A program made the position numbers and the translations under genes. A stretch of 55,638 nucleotides of DNA from contig JAHBVV010000039.1 in assembly GCA_019637335.1 (NCBI GenBank), forward strand, positions 1 to 55,638. The letters are read 5' to 3'. This document shows, in pieces, positions 1-55,638 of the stretch (positions are counted from its first letter, which is position 1; every line of letters begins with the position of its first letter). The notes under the pieces are model-generated. The model ran no database searches. It had not been told where the DNA came from and saw nothing but the letters and a program-made list of their open reading frames with translations. This DNA comes from Candidatus Hydrogenedentota bacterium. GTDB lineage: Bacteria; Hydrogenedentota; Hydrogenedentia; Hydrogenedentales; JAEUWI01.

Positions 1-167
1 GACACTTTGTCCTCACTGAAACACCGGCCGTTTCATTCAAGACGGTGTTGGGAAAGATGGAAAAGTTATCGGATTTTTTGGTCGAAACGGCCCCCCCAGG
101 CCGGACACGTGGGTTCACGGACGAGAATATCACGATCAAATTTCACTAAATCTGTGCGCGAGCAAAT

Positions 168-1586
<1,419 letters not shown>

Positions 1587-1671
1587 GGGGATACCTCGCG
1601 TCGCTGAAACTCACTAAACGAAGAGCATATCCTACCACGACGCCCCCGAAAACCACGAGGACGCGGGGCGG

Positions 1672-2841
1672 CTACGGGTCCTGGGGCCGATCAAGGTCCG
1701 CGGCAATGGCGTTGGCGACAAGCTCCGCCTTGACGCGGTTGCCCGGGACGGTCATATGGATGGGATCGGAGAAATAGGCGTGCTCGCGGGGCATGATCTG
1801 GTCAAGATCCACCAGGCCGGCGCCCGTTCGAGCGGCGATTTCCCGGATCAGCGCGTTGTGCTCCAGGAGCCCGCGGCGGTAGCCCGCCTCCAGGCGCCGC
1901 GCCTCCTCCGTGGGGCCCGCAAAGGCCGGCACATCCAGGTACGGCTCGGTCAACAGCCAGACCTGGCAACCCGCGTCCCGGGCGAGCAGGACGGCGGCCT
2001 CGAGGTTCTCGGCGAACCCGGACGGCGGCGTGGCGTCCAGGTGCGCCAGCGCCTCGTCGACCGGCGGCATGGGCCGCTGGGTCTGGCTCTGGAGCGACAG
2101 GGGTTTAATCCATCCCGCGCCGTAGGCCAGGGCAAGCCAGGCCCGCGAGCGGCGGGCCATCCGCTGGAACGCGTTCAGTTCGAGGGAGGCGAACGGCGTG
2201 CGAAAGTGGCTGTAATCGTTCTGGTAATCCGGGTAGAAGCGCGGGATGACGTCGTTGATGGCGATCTGGATGAGCACCGCGTCGGGCTGAAGCGCCGGCA
2301 ACGTGCGTTTCAGCGTGCCGAGGATTTCGCGCGTGGTGTACCCGCCCACCCCGAGATTCCAGGTTTCCACCCGGGTAGAATCCGCCCCGCGCATCTGGTT
2401 CAGCGCTACTTCGAGCCGCGCCGGATAGGTCTCCTCGTTGTCCTGCACGCTGACCCCGTAGGTGGTGGAGCCTCCGTAACAGGCGATGCGGGTGACGCCT
2501 GGAGGCTTGGGCGCGAAGTCGCGCAGATTGCGGAAGCCATCCCGGTTGTGCCGCGTGAGGCCGGGCCGGTCGCCGGCCCGCAGTTCGTAACCGGGACGGA
2601 GCGCGTAACTGAGTTCGGGGTCGGGAACGAAGCGGATCCAGTCCGGCCCGCGCGTCGCGAGCATCTCGTACTCCGCAACAATGCGCGCCAGGGGCGACAC
2701 GGGACTGTACGCGATCAGCACACGGGCACCCACCTCCAGCATCGCGAGCAGGGCGAGTATAAGGCCAATAAACGCCGGCACGGCAAGACGCTTCGGCAGC
2801 GTTCGGGAGCCGGGGGGGCTGGATCGCGAATCACCGGCCAT
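1672..2841 (-). CDS. Membrane-anchored SGNH/GDSL hydrolase
   Basis: A 389-residue protein with one N-terminal membrane segment (about residues 20-45) followed by an SGNH-hydrolase domain. Catalytic blocks visible are CYGGSTTYG (block I serine), NLGVGGYTTRE (block II glycine), IQIAINDVIPRF (block III Asn) and SDPIHMTVPGNR (block V Asp/His). Such proteins are typically esterases that remove acyl groups from polysaccharides or other surface polymers on the outer face of the membrane. It is co-directional with the DUF1501 gene, 85 bp apart, and lies beside an exopolysaccharide locus, so polymer deacetylation is a reasonable inference; the substrate is unknown. No clear Shine-Dalgarno sequence is seen at the chosen start, which is kept because it preserves the membrane anchor. 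Confidence 0.85.
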   Translation of the reverse strand: MAGDSRSSPPGSRTLPKRLAVPAFIGLILALLAMLEVGARVLIAYSPVSPLARIVAEYEMLATRGPDWIRFVPDPELSYALRPGYELRAGDRPGLTRHNRDGFRNLRDFAPKPPGVTRIACYGGSTTYGVSVQDNEETYPARLEVALNQMRGADSTRVETWNLGVGGYTTREILGTLKRTLPALQPDAVLIQIAINDVIPRFYPDYQNDYSHFRTPFASLELNAFQRMARRSRAWLALAYGAGWIKPLSLQSQTQRPMPPVDEALAHLDATPPSGFAENLEAAVLLARDAGCQVWLLTEPYLDVPAFAGPTEEARRLEAGYRRGLLEHNALIREIAARTGAGLVDLDQIMPREHAYFSDPIHMTVPGNRVKAELVANAIAADLDRPQDP

Positions 2842-2932
2842 CAGAAGGCGTCCCCGGGCCGCGCGGGACGGCGAAAACGGGCATCCCTCCGCTCAGGGCG
2901 ACCGGTCTCTCCCGCGTTGATCGCGCACGCCA

Positions 2933-3409
2933 TCATCCGGACGTAATTACGGCGCCAGTATCTCCCTGCCTGGCCTGACTTAACCGGCGGTAGGCCATCT
3001 TGATAAGGTTTTCCGCCTTGCCGCCGTCACTCGGATAGGTGACCACGGAAAAGCGCAGGTCCAACTGGCTGTCGAAAAAACTCTTATACCGGTTCACGGC
3101 GACCATCGCGCTGTTGATGTCCGTCTCGCCCATCAAGACGGCAATCGAGCTGTCGAAGTCAGCGATAACATCGCTGTCCCGGATGTGACTGGAAAGGAAG
3201 TTGCGTAGCCCCGATATACCTTCTTCCGTTGTAATCATCACCATAGAGACGAAACGACGATGCCGCTGCGCACCGTAAAGTTCGTATTGTAAGAGTTGTC
3301 GAAGTATAGTGAAGTCAGTCTTCACGCAAGCCTCCCACATGGCATAAACGACTCTTGCTGTGACAGTTAAAGCAATATTCGTGCCTATTGACGAATTCTT
3401 TTCGCCCAA
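2933..3409 (-). CDS. Degenerate GGDEF-like domain protein
   Basis: A 158-residue protein that looks like a reduced diguanylate cyclase domain. The segment LLQYELYGAQRHRRFVSMVM corresponds to the start of a GGDEF fold, RDSDVIADFDSSIAVLMGET to the region where the active-site loop should be, and LRFSVVTYPSDGGKAENLIK to the C-terminal strand and helix. The GG(D/E)EF motif itself is absent (DFDSSIAVLM is in its place), so enzyme activity is not expected; a binding or scaffold role is possible. It is transcribed away from the sigma-54 activator gene. Its G+C is visibly lower than its neighbours (about half in the one line counted). A second possible start lies at codon 24 (position 3340). The family assignment rests on pattern similarity only. 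Confidence 0.7.
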   Translation of the reverse strand: MGEKNSSIGTNIALTVTARVVYAMWEACVKTDFTILRQLLQYELYGAQRHRRFVSMVMITTEEGISGLRNFLSSHIRDSDVIADFDSSIAVLMGETDINSAMVAVNRYKSFFDSQLDLRFSVVTYPSDGGKAENLIKMAYRRLSQARQGDTGAVITSG

Positions 3410-3934
3410 TCTCAGAAGGCGGTCAGACGCTTTGATTCCAAGGACTTATACCAGATAGCAATCGGCGCGCCGAGACTAGATAACGTGTCCACGTCCCGTT
3501 GAATGACTACATGTAGTTCACGTGTGACAATAGAATGTCGGCGCTATTGGCATATTCACGAAAATATGGTACTTTCGAGAAGTGACCACGGTGCGCTGGG
3601 AGGAGCTCCCGGCATTGTGTTGCGCCACAACGAGACCAGGCGACTCGCTTAAGCGTCGTGATTTCGTCATACTCGTTCAGGCTCCATTCAGGTTATCAAT
3701 CTTGCGACAAAATAGATGTCAAAAATGACCATATGTTATCGAAATATATCCTGAAGCGTATACTTTGTTCGCCACTTCCCGGCGAATTGGCGCGCTCCCA
3801 GGCGTGGAAGGCGCGTGTATTCGGGGTTTATTGGCGGTTTTGTGGCTGCGTCGCAACGGAACCGTGCAAGTTGGCACGCTTGGTGCTCATGAGTGGACCA
3901 GGCGGCGGGGCCTTGCGAGCGATCCCCACAGTAA
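3410..3934. other. Intergenic region between divergent genes
   Basis: About 525 bases with no credible gene; the reading frames present are not protein-like. The left part is AT-richer than the surroundings and holds a perfect 12-base palindrome, ACTACATGTAGT, at 3506-3517 that could be an operator. The right part carries the sigma-54 promoter described separately. Promoters for both divergent genes must lie here; no convincing sigma-70 promoter for the minus-strand gene was found by eye. Confidence 0.6.
3871..3888 (+). promoter_or_regulatory. Sigma-54 (-24/-12) promoter upstream of the activator gene
   Basis: The sequence TTGGCACGCTTGGTGCTC matches the sigma-54 consensus YTGGCACGrNNNTTGCW at all positions of the -24 element and four of five of the -12 element. 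The invariant GG (3873-3874) and GC (3885-3886) are separated by exactly ten bases. The expected transcript would start around 3898, upstream of the sigma-54 activator gene, suggesting autoregulation. An almost identical element precedes the PEP-CTERM gene. Confidence 0.75.
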
Positions 3935-5041
3935 ATGGACCATCGAGCTGGAAAGGAAGCGGTCTTGCAATCACAAGCTGACGTCCTACCCGACGACTTG
4001 GAACAGATACAGGCGCCATTGCACGAGCGTTTGGTGGGGCGCAGCACGCGAATTCTTGAAATCAACGCCCTCGTCCAACGGCTGGCGAATGTGGATCTGT
4101 CCGTCCTGATCCGTGGCGAAACGGGGACCGGCAAGGATATCGTCGCAAACCAGTTGCACCGTTTGTCGCCGCGCTTTGGGAAACCGTTCGTGAAGGTGAA
4201 TTGCCCCAGCATCCCCCACGACATCCTGGAGAGCGAGCTGTTCGGATACGAGCGCGGCGCGTTCACCGGCGCGGATACGGCCAAACCCGGCCGCTTCGAA
4301 ATGGCCCATGAGGGCACCCTCTTTCTGGACGAAATCTGCGAAACGGCCCCGGCGGTACAGGTAAAGCTGCTGCAGGTACTCGATGGCGAGCCGATCCTGC
4401 GCATTGGCGGCGCCGTTCCGGTCCACAGCGACATGCGCGTGATTGCCGCCACGAACCTGGATCTGGACGAGGCGGTGGCAACGGGCCGGCTGCGGGAGGA
4501 TATCTCGTTTCGACTCCGGGAGGTCGTGGTGGAGCTGCCCCCCCTCCGATCGAGACGGGAAGATATCTCTTTACTGGCGGAACACTTTAATTATAATATG
4601 TGTAAGATGCTGAAGAAGGAGTACCAGCCGCTGAGCCCGCGCTTGCTCGAAGTGCTCGCGGATATGGACTTCCCGGGAAACGTGCGCGAACTGTCCGGAC
4701 GCATCAAGAAATATGTTACGACAGGTTCGGAGGAGATGTTGCTGGCGGAGGAACACGCGATCGGGCCCGCCCCGGCTAAAGCGGCCGCGGGCCCGGCGCA
4801 TGCCGAGCGCCCGGCGCGCCCCGCGCCCCGGGAAGAGCGGACGTTTATGCCGCTGAAAGAGGCGGCGCGCAGGGCGGCGGAGGCGGCGGAGCGGGCGCTG
4901 ATCGAGGAAACGTTGAATTACACACTTTGGAACCGGCGGAAGGCGGCGAAACTGTTGCGGACCAGCTACAGTTCGTTGCTCCGCCGCATCGACGCATACG
5001 GTATCGGCAAATCGGACCAGGTATGGAAAGACGCGGAATGA
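3935..5041 (+). CDS. Sigma-54-dependent activator without receiver domain
   Basis: A 368-residue bacterial enhancer-binding protein. The AAA+ domain starts at about residue 32 and shows Walker A GETGTGKD (61-68), the sigma-54-contacting GAFTGA loop (108-113) and Walker B TLFLDE (128-133). After an Ala/Pro-rich linker the C-terminus is a Fis-type helix-turn-helix (WNRRKAAKLLRTSYSSLLRR). Regulators of PEP-CTERM loci in other bacteria (PrsR type) usually carry an N-terminal receiver domain; here only about 30 residues precede the AAA+ domain, so it may be active by default or controlled by another protein. The ATG has no visible ribosome site, whereas an in-frame TTG at 3965 follows GGAAAGGAAG at good spacing and may be the true start. 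The stop overlaps the next gene as ATGA. Likely targets are itself and the PEP-CTERM gene. Confidence 0.9.
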   Translation: MDHRAGKEAVLQSQADVLPDDLEQIQAPLHERLVGRSTRILEINALVQRLANVDLSVLIRGETGTGKDIVANQLHRLSPRFGKPFVKVNCPSIPHDILESELFGYERGAFTGADTAKPGRFEMAHEGTLFLDEICETAPAVQVKLLQVLDGEPILRIGGAVPVHSDMRVIAATNLDLDEAVATGRLREDISFRLREVVVELPPLRSRREDISLLAEHFNYNMCKMLKKEYQPLSPRLLEVLADMDFPGNVRELSGRIKKYVTTGSEEMLLAEEHAIGPAPAKAAAGPAHAERPARPAPREERTFMPLKEAARRAAEAAERALIEETLNYTLWNRRKAAKLLRTSYSSLLRRIDAYGIGKSDQVWKDAE

Positions 5042-6267
5042 GATCTTTAACCATTTTGACGGCGGCCCTTGTGGTCTTTGCGGCAGGCTGTGCGGGCGAG
5101 AAAACGTCCAACCCCGGCGACCCGATGGCGGTGGAGCAGGGGAAGAGCAAAGGGGAGGTGATCCAGGAGGCGGTCCGCGTCCCCTCGTCGGAGGTGAGGC
5201 CGGAAGACCCGCCCGCCGAGCCATTGGAGCCGGTGGAACCGCTTCCCACAGCCGAAGCGGTGGACGCGATGTACCGCATCGGCGCAACCGACGTCCTGGG
5301 CTTTCGCTCCTTCGACGATGAAACCATCAACTCGACGGTGGTCGTCCGGCATGACGGCATGATCTCGCTGCCCTGGATTCCGGATGTAAGGGTCGGCGGG
5401 CTGACGCGCGAGGCGGCGACGGAGGTCGTGCGCGAAGCCTACCAGGAGCTCTACTACGAAGCCGAGGTCAGCCTGCAGATCATCGATGCGACGAGCAAGA
5501 CCTTCACGGTTACCGGCGACGTGAACCGCGCGGCCGAGTATCCCTATTTGAAGCCGCTCACCTTGCTCGACGCGATTATTGCGGCGGGCGGGCTGCGCGT
5601 CAACCAGCGCGGCGGCGACAGTTTCGTCGGGGGGCAGGGCCAACTGGTCAAGGCGTTTATCATCCGCGGCGAGGGCGAAGAGCGGCTGGTGACGTCCTAT
5701 GACCTGCGGAACCTGGAGAAGAGCGGAGCGCACAACGCGCAGACGCCGGTCCTTCCGGGCGATATCATCTATATACCGGAGGGCATCAACCTGGTCTACG
5801 TGCTCGGCGCGGTGGGCCGCCCGGGCATTCAGCCGCTCAGCGAAGGAATGACCTTGTTGCAGCTGCTCGCGGCCTCCGGCGGCGTAAACGAGTCGATCGG
5901 GCGGATGAAGCAGCTCGTGCTGATTCGCGAAATCGACGACGCGCAGACGGAAGTCCAGTTGATCGACTTGACCGCCATGCTGAAGCAGGGCGCCGATATG
6001 CTGATGCAGCCCGGCGACGTGGTGTATGTGCCGCGGAAGCGCCTGGTGACGCTGGGCGAATTCATCGGCCGCGCGACGGGCCTCGTGACGCCGATCATGG
6101 GCGTGACTTCGCAGGCCATGGGCCTGTACACCCAGGCGTTTGACGTGTATTACGCCGACGACCGCGCCGACCTGCTGTACCGGTCGAACCAGTCGAACCA
6201 GCTTCAGACAAACCTCCAATTGCTGGAGGCGATACGCCAGGTTGGCCGGGCGGCCGAGGGCTTCTAG
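5038..6267 (+). CDS. Polysaccharide export lipoprotein (Wza/EpsE type)
   Basis: A 409-residue outer-membrane polysaccharide export protein. The start overlaps the preceding stop (ATGA) and gives a lipoprotein signal with lipobox VFAAGC, Cys18. After a Pro/Glu-rich linker comes the poly-export domain beginning near YRIGATDVLGFRSF, followed by two SLBB ligand-binding domains (FTVTGDVNRAAEYPYLKPL and VYVLGAVGRPGIQPLSEG, each followed by a LLQLLAASGG-type helix and a PGDVVYVP strand). Proteins of this family form the octameric channel that carries exopolysaccharide through the outer membrane. It is the first structural gene of the exosortase-linked locus and probably works with the following Wzz/kinase protein. 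Confidence 0.93.
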   Translation: MRSLTILTAALVVFAAGCAGEKTSNPGDPMAVEQGKSKGEVIQEAVRVPSSEVRPEDPPAEPLEPVEPLPTAEAVDAMYRIGATDVLGFRSFDDETINSTVVVRHDGMISLPWIPDVRVGGLTREAATEVVREAYQELYYEAEVSLQIIDATSKTFTVTGDVNRAAEYPYLKPLTLLDAIIAAGGLRVNQRGGDSFVGGQGQLVKAFIIRGEGEERLVTSYDLRNLEKSGAHNAQTPVLPGDIIYIPEGINLVYVLGAVGRPGIQPLSEGMTLLQLLAASGGVNESIGRMKQLVLIREIDDAQTEVQLIDLTAMLKQGADMLMQPGDVVYVPRKRLVTLGEFIGRATGLVTPIMGVTSQAMGLYTQAFDVYYADDRADLLYRSNQSNQLQTNLQLLEAIRQVGRAAEGF

Positions 6268-6289
6268 CCCGCGGCAACGAGGATTTTGC

Positions 6290-8605
6290 ATGTCGAGAGA
6301 TTTTTCCACCGTAGTTGATGATTTTGCCTCGGAGAAGAAGACGCCGGCGGTCTCGCCCCTGCACTTCGATTTCAAGCGCTTTCTGAGCCTGCGCCTGCCG
6401 GGCGTGATCCTGGTCGGCGTGATCCTCGCCATACCGCTCGCGATCGCGGGCTGGTTCCTGACCCCCGTCGAGTTCACGGCGTCCGCGCAGATCCTGTACC
6501 GCTCGACCTCGGGCGGGATTGTGGAGCGGTCCGCCCGTTCGCTGGGGGATTACGACAAGTTCGTGAACACCGAAATCGCGAAGATCACGGGCGACAACGT
6601 GTTGTTGAAGGTGCTCCAGCATCCGGAGATCACCGCGCTGCCGAGCATCCGGGCCGCAAGCGATCGCCTGACCTACCTGAAGGGCCGGATTACCGCCCGC
6701 ATCGTGCCGCGAAGCGAATTGGTGAACGTCACCTGCACGATGGAAAACCGCGACGAAGCCCTGAAGGTCCTGGAGGTGGTCGTCGACATCTACGAAGAGC
6801 AGGCGATGAATGCCGAGCGGGAAGAGGGCAGCGTCAAGCTCATCGCCCTGAACGAGCGCATTCGCGCCAAGGAAACGGAGCTCGCGGAGCAGCGCCAGCG
6901 AATACGGCTGAAAGAGGGCGCGATCGGCGCCATCGCCGGCAGTGTCCTCCCGCAGGATTCCCTCGAAGCCCAACAGTATCGCGCGAGCATGCTCGACGCG
7001 GAGTCCCGCGTGAAATCGGCCGAAAACAACGTCGCCGCCGCCGAGGACATGATCGCCCGCATTCAGGCACACCAAACAGCCCAACGCGCTAACCCCTCCT
7101 CGCCCATTTACGAGTTCGGGGTGGAGACGCTGGTCGGGCGGGACGCGCGGGTGGCGGCGCTCCAGCAGGAACTGGTCCGCTTGGAGAACGAGGCCGCAAT
7201 GCTCCGGGAGAACCTGAAGGAAGGCCACCCCCGCCTGCTGGCGCTGAACCGGCAGTTGGATCCGATGCGCGCGAATATCGCGCGCCAGGAGGCGCTCGCC
7301 CGCACCGATGCGCTGAACGTCGTCCTCAGCCAGGCCGAAGAGGATCTGAAGGCGGCGCAGCGCCGCGTGGAAGACGAAAAACGGAACGTGGCGCAGACGA
7401 CCGAGCGCTACAATATCTACCTCGAAACCGAGCGCGACAAGGCCGAGCAGGCGTCGGAGCAGGTCGCGGAATTGCAGCAACTCCGGGAGGAAGCCGCGCT
7501 GGACAGCCAGCTGCTGACGACGTGGCGCACCCAGGTTCAGAACATGCAATTGGAGGAAGAGGCCCCGGCCCGCGTGCGCGTGGTGACGGAGCCCTACGCG
7601 CCGTTCACCCAGGGCGTCGCGCGAAAGCTGCTGATGGCCTTCGCCGGGTTCGTGGCGGGCCTGGGCGCCGGGGTCGCCTTCGGTGTTCTCCGGGAACTGC
7701 TCGATCAGCAGATCCGCACCCCCCGTGACCTGGCGCGGGTCTCGAGACTGCCCATTGTGGCCTCAATACCGCATCTGAGCGAGGACCAGATCCCCGGCGA
7801 CGCGGACGCCGCGCTGGTCGTCGCACAGCACCCGAATTCTATCATCGCCGACGAGTACCGCCGGGTTCTGGCGCGCATTCTCTTTCCGGAAGACAACGCC
7901 GCCGAAATCAGTTCGCTCATGGTGGTGAGCGCGCGCCCGGGCGAAGGCAAGACCTCCCTCGCCTGCAACGTCGCCATCGCCCTCGAACAGGCAAGCCGGC
8001 GCGTGCTCCTCATGGACCTCAACGGGCAACGGCCCAGCGTGGAAAAGGCGTTCGGACTGCCGCCGGGACCGGGCCTCTCCGATTTGATGCGCGGTGATTG
8101 CGATCAGGAGGACGCAATACGCGGGACCGCTTTCGACAACCTCGGCATTATCGGCCCGGGCACGCGGCCAAACGAGCTGGCGGGCCACCTGGCCTCACGC
8201 GATATGATGGATTTTCTCGAGTGGGCCGACGAACACTTCGACCACATTATTCTGGATGCACCCCCGCTGATGCTCATGTCCGACGCCAAACTCCTGGCGC
8301 CCGCCATTGACGGCGTGGTCTTTGTCGTGGGAGCGGGTTCGGCCACCCTCGGGGTGACCAGCCGCTGCCTCCGTGACCTGGATCTGCTGCGCGCCAACAC
8401 GATTGGGCTGGTCTTGAGCGGTCTCCGCAATATGCGCGGCGGCTACCTGCGGCATAACCGCAACCTGTTCTACGAATACAAGGATAAGGATCCCTATCCC
8501 GGCTCCACGGGGCCGTTTCCGGATATCCGTATAGTCGAAGACGATGGCGACGCCGTGGACGCGGAAGTCGTGCTGCTTCCTGCCAGCGACAGCAAGGAGC
8601 GCTAG
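6290..8605 (+). CDS. Wzz chain-length domain fused to tyrosine autokinase
   Basis: A 771-residue inner-membrane polysaccharide co-polymerase fused to a bacterial tyrosine kinase. A first membrane helix (LPGVILVGVILAIPLAIAGW) is followed by the periplasmic Wzz region with long coiled coils (about residues 170-420), a second membrane helix (LLMAFAGFVAGLGAGVAFGV) and a cytoplasmic P-loop kinase with Walker A SARPGEGKTS (around 548-557), Walker A-prime VLLMDLN and Walker B HIILDAPP. A tyrosine-containing tail (GGYLRHNRNLFYEYKDKDPY) is the likely autophosphorylation site. Such proteins set polymer length and couple export to phosphorylation. The chosen ATG follows AACGAGGA and lies 22 bp after the export lipoprotein gene. 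Confidence 0.93.
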   Translation: MSRDFSTVVDDFASEKKTPAVSPLHFDFKRFLSLRLPGVILVGVILAIPLAIAGWFLTPVEFTASAQILYRSTSGGIVERSARSLGDYDKFVNTEIAKITGDNVLLKVLQHPEITALPSIRAASDRLTYLKGRITARIVPRSELVNVTCTMENRDEALKVLEVVVDIYEEQAMNAEREEGSVKLIALNERIRAKETELAEQRQRIRLKEGAIGAIAGSVLPQDSLEAQQYRASMLDAESRVKSAENNVAAAEDMIARIQAHQTAQRANPSSPIYEFGVETLVGRDARVAALQQELVRLENEAAMLRENLKEGHPRLLALNRQLDPMRANIARQEALARTDALNVVLSQAEEDLKAAQRRVEDEKRNVAQTTERYNIYLETERDKAEQASEQVAELQQLREEAALDSQLLTTWRTQVQNMQLEEEAPARVRVVTEPYAPFTQGVARKLLMAFAGFVAGLGAGVAFGVLRELLDQQIRTPRDLARVSRLPIVASIPHLSEDQIPGDADAALVVAQHPNSIIADEYRRVLARILFPEDNAAEISSLMVVSARPGEGKTSLACNVAIALEQASRRVLLMDLNGQRPSVEKAFGLPPGPGLSDLMRGDCDQEDAIRGTAFDNLGIIGPGTRPNELAGHLASRDMMDFLEWADEHFDHIILDAPPLMLMSDAKLLAPAIDGVVFVVGAGSATLGVTSRCLRDLDLLRANTIGLVLSGLRNMRGGYLRHNRNLFYEYKDKDPYPGSTGPFPDIRIVEDDGDAVDAEVVLLPASDSKER

Positions 8606-8728
8606 AACACGGCTTCCCAGGCGCAAGGCAGTTCATCCAGCGCGGGCGCGGCGTGCCCGCCGCGAAACCGGGGGTAGCGGCGGAACGGGTCCCCGCGGGC
8701 CCGGCAACCAGTAAGAGACGAGCATTTT

Positions 8729-11700
8729 ATGTCTAGAAAAGTGTGGATTGCGCTCGCGTGCGCCGGGCTCCTGATGGTTGCCGCCGCCGCTGCCGGGGTT
8801 GCCGCCCTCATCCTGGTGCCCAAGTATCGTGCCGAGCACCGGTTGTCCGAGGCGCGGCGCCTGGCTTCCGAAGGGGTCCTGGACCAGTCACGGCGCTTCT
8901 ACCAGGAATACATCTACAACAACGACGACGATATCGCCGCCCTCGAGGAATACATCGAGGTCTGCACCGCGATTATCCCGGACCGGCGCCGCTCGCTGCT
9001 CGCCGCCGGACGCGCCTATATCCGCCTCGCACAGTCCGACGCGGACAACCCGCAACGGAAGGTGGATGCGGTCGACTTCTACCGGAGGCACCAGTTCTGG
9101 CCGGAGGTGGAATACACGATTAACCTCTTGTTCGGTCCGACCCAGGCGAATCTGGACGACGAGATGGCGTACTACCACGCCGTGGCGGTGTACGAACAGC
9201 GGCGCCTGTCGTCCGCGATCAGCGGCCTGGAGGCCTATCTCGGCCTCTCCGGAACGCGGCGGGGCGCCCCGATGCGCGATGCGCCGCTACGCCTGGCGCG
9301 CGCCTTCCGGGAAGTGGGGCGGCGGGCGGATGCCGAAGCCGTGTTTTCAGGGCGACTCGCGGATCATCCCGAAGCGGCCGCGCTCCCCGTTCTGCACGGG
9401 CAGTTTCTGGTCGATGCCGGACAGGTGGACGCCGCCGCCAGCGCGCTCCAGGCGGCCCCCGAATCCGAGCGGGACTCGGAACTCTACCTGCTGGCGTCGT
9501 CGCGCCTGGCCCTGCTCCGGGGGAACGCCGAGCAGGCCGTGGAACTCACCCGGCGCCTGCTGGAAGTCGCCCCGGAGGACCCGACGGCACACATTACCTA
9601 CGCGCTGGCGCTCAACCGAGACAACGAGCGGGAAAAAGCGATCGCGCATATCGAGGCGCGAACACCGGCGGAACTGGCCGACGCGCCGGCCTACTTCCTG
9701 CTCCTGATCGAAATGAAGCTGGAGGGGCTCGATTTTCAGGGCGCCGAAGCGGCGCGCGCCGCATACATGCGGGCCTATCCCGATCAGCGCTTCCTGGACG
9801 AGTACCTGCGGGGCCGGATCGCGTTCGCCCAGGGCAGAAATGGCCAGGATTTCTATGAAACGGCGCGGGCGCACTTTGTCCGGGCGGTCCAGCTGAACCC
9901 GAACCTGCACCGGGCGCGCTATTTCCTCGCCCTCACGGACTTTGAACTGGGCGACCGGAAAAGCGCCCGCACGGAGCTTCAACTCTACCTGAGCGTAAAT
10001 CCCGACGACGGCATGGCGCGAAGGCTCTGGAATCGCTTCTTTGCCCCCGCCCCTTCGCTGGTGGACCTGCGCTTTACGGGACGCCGCCTCCAACAGGATC
10101 CGAATCCGGTGCTGGAAGACCTTCTGGAGACGGCCCAGTATTTGATGCAGCGCGGCCGGGACGAGGACATTGCCCTCGCGCAGCAACTGATCGATCGCGC
10201 AATTGCCGCCGTGCCCCGGGACGCCCGGGCGTACAGCCTCCTGGCGGCGTTTCACCTGGAGCGGGACGAGATCGATCTCGCGGAGCGCGCGCTCGCCCGC
10301 GCATCGGAATCCGGCCTGAGCGACGCGGATTTTCCGCTCCTCCGATCCAGTATTCAGCTGGCCCGAGGGGAAACCGCCGAAGCCCTCGCCACCGCGCGCG
10401 AGAACCTGGCTTCAGCCACCTTCAGCGACGCCCGGAGCTGGGCGCTGCTCTTCGCCCGACTCGGCCACGTTAATGAAGCCGATTCCCTGCTGCAGGCCTT
10501 CCTCGCGGCCACAGCCACACCCGGACTCCTGCCCGACGTGCTCGCGTTGCGCCACTCGGTGATGCTCCGCTTCGGCACGCTGGAAGAGGCCCGGGCGATT
10601 TTCCGGGAGGCCGAGACATCGCTGACGGACCACGCCGACCATGTCGAAACGCTGAACACGATCCGGCTAAACTTCGCGAGGGCCCTGGCCTCCGCGGGGC
10701 CGGGCAACATCCCGGAGGCCGAATCGGTGCTCGCGGATGTCGCCGCCTCCGACCCGAACTCGGACGGGCTCATCGTTGCCCGGGCGCGCCTGGGGCTGGC
10801 GCGGCCGCTTCCCGATTACACCCGGGCAATCGCCGCCGTCGCTTCAATATCGGAGAATTCCCCCAGCTACGAGGACGCCCAATTGCTCGGCGCGGAGATT
10901 GCCTACCGCCAGGGCAACTACGAGGATGTCATCCAGCGGGCCGGCGCAATCCTGGAGTTCTCGAGCGAGAACACCGCCGCGCTCTATCTCCTGGGCGAGG
11001 CGCAGGTGGCGTTGCGCCGTCCGCAGGAGGCGCGCGCAACCTTCGAGCGGGTTCTGGAGCTCGATCCGGGCGACGCCGCCGCCATGAGGGCGCTCGCAAG
11101 AACCTACGCCGAGCTGGACCACACGCAGCTGGCCGAGAGCATGGTGGAGCGCTACGCGGCGGCCGGGAACCGCGACCTCGAAGAACTCAAGGCCTACCTG
11201 GCGCGCGGCGAAGTCGCCGTGCAGGACTCCGAAGACTCACTCCGAAACCGCCTCGCGGAAAACCCGAACGATTTCGCGGCCCTGGCCGGTCTAGTGCGAT
11301 CGCTCCTGTCGCGGGGCGAACTGGAAGAAGGCCGCGCCCAACTGCGGGGCTACCTGGAGCGCAATCCGAACGAGCCGGAACCCTGGATTCTACTCGGGCA
11401 GGCCCTTCTCGATCATGGCGGGCCGGCGGATCTCGGCGAAGCGTCCACCGCCTTTACCCGGGCCCAGATCCTCGTTCCCGACTACGGGCCCGCCTTGCTC
11501 GGAAAGATCGACGTGCTTTTCCGCCAGCGCCAGTACCCGCTGGCTCTAACAATGTGCCGGCGATACCTGGAGAACCGGCCCGGGGATCGCGCCGGGCTTT
11601 TCCGGCTCGCAACGCTCCTCGCGCAGAATCCGGCAAACCACCCCGAAGCCCTGGAGATTACCGGGCGGCTCATCGAATCCGGGCCGCTGCCGGAACTCTA

Positions 11701-11965
11701 TCGCATGCGCGCGTTCCTGCATCTGGAGCAGGGCGAGTACGAGGCCGCGGTTTCCGATATCGAGGCCCTCGCGCCGATGGACAGCACGCGCACCGCGGAT
11801 GACGACCTAACACTCGCCGAGGCATACTTCCAGATGTCCGACAGCGCGCGCGCGCGAAGCAGCCTGGCGGATGCGCGGAGAAAGATCGGTCCGGGGCAGG
11901 AGCGCCTGCGCGCGCGCGCCGATCAGGTTGAGCAAGTGCTGAACGGCGCCGGAGCGGGACAATGA
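8729..11965 (+). CDS. Large membrane-anchored TPR-repeat protein of exosortase locus
   Basis: A 1078-residue protein with an N-terminal membrane anchor (about residues 5-30) followed almost entirely by tetratricopeptide-type helical repeats, for example ALYLLGEAQVALRRPQEARA and AALAGLVRSLLSRGELEEGR. TPR proteins of this size accompany exosortase/EPS clusters in many Gram-negative bacteria, where they are thought to scaffold polysaccharide assembly or secretion across the periplasm. The 3' end overlaps the exosortase gene by ATGA, which indicates translational coupling and supports a shared job. No enzymatic motif is seen. The 123-bp gap from the kinase gene holds no obvious terminator. Confidence 0.88.
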   Translation: MSRKVWIALACAGLLMVAAAAAGVAALILVPKYRAEHRLSEARRLASEGVLDQSRRFYQEYIYNNDDDIAALEEYIEVCTAIIPDRRRSLLAAGRAYIRLAQSDADNPQRKVDAVDFYRRHQFWPEVEYTINLLFGPTQANLDDEMAYYHAVAVYEQRRLSSAISGLEAYLGLSGTRRGAPMRDAPLRLARAFREVGRRADAEAVFSGRLADHPEAAALPVLHGQFLVDAGQVDAAASALQAAPESERDSELYLLASSRLALLRGNAEQAVELTRRLLEVAPEDPTAHITYALALNRDNEREKAIAHIEARTPAELADAPAYFLLLIEMKLEGLDFQGAEAARAAYMRAYPDQRFLDEYLRGRIAFAQGRNGQDFYETARAHFVRAVQLNPNLHRARYFLALTDFELGDRKSARTELQLYLSVNPDDGMARRLWNRFFAPAPSLVDLRFTGRRLQQDPNPVLEDLLETAQYLMQRGRDEDIALAQQLIDRAIAAVPRDARAYSLLAAFHLERDEIDLAERALARASESGLSDADFPLLRSSIQLARGETAEALATARENLASATFSDARSWALLFARLGHVNEADSLLQAFLAATATPGLLPDVLALRHSVMLRFGTLEEARAIFREAETSLTDHADHVETLNTIRLNFARALASAGPGNIPEAESVLADVAASDPNSDGLIVARARLGLARPLPDYTRAIAAVASISENSPSYEDAQLLGAEIAYRQGNYEDVIQRAGAILEFSSENTAALYLLGEAQVALRRPQEARATFERVLELDPGDAAAMRALARTYAELDHTQLAESMVERYAAAGNRDLEELKAYLARGEVAVQDSEDSLRNRLAENPNDFAALAGLVRSLLSRGELEEGRAQLRGYLERNPNEPEPWILLGQALLDHGGPADLGEASTAFTRAQILVPDYGPALLGKIDVLFRQRQYPLALTMCRRYLENRPGDRAGLFRLATLLAQNPANHPEALEITGRLIESGPLPELYRMRAFLHLEQGEYEAAVSDIEALAPMDSTRTADDDLTLAEAYFQMSDSARARSSLADARRKIGPGQERLRARADQVEQVLNGAGAGQ

Positions 11966-13563
11966 ACGGCCAGAACCCGGCGAAAGAGTCGGCGGGCGCG
12001 AGGCCGGCCCTGGGCGCGGTATGGCGCGCACAACCGGGTGTCCACGCCGCGGTTCTCGCGGCCTTGACCTTGCTGATCGTCGCCGCGTTCTGGCACTCGT
12101 TTGTCGACATTTACAACAGCTGGAACATGCCCGAGTCCCTGTACTCGCACGCAATTATTATTCCGCCAATTTCCCTCTTCTTCGTGTGGCGATTGCGCGC
12201 GCGCCTCGGTGCGGTCCCCGCCGATCCGTGCCCCGCCCTGGGGATGCCGGTACTCCTGGGCGGCTGCGGGCTGTTGCTCCTGGGAGACTTCCTGGGGTTC
12301 ATGACGCTCGTGCACCTGGCGCTTTTACCCGTGCTGTTGGGACTGGCGATCACCTTTCTGGGTCTGCGCGGCGCGGCGGTGCTCTGGTTCCCGCTGGCGT
12401 TCGTCATCTTCATGATCCCGATGCCCTACTCGCTCTTGCAGGTCGTTTCCTTCAAGAGCAAGATGATCGCGACGGAATCGGCCGTTGCAATCGGCCAGAT
12501 GATGACCCTCAACCTCGTTCAGGATGGTTCGTTCGTATACCTGGGCGCCGACGACCGCCTGCTCGTCGGCGACGTGTGCGGCGGGATGCGTTCGCTTATC
12601 GCCCTGCTCGCTTTCGGGGCGTTGATGGCCTTTATCAGCAAGACGCGCTGGTGGGCGCGTATCCTCATACTGCTGGTATCGCCGCTGGTCGCCATTATCG
12701 CCAACGTGGCGCGCATCCTGTTTCTCTGCATCGTGGGATACACCTGGGGAAGCGCTTCGGCCACCGGAATCGTACATGACGCCTCGGGAATCGGGATCTT
12801 TGCGGTGGCGTTCGTATTGCTCTTCAGCGTGGAATCCTTCCTCCGCCGGATTGCCCCGGTTGACGAGGCGGAGGGCCAGCCCGCGGAAAACGCCCCGGAA
12901 ACCGCGCCGCCGCCGGGGGCCCCGGCCCGGTGGGTTTCCCTGTACGCCACCGGGATCGCTATCCTCGTTTGTGTGTCGGCCGCGCACTGGATGATCAACA
13001 TCAAGCGCGACCGCGCCGCCCTGGCCGCCCCCCGCTACGCAAACCTGGATCTCCCCCACCAGATCGGCCCCTACGCCAAGGTCGGCGAAGACATCGATCC
13101 GGGAGACGACGTGCGCAGGGCCCTCGAGACCTCCTCCATCCTCATGCGCTATTACGTCGACCAGAGCCGGGTTCCCGTCTTGCTCACAATTGTCTACACC
13201 GGAGAAAAGCGGCGCAGCCTCCACTTCCCCGAGCAGTGCTTCGTGGGCCAGGGCTGGGAAGTGGAGCAGGCCTATTCGGCCCCGGTCGGGATCGAGTTCG
13301 AGGCCAGGCGCCTCGTGATCTTTCGCGGCGCCCAGAAGGAGGCGGTGCTATACTGGCTGAAAACGGGGGATCGTTTCACCAGCAGCGCGTTCATGAACGC
13401 CGTGTTCTGGGCGCGTGAGCAATTGATGTTTGGCACGCCTACCTCCGCGCTGGTCCGGTTGAGTGTTCCGATCCAGCCCGGGCAACGCGCGGAAGAGGCC
13501 TTCGCGGCGCTCGATGATTTTGCGACAAGGCTCGGGCCCATCCTCCTCGAAAACATTGAATGA
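11962..13563 (+). CDS. Exosortase with fused EpsI domain
   Basis: A 533-residue integral membrane protein with two parts. Residues 1-300 form an exosortase, a transpeptidase-like enzyme that cleaves PEP-CTERM tails at the inner membrane: eight or so membrane helices with the expected catalytic trio in context, Cys206 (VGDVCGGMRS), Arg251 (IIANVARILF) and His272 (IVHDASGIG). A further helix (about 325-342) leads to an EpsI-like domain (about 355-533) with ILMRYYVDQSRVPVLLTIVY and RSLHFPEQCFVGQGW. EpsI is often a separate gene; fused forms are known among exosortase subtypes. The probable substrate is the VPEPST-tailed protein at 18344-19174. The start overlaps the preceding stop. Confidence 0.93.
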   Translation: MNGQNPAKESAGARPALGAVWRAQPGVHAAVLAALTLLIVAAFWHSFVDIYNSWNMPESLYSHAIIIPPISLFFVWRLRARLGAVPADPCPALGMPVLLGGCGLLLLGDFLGFMTLVHLALLPVLLGLAITFLGLRGAAVLWFPLAFVIFMIPMPYSLLQVVSFKSKMIATESAVAIGQMMTLNLVQDGSFVYLGADDRLLVGDVCGGMRSLIALLAFGALMAFISKTRWWARILILLVSPLVAIIANVARILFLCIVGYTWGSASATGIVHDASGIGIFAVAFVLLFSVESFLRRIAPVDEAEGQPAENAPETAPPPGAPARWVSLYATGIAILVCVSAAHWMINIKRDRAALAAPRYANLDLPHQIGPYAKVGEDIDPGDDVRRALETSSILMRYYVDQSRVPVLLTIVYTGEKRRSLHFPEQCFVGQGWEVEQAYSAPVGIEFEARRLVIFRGAQKEAVLYWLKTGDRFTSSAFMNAVFWAREQLMFGTPTSALVRLSVPIQPGQRAEEAFAALDDFATRLGPILLENIE

Positions 13564-13579
13564 AAACAGGATTCAGATT

Positions 13580-16453
13580 ATGACTTTCACGAACACGCTG
13601 AAATGCGGCCGCGGTCGCCTGGTGATGGCGGTCTGCGCCGCCGTCCTGCTGGCTTCCGGATGCGGCGACCGGCGCAGCGAACAGAAGCGCGGCGCAGGCG
13701 ACGTGCAGCTGAAGCTGGGCAACATTGCCGAGGCCCGCGCGTCGTACGAAGGCTCCCTGGAAATCAATCCGAACAACGCGATGGCCAAGCTCGGACTGGC
13801 CCGGTGCGCGGCGCAGGATCAAGACCTGGACGGGGCGCTGGACTGGTTCGAGAAGGCGCGCGCGAACGACCCCGCCCTAGCCGAGGCCTACGTGGAGCCC
13901 GTCCGCCTGTTGCTGGCCGCCGGACGCGCCCCCGACGCGCTTGCCCTGGCGGACCGCTACCGCGAGGCCGCCCCGGAAAGCGGAGGCCTCCTGTATTCCG
14001 CGGTATTGTTGGAAATGGGCCGCCCGGACGAAGCGGTCGTCGTTCTGGAGGCCCTGAAGAATGCCCATCCCGCTTCGATGGAAGTGTCGCTGAATCTGGG
14101 CGTGGCCTACGCCGAGGCGCGCCGTCCCGCCGACGCGGAAGGAGAGTTCCGCGCGCTTGCCCAGGGGACATCGCCGGTGGCCGCCGCCGCGCAAATGGCC
14201 CTGATCGAGGTGTACCAGCAGCAGGGCAAGACCGCCGATATGCTCTCGGAGTTCGAAAAACTGCGGGAGTCGCAGCCGGACAACCCGCAGGTCGATCTCG
14301 CCTACGCGCGCGCGCTGGTCAGCGCGGGTCGTGTCGAGGAAGGGGAGAAGATAGCGCGGGCGATCCTGGCGAAAGAGCCTGATTCCGGGTGGGCGAACTA
14401 CATTGTGGGCGCAGCAATGCTGGAGCAGGGTAAACGCACGGAGGCGCTGGCTTTTCTGGAGAGCGCCGCCGCCGCCCTTCCGGAAGAGGAGGCGATCGGC
14501 CAGCTTATCGCCCAGGTGAAGGCGCCCGATTCGCAGGACAGCCGCCGTACGGCCGCCGCGCCGGTGACCCGGCCTGCGGAAAGCGGCGCGGGCGCGGACA
14601 ACTGGCGCACGTTATGGAAGGAAGCCGCCCTCCGCCGCTTGCTGGAAAACCGTGACGCCATCCTCCTGGAGGGCGGAGCCGAGGCCCGGGAAACGCTGGC
14701 GGTGGCCGCCGTGTTCATGGAGCAAGGAGCCCTCGCCCGCGAACTTGCCGGCGCCCTTCCCGATGATTCGAAAGTGGCGGAATTCCTGCGCTTTCTGGAA
14801 GCCGGCGATGCGCGTGCGACCACCGACTTCTTTGACGGATGGCGCCCCGAAGAACCGGAACAGACCCTGTTGCGGGACAACGCGCTGGGCTACGCCCTGG
14901 CGCGCTACGGATCCCGGGGCCAGGCCATCGCAATTTTCCTCTTCTGCCTGGAGCGCTGGCCGGAAAATGGCGTGGCCTTGTTTAACATCGCGCAGGTGTT
15001 TCGCGCGCTGGGGCAACCCGGGGTGGCTGCGCTCCAACTGCAACGCCTCGTCGTCACCTATCCGGAGAATATCGACGCCCACCAGATGCTCTACGCCGCG
15101 CTTCGCGAAGGCGGTGACACGGATCAGGCGAGGCGGGCGGCGGAATCTTCGTTTGCCCTCTTTCCCGAGGAGCGTTGGGCCTTCCTGAATCTGAGCCAAT
15201 CCTACTTGGACACCGGCGACATCCCGCTGGCAGGACAGGTGCTCGAGCGCGCGCAAAGCCTGTTCTCCGGCGACCCGGAAATCGACCTCGCCCGGGCGAG
15301 CCTTCGCGTCCGCGAGGGTGATTGCGCCGCCGCGCGCCAGGTCCTGGACGGGATACAGACAGCCGCGCCAACCATCGCGACGGGCCGGGCGCTCCTTCGC
15401 GCCCTGTGCGCCGCGCAGGCCCGCGACTGGACCGCGGCCGCCGAAGCGGCCCAGGGCCTGGATCGAAAGCTCTGGCCGGAGAGCGTGGCGCTGGTCGCCT
15501 ATGCATCGCGCGCACAGGCCGGCGAACTGGAAACGGCGCGGGGCTACCTCGCGGGTGCGGACGGAAAGCCGGCGGGCGGCATGCTCGGTCGCATGCTTCA
15601 CGCGGCTGCGGGCGGTTCCGGCGATGGCCTGGGCGATGCGGAGCAGGAGTGGGCGGCCTATCTGGCGGCGGACAACGCCCTGCTTGCGGATTATGCGGTC
15701 ATGAGCGCGCTCCAGCGCGCCCGCCTCTACGACGCGGCCTGGGAATACCACCAGGAGCACTTCGCGGAGCGCCCCGCGCATATTGCGCTGATACAACTCG
15801 CACTGGCTTCGTTGGCCGGCGCGAACCGGGTCGAAGACGCCCCCGGCGCGGCCCGGGCGCTCGTCGAACAGCTTGAAGGCGACGCGCGCGCCTGGCTCGG
15901 CCTGGCCGCGCTGCTGCGCGAGCGCGGCGACGAGGCGGGAGAAGCGGACGCGATCAAGCGGGCGCTGGCGGCCGGCCCCGAGAATCCGGAAGCCTGGTAC
16001 CGGAACGCGATCCTTCAGGAACGGCAGAGCGATTTCGCGGGCGCGGTGGAGAGTTACCGGAAAATAATGGCCTTGCAGCCGGAAAACCCCGTGGCCAGCA
16101 ACAACCTCGCTTATATGCTGCTCCGTGCGGGCGGCAGCGACCAGGAGGCGCTGGAACACGCCAGCTTCGCACACGAGAAGTTGCGCGGCAATCCCGGGGT
16201 CTTGCATACCCTCGGGTTGGCCCAGATGCGCGCCGGCGACCTGGAGGCCAGCCGGCGTTCCCTGGGCATCGCCGCGGAAATCGATCCCTCGAATCCGACC
16301 ATCCTCTACGATTTTGGACGGGTCCTGCTCGAAATCGGCGAGAAGGACAGCGCCCGCCAGCGGCTGCAGACCGCGCTCGGACTTCACGAACGCGCCGGGA
16401 TCACGTTCCCGGAACAAGCCGACGCCAAAAGCCTGCTGGGAAGTATCGAATAG
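13580..16453 (+). CDS. TPR-repeat lipoprotein (PrsT-like)
   Basis: A 957-residue lipoprotein with lipobox LASGC (Cys28) and tetratricopeptide repeats along the whole chain, such as GNIAEARASYEGSLEINPNN near the start and YRKIMALQPENPVASNNLAY near the end. Its size and position directly after the exosortase match the PEP-CTERM-system TPR lipoprotein family (PrsT). Those proteins are thought to help polysaccharide or protein passage at the cell envelope; the exact role is not known. The ATG used gives a complete lipoprotein signal 16 bp after the exosortase stop, preceded by a weak AGGATT ribosome site. Confidence 0.9.
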   Translation: MTFTNTLKCGRGRLVMAVCAAVLLASGCGDRRSEQKRGAGDVQLKLGNIAEARASYEGSLEINPNNAMAKLGLARCAAQDQDLDGALDWFEKARANDPALAEAYVEPVRLLLAAGRAPDALALADRYREAAPESGGLLYSAVLLEMGRPDEAVVVLEALKNAHPASMEVSLNLGVAYAEARRPADAEGEFRALAQGTSPVAAAAQMALIEVYQQQGKTADMLSEFEKLRESQPDNPQVDLAYARALVSAGRVEEGEKIARAILAKEPDSGWANYIVGAAMLEQGKRTEALAFLESAAAALPEEEAIGQLIAQVKAPDSQDSRRTAAAPVTRPAESGAGADNWRTLWKEAALRRLLENRDAILLEGGAEARETLAVAAVFMEQGALARELAGALPDDSKVAEFLRFLEAGDARATTDFFDGWRPEEPEQTLLRDNALGYALARYGSRGQAIAIFLFCLERWPENGVALFNIAQVFRALGQPGVAALQLQRLVVTYPENIDAHQMLYAALREGGDTDQARRAAESSFALFPEERWAFLNLSQSYLDTGDIPLAGQVLERAQSLFSGDPEIDLARASLRVREGDCAAARQVLDGIQTAAPTIATGRALLRALCAAQARDWTAAAEAAQGLDRKLWPESVALVAYASRAQAGELETARGYLAGADGKPAGGMLGRMLHAAAGGSGDGLGDAEQEWAAYLAADNALLADYAVMSALQRARLYDAAWEYHQEHFAERPAHIALIQLALASLAGANRVEDAPGAARALVEQLEGDARAWLGLAALLRERGDEAGEADAIKRALAAGPENPEAWYRNAILQERQSDFAGAVESYRKIMALQPENPVASNNLAYMLLRAGGSDQEALEHASFAHEKLRGNPGVLHTLGLAQMRAGDLEASRRSLGIAAEIDPSNPTILYDFGRVLLEIGEKDSARQRLQTALGLHERAGITFPEQADAKSLLGSIE

Positions 16454-16546
16454 CGTGCAACACGATGCCGTGGCGCGGGCCGGCCCACCCTGCAGTGGCC
16501 GGCGCGCCACGGGACCGGGGCCTCAAGGTAGTACAGGGGTACGCCC

Positions 16547-17008
16547 ATGGATATTCAGACGGCGCTGAAGCGATCAAACATCTTTCGGGGCTTTTCCGCG
16601 GATGACCTGGCATTGGTGTTGTCGCTCGGTCAGCCGCTCTCCTTCAATCCAGGCGACGTCATACTTCGCGAGGGCGATGTCGGCAGCTACCTCTACGTCG
16701 TGCTGGAGGGCAGCGTCTCAATTCACACCGGAGACAAGTGCCTGGCGCGGTGCCGCGCATACGAAGCCTTCGGCGAAATGGCGGCCTTCGGTAAACGACG
16801 CCGTTCCGCGACCGTACGCGCGGTAACCGACCTCGAGTTGTTCCTGTTGGACGAAGCCGCATTGGCCCGATTGCTGGAGGGGCCCGGAGCCGTGCCGTTC
16901 CTGATGAATGTCGTCCAAATCCTGTGCGAGCGCCTGAACGCGGGGAATACCTGGATCGCGTGCAGCCTCGACGAGCAGCGCCGGGACGATGGACGCTGCC
17001 CGCACTAG
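16547..17008 (+). CDS. Stand-alone cyclic-nucleotide-binding domain protein
   Basis: A 153-residue protein made of one CRP-type cyclic-nucleotide-binding domain: IFRGFSADDLALVL, the turn PGDVILREGDVGSYLYVVLE, then AYEAFGEMAAFGKRRRSATV, which aligns with the phosphate-binding cassette (FGE plus the R-SATVRA segment), and a closing helix. No helix-turn-helix follows, so it is not a complete CRP-like transcription factor. It is the last gene on plus before the repeat-rich gap and follows the TPR lipoprotein by 93 bp. It may sense a nucleotide second messenger for the polysaccharide machinery; this is inferred from position only. Confidence 0.85.
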   Translation: MDIQTALKRSNIFRGFSADDLALVLSLGQPLSFNPGDVILREGDVGSYLYVVLEGSVSIHTGDKCLARCRAYEAFGEMAAFGKRRRSATVRAVTDLELFLLDEAALARLLEGPGAVPFLMNVVQILCERLNAGNTWIACSLDEQRRDDGRCPH

Positions 17009-17140
17009 CCGATCGCTGCGCCGAAATCTTACGACCGAAATCATTTTCTATTGGCGATGTTCTGAGAAAACGCCCCGAAAGGGCACGGCAGCTTTGAGAG
17101 CCGAAGATGCCCGCTCAAACCAGTCGTCATCACGCAATTC

Positions 17141-17169
17141 CTTTGTGCTCTTTGCGCTCTTTGTGGCTC
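17141..17169 (+). repeat. Three-unit repeat, CTTTGYGCT type
   Basis: Three tandem units, CTTTGTGCT, CTTTGCGCT and CTTTGTGGCTC. The last unit carries the extra G that also ends the other sites of this family. A two-unit relative, CTTCGTGCC followed by CTTCGTACT, lies at 17265-17282. Confidence 0.65.
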
Positions 17170-17436
17170 CCAATCCAATCCCCCGCGCGCATAGACATGG
17201 CATCCCTACCCGGATCGCCTCCCTGCACCTTGGCAGGGAAAACTACCCTTCAAAAACTTCCTCTCTTCGTGCCCTTCGTACTACTATCCGTTATCCGTCA
17301 ACTTTTTGTTTTTTCTGCAAGTTCTTCCATTCAAAATCCATATAACCAACTGTTGTAAAAGAATTTACGAAGCGAAAGCTCCAGGGAGAATTTCCAACGG
17401 CCGTTCCGCAGGTTTCGTGGTCGAAATTCTTTTCTT

Positions 17437-17464
17437 GCCCACGGATTACACCGATGACACGGAT
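17437..17464 (-). repeat. Three-unit repeat, ATCCGTG type, inverted copy
   Basis: Read on the minus strand the 28 bases are ATCCGTGTC, ATCGGTGTA and ATCCGTGGGC. This is an inverted copy of the site at 17610-17637 and has exactly the same length (9+9+10). The two copies therefore form an inverted pair around about 145 bases of non-coding DNA. Confidence 0.7.
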
Positions 17465-17609
17465 TGAAGCGACACTCGAACCAAACAAGAAGAAGCAGCC
17501 CGCCAACCAATCAACCCCGCTACAATTCCGATGCTGAACAATCCGAACCGGCTGCGTCGAAAAATCGCGCGCCGCCGCCGGCATGCATCAACGACCGGAA
17601 CCAATTGCT

Positions 17610-17637
17610 ATCCGTGTCATCCGTGTCATCCGTGGTC
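17610..17637 (+). repeat. Three-unit repeat, ATCCGTG type
   Basis: Units are ATCCGTGTC, ATCCGTGTC and ATCCGTGGTC. It pairs with the inverted copy at 17437-17464. The nearby site at 17675-17704 follows the same plan with ATTCGTGTGT, ATTGGTGTCC and ATTCGTGGTC. Confidence 0.7.
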
Positions 17638-17674
17638 ACAAATCCTGATCGCGGCCAGTGGCCGCTCGAGGCGC

Positions 17675-17704
17675 ATTCGTGTGTATTGGTGTCCATTCGT
17701 GGTC
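17675..17704 (+). repeat. Three-unit repeat, ATTCGTG type
   Basis: Three units of ten bases: ATTCGTGTGT, ATTGGTGTCC and ATTCGTGGTC. The first word is repeated in each unit but differs from the word used by the neighbouring sites, while the closing GTGGTC is shared with the ATCCGTG site. Confidence 0.65.
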
Positions 17705-17755
17705 AAAAACGCACCCTCATTCAACCAACTACTTCATCTGCGTACAAGAGCCATC

Positions 17756-17783
17756 CTCTGCGCTCTCTGCGTTCTCTGCGGTT
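17756..17783 (+). repeat. Three-unit repeat, CTCTGCG type
   Basis: Units are CTCTGCGCT, CTCTGCGTT and CTCTGCGGTT (28 bases, 9+9+10), followed by AAAA. It has the same length and the same extra G in the last unit as the ATCCGTG sites. Confidence 0.7.
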
Positions 17784-17801
17784 AAAACCTTCTCTGTTTC
17801 T

Positions 17802-17932
17802 CTTCGTGCCCTGCGCCCTTCGTGGTGATCATTTCTTTGGTTGCGGCCCAAGGTTGCCCTGCGACCTTCGTGGTGATCATTTCTTTGGTTGCGGCCCAAG
17901 GCGGCCCTGGGATCTTCGCGCCCTTCGCGGTG
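17802..17932 (+). repeat. CTTCGTG repeat cluster with 48-bp direct duplication
   Basis: It opens with CTTCGTGCC, CTGCGCC and CTTCGTGGTG. A 37-base sequence beginning CCTTCGTGGTGATCATTTC then occurs twice without mismatch, at 17817-17853 and 17865-17901, giving a 48-base period. The cluster ends with a two-unit version, CTTCGCGCC and CTTCGCGGTG (17914-17932). The duplication looks recent because the two copies are identical. Confidence 0.75.
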
Positions 17933-18235
17933 ATCTCTCGTCCCGTTCCGTGGAGCGACCGCCGAATCTCCAACTTCCAGTTACCGCGCAGAATAGAATC
18001 ACGCGCACATGCCAAACCGACCCATAAGTCGGAGCACGATACGTATTCCCACGGTCCTGTGGGCTTTGATCGGACGGACCCAACGGGTGTCGGGCATCAA
18101 TAAGTAGTCACATCTGACAACCAATCGATAGGAAAATTCGGGGATCATTAGCATTTCTGACCAACTAGAGTTCACATTTGCACTTGATTAGGGTCCGCGT
18201 CGTTCGTATGGATCGGTTTTTGTTATCCGATGGTC

Positions 18236-18253
18236 TTGGCACGATAGGTGCTC
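18236..18253 (+). promoter_or_regulatory. Sigma-54 promoter of the PEP-CTERM gene
   Basis: TTGGCACGATAGGTGCTC has a perfect -24 element and the same GTGCTC -12 element as the site at 3871-3888. The GG (18238-18239) and GC (18250-18251) pairs are separated by exactly ten bases. Transcription would begin near 18263, leaving a leader of about 80 bases with a strong GAGGAGG ribosome site (18327-18333) before the ATG. The activator encoded at 3935-5041 is the obvious candidate partner. Confidence 0.8.
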
Positions 18254-18343
18254 TATATTGGCAACTAGGCCGAGAGTGTGCGGAAGCAAATGGTTCCACG
18301 ACAATCTCGCAATTCAACAGTCTGTAGAGGAGGAAACGTAAAC

Positions 18344-19174
18344 ATGAGAAAACTTTGTTTGGTGTTTGCGCTTGTAGCGGTGGCCGGCATGGCTGCTCCC
18401 GCAAGTGCGATTACCGTCGACGGGAACTGGAATGAGTGGTTCTCCTACGGCGGTAATACGAATTTGGTGTTCTGGAACCCCGCGCTTGTCACGTTGAACG
18501 ACGTGGCCATCCGCACCCAGGTGGATGAAGCGGGTCCGACGCCGGGTGGTGGCGGTCAGCTGTACGATATCGAGCAGATCTTCTACTGGTATGCCGATTC
18601 GGACCCGAACGCCCTCACCGGTGGAAAACTGTGCATTGGTCTCGTCACCGGCTTCCCGCCCTACGGTGTGAATGCCGACAACCTGTATGCCGGCGACATG
18701 TTCCTGGACTTCGGCAATACGGGCGGCTGGGACCTGGCGATCGCTGTCAGCACGAGCGTCGTGAATGCGGATGTTCCGGGTGGCGTGGACAACGACTACT
18801 TCGGCAACAACTACTTCAACGACGGCACGCCGAATTGGGTAATCCGCGATCCCAACCCGTTCGTGGTCGCGACGCCCTGGCGCGTGAATCGTAACCCCGT
18901 GATCGAGAATCTGTTCAACACGCAGGTTGCGTGGGGACAGCAGGGCACGCAGCGGTGGTTCCTGGAAATCTGCGTCGATATCGACGGCGCGATCGAGGAA
19001 ATCATTTCCAACGATTCGGGCGGTCTCGGCCTGCACTGGACGATGGAGTGCGGTAACGACCTGATTACCGTCCGCGACGACGTCCCGCTTGTTCCGGTTC
19101 CGGAACCCTCCACCTTCGCCCTCCTCGGATTGGGCGTGCTCGGTGTGGGTCTCCGCCGCAAGTTTACGGCCTAG
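18344..19174 (+). CDS. PEP-CTERM sorting-domain surface protein
   Basis: A 276-residue exported protein. The chosen ATG follows GAGGAGG at nine-base spacing and gives a clean signal peptide ending in APASA. The mature part begins ITVDGNWNEWFSY and is rich in Asn, Asp, Gly and aromatic residues with no enzymatic motif; it resembles a beta-rich secreted domain. The C-terminus is a textbook PEP-CTERM signal: VPEPSTFALL, a hydrophobic stretch and a final basic cluster (GLRRKFTA). Such proteins are cut by exosortase and delivered to the extracellular matrix. It sits downstream of the exosortase locus, has its own sigma-54 promoter and a strong terminator, so it forms a single-gene unit. It is the only PEP-CTERM protein seen in this window. 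Confidence 0.93.
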   Translation: MRKLCLVFALVAVAGMAAPASAITVDGNWNEWFSYGGNTNLVFWNPALVTLNDVAIRTQVDEAGPTPGGGGQLYDIEQIFYWYADSDPNALTGGKLCIGLVTGFPPYGVNADNLYAGDMFLDFGNTGGWDLAIAVSTSVVNADVPGGVDNDYFGNNYFNDGTPNWVIRDPNPFVVATPWRVNRNPVIENLFNTQVAWGQQGTQRWFLEICVDIDGAIEEIISNDSGGLGLHWTMECGNDLITVRDDVPLVPVPEPSTFALLGLGVLGVGLRRKFTA

Positions 19175-19221
19175 TCAACGTTAGGCTTGCGAACCAAGTA
19201 AGACTTCCGATTCAATAGATA

Positions 19222-19254
19222 AGACAGCCTGGCAGCAATGTCAGGCTGTCTTTC
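19222..19254 (+). terminator. Rho-independent terminator after the PEP-CTERM gene
   Basis: A perfect 10-bp stem, AGACAGCCTG and CAGGCTGTCT, with a 10-base loop, followed by TTCTATATT. It lies 47 bases after the stop codon and closes the single-gene transcript. Confidence 0.85.
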
Positions 19255-19369
19255 TATATTCACGGGGAAACTGGTGGATTCGCCAATGTGCGCGGAGCGA
19301 TCTGGCGGCGCGCCATCTGATACCATCCCCGTTTGATGGCAACAACCACACTTCAGAGGGGAGAGTCCC

Positions 19370-20680
19370 ATGAAATCGATAACCCGCCGCCAATTCCATC
19401 GCAACGTGGCCGCCGGAGTGGCCGCGTCCTCCGTTGCGCTTCAGATCCGGAGCGCCCGCGCGGAAGTTGGACCCAACGACCGCATACGCATCGGCGCCAT
19501 CGGCTATGGCGCCCGCGGAACGGGCAATCTGGCGGAGTTCCTGAAGGACCCGCGCGTCGAATGCCCGATCATCTGCGATGTGGACGCATCGCACCGGGAA
19601 AAGGCCGTGAAGCACGTCTCCGAGCAGGGGGGCAACACCCCGGAGGCGGTAGCGGACTTCCGGCGCGTGATCGAGCGGAACGATCTCGACGCGATCGTGG
19701 TGTCGACGCCGGATCACTGGCACGCGCTCCCGACGGTGTATGCGTGCCAGACCGGGAAGGACGTATATGTGGAGAAACCCCTGGCCCGCACCATCGACGA
19801 GGGGCGCGCCATCGTGGAGGCCGCGCGCGATCACAAGCGCGTCGTGCAGATGGGCACGCAGTGGCGGAGCCAGCCGCACTACATCGACGCCGTGGCGTAC
19901 ATCCAATCCGGGAAACTGGGCCCGATCCGATCAATACGGGGCTGGAGCTACAAGTCGTGGCCAATCACACCCGTTGCCGATGGGCCGGTTCCCGAGGGCG
20001 TGGATTACGATCTCTGGCTCGGCCCGGCCCCCGAACGCCCCTTCAACGCCAACCGTTTTCACCGGGACTTCCGCTGGTACTGGGACTACGCCGGCGGCCT
20101 GATGACGGATCTCGGCGTGCATGTGATTAACCTGTGCCAGTGGGCGACCGGTCTGGAGACCCCCTCGCGCATTACGTCGATGGGCGGGTTGCGCGTGCTG
20201 GACGGGGTAATTGAGACGCCCGACACCCAGGTGGCGCTCTATGAATTCCCGACCTATGTTCTCACCTGGGAACACCAGCTCCACGGGACCGTGAGCCCGC
20301 ACACGGGCCAGAGCGGCGCCTGTTTCAGCGGCGCGAACGGATCCCTCGTGGTGCACCAGGGCGGCTGGGAGGTCATTCCCGATCGCGCGGCGGACGGCGC
20401 CATCGAGTCCGAGAAGCATCAAGCCGGACCGGACGGGCGCCCGGCGCATGTCAGGAACTTCCTCGATTGCATGGCCAGCCGCGAGCAGCCCGTTTCCAAC
20501 CCGGAGGTGGGCCACCACGTCACGGCGCTGGCGCACCTCGGCAGCATTGCCCTGCGTGCGGGGTGCGAAGTGCGGTGGGATACCGCGGCGGAGCGAATCA
20601 GCTCGAATGATGCGGCGGATGCGCTCGTGGGCGAGCCCTACCGCAAACCCTGGTCGCTGCCCTACGCGCGAAGGACCTAA
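19370..20680 (+). CDS. Tat-exported Gfo/Idh/MocA family oxidoreductase
   Basis: A 436-residue NAD(P)-dependent oxidoreductase of the Gfo/Idh/MocA family. The N-terminus is a twin-arginine signal (TRRQFHRNVAAGVAASS), so the protein is probably exported with its cofactor already bound. The Rossmann fold starts IRIGAIGYGARGTGNLAEF, and the family EKP motif is seen in VYVEKPLARTIDEGRAIVEA. The C-terminal substrate domain includes WYWDYAGGLMTDLGVHVINL. Members act on sugars and inositols, and exported forms are common in planctomycete-like bacteria. A strong ribosome site (GAGGGGAGAG) precedes the ATG. The substrate cannot be told from sequence. Confidence 0.92.
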   Translation: MKSITRRQFHRNVAAGVAASSVALQIRSARAEVGPNDRIRIGAIGYGARGTGNLAEFLKDPRVECPIICDVDASHREKAVKHVSEQGGNTPEAVADFRRVIERNDLDAIVVSTPDHWHALPTVYACQTGKDVYVEKPLARTIDEGRAIVEAARDHKRVVQMGTQWRSQPHYIDAVAYIQSGKLGPIRSIRGWSYKSWPITPVADGPVPEGVDYDLWLGPAPERPFNANRFHRDFRWYWDYAGGLMTDLGVHVINLCQWATGLETPSRITSMGGLRVLDGVIETPDTQVALYEFPTYVLTWEHQLHGTVSPHTGQSGACFSGANGSLVVHQGGWEVIPDRAADGAIESEKHQAGPDGRPAHVRNFLDCMASREQPVSNPEVGHHVTALAHLGSIALRAGCEVRWDTAAERISSNDAADALVGEPYRKPWSLPYARRT

Positions 20681-20713
20681 AACGCGAGGGACCGCGGCGC
20701 GCGATCTTCCGGC

Positions 20714-20736
20714 TGAGGCCCGGACCCCGGACCTCA
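20714..20736. terminator. Hairpin between convergent genes
   Basis: TGAGGCCCGG, an ACC loop and CCGGACCTCA form a 10-bp stem with one mismatch. It lies between the oxidoreductase and acetyltransferase genes, which converge, and it includes the stop codon of the acetyltransferase. No long T run follows, so a termination role is only probable. Confidence 0.45.
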
Positions 20737-21225
20737 GTCCTCCGAAAGGCGCTTCTGCCAATACCCGATATCGATCCACTGGCCAAACTTGAATCCCACC
20801 CGCGGAAAGTGGCCGGCCTTCACGTAGCCGAACTTCTCGTGGAGCGCAACGCTGGCGGCATTGGGAAGCGCAATGCAGGCGATGGCGACCTGAAGCCCGT
20901 GATCCGGCATACGCCGGAGCAACTCCGCGTAAAGCGCGGTCCCGATCCCGCGCCCCTCACAGCCCCGGCGCAGGTAGATGCAGGTTTCCGCGCAGTAGCG
21001 GTAGGCGTGGCGCTCTTTCCAGCGCGCCGCGTAGGCGTAGCCCAGAATTTCGCCATCCGCGTCGTACACCAGCCAGGGATACCCGGCCTGGATCCCCCGC
21101 ACGCGATCCGCCATCGCCGAATCGCTCAGCGGGTCCTTTTCAAAGCTGGTGAGCAGTTCCGTGATATACGGGTTGTACACGGCGGCGATGGCCGGGGCGT
21201 CGTGTTCGGTGGCGTCGCGGATCAT
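20734..21225 (-). CDS. GNAT acetyltransferase, phosphinothricin-type
   Basis: A 163-residue GNAT-fold N-acetyltransferase close to the phosphinothricin/amino-acid acetyltransferase group. The family opening MIRDATEHDAPAIAAVYNPY is complete, the acetyl-CoA loop is RRGCEGRGIGTALYAELL, and the C-terminal ALHEKFGYVKAGHFPRVGFK is typical. Members acetylate small amines, including the herbicide phosphinothricin or methionine derivatives. An in-frame ATG at 21237 and others further upstream also exist; the chosen start matches the usual family N-terminus, though no clear ribosome site is present at any of them. It is a single gene on minus, convergent with the oxidoreductase. Confidence 0.87.
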   Translation of the reverse strand: MIRDATEHDAPAIAAVYNPYITELLTSFEKDPLSDSAMADRVRGIQAGYPWLVYDADGEILGYAYAARWKERHAYRYCAETCIYLRRGCEGRGIGTALYAELLRRMPDHGLQVAIACIALPNAASVALHEKFGYVKAGHFPRVGFKFGQWIDIGYWQKRLSED

Positions 21226-21445
21226 GGGCGATAGCATAATCCGCGCCGCGATAAAGGTCAACGCGACGCCGGGCCGGGCGGGCGGGTTTCCGCGCTCCAC
21301 CGAATTGGTGTCAGAATACCCCACTACCCGCCTACGATTTTTTTCCTAACCGATTTTACTGTACTTATGGTAACATGGTGTTCATGGGCTGCCTTCCTGG
21401 CCGCTGCGGTGCGTTGTGGCTTCTACTGTGGAGTGTTCCGCGACT

Positions 21446-23127
<1,682 letters not shown>

Positions 23128-23131
<4 letters not shown>

Positions 23132-24354
23132 AACAGCGCCCGCACTTTGATGGTCTCCGGCATTTCGGCCAATTGCTTGATCATCGCCTTGGTCGCGCTC
23201 TTGTCGGTGTCCATGATGAGGTAGCCGACGTCCTCGTAGGTGCGGAGGTACTGCGCGCCGACGTTGATGCCGGCCTCGCCGAACATGGTGTTGACCTTCT
23301 GCAACACGCCGGGCACGTTCTGGTGGATGTGCAGGATACGGTGGTGATCCCGGATCTCGGGCAACACTTCGTTCGGGAAGTTCACGGCCCCTTCGGTGCT
23401 GCCGTTGTTGGTGAAGCGGATGAGCTTGCCGGACACCTCAAGGCCGATGTTGCGCTGCGCCTCCTCGGTCGCCCCGCCGATGTGCGGCGTGAGGATGACG
23501 TTGTCCCGCCCCTGCAGCGGCGACTGGAACTTTTCGGCCTTCGATTTGGGCTCGACGGGAAACACGTCGAGCGCCGCGCCGCCAAGCTTGCCGCTGTCGA
23601 GCGCGTCGCGAAGCGCGTCAATATCCACCACGGACCCGCGGCTGGCGTTGAGCAGGAAGGCGCCGTCGCGCATCCAGCTGATCTGCCGGGCCCCGATCAT
23701 GCCCTCCGTGTCTTTCGTTCCGGGGACGTGCAGCGTAACCACGTCCGAGCGCTCCATGAGATCGCGGATGTCGATCACGCGGGTGGCGTTGCCCATGCAG
23801 AGCTTGTCGACGATATCGTAGTACAACACCCGCATGCCGAACGCCTCGGCAAGGACGGAAACCTGCTGGCCGATGTGCCCGTAGCCGATAATGCCGATGG
23901 TCTTGCCGCGCACTTCGACGCTGCCGGAGGTGCTCTTGTCCCACTCGCCCGCGTGCGCGTGCTTGATCTTGCCGTAGAGGCCCCGGAAGAGCATGCCGAT
24001 GTAGGTCATGACCAGCTCGGCGACGCTGCGGGTGTTGGAGTAGGGCGCGTTGAAGACCGGGATGCCCCGGATCTTCGCCGCGGCCAGATCAACCTGATTC
24101 GTGCCGATGCAAAAGGCGCCGGCGGCAAGAAGACGGTTGGCCTTCTTGAAAATCGCCCCGGTGATCTGGGTCTTGGATCGGATTCCAAGAATATGGACAT
24201 CCTTGATGGCCTTGAGAAGCTCCTTCTCGTCCATCGCGCCCTTGTGCGCTTCCACGCTGAATCCCTCGTCCTCGAAGCGGCGAACGCTTTCCGGGTGAAC
24301 GCCCTCGAGGAGGAGAACCTTGATCTTGTGCTTGGGAAACGAAGTCGTGCTCAT
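23128..24354 (-). CDS. serA: D-3-phosphoglycerate dehydrogenase
   Basis: A 408-residue enzyme that oxidises 3-phosphoglycerate to 3-phosphohydroxypyruvate, the first step of serine synthesis in the cytoplasm. It matches the E. coli-type SerA over its whole length: KIKVLLLEGVHPESVRRFED, FCIGTNQVDLAAAKIRGIPV, the NAD loop GIIGYGHIGQQ, catalytic Arg in NASRGSVVDIDAL, catalytic His in TPHIGGATEEAQRNIG, and a C-terminal ACT domain (HIHQNVPGVLQKVNTMF) that usually gives serine feedback control. The ATG at 24354 matches the family N-terminus; an upstream in-frame ATG at 24408 adds residues not typical of the family. Its stop shares the palindrome CTAG with the stop of the convergent beta-helix gene. 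Confidence 0.95.
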
Positions 24355-24770
24355 ACGGGTACCTGTGATAGATGGCGGGTGCGCGGGGGTCGCGGGGCAA
24401 TTATACAAGAACTTCTCGAGATTCGGCCAGTTACGGGATCATTGGTCGGGGCAATCGCATTTAACCCCGATCGCGGCATTTGGGTGTGAAGGTGAGTTGA
24501 TTTGGAGCCTTGAATCAATGAACGTGAGCGTTTTGGAGCGCCGGCATCTCTGCCGGCAAGGATGCCAGCGCTCCAACACGCGCCCTTTTTAAGATTTCAG
24601 TTGGTTCGTATGGCGCTCGGCTCGGACTTGAAGTTTAAATGCGATTGCCCTGGATCATTGGCCTTTCCCGCCTCGGGTGTCCCGCTCCAGTTGCCGGTTC
24701 TCCGGGCGGCGCTCGGTCTTATCCCCGCAACCATTGCAACCGTTCCGCGCCCTTGCGTATCGTTACCCCC
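24355..24770. other. Intergenic region between divergent genes
   Basis: About 415 bases without a gene. It contains the strong hairpin at 24533-24576. Upstream in-frame codons of the next gene run through the right half, but their composition is not protein-like and no ribosome site supports them. Promoters for serA and the thrombospondin-repeat gene should lie here but none is obvious by eye. Confidence 0.55.
24533..24576. repeat. Long GC-rich inverted repeat
   Basis: TTGGAGCGCCGGCATC pairs with GATGCCAGCGCTCCAA at 15 of 16 positions around a 12-base loop that itself contains TGCCGGCA. It is followed by CACGCGCCCTTTTT, so it could end transcription on plus, but its size suggests a dispersed palindromic repeat. 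Confidence 0.65.
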
Positions 24771-27407
24771 ATGTCCACGCAGGCGCGGCGATTCCACGGT
24801 CTGATAGCGGCGGCCCTCGCGATCGCCGCGGGGGCTATCCCTGTGCAGGCGCAGCGGATCATCGCGGTCACGCAAACCCGAAACACGCAGGGGGACGCCT
24901 TCCAGCTCCAGGCGAGCAGCCTGGACTTTAAAACCGGAGCCGTCCTGCCCGGAGGGCGCGTGCTTCCAGGCACGGTGTTGACCGGCCCCATCGTGTTCGA
25001 CCGGGACCGGGGCGGCATCCACCTGACCACGGGGCAGCCCTGGCGCGGAGGGCGCTTCGACGCGCCGCAACAAAGCGCCACATTGACCAGTTTTCGCGGC
25101 GCCCCCTTCGATGTCTGGCCCGGCGCGGGCGCGGCGGGCGCGCCCGGCTGGCGCGAGCACGCCGTCGGGGTGTTTCGCGACGATCTCACGTTGAGTTATC
25201 TGCTGGTTACGGCCGGCCTGCGCCGAGAAGACGGCGCCTGGCGCGGGCAATTGCTCGCGCGGCCGTGGCCGCCGGAAGGAACGCCGGACCGCGTACAGGC
25301 GGAGGGCGGCGCCATCCCACTGGCGATCGCGCCCCGATTCACCCTCGCCCTCCACGGCGCCCGCACACTCGCGATCGGCGCGGCGGGAAACGATGATCCG
25401 GCGATGCTGCAGACCGCCCGCGTGACGGGAATGGCCGCCGAGGCGCCGGTTCCGTTTACCAGCGGGACGCACCCGGATTCGCTCCACGATCTCCGCGGAG
25501 CGTGGCTTTCGGCGGACGCGCGCCAGGTCTTCATCCTCTTTTCCAGCCTGGCCCTGGCGGAGCCCGCTTCCTGGCTCTACGCGCTCGACGCCACCTCCCT
25601 CCAGGCCGCGGGTCCGCCGCTCGAACTCCCCGGCGTGGCCGCGGGAGACGCATCGTGCTTCGCGGCGGACCTCCGGGGCGTCTGGGTGGCGACCCGCGCG
25701 CCGGGCACCGATTTCGCCCGGATTACCCGCATTGAGCCCGGCGGCGGCGGTGTACCGGGCGTGATTCGTTCCGTCTCACTGGTCGGGGTGCGGGCAAGCG
25801 TCGTGCTCGCGGCGGAGCCCGCCCGGGGAGACCTGATCGTGGCGGCGGGCCCGCGCGTCGAATTCTGGCCCGGAGGCCTGCGCGCGGACAACAGCCATCT
25901 GTACGATGCGCCGGTGACCATAATTCAGTGGACCGCGTTCGGGCCGGTCCTGGGCGAGGGCAACCGGCTTCACCGCGTCGCGCTGCCGTCCTGCGCGCCC
26001 GAAGCCACAGTCGCCATGCGGCACGGTTGGGTCGTGGGCGCCGTCTGGCTCCCGGAGGAGATTCTCCCCGCGCCCGATGCCGACGCCGACGGCCTGGAAG
26101 ATGCGTTGGAACGACGCCTGCAAACCCGGCCCGATCACCCCGACTCCGACGGCGACGGCATTCCCGACGGTAGCGATCCGCATCCGAATGCGCCATCGCC
26201 CCGCCTGTCCGTCAGCCCGGAGGTGGTCTTTCCCCACACCGCGGTCGGCCGCCAGCTCCGCGCGCTGCGGATCGAAAGCGCGGGCGATCCCGACGCGCAG
26301 TGGGAAATTCACCTCGACGACGGCGCGCTCCCGTGGCTCCGGGTGCATCCGCGCACGTCCCGGGGTTCCGGCTACGCCTACCTCGGTGTCGACCCCGAGC
26401 GCTTTGACCCCGCGGGAATCACGTCGGGCCACCTGACGGTCACCCTCACGGGACGCGCAAAGGGTAACCGCCCGGGCTACACGGCGGCCTACAGCCCCGC
26501 CACCGTGCTGGTCCGCGTGGATCCGCCGCGAAACACCCTGCCACGCATGCTCTGGATCTGGCCGGCCACGGGCGATGCGCGCGGCGTCCGCGACGCGGAA
26601 GATCCCAGGGGCCTCGGGGCGCTGGTCGACCTCGCCGCGGGATACCCCTGTTATTTCGCGATCGCCGAGCATTTCGGCCCCGTTTCCGAGCCCCTGGACG
26701 CCTTTTCTATCGTGGCGATATCCGCGCGGGCGGCGGCCGAGGGCGTCTTGACACAAAAAGCCCTCTTCGACTATCTCAGCGGCGGGGGCGCGGTCCTGTT
26801 CCTCGGGGAGCACCTGGCCGGCGACCATTTTCGCGATCTCGGGGCCTGGCTCGGGCCGCTAGGCGTCGATGTCCCCATGGACAGCCCGCTGCAGGGCGCC
26901 TTCCCCGCCGCGGGCGAGGCGGAATTGCTCGGCCATTGGCGGGACTTCGCCATGCGGAACGGTTCCGGGTTCGTCCTGGCGGAGGGCGCCGGCGTTTCGG
27001 TGCCGGGGCCGCCGGGCCGGCACGTCTTCGTCGCCCGAGACCATGGTTACGGGCGCATCGCGCTGCTTGCCTCGCCCGCACCCCTGGAAACCCCCGCACT
27101 CGACGCCCCGGACAACCGCGCGTTTGCGCTGGACCTCCTGTATTGGCTCAGCCGCGCCGGCTACGCGGTCGAAGACCGGGATGGCGACGGCCTGCCCGAC
27201 GCCGTCGAAGACCGCAACGGCAACGGCGCGGTGGACCCCGGCGAAACCGATTGGCTCAACCCGGACACCGATGGCGACGGCCTGCCCGACGGCGCGGAGG
27301 ACACAAACCGGAACGGGCGGGTGGACCCCGGCGAGACGGACCCGCGCAACCCCGATACGGATGGCGATGGAACGCCGGACGGCGCGGACACGGCGCCCCT
27401 CGGGTGA
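24771..27407 (+). CDS. Secreted protein with thrombospondin type 3 calcium repeats
   Basis: An 878-residue exported protein. The ATG used gives the signal peptide RRFHGLIAAALAIAAGAIPV with cleavage near VQAQ. The first 400 residues look like a beta-propeller or beta-rich domain of no clear family. A calcium-binding motif follows (DADADGLEDALERR, then DSDGDGIPDGSDPHP). The middle holds a domain containing LWIWPATGD, GALVDLAAGYPCYFAIAEHF and ALFDYLSGGGAVLFLGEHLA, similar to DUF4350/glutamine-amidotransferase-like folds. The C-terminus is a run of Asp-rich thrombospondin type 3 repeats (DRDGDGLPDAVED, NPDTDGDGLPDGAED, NPDTDGDGTPDGAD) that would bind calcium. A cell-surface role is likely; no enzyme activity can be assigned. 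Confidence 0.82.
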   Translation: MSTQARRFHGLIAAALAIAAGAIPVQAQRIIAVTQTRNTQGDAFQLQASSLDFKTGAVLPGGRVLPGTVLTGPIVFDRDRGGIHLTTGQPWRGGRFDAPQQSATLTSFRGAPFDVWPGAGAAGAPGWREHAVGVFRDDLTLSYLLVTAGLRREDGAWRGQLLARPWPPEGTPDRVQAEGGAIPLAIAPRFTLALHGARTLAIGAAGNDDPAMLQTARVTGMAAEAPVPFTSGTHPDSLHDLRGAWLSADARQVFILFSSLALAEPASWLYALDATSLQAAGPPLELPGVAAGDASCFAADLRGVWVATRAPGTDFARITRIEPGGGGVPGVIRSVSLVGVRASVVLAAEPARGDLIVAAGPRVEFWPGGLRADNSHLYDAPVTIIQWTAFGPVLGEGNRLHRVALPSCAPEATVAMRHGWVVGAVWLPEEILPAPDADADGLEDALERRLQTRPDHPDSDGDGIPDGSDPHPNAPSPRLSVSPEVVFPHTAVGRQLRALRIESAGDPDAQWEIHLDDGALPWLRVHPRTSRGSGYAYLGVDPERFDPAGITSGHLTVTLTGRAKGNRPGYTAAYSPATVLVRVDPPRNTLPRMLWIWPATGDARGVRDAEDPRGLGALVDLAAGYPCYFAIAEHFGPVSEPLDAFSIVAISARAAAEGVLTQKALFDYLSGGGAVLFLGEHLAGDHFRDLGAWLGPLGVDVPMDSPLQGAFPAAGEAELLGHWRDFAMRNGSGFVLAEGAGVSVPGPPGRHVFVARDHGYGRIALLASPAPLETPALDAPDNRAFALDLLYWLSRAGYAVEDRDGDGLPDAVEDRNGNGAVDPGETDWLNPDTDGDGLPDGAEDTNRNGRVDPGETDPRNPDTDGDGTPDGADTAPLG

Positions 27408-27426
27408 GGGGTGCGCCGGGCGCCGT

Positions 27427-28557
27427 TCAGCCGGGGTCGCCGGTGCGCGGTCCGGCGAGTTGCAGGGCGGCGTCCGCCACGATTTGCGCGGTCTTCTCCC
27501 AGGTAAAGCGGCGGGCGCGGGCGCGGCCGAGTTCCTCGCAGATCATGCGCTGGGCGGCGTCGTAGAGCAGCCGCTCCAGGCCGTCCGCGATGGCCTCGGT
27601 GTCGAGGGGATCCACCAGAACCCCGGCGTCGCCGACCACTTCGGGGAGCGAGGAGCTGTTCGAGGCGAGGACCGCCGTGCCGGCGGCCATGGCCTCCAGC
27701 GCCGGAAGGCCAAAACCCTCGGAAAGCGAGACCAGCGCAAGCACATCGGCCCCGGCGACAAGCGGCGGTATGAGGTAATCCGGGAGAAAGTCGAAGTAGT
27801 GGATGCGGTGGGCCACCGGCGACGTACGCGCGGCGCGGTAGATTTCCTCGTTCCGCCAGCCCTGCCCGCCGGCAATGACCAGATCGTGCGGCATGCCGGG
27901 ATGCCGGCGGCAGACGCGCGCATAGGCCGCCATCAGCCGTTCGAGGTTCTTGCGCGGCTGCACCTGGCCCAGGTGGAGCACGTAGCGCTCCGGGAGCGAG
28001 TCCAGTATCGTGCCGGAACCGGACGGGTGCGGCTTCGCTTCGAAGAATTCTTCCGCGCATCCGGGGTACGCGACCGTGACGCGGTCGCGCGGCAGGCGAT
28101 ACGTATCCTCAACATCGCGCGCGGTCGCTTCACTGATCGCCAGGAGGCGGCTGGCCCGCCGGATGGCGTGATCCGCCTGCACGCGCATGGCGATGCGCTT
28201 CTTAGCCGGAAAACTCTCCGGATGCGTGCGCGCGGCCAGATCAAGCACGGTCACGATCGCGGGACAGGGGCACAGCACCGGCAATTGCGCCACCGGCGAG
28301 AAGAAGACGTCCGGCGGCGATTGGCGCAATTCGCGGGCCAGCAGGCGGTGCGTCCAGAACCGGCCCGCCGGCAGGGTGATGAGGGTGGCGCGCCGGGGGT
28401 CGAATCCGGGCACAGGCGGGCGGTCGAGGTAGATGCGCAGACGCACGCCGCAGTCCGTGAGAAAACCCAGCGCGTAGAGCAGCTCGCGGCAGAATCGGCC
28501 CGCGCCGGAGCGCTCCTCCTCGTTCGCCAGGCGGCCATCGATGCCGAGGACGATCAT
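27427..28557 (-). CDS. GT4-family glycosyltransferase
   Basis: A 376-residue GT-B-fold glycosyltransferase of family 4, transferring a sugar from a nucleotide-sugar donor to a growing glycan at the inner membrane. The N-terminal domain starts MIVLGIDGRLANEEERSGAG. The C-terminal domain shows YVLHLGQVQPRKNLERLMAA and the E-x7-E type donor motif SEGFGLPALEAMAAGTAVLA, followed by SSLPEVVGDAGVLVDPLDTE. The start overlaps the stop of the flippase gene (ATGA), so the two are translationally coupled. It is the last gene of a chain-length/flippase/transferase operon and converges with the thrombospondin-repeat gene, 19 bp apart. Confidence 0.92.
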   Translation of the reverse strand: MIVLGIDGRLANEEERSGAGRFCRELLYALGFLTDCGVRLRIYLDRPPVPGFDPRRATLITLPAGRFWTHRLLARELRQSPPDVFFSPVAQLPVLCPCPAIVTVLDLAARTHPESFPAKKRIAMRVQADHAIRRASRLLAISEATARDVEDTYRLPRDRVTVAYPGCAEEFFEAKPHPSGSGTILDSLPERYVLHLGQVQPRKNLERLMAAYARVCRRHPGMPHDLVIAGGQGWRNEEIYRAARTSPVAHRIHYFDFLPDYLIPPLVAGADVLALVSLSEGFGLPALEAMAAGTAVLASNSSSLPEVVGDAGVLVDPLDTEAIADGLERLLYDAAQRMICEELGRARARRFTWEKTAQIVADAALQLAGPRTGDPG

Positions 28558-29981
28558 GGCGCGGATCCCGGCAGGGCGGCCCGCCACATCCCGGTGGGGA
28601 CCGCGCGCAAGTAGAGGCAAGCCGCCACATATACGAGCGCGGCGGCCAGCACCGGCAGCGGGTCCGCGCCCCGGTTCAACGGCACGGCCCAGGCCGCCAG
28701 AAACAGCGCGTGCACCAGCAGGCCGCGGCCCTCGCGCAGCGGAACCCCGGCGCGCGCCACGGCGGCGCGCTGGAGCGCATAGCTGATTGCGGCGGCCGCG
28801 AGCGCGCTCCAGCCGGCCCCGGCGAGCCCCCAGCGCGGCAGGAGCACCGCGTTGAGCGCGAGGCTCGCGGCGACGAGCGCAATGTTGATGGCGGGGATCC
28901 ACCAGGGGCGTTCGAGCGCGATGAGCGCCTGGCCCAGGATGCCCGCCTGCGCGGCCAGACACGCCGCGACGAGCAGCGGGCCCAATGCCGGGGCCGCCGC
29001 CGTGTAGTCCTCGGTGAACAGCACCCGGAGGAGCGGCGCCTGCACGACAATCACGAACAGGGTGCTCGCGTATCCGGCAAAGGCCACCGTCACCGACACC
29101 TCCTGTAGGAGCGCGCCGGCCCGCGCGCGATCACCGCCGCGCAGCACCTCGGTTAGGCTCGGCAGCCAGGGAATCAGCGCGGCGTTGAAAAACCGGGACA
29201 CCACCCCGGGCACGCGCCGCGCCATTTCGTAGATCGCGGCGCTGCGCAGGCCGAGAAAATAGACCACGAGGACGGTGTCCGCGCGCAGGTAGAGGAAGTT
29301 GAGGACATTGTTGGCGAAGAGCGGCGCGCTGAAGCGGAGTTGCCCGCGGGTCTCGGCCCAGTTCACCGGCCCGGTCCGTGCCAGCACGCGGGCGAGCAGC
29401 GCCGCGCCGCCGGCGGTTGCAAACAGGTAGGAAACGGCGAAGGGAAGCGGGTCGCCGGCGCCCTGGAGGAAGAGCACCAGGAAGAACACCGCCTGGAGTG
29501 TGGCGATCAGCATGATCGCCCCGGCGCGGTGCGCGTAGGCGTGCATGCCCGCGGCGCCCGCGAGTAGGAAGTCGCGCAGAGCGGCGGTGACGAGAAGGAG
29601 GGGCAGCAGGAGCACGAGGTGCGGGGGCAGGGGCAGCCACGCCTCGACCGATGGCAGCCAGCGCGGGGCCAGCAGGGCGGCGCCGAAGCCGGCGGCGGCG
29701 GCCGCAATGGCCGCCCGGGCCTGAAAGGAGAAAAGGCTGGAGAGGGTGTCCCGGCGCGGGTTGGCTTCCAGCGCCTGGAGGATTTTCGGGAGGCTTGCCG
29801 GGAGCCCCAGGTTGGCGAGGATGGCCAGGCCCTCGGCGCACAGCAACAGCAGGGCGAATTGGCCGACCTGGTCCGGCGTTAGCGCGTTGGTCAGCAGCTT
29901 GCCCGTCAGGAGCAGGGCCGCCGTGGCGTAGATCATGCTCCCGACGGAGTAGGACGAGCCCTGGAGGAATCGCTCGCGCAC
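28554..29981 (-). CDS. Polysaccharide flippase (Wzx/MATE-like)
   Basis: A 475-residue integral membrane protein with about twelve to fourteen hydrophobic helices, of the polysaccharide-biosynthesis (Wzx-type) transporter family. The opening FLQGSSYSVGSMIYATAALL and the segment AIYEMARRVPGVVSRFFNAA are typical. Wzx proteins turn lipid-linked oligosaccharide units from the inner to the outer face of the inner membrane. The gene lies between a chain-length gene (19 bp upstream) and a glycosyltransferase (overlapping), which supports this role. It is separate from the exosortase-linked polysaccharide locus, so the genome has at least two such gene sets. Confidence 0.9.
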   Translation of the reverse strand: MRERFLQGSSYSVGSMIYATAALLLTGKLLTNALTPDQVGQFALLLLCAEGLAILANLGLPASLPKILQALEANPRRDTLSSLFSFQARAAIAAAAAGFGAALLAPRWLPSVEAWLPLPPHLVLLLPLLLVTAALRDFLLAGAAGMHAYAHRAGAIMLIATLQAVFFLVLFLQGAGDPLPFAVSYLFATAGGAALLARVLARTGPVNWAETRGQLRFSAPLFANNVLNFLYLRADTVLVVYFLGLRSAAIYEMARRVPGVVSRFFNAALIPWLPSLTEVLRGGDRARAGALLQEVSVTVAFAGYASTLFVIVVQAPLLRVLFTEDYTAAAPALGPLLVAACLAAQAGILGQALIALERPWWIPAINIALVAASLALNAVLLPRWGLAGAGWSALAAAAISYALQRAAVARAGVPLREGRGLLVHALFLAAWAVPLNRGADPLPVLAAALVYVAACLYLRAVPTGMWRAALPGSAP

Positions 29982-30000
29982 GGCGCCGCGGATCCGGGCG

Positions 30001-31122
30001 TCAAGCCCGGTCCAGCTCCCGCGCGTACACCCGCAGCGTCAGCAGGCCGAAGTAGACGATGAGTCCCGCGATTGCGCCCAGAACCGCCGAACCGGCGACG
30101 AGCGCATAACGGTGCGGGCCAGCCGGGGACTGCGGCGGGACCGCCTCCGCCGCGACGCGGGCGCCCGCTTCCGTGTAGGCCGGGGCGTCCAACGCCCGCT
30201 CCAGCTCCCGAACCTGTGGAACCAGCCGCGCGATTTCCGACTCCACGGACTCGTGATCCCGGCTGGCGGCGGCCCACGCGGCCCCCGCTTCAGCGGCGGC
30301 GGCTTCCGCGGCGGCCAACTGCGCGGAAAGGAATTCACTCTCGGCCCGCGCGCCCGCCGTTTCGGCTTCGGCGTCCGCCTCGGCCATGGAAAGCTCGATC
30401 ACGACCGCGGGCGGCGCCTTGGTAACGTAGGCCTTGAAGGCTTTCAGGGCCGCATCGCCCCGCGCGGCAACCGCCTGGGCCTGTCGGGTGGCGGTCTTCA
30501 GTTCTTCGAGGGACTCGGCGCCGGCGCGTGCCGCAATCTCCAGGGGTTCCAGCGGCGTTGCCGCCCGGAGTTCGTCCTGGCGCTGGCGGGCGGCGGCGAG
30601 CTGGTCCCGCAGGGGCTGCAGTGTCTGGTTGAGATGTTCCTGGCGGCTGATCCGCTCCGCCGCCCGCTGATCCGCGACATAGGACTCGCAGAGCCCCGCC
30701 CACGCGTTCGCCGCCTCGGCCGCCAGGGCCGGATCCGGCGCGATAACGTGAAGCTGGACGAGGGGCTGGTACACCACGCGTTCGTTGGTCTGCAACGCGA
30801 CCCGTGTCTCCGCCTTCATCGCGGCCTTGACCGACTCCAGCGTCCATTCGGGGAACTTCGAATCGCGGAGTTTCATCACGATGGCGTCGGATGCGAAGAG
30901 CAGCGCGTAATCCGGAGCGGCGGCGGCGCCCGATGGCAGCCCCAGCGCGGCGCTTTCGGGCAAGGCGGCGCCGGTGTTCGCTTCCAACTGCAGGATCGCG
31001 GTGGCGCGATACCCCGCGGGCCGGCCCTCGGTGTAGTACCAGGCCCCGGCGCCGGCAAGCCCCGCGGCGATCGCCACGATGATGATGAGTCCGAACAGTA
31101 TTTTCGCGCCGCTCTTGGCCAT
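30001..31122 (-). CDS. Wzz-like chain-length determinant protein
   Basis: A 373-residue protein with an N-terminal membrane helix (ILFGLIIIVAIAAGLAGAGA), a long Ala/Glu-rich periplasmic coiled coil and a C-terminal membrane helix (YALVAGSAVLGAIAGLIVYF). This two-helix, coiled-coil plan is that of Wzz/polysaccharide co-polymerases that set O-antigen or capsule chain length. There is no kinase domain, unlike the Wzz protein at 6290-8605. The start is preceded by AAGAGGAAA and a plausible promoter lies upstream. It heads the operon with the flippase and GT4 genes. The coiled coil is unusually rich in Ala and Glu. Confidence 0.82.
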   Translation of the reverse strand: MAKSGAKILFGLIIIVAIAAGLAGAGAWYYTEGRPAGYRATAILQLEANTGAALPESAALGLPSGAAAAPDYALLFASDAIVMKLRDSKFPEWTLESVKAAMKAETRVALQTNERVVYQPLVQLHVIAPDPALAAEAANAWAGLCESYVADQRAAERISRQEHLNQTLQPLRDQLAAARQRQDELRAATPLEPLEIAARAGAESLEELKTATRQAQAVAARGDAALKAFKAYVTKAPPAVVIELSMAEADAEAETAGARAESEFLSAQLAAAEAAAAEAGAAWAAASRDHESVESEIARLVPQVRELERALDAPAYTEAGARVAAEAVPPQSPAGPHRYALVAGSAVLGAIAGLIVYFGLLTLRVYARELDRA

Positions 31123-31157
31123 GGTGGTTTCCTCTTGGTGCACGACGTATCGCGCAC

Positions 31158-31186
31158 AGTATAACAACGGCCCGGAGATCGCACAA
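31158..31186 (-). promoter_or_regulatory. Candidate sigma-70 promoter of the Wzz-flippase-GT4 operon
   Basis: On the minus strand TTGTGC, 17 bases, then TATACT. The -10 element fits well (five of six), the -35 weakly (three of six). It would give a transcript start about 30 bases before the Wzz-like gene. Confidence 0.45.
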
Positions 31187-31287
31187 CAGGCGGAGGCCGC
31201 CGCGCACCGATCGGCGTCAAAAAAAGATTCGCGCGCCCGCACCGGGGTGGCGCGGGCGCGCGTTGGTCATCGAACGGTAGCGGAGCC

Positions 31288-31764
31288 TTACCGCGCGGCG
31301 GCCCCGGCGGGTTCCAACGGGGCGTCCCCCTCGCAGCCGATGGCCCGGCAGCCGGCCCCGCCCATGACCGCGTCGAAAGCGCTGCCGGCCTGCGGCGGCG
31401 ATGTCATGACGCTCCAGAAGCGGTCCGCCGTCAGGGGCCAGGTGCGGTTCCACGGCATGACCGACAAGGCGCGCGCCAGGAAGCAGTAGCCGTAGAGCAC
31501 CACGGCCCAGGTGCCGAAGAAGGGCGCAACGTACAGCGCGTGCATCGGCGCGGGCGCCGCGGCGATCAAAATGGCCAGGTAGAGCGCGCGCACCTGCACC
31601 GTAAAAGCGGTCAGTGATTTTTCGCGCCAGATGTAGTGGGCGAGGTGCGCGATGCTGAGAAGGCCGGCGTAGCAGAAACCCATGGGATTCCAGAACAATC
31701 CGTAGGTGAGGAGTACCGCGCATCCGCGCCAGTACCACCAGCTCGTGTCGTGGTGCGTGCTCAT
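31288..31764 (-). CDS. Small membrane protein coupled to mddA
   Basis: A 158-residue protein with about four hydrophobic helices, opening MSTHHDTSWWYWRGCAVLLT, with KSLTAFTVQVRALYLAILIA in the middle and a hydrophilic C-terminal tail containing two cysteines (AGCRAIGCEGD). I do not recognise the family. Its ATG shares one base with the stop codon of the methanethiol methyltransferase gene (TAATG), so it is translationally coupled to it and almost surely belongs to the same TetR-controlled unit. A role in the same sulfur-methylation process, or in envelope stress, is inference only. Confidence 0.75.
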   Translation of the reverse strand: MSTHHDTSWWYWRGCAVLLTYGLFWNPMGFCYAGLLSIAHLAHYIWREKSLTAFTVQVRALYLAILIAAAPAPMHALYVAPFFGTWAVVLYGYCFLARALSVMPWNRTWPLTADRFWSVMTSPPQAGSAFDAVMGGAGCRAIGCEGDAPLEPAGAAAR

Positions 31765-32549
31765 TATTCGTCTCCCGCCAGGGCGAGGCCCGGGTTGGTT
31801 TCGTTCGCGCCCGCCGCCGCGCCGCGCGGAACCGGTAGCAACATCGGCGTGCGCGCGCGGTAGGCGCGGTACTCGTCGCCCAGTTCCTTCGAAAGCGTGC
31901 GCTCCTCAAACTGGATCCCGATCAGGATGTAGACCGTCATCGCCACCGCAAAGAGCAGGTGGCCGGCCGTCATCGTCGGCGTCGCCCACATCGCGATCAG
32001 GAAGCCGAGCATCAGCGGATTCCGCACGAGTTTGTAGAGCGACACGACCTTCACCGGAATATGCGTATACGGCCGCTTCCGAAAGTACAGGAAGACCTGC
32101 CGCAGACCGAAGAGGTCGAAATGGTTGATCAGGAAGGAGGAGTAGAAAACCAGCCCCCAGCCCAGCGCAAAGAGCACGTAGAGCGCCCCCTGGCCGATGG
32201 CGGCATCAACGCGCCACACCTCGCCGTGGATCGGGCGCCACTGCCAGAACGTGAGCGCAAGGATCGCGCTGGCCACGAGCACGAAGGTGCTCCGCTCCAC
32301 AGGCTTCGGCATGTAGTGGCGGGTCCACCACCGCTTGAAAGCGGGTCGCGCCATGATGGTGTGTTGCACGGCGAATGCCAGCACGAGCGCCAGGTTGATT
32401 GCGATGGCGGTTCCCAGCGGAGCCGCCGCGCCGTCGTTGATGTCCTTGGGCACGCCGAAACCGCCCACGAACCCGATCATGTACAGAATCGTGGCGAAAA
32501 ACGCCAGATACGCCACCACGCCGTACGCCATGAAGATTGTCTTTTTCAT
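31764..32549 (-). CDS. mddA: Methanethiol S-methyltransferase
   Basis: A 261-residue integral membrane methyltransferase of the isoprenylcysteine-methyltransferase-like family. It closely follows the MddA pattern: ATILYMIGFVGGFGVPKDIN near the start, then AVQHTIMARPAFKRWWTRHY, ERSTFVLVASA, FWQWRPIHGEVWRVD, FLINHFDLFGLRQVFLYFR, LVRNPLMLGFLIAMWATP and MTAGHLLFAVAMTVYILIGI with a final FEERTL. MddA methylates methanethiol with S-adenosylmethionine to form dimethyl sulfide, a route that removes a toxic thiol. The ATG used has GGAGGAAG at good spacing. Two palindromes matching the operator in front of tetR lie upstream, so expression is probably released when the TetR protein binds its ligand. Confidence 0.9.
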   Translation of the reverse strand: MKKTIFMAYGVVAYLAFFATILYMIGFVGGFGVPKDINDGAAAPLGTAIAINLALVLAFAVQHTIMARPAFKRWWTRHYMPKPVERSTFVLVASAILALTFWQWRPIHGEVWRVDAAIGQGALYVLFALGWGLVFYSSFLINHFDLFGLRQVFLYFRKRPYTHIPVKVVSLYKLVRNPLMLGFLIAMWATPTMTAGHLLFAVAMTVYILIGIQFEERTLSKELGDEYRAYRARTPMLLPVPRGAAAGANETNPGLALAGDE

Positions 32550-32627
32550 TGTTGCTTCCTCCGTTGCAGGGTTGTCCTGCGTTTGCCTCACTGCGAAGCC
32601 GGAACCGCACCCATTGCGGCCCGGCAC

Positions 32628-32641
32628 ACTAACCGGTCAGT
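32628..32641. promoter_or_regulatory. TetR operator site a, upstream of mddA
   Basis: ACTAACCGGTCAGT is a near-perfect 14-base palindrome that matches sites at 32665-32678 and 33375-33388. It lies about 80 bases before the mddA ATG, downstream of a TATGAT-like -10 element on the minus strand. Confidence 0.65.
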
Positions 32642-32662
32642 TCCTAGTACTGCACGATCATA

Positions 32663-32680
32663 AAACTTACTGGTTAGTTT
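32663..32680. promoter_or_regulatory. TetR operator site b, upstream of mddA
   Basis: AAACTTACTGGTTAGTTT pairs at seven of nine positions. Its core ACTTACTGGTTAGT aligns with the other two operators. On the minus strand a TATGAT-like -10 element lies just downstream, so a bound repressor would cover the -35 region of the mddA promoter. Confidence 0.65.
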
Positions 32681-32691
32681 AGTTGCTGTCC

Positions 32692-32720
32692 AAAAAAAAG
32701 GGGGCTAGGCCACCAGCCCC
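32692..32720 (-). terminator. Rho-independent terminator of tetR
   Basis: On the minus strand GGGGCT, an eight-base loop, AGCCCC, one C and eight T. The hairpin overlaps the last codons and stop of tetR, so the repressor gene and the downstream mddA gene are separate transcripts, each with its own operator. Confidence 0.9.
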
Positions 32721-33286
32721 TTGACCTGCGTCTCCGCCAGCTCCAGCGGCCACGTCGCCCGGTATTCCTGCGAAAACATGATCCCCCCGCAGAAAATCAG
32801 GTAATACGCGTCCGCCACCTGGGCCGGATTGAGCGCGCTGTACTGCGGGTCCGACTCGAGCAACGCCAGCGTCACATCCCGCAGCATTTCCCGGAACGCG
32901 TCGTTGAAATTCCGGACTTCCTTCACCACCGCGCTCTCGGGGTCCGTGATTTCGATAAGCATGTTGTAGTGGCTGCAACCGCGGTAGCTGGTGCTGGCCA
33001 TATAGTCCCGGAGCACGCGAATGGGGGCCAGGAATCGCTCATACGGCGTTTTCGCGGCGGCGATGGCGTCCCGGTGGGCCTGGAGCGCAATATCCCGGCG
33101 CGTCTTCAGGTACGTAATGCACAGGTCTTCCTTCGAGGGGAAATGCGTGTAGAAAGTCGGCTTGGAGACCCCGGCCTCTTCCACGATCTGGTTGACCACA
33201 GTCGCCTGGTACCCTTGCCGGTAGAACAAGTCCACTGCTGCGTCCACAATTCTCTCCCGCGTCGAGGTATTCCCGTTTTCAGCCAT
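32705..33286 (-). CDS. TetR-family transcriptional repressor
   Basis: A 193-residue TetR-family regulator. The N-terminal helix-turn-helix domain (about residues 9-55) is typical: RERIVDAAVDLFYRQGYQAT, then VVNQIVEEAGVSKPTFYTHF and SKEDL. The C-terminal ligand-binding region contains YRGCSHYNMLIEI, where a single Cys might sense a thiol, though this is speculation. Operators with the same palindrome occur in its own promoter spacer and twice before mddA, indicating autoregulation plus control of the sulfur methyltransferase unit. It is encoded on the same strand directly upstream of mddA but ends in its own terminator. Confidence 0.93.
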   Translation of the reverse strand: MAENGNTSTRERIVDAAVDLFYRQGYQATVVNQIVEEAGVSKPTFYTHFPSKEDLCITYLKTRRDIALQAHRDAIAAAKTPYERFLAPIRVLRDYMASTSYRGCSHYNMLIEITDPESAVVKEVRNFNDAFREMLRDVTLALLESDPQYSALNPAQVADAYYLIFCGGIMFSQEYRATWPLELAETQVKGLVA

Positions 33287-33601
33287 GAACTGCGCTGTTC
33301 CTTTCCAGAAATGTCATCCACGCCCGCCCGAGACTACTCGTTTGGGCGCGACGTCTGTGGGTACTATAGCATTACCTTACCGGTTAGTCAAGTGATTTTC
33401 GAAAAAAACTTTCAAGCCGTTTTCGAGGAGTCCATCCCCATTCCGCCACGATGCCCGAGTTCGACGCCGTTTTCCTTGCTGGCCGCTATCGAGGCGCTGT
33501 TGAACGGCGATCCTGATCCTTCATGTCCGACGCTAGCTTTGGCTCAGTGTGGGAGGCCAGGCCATGTGGGCGCACGTTGTGTATTTCGCACGGATTCCGG
33601 G
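33287..33601. other. Intergenic region upstream of tetR
   Basis: About 315 bases without a gene. The left third holds the tetR promoter and operator. The rest, up to the stop of the next minus-strand gene, has no feature I can support. Confidence 0.55.
33363..33391 (-). promoter_or_regulatory. tetR promoter with operator in its spacer
   Basis: On the minus strand TTGACT, 17 bases and TATAGT form a strong sigma-70 promoter (five of six in each box). The spacer contains the palindromic core ACCGGT (33379-33384), and the 14-base operator consensus ACTWACYGGTYAGT runs at 33375-33388. A repressor bound here would block its own transcription. Confidence 0.8.
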
Positions 33602-34327
33602 TCAGCAATTGCTGGTGGCGCGCCACTTGGCCGCGAGGCCGACGAGTTCGCCTTCCTTCGCTGCCGAGGAAAGGTATAACGCGAGTTCCGTGGTCAGATC
33701 GTCTTCGCGGAGGTCCAGAAGCAGATCCAGCTCGCCATCGCCATCGAGGTCTCCGGCCCACACGAGGCCCGGCCAGGAACCACGCGAAACGCCCGGAATT
33801 TCCGCGATCGTTTGCGAAACAATGCTGCCGAATCCCTTGATCAGGTGTAGTTGGTACGCCGCCACGCTCGGGTAGGCCGTACCGGAGGGCAGTTCGACGC
33901 TGCCCGTTACAACCAGCCTTACGCGTTCATCGAGCTTGCGCTTTCCAAGGCGCAATTCCACGTCCTGGCCCGGATAGAGTTGGGACGCCTCGCGGTCTAC
34001 CGCGCACGATTCCAGCGGGCCCGCCTGTACACCGCCGAGCCCACGGAACAGAAAGGCGGGTCTGGACGCCTGTGCAATCCCGATCAAGACGGCCGTTTTC
34101 TCGTTCTCGCCGTCGAACAAGGGATTGCGGACCGCCTCCACGGTGACGGGCGTGGGCTGCAGTACGAAGCCCCCGTCCTGCCGAAACAACCCCCACCAAT
34201 CGCTGCCCGCTTGTACGCTGTCCGCGCCCGCATGAAAACCGGGTATCGCGAGTTGGACGGCTTCATCCGCCATCGCGAGAACTGGCGCCAGATAGCCAGC
34301 CACAAACAGGATCATGAACTTCACCAT
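33602..34327 (-). CDS. Exported protein with VCBS/FG-GAP-like calcium motif
   Basis: A 241-residue protein with a signal peptide (MVKFMILFVAGYLAPVLAMA, cleaved near ADEAVQ). The C-terminal half contains LVWAGDLDGDGELDLLLDLR, the FG-GAP/VCBS-type Asp-rich loop that usually binds calcium in a beta-propeller blade. The rest is not recognised. It is divergent from the arylsulfatase gene with a 184-bp gap. The start was placed at the first ATG giving a complete signal; ATG three codons later is also possible. Upstream in-frame codons cross the promoter region of the sulfatase and are unlikely to be translated. Confidence 0.75.
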   Translation of the reverse strand: MVKFMILFVAGYLAPVLAMADEAVQLAIPGFHAGADSVQAGSDWWGLFRQDGGFVLQPTPVTVEAVRNPLFDGENEKTAVLIGIAQASRPAFLFRGLGGVQAGPLESCAVDREASQLYPGQDVELRLGKRKLDERVRLVVTGSVELPSGTAYPSVAAYQLHLIKGFGSIVSQTIAEIPGVSRGSWPGLVWAGDLDGDGELDLLLDLREDDLTTELALYLSSAAKEGELVGLAAKWRATSNC

Positions 34328-34511
34328 CGTGCTTGCCTTTTGGTTGATATCGTCCCAGATGGCGCATGCGCGGCTTACTAACCAGAGTACTATCTTGACA
34401 TACCATTTCCGATTTGTCCCGAAAGTTTCCGGCTCGGGCGGCGCGGGGCTTTCTGCTATCATGGGCGGGCAGTAGCTGAGTATCTTGTTCCACCTGGGAG
34501 AATTCATCATT

Positions 34512-36092
34512 ATGTTCCGACTTGCGTCTGTCCATGTCCGCGCCGCGTTCGCGGTCCTCGTCTTGCTGGCCGCCGGCCTCCATGCCCACGCCGCCGATCG
34601 CCCCAATATCGTGGTGATCATGGCGGACGACCTGGGCTTTGCCGATCTCGGCTGTTACGGCGGCGAAATCGAGACGCCGCGCCTGGACGCGCTGGCGGAG
34701 GCGGGGCTGCGCTTCACCCAGTTCTACAACACCGCCAAGTGCCACTCTTCCAGGGTGTCCCTGCTGACCGGGCTGTATTGCGATCAGGCGGGGAGTGAAT
34801 CGCTTAGCCGGGGCGCGACGATGGCGGAGGTGCTGTCCGCGGCGGGCTACCGGACCGCCATGTCGGGGAAGTGGCACCTGGACAAACAACCGACCGATTT
34901 CGGATTCCAGCGCTACTGGGGCCACCTGTCGGGATCGACGAACTTCTTCACAGGCAACGACACCTTCCGCCTCAATGGCGCCGCGTGGCCCGTGCCGGAG
35001 ACGCTGAACGGTCGACCGTTTTACACGACGCACGCGGTCACGGATTTCGCCATCGACTTTCTGGATGAAATGCTGTCGGCGGAACAGCCGTTCTTCCTGT
35101 ACGCCGCGTACAACGCGCCGCACTATCCCCTGCACGCGCCCGAGGCGACGGTCCGGAAGTACGACGGGCGGTACGACGGGGGCTGGGACGCGCTGCGGGA
35201 GGCGCGGCACGCGCGGCAGCTTGAAAGCGGGCTCCTGCCGGCAACGTGGGCGCTGAGCCCGCGCCCGGATCATATCCCGGCGTGGGATTCACTGGACGCA
35301 TCGGAGCGGCAGTGGGAAGCCGACCGGATGGAAGCCTACGCGGCGCTGGTGGACGAACTGGACCAGGGCGTGGGGCGGCTCGTGGATCACCTGCGCGCGA
35401 AGGGCGTGCTGGACAACACACTAATCCTCTTCATGTCGGACAACGGGGCGTGCCCCTTCGAGCGGACCCGCGGCCGTTACCTGAAGCCCTGGGATCCGGA
35501 ATCGTACTGGACCTACGACGCGAGCTGGGCGCTTGCGGGGAACACGCCCTTCCGGCTCTACAAGCAGAACCAGCACGAGGGCGGGATTTCATCGCCGCTG
35601 ATCGCGCACTGGCCCGCCGGCCTGAAAACCGAACCCGGCGCGATCACGCACCAGCCGGGCCACCTGATCGACGTCATGGCCACCGCGCTGGAGGTCTCCG
35701 GCGCGGCGTACCCGCCGCGGATCGGCGAGCGCGCGATTGACCCGCTGCAAGGTAAATCGCTGATGCCAATTTTCCGGGGCGAGCAGCGCGCGCCGCACGA
35801 AACCCTCTATTTCCGGTTCAATACGGACCGTGCGCTGCGCCAGGGCCCCTGGAAACTGGTCTCCGCGAAACTCGGCCGCTGGGAGCTGTACAACCTGGAC
35901 GAGGACCGGACCGAGCTGCACGATCTCGCGGCGGGGCATCCGGAGCGCGTGGCGGCGATGGCCGCCGAATGGTTCCGGATGGCGGCGGAAGTGGAACGGC
36001 TCGAAGGCAAGGCCCTTGCGCCTGTGGGCGATACGCTGGCCCCATTGAGCTTTCGCAAAGACACGCGCTCGGGCTCGGCCGACGGCAACTGA
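34512..36092 (+). CDS. Arylsulfatase (S1 family)
   Basis: A 526-residue exported sulfatase. The ATG used gives a signal peptide ending AAGLHAHA. Metal-binding and catalytic landmarks are PNIVVIMADDLGFADLGCYG (metal Asp pair), the formylglycine site KCHSSRVSLLTG (about residue 78), GYRTAMSGKWHLD, and LILFMSDNGACPF. The formylglycine-generating consensus is C-x-P-S-R; here Ser replaces Pro, a variant that I believe occurs in some planctomycete-type sulfatases. Such enzymes remove sulfate from polysaccharides in the periplasm. It is followed by a gap with dispersed repeats and then by the Tat-exported protein gene, and is probably its own transcription unit. Confidence 0.93.
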   Translation: MFRLASVHVRAAFAVLVLLAAGLHAHAADRPNIVVIMADDLGFADLGCYGGEIETPRLDALAEAGLRFTQFYNTAKCHSSRVSLLTGLYCDQAGSESLSRGATMAEVLSAAGYRTAMSGKWHLDKQPTDFGFQRYWGHLSGSTNFFTGNDTFRLNGAAWPVPETLNGRPFYTTHAVTDFAIDFLDEMLSAEQPFFLYAAYNAPHYPLHAPEATVRKYDGRYDGGWDALREARHARQLESGLLPATWALSPRPDHIPAWDSLDASERQWEADRMEAYAALVDELDQGVGRLVDHLRAKGVLDNTLILFMSDNGACPFERTRGRYLKPWDPESYWTYDASWALAGNTPFRLYKQNQHEGGISSPLIAHWPAGLKTEPGAITHQPGHLIDVMATALEVSGAAYPPRIGERAIDPLQGKSLMPIFRGEQRAPHETLYFRFNTDRALRQGPWKLVSAKLGRWELYNLDEDRTELHDLAAGHPERVAAMAAEWFRMAAEVERLEGKALAPVGDTLAPLSFRKDTRSGSADGN

Positions 36093-36147
36093 CCGAGAGC
36101 AGGGTGCCCTGGCGCAAAGGCCCGCGCAAATTCTTGCCCGCGCAAAC

Positions 36148-36214
36148 GTAGGATCGCCGTCCCGGCTGTCCAATGCGCCGAAGGCGCAAAGGATCGCGGG
36201 CATTCGTGCCCGCG
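36148..36214 (+). repeat. Two-hairpin repeat, copy 1 with third stem
   Basis: It opens with GTAGGAT and the imperfect hairpin CGCCG-TCC-CGGCT, then CCAAT, then GCGCC-GAA-GGCGC (36175-36187), then a third stem CGCGGGCA-TTCG-TGCCCGCG (36195-36214). Copy 3 at 36371-36446 has the same order. The GTAG tetranucleotide before a palindrome is a feature of REP elements. Confidence 0.75.
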
Positions 36215-36304
36215 GCAAAGTGAGCCCACCCCCAAAAAGCCCCCCAACCCCCAACCAATACCACCCCGAAAAGAAAGTGGAACAGCTCCATGACGCGCCG
36301 GAGG

Positions 36305-36338
36305 CGGGCGTCCCTGCTGTGTTCAGCGCCGAAGGCGC
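36305..36338 (+). repeat. Two-hairpin repeat, short diverged copy 2
   Basis: GGGCGTCCCTGCTGTG followed by TTCA and GCGCC-GAA-GGCGC (36326-36338). The first hairpin is degenerate but keeps the GTCCC loop; the second is perfect. Confidence 0.55.
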
Positions 36339-36370
36339 AATGGCGCGCGCAAATTCTTGCCCGCAAAAGA

Positions 36371-36446
36371 GTAGGATAGCCGTCCCGGCTGTCCAATGCG
36401 CCGAAAGGCGCAAAGGATCACGGACACTCATTCGTGTCCGCGATCC
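36371..36446 (+). repeat. Two-hairpin repeat, copy 3 with third stem
   Basis: GTAGGAT, AGCCG-TCC-CGGCT, GTCCAAT, then GCGCC-GAAA-GGCGC (36398-36411), then GGATC-A-CGGACAC...GTGTCCG-C-GATCC (36415-36446). Against copy 1 the third stem changes CGGGCA/TGCCCG to CGGACA/TGTCCG, a base change on both arms that keeps pairing. Confidence 0.75.
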
Positions 36447-36555
36447 TCTGGGTGACGCCCGTCGTGACCGGAATGGGCGTTCCTTTAGGTGGACGCTCCA
36501 TTCCGCTACTATGTTACCCTTCGTCAACGTTCTTGAACCGAGGAGGGTTCTGGGA

Positions 36556-37428
36556 ATGCATGCCACATTTACTATTGGGCGGCGGGGCTTTCTGGGGCTG
36601 GCCGCGGCGTCGGCGGGGGCGCTGGCATTCGGGCGCGCGGCGGCGGAAGAGGAAACCTACGCGACGCACGCGAAGGGCATCCGGATCCTGCCGGGGCACT
36701 GGCGTCCGCACTATCCGTGGGAGCACATCGCGTGGATTAGCCCGTCGTGGCCGTCCCAGGACTACCTGTGGCTCGATTTTCCAGAGGCGATCTTCACGAG
36801 CCAGGGCCTGATCTACCTGAGCCACATCAACCCGCCGATTGACACGGTGTACGGCGACACGCTCCCTGCGATACCGTGGACGGCGGTGGACGGAGGCATC
36901 GCGTTTGAGCGTGTGCTGCCGAGCGGGATTGCGTTCGGCGGAAGCGTGACGCGCGGCGGCGAGCACACCGTCGAGTTGGAGCTTCATATCCACAACGGTT
37001 CGGGCGCGCCGCTGAACGACATCACGCTGCAAACGTGCGCCTTTCTGCGGGGGATCAAGGAGTTCGGCGCGTACACGCGGGAGAACAAGTACATTCACAC
37101 GCCGGAACGCGGCTGGATCTCGATGGAGGCGGCGCGCGAACTGCCGGCGGGCGGCAATCAGCCGTACCGGTTGGGCTGGCGAACGCGCGGCAACCCGATC
37201 GCGGACGTCCCGGCGGCGGTGATGATGTCGGGCGAAGCCGAGCGGGGCTTTGGATTCTCCTGGAAGGAAAACACCCTCTCCATGGTGAGCAATCCGAACC
37301 ATCCGTGTGTCCACGCCGACCCGCGCTTCCCGGACATCGCCCCCGGCGAAGGGGCGTCGATTTCGGGCCGGCTGGTGTTTTTTGAGGGGCCGTTGGAAGC
37401 ATTCGACTTCAAGAAACTGGTGGAGTAG
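36556..37428 (+). CDS. Tat-exported protein of unknown function
   Basis: A 290-residue protein with a twin-arginine signal (TIGRRGFLGLAAASAGALAF) and GAGGAGG ten bases before the ATG. The mature protein is rich in aromatic and beta-strand sequence, for example HWRPHYPWEHIAWISPSWPS and VELELHIHNGSGAPLNDIT, and seems to be a beta-sandwich, as in many carbohydrate-processing accessory proteins of planctomycete-like bacteria. I do not recognise a named family. It is followed after 37 bp by an SGNH hydrolase and then a PQQ dehydrogenase on the same strand, so a shared extracellular carbohydrate or alcohol role is a guess from neighbourhood. Confidence 0.8.
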   Translation: MHATFTIGRRGFLGLAAASAGALAFGRAAAEEETYATHAKGIRILPGHWRPHYPWEHIAWISPSWPSQDYLWLDFPEAIFTSQGLIYLSHINPPIDTVYGDTLPAIPWTAVDGGIAFERVLPSGIAFGGSVTRGGEHTVELELHIHNGSGAPLNDITLQTCAFLRGIKEFGAYTRENKYIHTPERGWISMEAARELPAGGNQPYRLGWRTRGNPIADVPAAVMMSGEAERGFGFSWKENTLSMVSNPNHPCVHADPRFPDIAPGEGASISGRLVFFEGPLEAFDFKKLVE

Positions 37429-37465
37429 CACCGTGATTTTCGTGATCCGGAAAGGAAGGCCGTTG

Positions 37466-38626
37466 ATGATTCATGCTCCGCGCGCATTCGCGCTTATCGT
37501 GCTGTTGGCTGCGGGGCCGTTCCCGGCACTGGCGGAGGCGGGTCCGGTTCGGTTGTTGCTCCCCCCGGTCATTCCCGCCGCGCCGGGCGTCGAGGCCAAC
37601 CTGTATTTCGAGAACGTCGTGCTGGCGCTGAATCCAGCGAATTACGCGTTTGACGTGGATTGCGAAAAGGGTCAGCAGCTTGCGGAGCGCTGGACCTTTA
37701 CACCCGGTCCGGAGGATGCCGGAAGCTACCCGCTGACCCTGACCGTCCGCAATGCCGGGAACCAGATCGTTGCCGAAGCGACGTCCCGCGTCGTGGTGTC
37801 CCCGCCAAATGCGGGCCAGGGGCAGGCGCTTTCGGTCCTGCTGGTGGGCGACAGCCTGACGCATGCGTCGATCTACTCGCGTACGCTGCTGGATCACGGC
37901 GCGCGCCCGGAAACACCCGACCTGCGGCTCGTGGGCTCGCACGCGCCAAAGCCGGATCAACCCGGGAACCGTCACGAGGGGTACGGGGGCTGGACGGCCG
38001 CGCGCTTCGCCACCCACTTCACGGACGCCCCGCGGGACGCGCCGTATCGCGACCGTTCAAGCCCCTTCGTCTACCGGAACCCGGCGGGCGATCTCGGGAT
38101 CGATTTCGCGCGCTATTGCGCGGACCACCTGGAAGGCCAGGCGCCGGATATCGTGACGGTATTTCTGGGGTGCAACGATACCTTCGGCGCGAACGACGGC
38201 ACGATCGAGGCGACCATCGACGGGATGTTCGCGCATATGGACGCGCTCATCGCCGCCATCCAGGGCTTTGCGCCCGGCGCGCGGATTGGCCTGATCGCGC
38301 CCGTGCCGCCAGCGGCGTCGCAGGACGCCTTCGGCGCGAACTACCGCAATGGCCAGACCCGCTGGCAGTACCGGCGCAACCAGCACCGCGTGGTGGAGCG
38401 TATGGCGGCGACTTATGGCGCGCGGGAAGACGAGGGGATCTCCCTGATCCCGGCGTACCTCAACCTCGACTGCGCGCGGAACTATCCCGGCGCCATGGCC
38501 GCGGCCAACGCGCGTGCGGAAGAAGAGGCGTTCCGCCAGAATGACGGCGTGCACCCGGCGGCGTCCGGCTACCAGCAGATCGGGGATTCCATCTTCGCGT
38601 GGATTGCCGGGGGATTGGCCCCATGA
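37466..38626 (+). CDS. Exported SGNH/GDSL hydrolase
   Basis: A 386-residue protein with signal peptide (FALIVLLAAGPFPALA), a beta-sandwich-like N-terminal region of about 120 residues, and a GDSL hydrolase domain. Blocks visible are LLVGDSLTHASIYSRTLLDH (catalytic Ser), EGYGGWTAARF (block II), VFLGCNDTFGANDG (block III Asn) and NDGVHPAASGYQQIGDSI (catalytic Asp and His). These enzymes are esterases, often removing acetyl groups from plant or algal polysaccharides. The stop overlaps the next gene as ATGA, coupling it to the PQQ dehydrogenase. The ATG was chosen because it gives the signal peptide; upstream in-frame codons overlap the preceding gene. Confidence 0.87.
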   Translation: MIHAPRAFALIVLLAAGPFPALAEAGPVRLLLPPVIPAAPGVEANLYFENVVLALNPANYAFDVDCEKGQQLAERWTFTPGPEDAGSYPLTLTVRNAGNQIVAEATSRVVVSPPNAGQGQALSVLLVGDSLTHASIYSRTLLDHGARPETPDLRLVGSHAPKPDQPGNRHEGYGGWTAARFATHFTDAPRDAPYRDRSSPFVYRNPAGDLGIDFARYCADHLEGQAPDIVTVFLGCNDTFGANDGTIEATIDGMFAHMDALIAAIQGFAPGARIGLIAPVPPAASQDAFGANYRNGQTRWQYRRNQHRVVERMAATYGAREDEGISLIPAYLNLDCARNYPGAMAAANARAEEEAFRQNDGVHPAASGYQQIGDSIFAWIAGGLAP

Positions 38627-40770
38627 CGCGCCGTACGGTGCTTCGTTGCCTGGCCGGGCTGGGCCTGATTCTGGCGCCTCCGAGCGCCCCGGCGGATGGC
38701 GACAACCAGGACTGGCCGGCCTACCTGGGCGGTCTGGACAGCGCGCAGTATTCGTCGCTGGACCAGATCACGCCGGAAAACGCCGCGAACCTGGAAGTGG
38801 CCTGGACCTACGCGAGCGAGGGCGGGAATCCCGAGCGGCTGGGCCAGATCCAGTGCAACCCGCTGGTCATAGACGGGGTGTTGTATGGCGTGTCGCCGTG
38901 GATGAAGGTGTTCGCGCTGGACGCGGCCACCGGCGCGGAGCGATGGACCTTTACGCCGGAGAATCCGACGAAGGCGGTGTGCCGGGGCTTCGGTTGGTGG
39001 ACGGACGGCGCGCGCAAGCGGCTGCTCTACGCGGGCGGGCCGCACCTGTACGCGCTCGATGCGGAAACGGGGCAACCGGTGGAGGGCTTCGGCGAACAGG
39101 GCCGGGTGGACCTGTCGAAGGGCCTGGGGCGCGACGGCGACGGCCTCTACGTCTCCGCCAGCTCGCCCGGCGTGGTCTACCGCGACCTCTATATTCTCGG
39201 GTTCCGGACCAATGAGAGCCACCCGGCGTCGCCGGGGCACATCCGCGCCTTCAACGTGCACACGGGGGCGATTGAATGGATCTTCCACACGATCCCGCAG
39301 CCCGGCGAGTTCGGGCACGACACGTGGCCCGAGGGCGCGCACGAACGGGCGGGCGGCGCGAACTCCTGGGCGGGGATGAGCCTCGATCCCGATCGCGGCA
39401 TCGTCTACGTCCCCACGGGATCGGCCGTGTTCGATTTCCACGGCGGCGACCGGCACGGGGACAACCTCTTCGCCAACACGCTGCTCGCGCTGGACGCGGC
39501 CACGGGCGAGCGCAAGTGGCACTTCCAGGCGGTGCGGCATGACCTGTGGGACCGCGATCTGCCCGCGCCGCCGAACCTGATGACGGTGACGCATGGCGGG
39601 AAGACGATCGACGCCGTGGCGCAGATCACGAAGTCCGCGTATGTGTTTCTGTTCGACCGCGAGACCGGCGAGCCGCTCTTCCCGATTGAGGATATGCCCG
39701 CGCCGCCCTCCGATCTCGAGGGCGAGCGGGCGGCGGCCTCCCAGCCCGTCCCCGTGAAACCGCCGCCCTTCTCCCGGCACAAATTCGGCTTCACCGACAT
39801 CACGGACGTAACGCCGGAATCGAGGGAATTCGTGATGAAGCGGTGGGACGTCCTGCGCAAGGGCCACCCCTTCCATCCGCCGAGCCGCGAGGGCACGCTG
39901 ATCTTCCCCGGCTTCGATGGCGGGGGCGAATGGGGCGGCGCGGCGGCGGATCCGGAAAGCGGCATCCTTTACGTAAGCGCGAGCGAGATGCCCTGGGTGT
40001 TGCAGATGGTGGACATCAACGCCCTGGGCAGTGATCCGGCGTTGCAGCGCGGGGCCATGGTCTACGCGCAACAGTGCCTCTTCTGCCATGGCGTCAACCG
40101 CGAGGGCAATGCGTTCAGCATGTTCCCGCCACTGCGGGGAATCGGCGATCGGCTGGCCCGCGCGGATGCGGAGACCATCATGCGGCAGGGCAAGGGCTTT
40201 ATGCCGGCCTTCCCGGGCATGTCCGGGGAAGATCTCCAGGCGGTGCTGGACTACGTGTACCAGGCCGACGCCGCGGGGAAACCCGGTGCGGCGCCCGGGA
40301 ACGAGGGCGGGGAGAAGCCCGCGCCGGAATACCGCCACACGGGGTGGAACCGCTTTGTGGATCACCTCGGCTATCCCGCCATCAAGCCGCCCTGGGGAAC
40401 CCTGAACGCGATCGACATGAACACCGGCGAGATCGTCTGGAAATTGGTGCTCGGCGATACGCCGGCCCTGCGCGAGCGCGGCCTGCCCCAGACCGGCGCG
40501 GAGAATTACGGCGGGCCGGTGGTGACGAAAGGCGGCGTCATTTTCATCGGCGCGACGAAGGACGAGATGTTCCACGTGTACGACAAGTCGAGCGGCGCGC
40601 TGCTCTGGGAAGCCCGGCTTCCGGCGGGCGGCTATGCAACCCCGAGCGTCTACGCGGTGGACGGGGTGCAGTATGTGGTGATTGCGGCGGCGGGCGGCAA
40701 AATGGGCACGAAGGAGGGCGACGCCTACGTGGCGTTCCGGCTGGGTGCGGTGCGCGGCGGCGGAGATTGA
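38623..40770 (+). CDS. PQQ-dependent dehydrogenase with inserted cytochrome c domain
   Basis: A 715-residue quinoprotein of the glucose/alcohol dehydrogenase type, acting in the periplasm and passing electrons to the respiratory chain. A signal (MTRRTVLRCLAGLGLILAPP) is followed by an eight-bladed propeller with W-motifs such as ALDAATGAERWTFTPENP and FAKWH-like LDAATGERKWHFQAVRHDLW. A c-type cytochrome domain with one haem site, QQCLFCHGVNREGN (around residue 485), sits before the last blades (INAIDMNTGEIVWKLVLGD-type end). The start overlaps the preceding stop. No PQQ biosynthesis gene is present here. The substrate, a sugar or alcohol, is not evident. Confidence 0.92.
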   Translation: MTRRTVLRCLAGLGLILAPPSAPADGDNQDWPAYLGGLDSAQYSSLDQITPENAANLEVAWTYASEGGNPERLGQIQCNPLVIDGVLYGVSPWMKVFALDAATGAERWTFTPENPTKAVCRGFGWWTDGARKRLLYAGGPHLYALDAETGQPVEGFGEQGRVDLSKGLGRDGDGLYVSASSPGVVYRDLYILGFRTNESHPASPGHIRAFNVHTGAIEWIFHTIPQPGEFGHDTWPEGAHERAGGANSWAGMSLDPDRGIVYVPTGSAVFDFHGGDRHGDNLFANTLLALDAATGERKWHFQAVRHDLWDRDLPAPPNLMTVTHGGKTIDAVAQITKSAYVFLFDRETGEPLFPIEDMPAPPSDLEGERAAASQPVPVKPPPFSRHKFGFTDITDVTPESREFVMKRWDVLRKGHPFHPPSREGTLIFPGFDGGGEWGGAAADPESGILYVSASEMPWVLQMVDINALGSDPALQRGAMVYAQQCLFCHGVNREGNAFSMFPPLRGIGDRLARADAETIMRQGKGFMPAFPGMSGEDLQAVLDYVYQADAAGKPGAAPGNEGGEKPAPEYRHTGWNRFVDHLGYPAIKPPWGTLNAIDMNTGEIVWKLVLGDTPALRERGLPQTGAENYGGPVVTKGGVIFIGATKDEMFHVYDKSSGALLWEARLPAGGYATPSVYAVDGVQYVVIAAAGGKMGTKEGDAYVAFRLGAVRGGGD

Positions 40771-40854
40771 ACGGCGGTGCGCGCCCGGGCAACATCGCCC
40801 AAAGTATCGAATTGCAAGTGAATCCCTGTGAAAACAACGTTCCACGAGGTACCT

Positions 40855-42663
40855 ATGCTATTACAACGGCTTCATCGTACCGCGCCCTGCGCCATCGTAT
40901 TCGCCCTCCTCTCCACCCTGGCGCTCCCCGCACAGCGGCCCGCACTGCCCGATGACCTCCCGCTCATCGATCGCCCCTGGACCAACGATTCAAATAAGTT
41001 CAGTTTCGCCATTCTCGGCGACAAGACCAGCGGCGGCGAGGGCAAATGGCCTATCTATGATCGCGCCGTGGACGCCATCAATCTGCTCAAGCCCGATTTC
41101 GTGATCACCACCGGCGACATGATCCCCGGGCACATGGACACGCGCGGCCCCTGGGACGCGGAGTGGGCGGAGTACCTGGCCCACGCGGAGCGCATCCAGG
41201 CGCCGCTGTTCTTCACCGTGGGCAACCACGACATCGCGAACCTCGAATGTTACGAGTTCTGGAAAGAGGACTTCGGCCGCACCTACTATAGCTTCGATTA
41301 CAAGGGCTGCCACTTCCTGGTCTTCAACACCGAGGAGGAGCGTATCGACGGGCGGGGACCGGCGTGGCGCGCCATGATGGACTGGGCCAGGGCCGACCTC
41401 GCCGCCGCCGCGGACGCGCGCCACACCTTCGTGTTCTTCCACAAACCCATGTGGGACGACCCCCGCTTCGAACAGGACTGGGCCGAGCTCGAGGCGGCCC
41501 TGGGCGATCGCCGCTTCACCACCGTCGCCGGGCACGAGCACTACCACAGCACCCTCTTCAAGAACGGCAACGCGTACGTCATCCAGAGCGCCACGGGCGG
41601 CGGGATCCGCCTGAGCGACGTGAAGGCCTGGGGCGGATTTCACAGCTTCGGTTTCGTGACCGTCGACGGTGACGATACCTCCTACGCCGTGGTGGAGCCG
41701 GAAGGCGGCATCTGGCCGGTGGACATTGCCCCGGCGGCCTTCCGCAAAGCCATCACCCTCGAACTGGTGCGGGTGGACGCGGCGCCGGGCGCGGATTTCA
41801 CGCGGGACCCGGTGGCGCTCGAGATCATCTTCTCCCTGCACAATGTGCTTGATCAGCCCGCCGATATCGAGGTCTACCTGGAAAATCCCGCGCGAACGGG
41901 CTGGCCCGCGCCGACCGGCGGCGACACAACGTGGAGCCTCGTGGAGGACCGCCTCGCGGCAACCCGGCGTCTGGACGCCGGTGAAACGGCCGAACTGCGC
42001 CTCCCGCTCGAAGTCCCTCGCGCGGCGTTGTCATTCCCGCCGGATGTGGGCTGGCGCGTGCGCCTGGGCGGCCACTGGCTGGAGAAGGAGAGCATGAAAA
42101 TGGTCGAGGTGACCACAGTCCCCGTCCATCCAATCGCCAGCTACACGACCCCGGAGGAGGTGTATCTGGTGGGCCCCTTCCCGCTCGGCCCGATCGATAC
42201 CGCCCACCTCCCGGCGCATCCCGAACAAGCGAATCCGCGCTTCCACCACCGCTTTGGTCCCGAAGCCGGGTACGAATCCAACGCCACCTACGAGGGCGGG
42301 CTTGAATGGCGCCGCATCCGCCCCCAGCGCGCCGGCCTGGTGAACGGCAACGCGCTCCTGGGCACCCTCGACCACGTGGCCGCCTATGTCGCCTGCGCGG
42401 TCTACTCGCCCGTGGACCAGATCACGCACGCCGTGGTGGGGGCGGACAACTTCTCGCAGACCTACCTGAACGGCGCGCTGGTCGAAGGCGGCCAGGGCTT
42501 CGGCGGCGCGGGCGGCTTCGTGTATCCCGAACTCACCCTGAAGAAAGGCTGGAACACCGTCGTTGTCAAACTTATCAACAACAAGGCCGACTGGTTTCTG
42601 CGTTTCCTGATTGCCGACCCCCACGGCGACCTCGAATTCCGCGCAAGCGCGCCGGATTCCTGA
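40855..42663 (+). CDS. Exported calcineurin-like metallophosphoesterase
   Basis: A 602-residue exported protein with a signal peptide (APCAIVFALLSTLALPAQR). The metallophosphoesterase domain shows FSFAILGDKTSGGEG, PDFVITTGDMIPGH, FFTVGNHDIANL, FVFFHKPMWDD and TTVAGHEHYHSTLF, which are the five metal-binding segments in order. The first usual D-x-H is altered (GDKTSGG), so the metal site may differ. The last 250 residues are beta-rich with LPLEVPRAALSFPPDVGWR and WNTVVVKLINNKADWF, perhaps a carbohydrate-binding domain. The ATG follows ACGAGGT. It may clear phosphate from extracellular compounds; the substrate is unknown. Confidence 0.87.
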   Translation: MLLQRLHRTAPCAIVFALLSTLALPAQRPALPDDLPLIDRPWTNDSNKFSFAILGDKTSGGEGKWPIYDRAVDAINLLKPDFVITTGDMIPGHMDTRGPWDAEWAEYLAHAERIQAPLFFTVGNHDIANLECYEFWKEDFGRTYYSFDYKGCHFLVFNTEEERIDGRGPAWRAMMDWARADLAAAADARHTFVFFHKPMWDDPRFEQDWAELEAALGDRRFTTVAGHEHYHSTLFKNGNAYVIQSATGGGIRLSDVKAWGGFHSFGFVTVDGDDTSYAVVEPEGGIWPVDIAPAAFRKAITLELVRVDAAPGADFTRDPVALEIIFSLHNVLDQPADIEVYLENPARTGWPAPTGGDTTWSLVEDRLAATRRLDAGETAELRLPLEVPRAALSFPPDVGWRVRLGGHWLEKESMKMVEVTTVPVHPIASYTTPEEVYLVGPFPLGPIDTAHLPAHPEQANPRFHHRFGPEAGYESNATYEGGLEWRRIRPQRAGLVNGNALLGTLDHVAAYVACAVYSPVDQITHAVVGADNFSQTYLNGALVEGGQGFGGAGGFVYPELTLKKGWNTVVVKLINNKADWFLRFLIADPHGDLEFRASAPDS

Positions 42664-43287
42664 CGCTGAGTAATTCTTTAGCGGTAGGAAGTAGCGCCAG
42701 GTCTTTATTGCCACCCCGCGATACTACGATGAGAGTGCGCAAGGCTGGGAGCGCAGGTCGAAGACGCGCCGTGGAGGGCGTCCCCGCCTGCCGTGCACCG
42801 GAGGTGCATGTAGCGTTCGCAATATCGGCACATTTGATCGGGAGGAAGACTGGACCCGGACCACCGCCGTTGATCAGATTCGCGCCTTCGGCGCGATGCG
42901 GGCGGGCCGCCCGCGCTCCCATTGGTCCGCACTTCCGTTGCGGCGCGGGTTTGTGTCGTCGAGAAATCAGGTTAACTTCATTCCGCTAAAGTGTTACGAA
43001 GCTGAAAACGTACGTAACACGTTGGCCGCCTGAAACAGCGGCGCGCGGAAATAGCGCCAGGCGGTCCGGTAGACTACAAGGAAGCGCCGCAAATTGTACG
43101 AAAGCCGTCCTGGCTGTCAAGGCGGGCATCGGTTTCGGTCGTAACGTGCTTGATGGTGTCGGGGCGGGCGTTTCCACAGGATCTCCACCAACCCTGGCCA
43201 TGGTTCCTGGGAAAATTACAACGGCCGCCTGACCGCTCCGGGTTGGATTGACCTGGAGCGCGGCGACCGTTTGTGTTTTGATCTGGA
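42664..43287. other. 624-bp gene-free region with short hairpins
   Basis: No reading frame is protein-like. Near 42678 is ATTCTTTAGCGGTAGGAAGT, which has a relative at 55232. Hairpins occur at 42794-42808, 42881-42895 (CGCGCC-TTC-GGCGCG) and 42898-42914 (GCGGGCGG-G-CCGCCCGC). The right half, from about 42960, shows no structure I can name. The symporter gene ends at its right edge. Confidence 0.6.
42775..42808 (+). repeat. Two-hairpin repeat, diverged copy 4
   Basis: GAGGGCGTCCCCGCCTGCC, then TGCACC-GGA-GGTGCA (42794-42808). It keeps the GTCCC loop and the second hairpin with a purine-rich triloop but has different stem bases. Confidence 0.5.
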
Positions 43288-45006
43288 TTACTCGGTCGAC
43301 TCGTCGAGGATGATGGCCGGGCCGACGTGATCGGGCATACGCAGGTTTTCGAGGACTTCCATGACGTCGTCGGGCGGGGGCGGCGTCATTCGCGAAACGG
43401 TGAGGCAGACGGCCATGTTCAGGAGCATGCCGACGGTGCCGATGCCTTCGGCGGAAATCCCGAAACACCAGGTTCCGAACCACGGCTGCGTCACGCCAAA
43501 GTAGGCGAACAGAAGGTCAGCCTTGGTTCCGACGATGTAGAAGAGCGTGAAACCGAGCCCGACGATCATCCCGGCGATGGCGCCTTCGCGATTGGCGCGT
43601 TTGTCGAAGATACCGAGAAGGATGACGGGGAAGAAGCTGGCGGCGGCGAGGCCGAACGCGAACGCGACAACCTGGGCGACGAATCCGGGCGGATTGATGC
43701 CGAAATAGCCCGCGACGAGCACGGCCAGGATAACCATGGCGCGGCCGACCATGACGCGGTGGCCTTCGTCCGCGTGGGGGTTGATGAGCCGGAAGTAGAT
43801 GTCGTGCGCGATGGAACTGGAGATGACGAGCAGGAGGCCGGCGGCGGTGGATAGCGCGGCCGCGAGCCCGCCGGCGGCGACAAGGGCCACGACCCAGGGC
43901 GCGAGTTGGGCCACCTCGGGCGTGGAGAGGACGATGATGTCCGCGTTGATCGCGATCTCGGAAGTGGCCGCGTCGGGCGTCAGTTCGAGGACGCCGTTGC
44001 TGTTCTTGTCGTCAAACTTGAGGAGCTCGGTCTTTTCCCACTTGGTCGTCCAGCCGAGGGCGTGAATCTCGTCGAGCGTCTTGCCATGCAGCGATTCAAT
44101 GAGGTTGTAGCGGGCGAAGGTCGCGAGCGCAGGCGCGGTCGTGTAGAGGATAGCGATGAAGAGGAGCGCCCAGAAGGCGGAGTAGCGCGCGGCGCGGACG
44201 TTCTTCACGGTGTAGAAGCGGACAATCACGTGGGGCAGGCCGGCCGTGCCCACCATGAGCGCGATCGTGATGAAGAGTACGTCGAGCATGCTTTTGTTGG
44301 CGAAGGGCTGGGTGTATTCGGCGAAACCCAGATCGACCTGGATTTGGTTGAGCTTGGGCATGATATCGCTCGCCACGAGGCCAAGCTGCGGCAGCGGATT
44401 GCCGGTCAGCTTCACACTGAGGGCTATCGAGGGAATCAGGAAGGCGATAATCAGCACGACGTACTGGGCGACCTGCGTCCACGTGATGCCTTTCATGCCG
44501 CCGAGCACCGCGAAAAAACCGACGATGACCATGCCGATGATGACGCCGTGGGCGACATCCACCTCCAGAAATCGGGCGAAGACGATGCCTACGCCGCGCA
44601 TCTGGCCGGCGACATAGGTCACGGACACGAAGATGGCGCAAATGACGGCGATGATGCGGGCGGTCCGGGAATAGTAGCGCGCGCCGACGAAATCGGGCAC
44701 GGTGTACTGGCCGAATTTGCGGAGATAGGGCGCGAGCAGCAGCGCGAGGAGAACGTAGCCGCCCGTCCAGCCCATGAGATAGATGGACCCGTCGTAGCCC
44801 ATGAAGGAGATGAGGCCGGCCATGGAAATGAACGAGGCCGCCGACATCCAGTCGGCAGCCGTGGCCGCGCCGTTGGCCAACGAGGGGACGCCCTGCCCCG
44901 CCACGTAGAAACCGGAGGACTCCCGGACGCGGGATCGCCAACCGATATACAGGTAGGCCATGAAGGTGATGGTCACAAACAGGTAGGTCCAGGCTTCAAC
45001 AGACAT
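43288..45006 (-). CDS. Sodium/solute symporter large subunit (VC2705-type)
   Basis: A 572-residue sodium:solute symporter with about thirteen membrane helices, close to the acetate permease ActP group and the VC2705-like subfamily that always pairs with a DUF4212 small subunit. The start MSVEAWTYLFVTITFMAYLY, SSGFYVAGQGVPSLANGAAT, and AADWMSAASFISMAGLISFM are characteristic. An acidic insertion, FDDKNSNGVLELTP, lies in a loop. The protein probably takes up acetate or a similar carboxylate with sodium. The small-subunit gene lies 74 bp upstream on the same strand. Confidence 0.92.
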   Translation of the reverse strand: MSVEAWTYLFVTITFMAYLYIGWRSRVRESSGFYVAGQGVPSLANGAATAADWMSAASFISMAGLISFMGYDGSIYLMGWTGGYVLLALLLAPYLRKFGQYTVPDFVGARYYSRTARIIAVICAIFVSVTYVAGQMRGVGIVFARFLEVDVAHGVIIGMVIVGFFAVLGGMKGITWTQVAQYVVLIIAFLIPSIALSVKLTGNPLPQLGLVASDIMPKLNQIQVDLGFAEYTQPFANKSMLDVLFITIALMVGTAGLPHVIVRFYTVKNVRAARYSAFWALLFIAILYTTAPALATFARYNLIESLHGKTLDEIHALGWTTKWEKTELLKFDDKNSNGVLELTPDAATSEIAINADIIVLSTPEVAQLAPWVVALVAAGGLAAALSTAAGLLLVISSSIAHDIYFRLINPHADEGHRVMVGRAMVILAVLVAGYFGINPPGFVAQVVAFAFGLAAASFFPVILLGIFDKRANREGAIAGMIVGLGFTLFYIVGTKADLLFAYFGVTQPWFGTWCFGISAEGIGTVGMLLNMAVCLTVSRMTPPPPDDVMEVLENLRMPDHVGPAIILDESTE

Positions 45007-45080
45007 GTCGGTTGCTCTCTCCATGCATTGCGGGGGGATTTCGGCGCGCGGGGGGGGAATCGCGGCGCCCCGGCGCGCGC

Positions 45081-45335
45081 TTACTCGTCGGCGTGGTGGT
45101 CGTGGTCGATCTTATCCATGCGTTTGGCGTAGATGAAGATCAGTACCACGAAAACGAAGATGGATCCCTGCTGGGCCATCCAGAACCCGAAGGGCAGCCC
45201 GCCGATCGAAATCGCGTTCAGGGGCGACACGAAGAGAATGCCCGCGCCGAGCGAGACGAGGAACCATACGGCGAGCAGCCAACGTATGAGGGCGACATTC
45301 TTTCGCCAATAGTCCAGTTTTTCCTGCTTTTCCAT
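45081..45335 (-). CDS. DUF4212 sodium/substrate symporter small subunit
   Basis: An 84-residue protein with two membrane helices (WLLAVWFLVSLGAGILFV and SIFVFVVLIFIYAKRM) and the DUF4212 pattern KLDYWRKNVALIRWLL, FGFWMAQQGS. The C-terminus is His/Asp-rich (DKIDHDHHADE). It is the small partner of the symporter encoded next and is required with it in related systems. The start was chosen at the ATG after GGAG that gives the family length; it is shorter than the open frame around it. Confidence 0.92.
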   Translation of the reverse strand: MEKQEKLDYWRKNVALIRWLLAVWFLVSLGAGILFVSPLNAISIGGLPFGFWMAQQGSIFVFVVLIFIYAKRMDKIDHDHHADE

Positions 45336-45429
45336 GCTTTCATATGCTCCTGCATGCCCGGGAATGGGGAAATTGCCCCCACGGTTATACACCATCCCCT
45401 TCCGACATACAAGCGCCGCGAGATTTCGA

Positions 45430-45458
45430 TTGACAAATCGGCGAATCCAGTCTTTAAT
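45430..45458 (+). promoter_or_regulatory. Sigma-70 promoter of the pseudopilin gene
   Basis: TTGACA, 17 bases, then TTTAAT (six of six and five of six). It would give a leader of about 150 bases before the pseudopilin ATG at 45617. Confidence 0.7.
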
Positions 45459-45616
45459 ACGAACATCATGTATTCCATTTTGGTGCGCAGGCAGGTTGGG
45501 CCACCGAGTCGGAAAGGAGGACTGTTTCAAGACCAGGCCGCATCTTGCACGCGGGGCCACAGCGCGCAAAACCTGTTTCCCAACGGCCTCACGCCAGTTT
45601 GTAAGGATTAATTCTC

Positions 45617-46660
45617 ATGAAAAAGGACGGTTTCACCCTCATCGAACTCCTGGTGGTCATTGCGATCATCGGGATTCTCGCCGCCATTCTGCTTCCGGCG
45701 CTCGCCCGCGCCCGGGAAGCGGCCCGGCGCGCCAGCTGCCAGAATAACCTCAAGCAACTCGGGCTGGTGTTCAAAATGTACGCCAACGAGAGCAAGGGAG
45801 AGAAATGGCCGCAGACCCACGGCGACGAAATCTACGGCAATGACAGCAATTGCCCGAACTGCCTCAATGAACTGGACGACGCGGATTTCTTCGCGGATAT
45901 GAACCAGATCTATCCCGAATACCTGTCGGACCCGGGCACGTTGATCTGCCCGTCGGATCCCGGCGCCGTCGGCGGCGATATACAGGACATCATCGGCCAG
46001 ATTGTCGACGACGGGAGCGGCCTCTGCCCCCGGATTTGCGTGGGCCAGATCACGCAAAGCGACGAAAGCTACGTCTACACCGGCTGGGTCCTGGACCGCG
46101 TAGAGGACAATCATCCAGCGGTGAACTCCGCAACGCTGGGGCTACCGGGCGGCGTACAGGTCAACGGCCAGCTGGCCGCGGTGCTCGCATACCTCAGCCT
46201 GGGAGACGGGGGCGGTCCGATCTTCGGGGATCAGTCGGTGGACGACCCGCTGACGCCCGGTGTGAACGAAGACAATGATCGCCTGCTTGACCTCGACATC
46301 ACAATTTCGTCGATTCCCCTCCTCGGTCCGGTGTTTGCGCCTCTGGGCGTCGGGACCGGCGGCGGCAACGTGATCTACCGCCTGCGCGAGGGCATCGAAC
46401 GCTTCGTGATAACGGATATCAACAACCCCGGCGCCTCCGCAAAAGCGCAGAGCCAGATCGTGGTTACGTGGGACACGATCGGCTCCAGCGAGGCGACCGC
46501 CGTGACCGGCGGCGCGATCAGGCCGGGCACGGCGCTCTACAATCACATCCCCGGCGGCTCGAATGCGCTATACATGGATGGCCACGTGGAATTTCAAAAA
46601 TACCCGGGCAAGTTCCCGGCAACGAAAACGAACGCCGGCCTGACGAGCTTCTTCGGCTGA
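45617..46660 (+). CDS. Type II secretion-like pseudopilin
   Basis: A 347-residue protein with a prepilin-type N-terminal methylation motif ([20 protein letters not shown]), cut after Gly by prepilin peptidase, followed by [20 protein letters not shown]. The C-terminus has the processing-associated [20 protein letters not shown] tail, a version of the H-X9-DG motif with one extra residue. Such proteins are the multi-copy pseudopilins of planctomycete-like genomes and assemble in fibres at the inner membrane; their cargo is unknown. The ATG is preceded by AAGGAT and by a strong promoter, and a perfect terminator follows, so it is a single-gene unit. Confidence 0.9.
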
Positions 46661-46679
46661 CCGATTGGCGCGGCATGGA

Positions 46680-46713
46680 ACGGCGCGCGGCCTCCGGGCC
46701 GCGCGCCGTCTTG
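46680..46713 (+). terminator. Rho-independent terminator after the pseudopilin gene
   Basis: A perfect 12-bp GC stem, CGGCGCGCGGCC and GGCCGCGCGCCG, with a four-base loop and an outer A-T pair, followed by CTTGATTCT. It lies 20 bases after the stop. Confidence 0.85.
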
Positions 46714-46777
46714 ATTCTGGCTCGTGTGAATGACGCCGTCCCGACGCATTGCGCAACGGTGTGTCTCTGGCGAATTG

Positions 46778-46786
46778 TGCTATAAT
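46778..46786 (+). promoter_or_regulatory. Extended -10 promoter
   Basis: TGCTATAAT is a perfect extended -10 element (TGnTATAAT). No good -35 box is visible, as is usual for this class. It would drive the exported hydratase-like gene whose ATG lies 85 bases downstream. Confidence 0.65.
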
Positions 46787-46871
46787 CCCGGTTCTCTTGG
46801 CCTGCCGGTCTGAGCTGCTGCCGCCGGTTGCCGGCACGCGTATTTGTCTCTCAGCCCCATCAGAGGACTCC

Positions 46872-47816
46872 ATGATTCAGGGAAGATTTCGTTCCATCCT
46901 GCTTATTGCCATCTGCGCCACCCTGATGCCGGCTTTCGCCGCGGAAGCGCCTGCGTGGCAAGACGAATTCGCCGCCACGATGCACGCCGCGTGGAAAGAC
47001 GGCGAGCCGATGCCGCAGATCAGCCGGGCGCACGCCGAGGCCACGCTGGCGGATGCCTACGCGGCGCAGCGGACCTTTGTCGCGCTTGCGCTGGGTGACG
47101 AGGCCATTGGCGGCTTCAAGGCGGCGATTGTGGGGGTGGAGGCGCAGACCGCGCTCGGCATAGACGGGCCCCTGTTTGGCGTGTTGCCGTCCAGCGGCGT
47201 GCTGTATGCCAAGGACAATGTCACGATCGACCTGTCGGCCGACAACCAGCGCATGTTTGAGACGGAGATTGGGTATATCTTCGGGCAGGGCGTAGGGGAG
47301 CCGATTCCGGATGTCGCCGCGCTGAAGAAGCATATCAAGAGCGTGGCGCCGGTCCTGGAAGTCCCGGGGGGCGCGAGCCAGAACGAGGCGCCGGTGACGG
47401 CGCCGGATCTGGTCGCGAGAAACATCAACAGCAAGGCGATTGTCGTGGGTTCACGGCTCGAGCCGCAGGCCGTGGACGTGGACGCGATCGAAATCACCCT
47501 GACGGCCAATGGGCAGGTCGTGAATACGGCGCGCGGCGGCGACGCGGCGGGCGGGCAGTGGGAGACGCTGCTGAAGACGGTGAATGCGATTCTCGCGAAC
47601 GGCTACAAGATCGAGGCGGGCCAGATCATCAGCAACGGCGCCCTGGGCAAGATCGTGGGGGCGGAGCCGGGCCTGTACTGCGCCAATTACACGGGATTCG
47701 GAGAGATCTGCGTGAAGGTCGTGGCGGAGGCTCCCGCGCCCGAAGCGGTCCCGGCGGAGGCTCCCGCCGCGGCGGAGACGCCCGCGCCCGAAGCCGCCAC
47801 GCCGGCGGCGGAGTAA
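46872..47816 (+). CDS. Exported fumarylacetoacetase-superfamily (MhpD-like) protein
   Basis: A 314-residue protein with a clear signal peptide (RSILLIAICATLMPAFA, cleaved before EAPAW) and a body that resembles 2-keto-4-pentenoate hydratase (MhpD, fumarylacetoacetase superfamily): LADAYAAQRTFVALALGDE, GGFKAAIVGVEAQTALGIDG and PLFGVLPSSGVLYAKD, TEIGYIFGQGVGEPIPD, and ITLTANGQVVNTARGGDAAG. The cytosolic enzymes act in aromatic catabolism. Here a signal peptide and a Pro/Ala/Glu-rich tail (APAPEAVPAEAPAAAETP) have been added, which indicates a periplasmic protein with a flexible end. The catalytic state is uncertain. An extended -10 promoter lies upstream. Confidence 0.8.
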   Translation: MIQGRFRSILLIAICATLMPAFAAEAPAWQDEFAATMHAAWKDGEPMPQISRAHAEATLADAYAAQRTFVALALGDEAIGGFKAAIVGVEAQTALGIDGPLFGVLPSSGVLYAKDNVTIDLSADNQRMFETEIGYIFGQGVGEPIPDVAALKKHIKSVAPVLEVPGGASQNEAPVTAPDLVARNINSKAIVVGSRLEPQAVDVDAIEITLTANGQVVNTARGGDAAGGQWETLLKTVNAILANGYKIEAGQIISNGALGKIVGAEPGLYCANYTGFGEICVKVVAEAPAPEAVPAEAPAAAETPAPEAATPAAE

Positions 47817-47826
47817 GGGCTCCCCG

Positions 47827-50187
47827 TTATCCCGCGATGCGGGCCCGGTGCGCCGGGATCTGCCGCTCCAGGGTATCGCGCAGAACGCCGAGTTTCTCCC
47901 GGAGCGAGTAGGGTGAATAGACGTAATCGCACTCGAACTGGAAGCCGATGCGCGAGTCGTGCGTGACGGCGATCAGCGCAATTTCCACCCGCGCGATCTC
48001 CTCCCGCACGATGGCTTCCATTTCATCCAAAAGCACGCGCGCCTTCGCCGGATCGGTCTCCGCCATAAGCTGGAGCCGCTTGTCCTCGAAGGTCAGAATC
48101 GCCTGGCTGCTCAGAAGCATGCGGTGCTGTTGCTCCGCGACGATGACTTCGCGCAGGGCGCCGGCGCGTTTCGCTTCGGGGCTGGCGAGCGCGGCGGCGC
48201 GGTAGAGTTCAAGGCCCTCGCCAAGCTTGTCGGTCGTCTTGCGGAGGTATTTGAGGAATACCGGCAGGACCTTCGTCTCGCCTGGCGCCTCAATACCCGA
48301 GACGCTCCGCGCGTAGCTCTCGGCGCGATTCGAACCATTGGAGAAATCGGGCAGAAAAACGAGCCGGGTGACGGTGAAGGGCCAGTAGGGGTTGATTTCG
48401 GCGCCGAGATAGCCCATCCAGGCGCCCCCGTCCATCCAGGAATAGCGGAAGGTGGCCGTGCGCGCGGGCGGCGGCTCGAAGAAAATCGGATTGCCGATGG
48501 CGTTGGTGGTGCCCATGTACGGGCCGGTATCGGGAAGGAGGCGGACCGCCTGGCTGAAAAGATCCCATGCCCGCACGACGGCGGCGGCATTCTCCGCGCC
48601 AAAATCGCGGGCCGCAAACTGGTGGAGTAGTTCGTCAAGCGGTGGGGCGTCGCTCCAGGCGTACCACGCGCGCAGCTCGGTCATGAAACTCGGCGCGTAG
48701 CCGGAAGACCAGCTTTCCAGCGTACCGTCGATGCCGAATTCCGCGAGTTTCTCGTACCGCGCGTGCCACTGTTGCGGGAAGGGGTTGTAGGGCACGGTCT
48801 GCAATTGCGCGCCGCAGGAGAAGGTCTGGGCGTTGGAATACACGCGCATCCCGCGCGCCCGCGCCTCGGCAATCTGCGCCTCGGTGACTTCCGCGGGTCC
48901 AACCACATTGATGCCGTAGTCGCGCAGGTGGCCGTGCAGCCCGTCGATCTCGAAGCCCTTGCCGTTTTCCCAGGTGAGGAGTGGCGTGACGCCGTCGGGC
49001 AGTTGCTGGATGAAGAATTTTTTCGTCTCGACGTTGGACGGGCGAAAATCGATGTTGTATTCCCAGGGCAGGATCTCGATCTCGCGATCGACCTTATGGC
49101 ACTCCTCCGCCACCACACCCACGGCGTGGCTCCAGTTCCGCGCCCAGTCTTCCACGTGCTCCTTGCTCGCCCCGTGGAGGCCGCCCCATTGCTTGAACCA
49201 GAAGCCCTCCGTCAGCAGGACAAAGCCCGCAATGTCCGGGAAGTCCTGGAGGATTTCGCGCACGAGCCGCCGCAGGTCCGCTTCGCTCTCTTCCGTGCCC
49301 ACGTACTGATAGATGATGGGCGTATAGACCTTGATGCCGAATTTCTTGGCGCGATCAATCAGGTCGCGCACCCGCGCGGGGTCCTGGCGCCGGATCCTGT
49401 GCATAAGCCGCGCGTAAAAGTCCGTCGAGTTCTCCGCCGTGGTGCGATCGCCATTCGGGTTCGTGTAGACCGAGGCGAAGATGGCGTCGAAACCGTCGTG
49501 GGCCAGGTGCGCCAGGACCGTGTCCGGAAACTCCATCCAGCCCATCCAGGACTGCACCATGCGCGCGTCGTGCAGGCTGTGGCGGACGGTGTGCAGGTCC
49601 GCCGGGAGGACGGGGGCCTCGCGCAGGTTCATGCGGGCTTCGAGATTGTAGAGGCCATACATCACCCCGCGCGCGTCGAAGCCGCAGACCGTAATGCGAT
49701 CCGGGGTAACGGTGATCTCGTAGTCCTTGGGGCCCTTCAAGCCTGCCCCGGCGCCGGGCAGATCCGCGGGGGTGCCCGCCACGATGTGTTGCGTGAGGCC
49801 CTCCCAGCCGTCGAGCAATTCCCGCTCCTCCAGATCCACCTGGACGCCCATGGACGTGTTCAGGTAGTCCTGGAAATCGCGGAGGGCGTGGCCGATCAGC
49901 GGGTCCTCGCCCCGCGGTCCGACGAGGGTCCACCCCGCCGCCGGCAGGGCAAGCTCGCCATCCGCGGGGACCGCGTCCGGGTTCCGCCGGGGGCGGTGGA
50001 CCGGTTCGGTGGAAAGGCGCTCGTGGTACGCGAAGGGCGCCTCGGGCGTGAGGACGCGCTGGATTTCGGCGGCGATGGCTTCGGTTGTGGCGGGCTGGGC
50101 CGCATAGCCCAGGGAGCCTGACGTCGCGAAAGTGATCGGCACAATAAAAGTATGCATCGCCTGTTTCAGGAATGGGCGCGTTTTCAT
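47827..50187 (-). CDS. Exported GH20/alpha-glucuronidase-like glycoside hydrolase
   Basis: A 786-residue exported protein with signal peptide ending LGYAAQ. The N-terminal part, with IVAGTPADLPGAGAGLKGPK and ITVCGFDARGVMYGLYNLEA, is the small alpha/beta domain that precedes the catalytic barrel in GH20, GH67, GH84 and GH115 enzymes. The barrel follows (WMGWMEFPDTVLAHLAHDGF, FDIAGFVLLTEGFW-like FPDIAGFVLLTEGFWFKQW, EILPWEYNIDF). The exact family and substrate are not clear; hexosaminidase or alpha-glucuronidase activity are both possible. The start follows GGGAG. It is the last gene of a minus-strand run that includes the DUF4091 protein and the cassette. Confidence 0.75.
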   Translation of the reverse strand: MKTRPFLKQAMHTFIVPITFATSGSLGYAAQPATTEAIAAEIQRVLTPEAPFAYHERLSTEPVHRPRRNPDAVPADGELALPAAGWTLVGPRGEDPLIGHALRDFQDYLNTSMGVQVDLEERELLDGWEGLTQHIVAGTPADLPGAGAGLKGPKDYEITVTPDRITVCGFDARGVMYGLYNLEARMNLREAPVLPADLHTVRHSLHDARMVQSWMGWMEFPDTVLAHLAHDGFDAIFASVYTNPNGDRTTAENSTDFYARLMHRIRRQDPARVRDLIDRAKKFGIKVYTPIIYQYVGTEESEADLRRLVREILQDFPDIAGFVLLTEGFWFKQWGGLHGASKEHVEDWARNWSHAVGVVAEECHKVDREIEILPWEYNIDFRPSNVETKKFFIQQLPDGVTPLLTWENGKGFEIDGLHGHLRDYGINVVGPAEVTEAQIAEARARGMRVYSNAQTFSCGAQLQTVPYNPFPQQWHARYEKLAEFGIDGTLESWSSGYAPSFMTELRAWYAWSDAPPLDELLHQFAARDFGAENAAAVVRAWDLFSQAVRLLPDTGPYMGTTNAIGNPIFFEPPPARTATFRYSWMDGGAWMGYLGAEINPYWPFTVTRLVFLPDFSNGSNRAESYARSVSGIEAPGETKVLPVFLKYLRKTTDKLGEGLELYRAAALASPEAKRAGALREVIVAEQQHRMLLSSQAILTFEDKRLQLMAETDPAKARVLLDEMEAIVREEIARVEIALIAVTHDSRIGFQFECDYVYSPYSLREKLGVLRDTLERQIPAHRARIAG

Positions 50188-50249
50188 GGGTGCTCCCGAA
50201 GCGCCGTAAACGCGGCGCTGCGCGGTGTGAAGTACGAATCGCTATACGG

Positions 50250-50810
50250 CTACTTGATGAAGGACGGTATATCCACCGGCAGCCCGACCCGCATGAAGAA
50301 GCGCGCGAAGCTCTGCGACAGATGTTCGCGGTACGGCGGCATCAGCCGAACCCGGGGACCCTGCTGGACTGCAAAATTGCGAAGGAAGCCGACCGGAAGC
50401 GATACCACACTTTTGAAGTCAATAATCCGAGGCTTCGACTCAAATTCCGGGATTTCGCATGCGTTGACCACGTGGTAGGCGGGATACCTGCCCTGTCTGG
50501 CGTTCTCCCAATCCCTGTCCATGGAGAACGTCTGGCCTCGCTCGAAATCATCTTCTGTAAAAAGCGGGCACAACAATACGTCCCGCAATTTCTTGTTCAC
50601 CAGGTCGCACGTCTGCGAAAGCACGATGATATCGAAGGTCTGAAAGTCGAACCGGATGCCCGGAGTATCGCTGCCCGAGCGGGCGCGCTCGAGTACATCG
50701 GTGCTGAGATCCTCGGGCGCCCTGAAAACCGGACAACCCGTTAGGATGTCTCCCTGCTCAAGGTCGCCGCCGGTAGTGACGGTATACCATGGATATGTGC
50801 TATGCCCCAT
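50250..50810 (-). CDS. Cassette gene C, unrecognised protein with SQTCDL motif
   Basis: A 186-residue cytoplasmic protein with no signal or membrane segment. Conserved-looking segments are TTGGDLEQGDILTGCPVF near the start, FDIIVLSQTCDLVNKK in the middle (with a single Cys), and FARFFMRVGLPVDIPSF at the end. I believe similar short proteins occur as hypothetical genes in other genomes but cannot name a family. The start was placed at the ATG of MGHSTYPWY; an upstream ATG at 50849 overlaps gene B. It lies 13 bp after gene B, all in one direction, so the three are probably one operon. Confidence 0.75.
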   Translation of the reverse strand: MGHSTYPWYTVTTGGDLEQGDILTGCPVFRAPEDLSTDVLERARSGSDTPGIRFDFQTFDIIVLSQTCDLVNKKLRDVLLCPLFTEDDFERGQTFSMDRDWENARQGRYPAYHVVNACEIPEFESKPRIIDFKSVVSLPVGFLRNFAVQQGPRVRLMPPYREHLSQSFARFFMRVGLPVDIPSFIK

Positions 50811-50823
50811 TTGCAGCCTGTCT

Positions 50824-51291
50824 CTACGTCCAGGGATCCGGGTCGGCAATAGGCGTTCCCCTGCCCGCGTGATATAGATTAACGGGTATCGACGAAGTCT
50901 CCCGCACGCGGGGCGTGGACGCTACATCCCAGTCGATCAACTCGGAATCATCGTTCAACGCCGCCTTGTGTCGCGGGTTAAGAGGGCCGATCAGTGCAAG
51001 AACACTCCTATCGGACACACGCGCTTCATCCGTTTCGAACACGGCCTCTCGGGATGCCGTATCCTGCTGTACCGATGAGCACAGCGGTGCGCGATGGAAG
51101 AATCTGGCCAGGCGCCTGTTTCGCACAACCTCCTCCTCGGACATATTCGAGGACGGCGATTGCCCATGTGTGCTCGTAATATCGCGTCTGAACTCCCGAT
51201 CAACGAGGCAAGAAAGCGCATCGTTCAGCAATCTAGTTGAATGCACGCCGTATGTATCCGAGGGGTGCGTGTCCGGTGTTGCCGTAGTCAT
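50824..51291 (-). CDS. Cassette gene B, unrecognised hydrophilic protein
   Basis: A 155-residue hydrophilic protein, rich in Arg, Ser, Asp and Glu, without signal or membrane segment. Noticeable parts are RLLNDALSCLVDREFRRDIT, SEEEVVRNRRLARFFHRA, and the C-terminal IPVNLYHAGRGTPIADPDPW. I do not recognise the family. It starts 6 bp after gene A and ends 13 bp before gene C, so it is almost certainly co-translated with them. G+C is lower than in the flanking hydrolase genes. Confidence 0.65.
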   Translation of the reverse strand: MTTATPDTHPSDTYGVHSTRLLNDALSCLVDREFRRDITSTHGQSPSSNMSEEEVVRNRRLARFFHRAPLCSSVQQDTASREAVFETDEARVSDRSVLALIGPLNPRHKAALNDDSELIDWDVASTPRVRETSSIPVNLYHAGRGTPIADPDPWT

Positions 51292-51297
51292 CGCCTC

Positions 51298-51951
51298 TTA
51301 CTCCGTTGAAACGCCGAGTATTCTTGTGCAAATTCGCCAGGACTGTGTCATTTTCTCTTCATAATTCGCGATGGCCTCAATGGCCCCCGGCAAATCCGCC
51401 GTGTCACTGTGACAATTCCCCTCCAGCACAATGCCATGCACGATGGGCCCGGCTTCCGACCTTTGCCGCCGTCCGGGCTTAATCGCAAGATTGAAGCGCG
51501 ATTCTCCCAGCGGATAGGTCAACTGCACACCCGCGGAGTCGGGAGCCAAATCAGCGTCGTTCCACGAGCCCGCCGACAGGAAACGTCGAATTACGTAGGC
51601 GTCTGGGTCGTTTAACTCTTGAAACGCCATAAAGTTGATGCCTACCGCCGTATAGCGGACGTGCGGCAATGCCCTTACATACTTCACAGCAATCTCCGGC
51701 GCGGGTGACGCTTTTCCCGCACCGGCCGGCGCGCCATCGATAATCTGAAGCCGATTGGACTCCACCCGAAACGCGATACCATTCGCGTATTCCACTATCG
51801 AGAAGGGTGGAGTACAAATGGGCCCGCCAACGACAACCCATTCATCCGGAACGATACGCTCCGCTTTAAGAAAGGACGGATGCAGGATGGTTGGATTGTG
51901 TTCTTCGGCTGCGACCACGACCGACACGTTTGTCAACTTGAGCGTATCCAT
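51298..51951 (-). CDS. Cassette gene A, conserved protein of unknown function
   Basis: A 217-residue cytoplasmic protein. It reads LTNVSVVVAAEEHNPTILHP, then PPFSIVEYANGIAFRVESNR, VKYVRALPHVRYTAVGINFM, and closes with GAIEAIANYEEKMTQSW. The pattern is that of a compact, well-folded protein and appears conserved-type, but I cannot name it; a single-copy TIGR04255-like resemblance was considered and not supported. The ATG follows GGGAGACAC. The frame stays open upstream to about 52293, and the codons between 51952 and 52090 (for example DRIWQRLGTAEGALAEHEVV) are protein-like and could be a remnant or a longer N-terminus. It heads the three-gene cassette. Confidence 0.75.
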   Translation of the reverse strand: MDTLKLTNVSVVVAAEEHNPTILHPSFLKAERIVPDEWVVVGGPICTPPFSIVEYANGIAFRVESNRLQIIDGAPAGAGKASPAPEIAVKYVRALPHVRYTAVGINFMAFQELNDPDAYVIRRFLSAGSWNDADLAPDSAGVQLTYPLGESRFNLAIKPGRRQRSEAGPIVHGIVLEGNCHSDTADLPGAIEAIANYEEKMTQSWRICTRILGVSTE

Positions 51952-52108
51952 GTGTCTCCCATCCGTCGAGCCCGTATTGTAACGGCTTGAGGCCTGTAAC
52001 ACCACCTCGTGCTCCGCCAACGCGCCTTCTGCGGTTCCGAGCCTTTGCCAAATGCGGTCAGCGGACTGCTTCAGGTGATCGCCGCCTTCTTTCCGGGGCG
52101 ATGGGGCG

Positions 52109-54490
52109 TCAAATCGCCCGCAATGCCGCCAGCGCATCCAGGATCTGTATTCTTGCCTCGTCGGCCAGGCTGCGGTCGATGTCGTCGTGCCATAGGAGGC
52201 CGGGGGTTGTGCTGGCGTCGAGGACGCGGTCCGGTAATTCCTCCAGCAGTCTTTTCGCGGCGTCCTTTGCGGGGCCCTCGGGCGCGCGGTCAATAGCGGC
52301 CTGGAGCATGACGAAGTACTCGTAGTCCTGGACGCCCTCGCGGGCCGCTTCCATCATTTTCGCGGGGGTGACGGAGGTGTCGTCGAGAAACGAGAGCGTG
52401 TAGATGTTGCGCGGGGCGAGGTACTCGTTCCAGGGGGAGACGCCGGCGTTGTCGCCGAAGGCCCAGAAGTAGGAGGCTTGGGCGCCCTCCTTCCAACAGG
52501 TCCAGGCCTGGAGACGGTAGTAGGCGTAGGGATCGAGGAGGGTGGAGGGGCCGCTGCACGAATAGAATTCCAGGCGCTTGCCGGCGTCCCGCTGCTTGCG
52601 GTAGAAGTCGCGGTAGTCCTCGCTGCCGCGCAGGAAGATGGTGCGGTTGGGGCAGATGACGTCGCACGCGGCGAACATGGCCTCCTGGCTTTCTGTAAGC
52701 TCGTGGTAGGTGGGGTCTTCCCAGATGGTCCAACCCGCGCCGGCCTGCCGGATGGCGTTGGCCCAGGCGACGATGATGGCGTCGTGCTCGGGCGCATGGG
52801 GCTCGTCGAAGAGGAGGACGGCGAGCCGGGACGGATCGATACCGCGGGCGCGGGCGTGGTCCGCCCAGAAACTCGCCCATTGCCCGACGGCGGTGTCGAA
52901 TTCGGGGTCGTCCATGGTCCAGCGCTCGAAGGTGTTGTTGACGGCGGCGAAGATGCAATACCAGGCGGCGTCGGGCCAGCGCGCGACCCATGCGTCGAAG
53001 TCGCGGGTGTCGGGCGGGGCGGTGAGGCGTCCGCTCGCATCGTAGCCGCCGCGCGGAATGACCCGGCTTGTGGCCCAGGGCGCGTTCACATAGCGCTTGC
53101 GCAGGTGTTCGATGAGGAGGGGCCGGTTCTCCGGGTTCACGCCGCGGTGGCCGTCGCCGTCGGTATAGTCCCAGCCGCCGAAGCCGAGGCTGGGCGCATC
53201 GGGGAATCGCATGGGGTAGAGGTCGAGCGTGAAGGGCACGGCGCGGTCTCCCGCCGCGCCGGAAAGGGTCACGGCGCCCTCGTATTGGCCGGGATCGATG
53301 TCCGTCGGCTGAACGGTGAACCACACCTGGCGCGTCATGCCGGCCGGGATCGAGATCCGCCAGCCCGCGTCATCCCGGGCGGCGGCGGGCAGCGCCGAGG
53401 CGACGGGGACCCCCGCGGCGGTATCGGTCCAGGCCACTTCGTGGACGGTGATCCAAGGCGGATTCACGCCGCCGGGCAGGCCCTCGACGCGCAGCGTCAG
53501 CGAGGCCTCCTCCGGCCCGCCATTACTGACGTTCAGGGCGGCGGCGCGGAATTCATTCCGCATCATGGCGACGCGCAGCCGGGCCTCCGGGTTTGCAGGC
53601 GGATCGGCCAGGTGCGACAGGGGCCCCCAGAGGGGCGACTGCCAGACGGTGAGGCCCCGGGGCCACAGCTGGCCGCGCGCCGCGAATATCCGGCGGTGCG
53701 TTTCGTTCAGCGGGAGAACGGCCCGAAAATCTGCGGCGGGTTCGGGCGGAATCGCACCCAGTTCGACAAGTACGGCGTCCAATTGGGCGGTGACGGATGC
53801 GCGCACGGCCTCGGGAACGCTGGGCGCCGCGGCTTTTTCGCGCACGGCGGCGACGTCCTGGCGCAGTCGCCGGCTGATGGCGTCGCGGACGATGTTGGAG
53901 GCGACATAGGCCGCCACGTCGGAAACGGGCGCGCCGGGAAGCGGTTCGGCGAGCCAGGCGGGATCGCCCGCGTATACCTCTATTTCGTCGGCGAAGGTGA
54001 AGGGCTGATTCGTGATCACGAAGGCGACATAGCGCCCGTGGGTGCGCAGCTCATCGGTCCAGTAGCGGTGGACGCTGTACGGGAAGGGCGCGGGTTCGCC
54101 ATGCTTTGCGCTGAGCGCAAGCAGGTCGCCCGCCTCGCGGAACTGGCGATCGGCGTCGCCGACGAACACGCGGAGCCCCGAGGGCCAGGCGACGCCGGCC
54201 GTGCCCGCCGCGGTGTTGAGCGACACGCCGCGAATTGGCTTCACTTCACCCAGGTCCAGGGTAATGATGACGGTCTTCGCGTTCGCCCAGCCGACCGTGG
54301 ATTCCTGCGCCCAGAAATAGCCGGTGGTGTAGACGCCGTCGGTAAGTTGCCTGAAGTCGCCGGGATCGGAGCACAGCGCGTAGGAGGGATTGGGGTCGAG
54401 GGTGTAGGGGGCGTTGAGCGCGATGTTCTCGAAGGAGGCGGCGAGCGCGGGGGCGGCGCAAACAAGGGCCAGCAGGGCGTAGCGGAACAT
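52109..54490 (-). CDS. Exported DUF4091 glycoside-hydrolase-like protein
   Basis: A 793-residue exported protein with signal peptide (RYALLALVCAAPALAASF). Residues 25-190 form a discoidin-type carbohydrate-binding domain (TVIITLDLGEVKPIRGVSLN). After a linker and a beta-sandwich, the C-terminal half is a TIM-barrel-like domain with DUF4091 (GH123-related): LGFGGWDYTDGDGHRGVNPE, LAVLLFDEPHAPEHDAIIVA with an Asp-Glu pair as in GH123 beta-N-acetylgalactosaminidases, and WKEGAQASYFWAFGDNAGVS. It probably cleaves amino sugars from extracellular glycans. The start follows GGAGAAC. A 157-bp gap separates it from cassette gene A. Confidence 0.85.
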   Translation of the reverse strand: MFRYALLALVCAAPALAASFENIALNAPYTLDPNPSYALCSDPGDFRQLTDGVYTTGYFWAQESTVGWANAKTVIITLDLGEVKPIRGVSLNTAAGTAGVAWPSGLRVFVGDADRQFREAGDLLALSAKHGEPAPFPYSVHRYWTDELRTHGRYVAFVITNQPFTFADEIEVYAGDPAWLAEPLPGAPVSDVAAYVASNIVRDAISRRLRQDVAAVREKAAAPSVPEAVRASVTAQLDAVLVELGAIPPEPAADFRAVLPLNETHRRIFAARGQLWPRGLTVWQSPLWGPLSHLADPPANPEARLRVAMMRNEFRAAALNVSNGGPEEASLTLRVEGLPGGVNPPWITVHEVAWTDTAAGVPVASALPAAARDDAGWRISIPAGMTRQVWFTVQPTDIDPGQYEGAVTLSGAAGDRAVPFTLDLYPMRFPDAPSLGFGGWDYTDGDGHRGVNPENRPLLIEHLRKRYVNAPWATSRVIPRGGYDASGRLTAPPDTRDFDAWVARWPDAAWYCIFAAVNNTFERWTMDDPEFDTAVGQWASFWADHARARGIDPSRLAVLLFDEPHAPEHDAIIVAWANAIRQAGAGWTIWEDPTYHELTESQEAMFAACDVICPNRTIFLRGSEDYRDFYRKQRDAGKRLEFYSCSGPSTLLDPYAYYRLQAWTCWKEGAQASYFWAFGDNAGVSPWNEYLAPRNIYTLSFLDDTSVTPAKMMEAAREGVQDYEYFVMLQAAIDRAPEGPAKDAAKRLLEELPDRVLDASTTPGLLWHDDIDRSLADEARIQILDALAALRAI

Positions 54491-54681
54491 GGGTTGTTCT
54501 CCGGGGGCGTTGCGAATTCCGTGCGGGGGCCAGTGTAGCAAATGTCGGGTTTGGGCTGTTCGCACGGGACATTCCGCCGCAATATTCCTGCTCCGAAAAC
54601 ACACAGGGGGGGGGACGCATGTGCGCATCATTCCTTCAAAGGTACTCGTAAAAACCAAGGTGAAGCCTGCAAAGAACGTGG

Positions 54682-54721
54682 CACAGCCGTCCCGGCTGTG
54701 TTCCGGTTGCGAAGCAACCGG
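54682..54721 (+). repeat. Two-hairpin repeat, copy 5
   Basis: CACAGCCG-TCC-CGGCTGTG (54682-54700), a two-base TT spacer, then CCGGTTGC-GAA-GCAACCGG (54703-54721). Both stems are perfect at eight base pairs. Stem bases differ from copies 1 and 3 while the TCC and GAA triloops are kept. Confidence 0.75.
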
Positions 54722-54765
54722 CCTTTCATCCTCAATGCCTGACGCCACGCGTCATGAACGACCGC

Positions 54766-54999
54766 CCCCCAGGTGGGGACTGGCTCCCGAGCAATAATCA
54801 CCCAGGCCGCGTAAGCGGTAAAGTGCACCCCAAAGCGAGGGCGCCCCCAGGTGGGGACTGGCTCCCGAGCAAAAATCACCCAGGCCGCGTAAGCGGTAAA
54901 GCCCACCCCAAAGCGAGGGTGCCCCCGGGTGGGGACTGGCTCCCGAGCAAAAATCACCCAGGCCGCGTAAGCGGTAAAGTGCACCCCAAAGCGAGGGTG
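54766..54999 (+). repeat. Three 78-bp tandem repeats
   Basis: Copies are 54766-54843, 54844-54921 and 54922-54999, in perfect register. They differ at a handful of positions (for example GCAATAATC against GCAAAAATC, GTGCACC against GCCCACC). Each unit holds CCGC-GTAA-GCGG and, in the last two, CACCC...GGGTG hairpins. Length divisible by three keeps reading frames open on both strands. Confidence 0.9.
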
Positions 55000-55132
55000 C
55001 CTGTACCCGCAGATAAATAACTATATGACCATATACATACCGTTACCTATTTATCACACACAGGATCGGTGTCGGGCCTTGACGGAAACGAGCCTCCGGT
55101 ATTGACGAAACGTGGATATTCAAGGCTCCAAT

Positions 55133-55156
55133 GTAGGATAGCCGTCCCGGCTGTCC
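55133..55156 (+). repeat. Two-hairpin repeat, truncated copy 6
   Basis: GTAGGAT and AGCCG-TCC-CGGCT followed by GTCCA, identical to the first part of copy 3. The second GAA hairpin is missing, so this is a partial copy. Confidence 0.7.
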
Positions 55157-55461
55157 ACCCCCACGCGGAAGGCCCGGCGCTCGGAAATCCACCGACGTCC
55201 CCGAGAACCACCTCGACGTACAACCTGAAAAATAGGTGATTCTTTAGCCGTATGAAGTTGAGTAGCATTCCAGCCACGAGTGGACACGAATAAGGCTCAT
55301 CCGGTTTGAAGGTACATCGGCAACGATGGCGGCAAATATGGGTAGTTTGCTCGGTTCTCTTTTCCGGGCGGCGATGCTATGAGCGGATACAAGATTCCTT
55401 GGACCTTGTCTGTAGCGCAGACGGTATACTCGGTAGAAGAACTGGATGCCAACGCATTCTT

Positions 55462-55638
55462 TCGGCCCGAAGGGCCAACGGAGTTCTCAGCCCCGGGCAA
55501 CGCCCGGGGATTGATCGGCGGGTTTCTTATACGCCCTGAAAGGGCAGCGCAGTTGAACTTCAGAAACGCTGGACTGGCTCACCACTGCGCTGCCCTTTCA
55601 GGGCGGGGAAGGTGGCGCCCCCGTATTCCCCGGGCGTT
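55462..55638. repeat. Chain of palindromes at the window end
   Basis: In order: GGCCC-GAA-GGGCC, CCCCGGGC-AAC-GCCCGGGG (55491-55509), then a 22-base perfect inverted repeat, CGCCCTGAAAGGGCAGCGCA and its complement (55532-55553 and 55584-55605), around 30 bases. The window ends in CCCCGGGCGTT, the start of another unit. Confidence 0.8.

Follow-up and report, generated by a model that had tools for sequence, protein, structure and literature searches.

In the REP/REPIN-RAYT systems (PMC3733652, PMC3116915, PMC2817692, PMC8266576), palindromic intergenic elements without a gene are present in many copies, and a small resident gene, less frequent than the elements, is presumed to act on them in trans; one genome can contain several families of differing sequence. 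REP sequences are by definition palindromes of 20–40 bp that are tagged at one end with GTAG or CGTC (PMC3733652). MITEs are gene-less, abundant and share terminal inverted repeats with gene-bearing relatives. A different outline is found in the 23S rRNA intervening sequences with S23p (PF05635), which are selfish-looking units of about 430 nt with one small ORF and inverted ends; the Coxiella member of this family, which is cut out by RNase III, has heptamers arranged in tandem (PMC4990558). Finally, TAACTGA-type heptamer repeats occur in intergenic DNA of distant phyla as two to six short tandem copies of one spacer-free 7-nt word, to which no gene has so far been linked (PMC4679880).

The repeats described here were examined in a stretch of 55,638 nt (contig JAHBVV010000039.1 of assembly GCA_019637335.1, Candidatus Hydrogenedentota bacterium), which we call the window. 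They resemble REP/REPIN-RAYT in their many gene-less copies, in a rarer small gene that may act on them in trans and in the several families per genome. However, they lack a GTAG or CGTC tag, their ends reading CCAC...GTGG around tandem words; their arms consist of such rhyming words with free spacers; and the protein linked to them has a predicted PD-(D/E)XK fold rather than the Y1 HUH fold of RAYT. RAYT was rejected as their owner on grounds of adjacency: none of the 12 Y1_Tnp genes in this genome has a site at a distance of 1.5 kb or less. The repeats are MITE-like in being gene-less, of high copy number and apparently nested, and gene-less hairpins have terminal inverted repeats and words in common with cassettes that carry a GxxExxY gene. 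In contrast to MITEs, the ends are arrays of variable words and the linked protein is no known transposase. Inspection of 20 cassettes by eye revealed no target-site duplication, the intergenic DNA of congeners being too diverged to fix the junctions. Compared with the 23S intervening sequences, the proteins are unrelated, the period is 9–10 nt instead of 7, and the window array is intergenic instead of lying in 23S rRNA. Many words, a 9–10-nt period, inverted pairs and a linked gene distinguish the repeats from the TAACTGA type. Overall, the system works like REPIN-RAYT and has the outline of the intervening-sequence cassettes, but by the criteria tested it is a member of neither. The linked protein and its co-evolving word arrays fit no known family that we found in the open-access literature, where searches on the motif, REP/RAYT and repeat topics returned no paper describing such sites.

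In or just around positions 17141–17932, eight rhyming sites were found, one of them inverted (Table 1). The array is intergenic, with a cNMP-binding gene on one side and a PEP-CTERM gene on the other. An earlier note on this DNA had counted at least seven sites built on one plan and had recognized one as an inverted copy of another. Both observations hold, our count of eight including decayed sites, and the inverted copy is the left arm of the ATCCGTG hairpin, whose 145-nt loop is gene-free. The constant length of 28 bases that it had also described applies to sites with 10-nt units, but those with 9-nt units span 26 bases. Strict dimers (MTYYGYGNNMTYYGYGG) occur 4 times in the window as compared to 0.09 expected, and 0 of 100 shuffles reached 4; the array is far above chance. 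A connector, TGATCATTTCTTTGGTTGCGGCC, lies 3' of the CTTCGTG array at 17802–17825, with one further copy downstream. An Rfam scan of the array gave no match.

Table 1. Rhyming sites and composite repeat in the window.
Feature	Position	Strand	Remarks
CTTTGTG/CTTTGCG (CTTTGYG) array, three units	17141..17166	+	complement CACAAAG; own 3' flank CTCCCAATCCAATCCCCCGC
Composite dispersed repeat	17262..17935	+	about 620–670 bp; holds most window sites
CTTCGTG array, two units	17265..17280	+	decayed; near left edge of composite
ATCCGTG hairpin, left arm	17440..17464	-	CACGGAT, CACCGAT, CACGGAT on + strand; inverted copy of 17610–17635
ATCCGTG hairpin, right arm	17610..17635	+	three identical units and closing G
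ATTCGTG array	17675..17702	+	10-nt spacing; middle unit ATTGGTG
CTCTGCG array, three units	17756..17781	+	
CTTCGTG array	17802..17825	+	outer units intact, middle unit decayed
CTTCGCG array, two units	17914..17930	+	right end of composite

A search with the window region recovered dozens of copies of the composite repeat in this genome, at about 75–91% identity, and no copy of comparable length in three congeners. The usual order of sites is ATCCGTG hairpin, ATTCGTG, CTCTGCG, CTTCGTG, often the connector, and CTTTGTG. Within this genome, the differing words mark fixed positions of one copied composite: words do differ from site to site, as had been claimed, but in the window this variety stems from the copying of a composite rather than from site-by-site rewriting. 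In the later copies, units drift independently of one another, and the words were already matched before the composite was copied. Two sister genomes (G035 and G037) have the same succession of TPR, cNMP-binding and PEP-CTERM genes, with an intergenic space of about 450 and 660 bp, respectively, compared with 1335 bp here. Given that these syntenic spaces are shorter and contain no rhyming site, the window array was most simply gained in this lineage. In some composite copies an ATTCGTG pair lies outside the ATCCGTG pair, which is the pattern expected from nested insertion. The array may have arisen by the nesting and chaining of gene-less elements, with five words among them, into a single composite, which would then have been amplified in this species only.

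Sites of this kind were also sought beyond the window, and they are plentiful. Strict dimers number 311 in the 7.16-Mb genome versus 8 for the reversed pattern, and at least one match occurs in 67 of the 68 genomes searched in the phylum, several of them with counts only at control level. When species genomes were searched with a pattern anchored on ATCCGTGG, the matches listed came from many phyla, among them Planctomycetes, Verrucomicrobia, Bacteroidetes, Chloroflexi, Acidobacteria, Hydrogenedentota, Poribacteria and others. Three ATCCGTG words at 10-nt spacing were found in 48 stretches of viral contigs, as compared to 0 for the reversed control; IMG/VR contigs, filed as viral, hold many such sites (L051–L098, L231–L463). 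Across phyla, the simplest elements are divergent pairs of the form AACCACGGAT NN CACGGAT NN CACGGAT, followed by an unconserved loop of about 11–130 nt and the reverse-complement plan. Two divergent arms make up the basic unit, and in each of them a 7-nt word occurs about three times, with 2–3 free bases between copies. Among adjacent sites less than 150 bp apart in the species-genome loci, 29 pairs are divergent and 2 convergent. Two loci from Anaerolineae (Chloroflexi; L165, L169) have head-to-tail arrays rather than inverted pairs, with ATTCGTG or ATCCGTG sets linked by GGTTGCACA or GGTGCA.

A comparison of coordinates first pointed to PF13366 (GxxExxY) genes lying between arms. The flanks of 30 such genes contained inverted rhyming arms at nearly all, with a word that varies by gene. 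Inverted arms exceeded the 99th percentile of shuffles at 149 of 185 GxxExxY genes (81%), namely 73/93 in the phylum itself and 76/92 in other groups (50 genomes); the remaining 36 had no arms. In controls, 13 of 300 random windows and 2 of 12 Y1_Tnp genes were positive. The modal layout has 3+3 (six) units, the best lag is 9, 10 or 8 nt in 215 of 241 arms, and the arms point inward rather than outward in 32 of 149 cases. Since the 50 outside genomes were chosen for carrying ATCCGTG sites, the presence of the gene in 43 of them is a biased frequency; the arm test, which considers only gene surroundings, is less affected. In the reverse direction, 3.6 Mb of loci, mostly chosen by word, contained 6 GxxExxY ORFs, and all 6 lie within 250 bp of a site.

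These cassettes span about 430–660 bp (median arm to arm, 493 bp) and have GxxExxY as their sole gene. Typically, a 7-nt word (on one strand, C[A/G]C..A.) is repeated about three times with 1–3 free bases between copies, and the gene and an inverted array follow. A named example of the linked gene is on the Bacteroides finegoldii plasmid NZ_OY725952.1, and a GxxExxY gene with a different word was found in Chryseobacterium. Two cassettes from different phyla, represented by an Abyssobacteria record (L590, G113) and a Poribacteria record (L594, G099) are 78% identical over 436 bp, and this homology runs from outer arm edge to outer arm edge, where the flanking DNA becomes unalignable. In a second pair (L611 and L649), homology likewise stops at the outer arm edges. 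In Sphingomonas parapaucimobilis NZ_CP155749.1 (L691 1437–1902), fabD and fabG flank a GxxExxY gene at distances of only 33 and 2 bp, and a CGCGAAG-type array is present on the upstream side of this gene only.

NCBIfam names the family GxxExxY (TIGR04256/PF13366); scores of 148, 134 and 126 bits exceed the curated cut-off of 35, and the GxxExxY genes of this genome score 86–145 bits against a cut-off of 22. The predicted structure (pLDDT 91) has the PD-(D/E)XK, restriction-endonuclease-like fold. Structural neighbours include SSO0001 (Z 10.1), 3ijm, itself restriction-endonuclease-like (Z 8.0), and Hjc (Z 7.2); the best are SSO0001 and the Holliday-junction resolvases, with middling scores. 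Asp69 and Lys81, conserved in the alignment, would suit a putative nuclease active site. A sequence search of the PDB returned no solved relative, and PADLOC gave no match for three of the proteins. The family receives a passing mention in PMC8934634, and we found no account in the open-access literature of its role or of a link between arms and gene. In GxxExxY proteins beside ATCCGTG arms, DPK replaces the ELK/EVK motif (L196 4870–5148, L134, L140).

The identity of the word follows the protein. Mapped onto a tree of 124 proteins, the word requires 51 changes, compared with 80.7 (sd 2.1) after shuffling, and its last letter 10, compared with 46.3 (sd 2.2). Host group changes 30 times versus 41.6 shuffled, and arm orientation is near random (19 versus 21.4). 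These data indicate joint inheritance of word and protein together with frequent movement between hosts, and do not in themselves imply direct contact. A tree-independent test of residue-base pairs, whose power was too low, gave nothing significant. In the present genome, four of the five GxxExxY genes carry or adjoin window words. CTTCGTG arms flank C26:52648 and ATTCGYG arms flank C52:8371; C1:933597 is enclosed by CTTTGCG hairpins, and C3:318584 is adjacent to an ATCCGTG hairpin. The fifth, C8:32833, has none of the window words; AGGGACCTG-like direct repeats are found upstream of it (L695).

Comparison within the genus provides a further view of this association. Between the same pair of genes lies an orthologous cassette whose word is CGCGAAT in this genome, and in G035 all six of its units read CGCAAAT. 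G035 contains 54 dimers of ATTTGCG, of which the other three genus genomes have none, and dimers of ATTCGCG number 55 here, 44 in G035, and 0 and 0 in the remaining two; as these counts are of overlapping dimers, the sites are fewer. Dispersed copies of the new word thus occur only in the genus genome whose GxxExxY cassette has it. At a CTTCGTG locus, the gene is present in this genome and in G035, a gene-less hairpin occupies the site in G037, and neither is found in G036.

We propose that the sites are the ends of GxxExxY cassettes and of gene-less derivatives, with words recognized by the cognate protein, and we regard this explanation as probable. The assignment of the arms as ends of cassettes and derivatives is well supported. 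Putative recognition of the word by its cognate protein is likely in view of their covariation, and it is plausible that the protein moves its own cassette. A GxxExxY protein would bind its own word with one subunit per unit, about one helical turn apart. All units would then change together when specificity changes because each is bound by one subunit. Nuclease activity of the protein could move the cassette and, in trans, gene-less hairpins too. With such a link, a likely owner can be assigned to the repeats and a likely substrate to the GxxExxY protein. The sites recur through Planctomycetes, Verrucomicrobia and neighbouring phyla, and the large natural set of matched protein-word pairs makes recognition by a tiny nuclease-like protein testable.

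More tentatively, these elements could represent a new class of mobile cassette, in which the tandem words at the two ends are read by a PD-(D/E)XK-fold protein some 120 residues long and word and protein co-evolve. The number of private words in a genome would then approximate that of its GxxExxY paralogs, each with its own gene-less population, and the unrelated PF05635 proteins would follow the same plan with 7-nt words. PF05635 four-helix-bundle genes had been meant as a negative control, and inverted arms were detected at 24 of 28, with a best lag of 7 in 44 of 46 arms and a word that differs per locus. In the light of this finding, heptamer arrays previously observed in bacteria may be part of a second family of the same design. 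Words at these loci (L494–L523) include GGGTCTA, AGGCTTT, AATTGAC, CGGGTTC and others; one flank (L506) includes GGGTTTA units resembling the plant telomere repeat.

PF05635, the second small-protein family with tandem arms, occurs in 23S rRNA intervening sequences, and one of these is cut out by RNase III (PMC4990558); inverted arms, moreover, can pair word to word. Both points would fit an alternative in which the arms act in RNA, the transcript folding into a stem of short helices that the encoded protein binds or cuts, and the elements spread via an RNA stage. We consider this unlikely, as spacers are non-complementary between arms, pairing does not call for three equal words per arm, both arm orientations relative to the gene occur, and the predicted fold is that of DNA nucleases.

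It is quite doubtful, too, that the hairpins came first, as host or selfish sites, and that GxxExxY genes are passengers inserting in or between them. Such an order of events would account for the great excess of gene-less hairpins over intact cassettes (311 dimer places versus 5 genes in this genome), for the gene-less hairpin in G037 where two congeners hold the gene, and for genes that lie beside a complete hairpin and not inside it (L475, L530). On the other hand, the word tracks the protein across hosts, homology between cassettes spans arms and gene together, and a new word is dispersed only where a cassette has it.

A related question is why words match within a site. The earlier note had held that identical words inside sites and different words between them are not drift of one ancestor, and had named either a process that rewrites all units together or selection on the triplet form as the cause. 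The first statement is borne out, most directly by the orthologous CGCGAAT/CGCAAAT locus. Words and spacers were compared at sites in which the third unit was fixed and the first two were free within 16 words. The units co-vary, all three being equal at 56 of 103 ATCCGTG, 85 of 111 CTTCGTG and 50 of 96 CTCTGTG sites. Equal 2-nt spacers were observed at 15 ATCCGTG sites (8.8 expected, a weak excess), 16 CTTCGTG sites (17.1 expected) and 15 CTCTGTG sites (19.3 expected). Given that slippage or conversion would copy spacers too, near-chance matching in two of the three word sets favours selection on the word. Of the two proposed causes, selection is therefore preferred and copying of whole units disfavoured. 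Selection for one reader per site is the favoured explanation of the difference between words and spacers. In one unit survey, units were picked by likeness to the word, which biases its unit-identity figures upward, and the argument is carried by the spacer and tree tests instead. Homogenization by slippage or gene conversion between neighbouring units without selection, although short tandem repeats in general evolve so and the 2-nt spacers of gene-bearing arms are slightly more alike than random (0.42 versus 0.34), is very improbable in view of these spacer counts and of a word match that spans both arms across the gene and tracks the protein tree.

The window contains two further repeats of other kinds. 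A 78-bp unit is present three times at 95% identity near the window end (54766–55001), and the hexamer GGCGAA occurs 13 times in tandem at 22925–23002, either within an ORF that has a beta-helix match or close to where this ORF ends.
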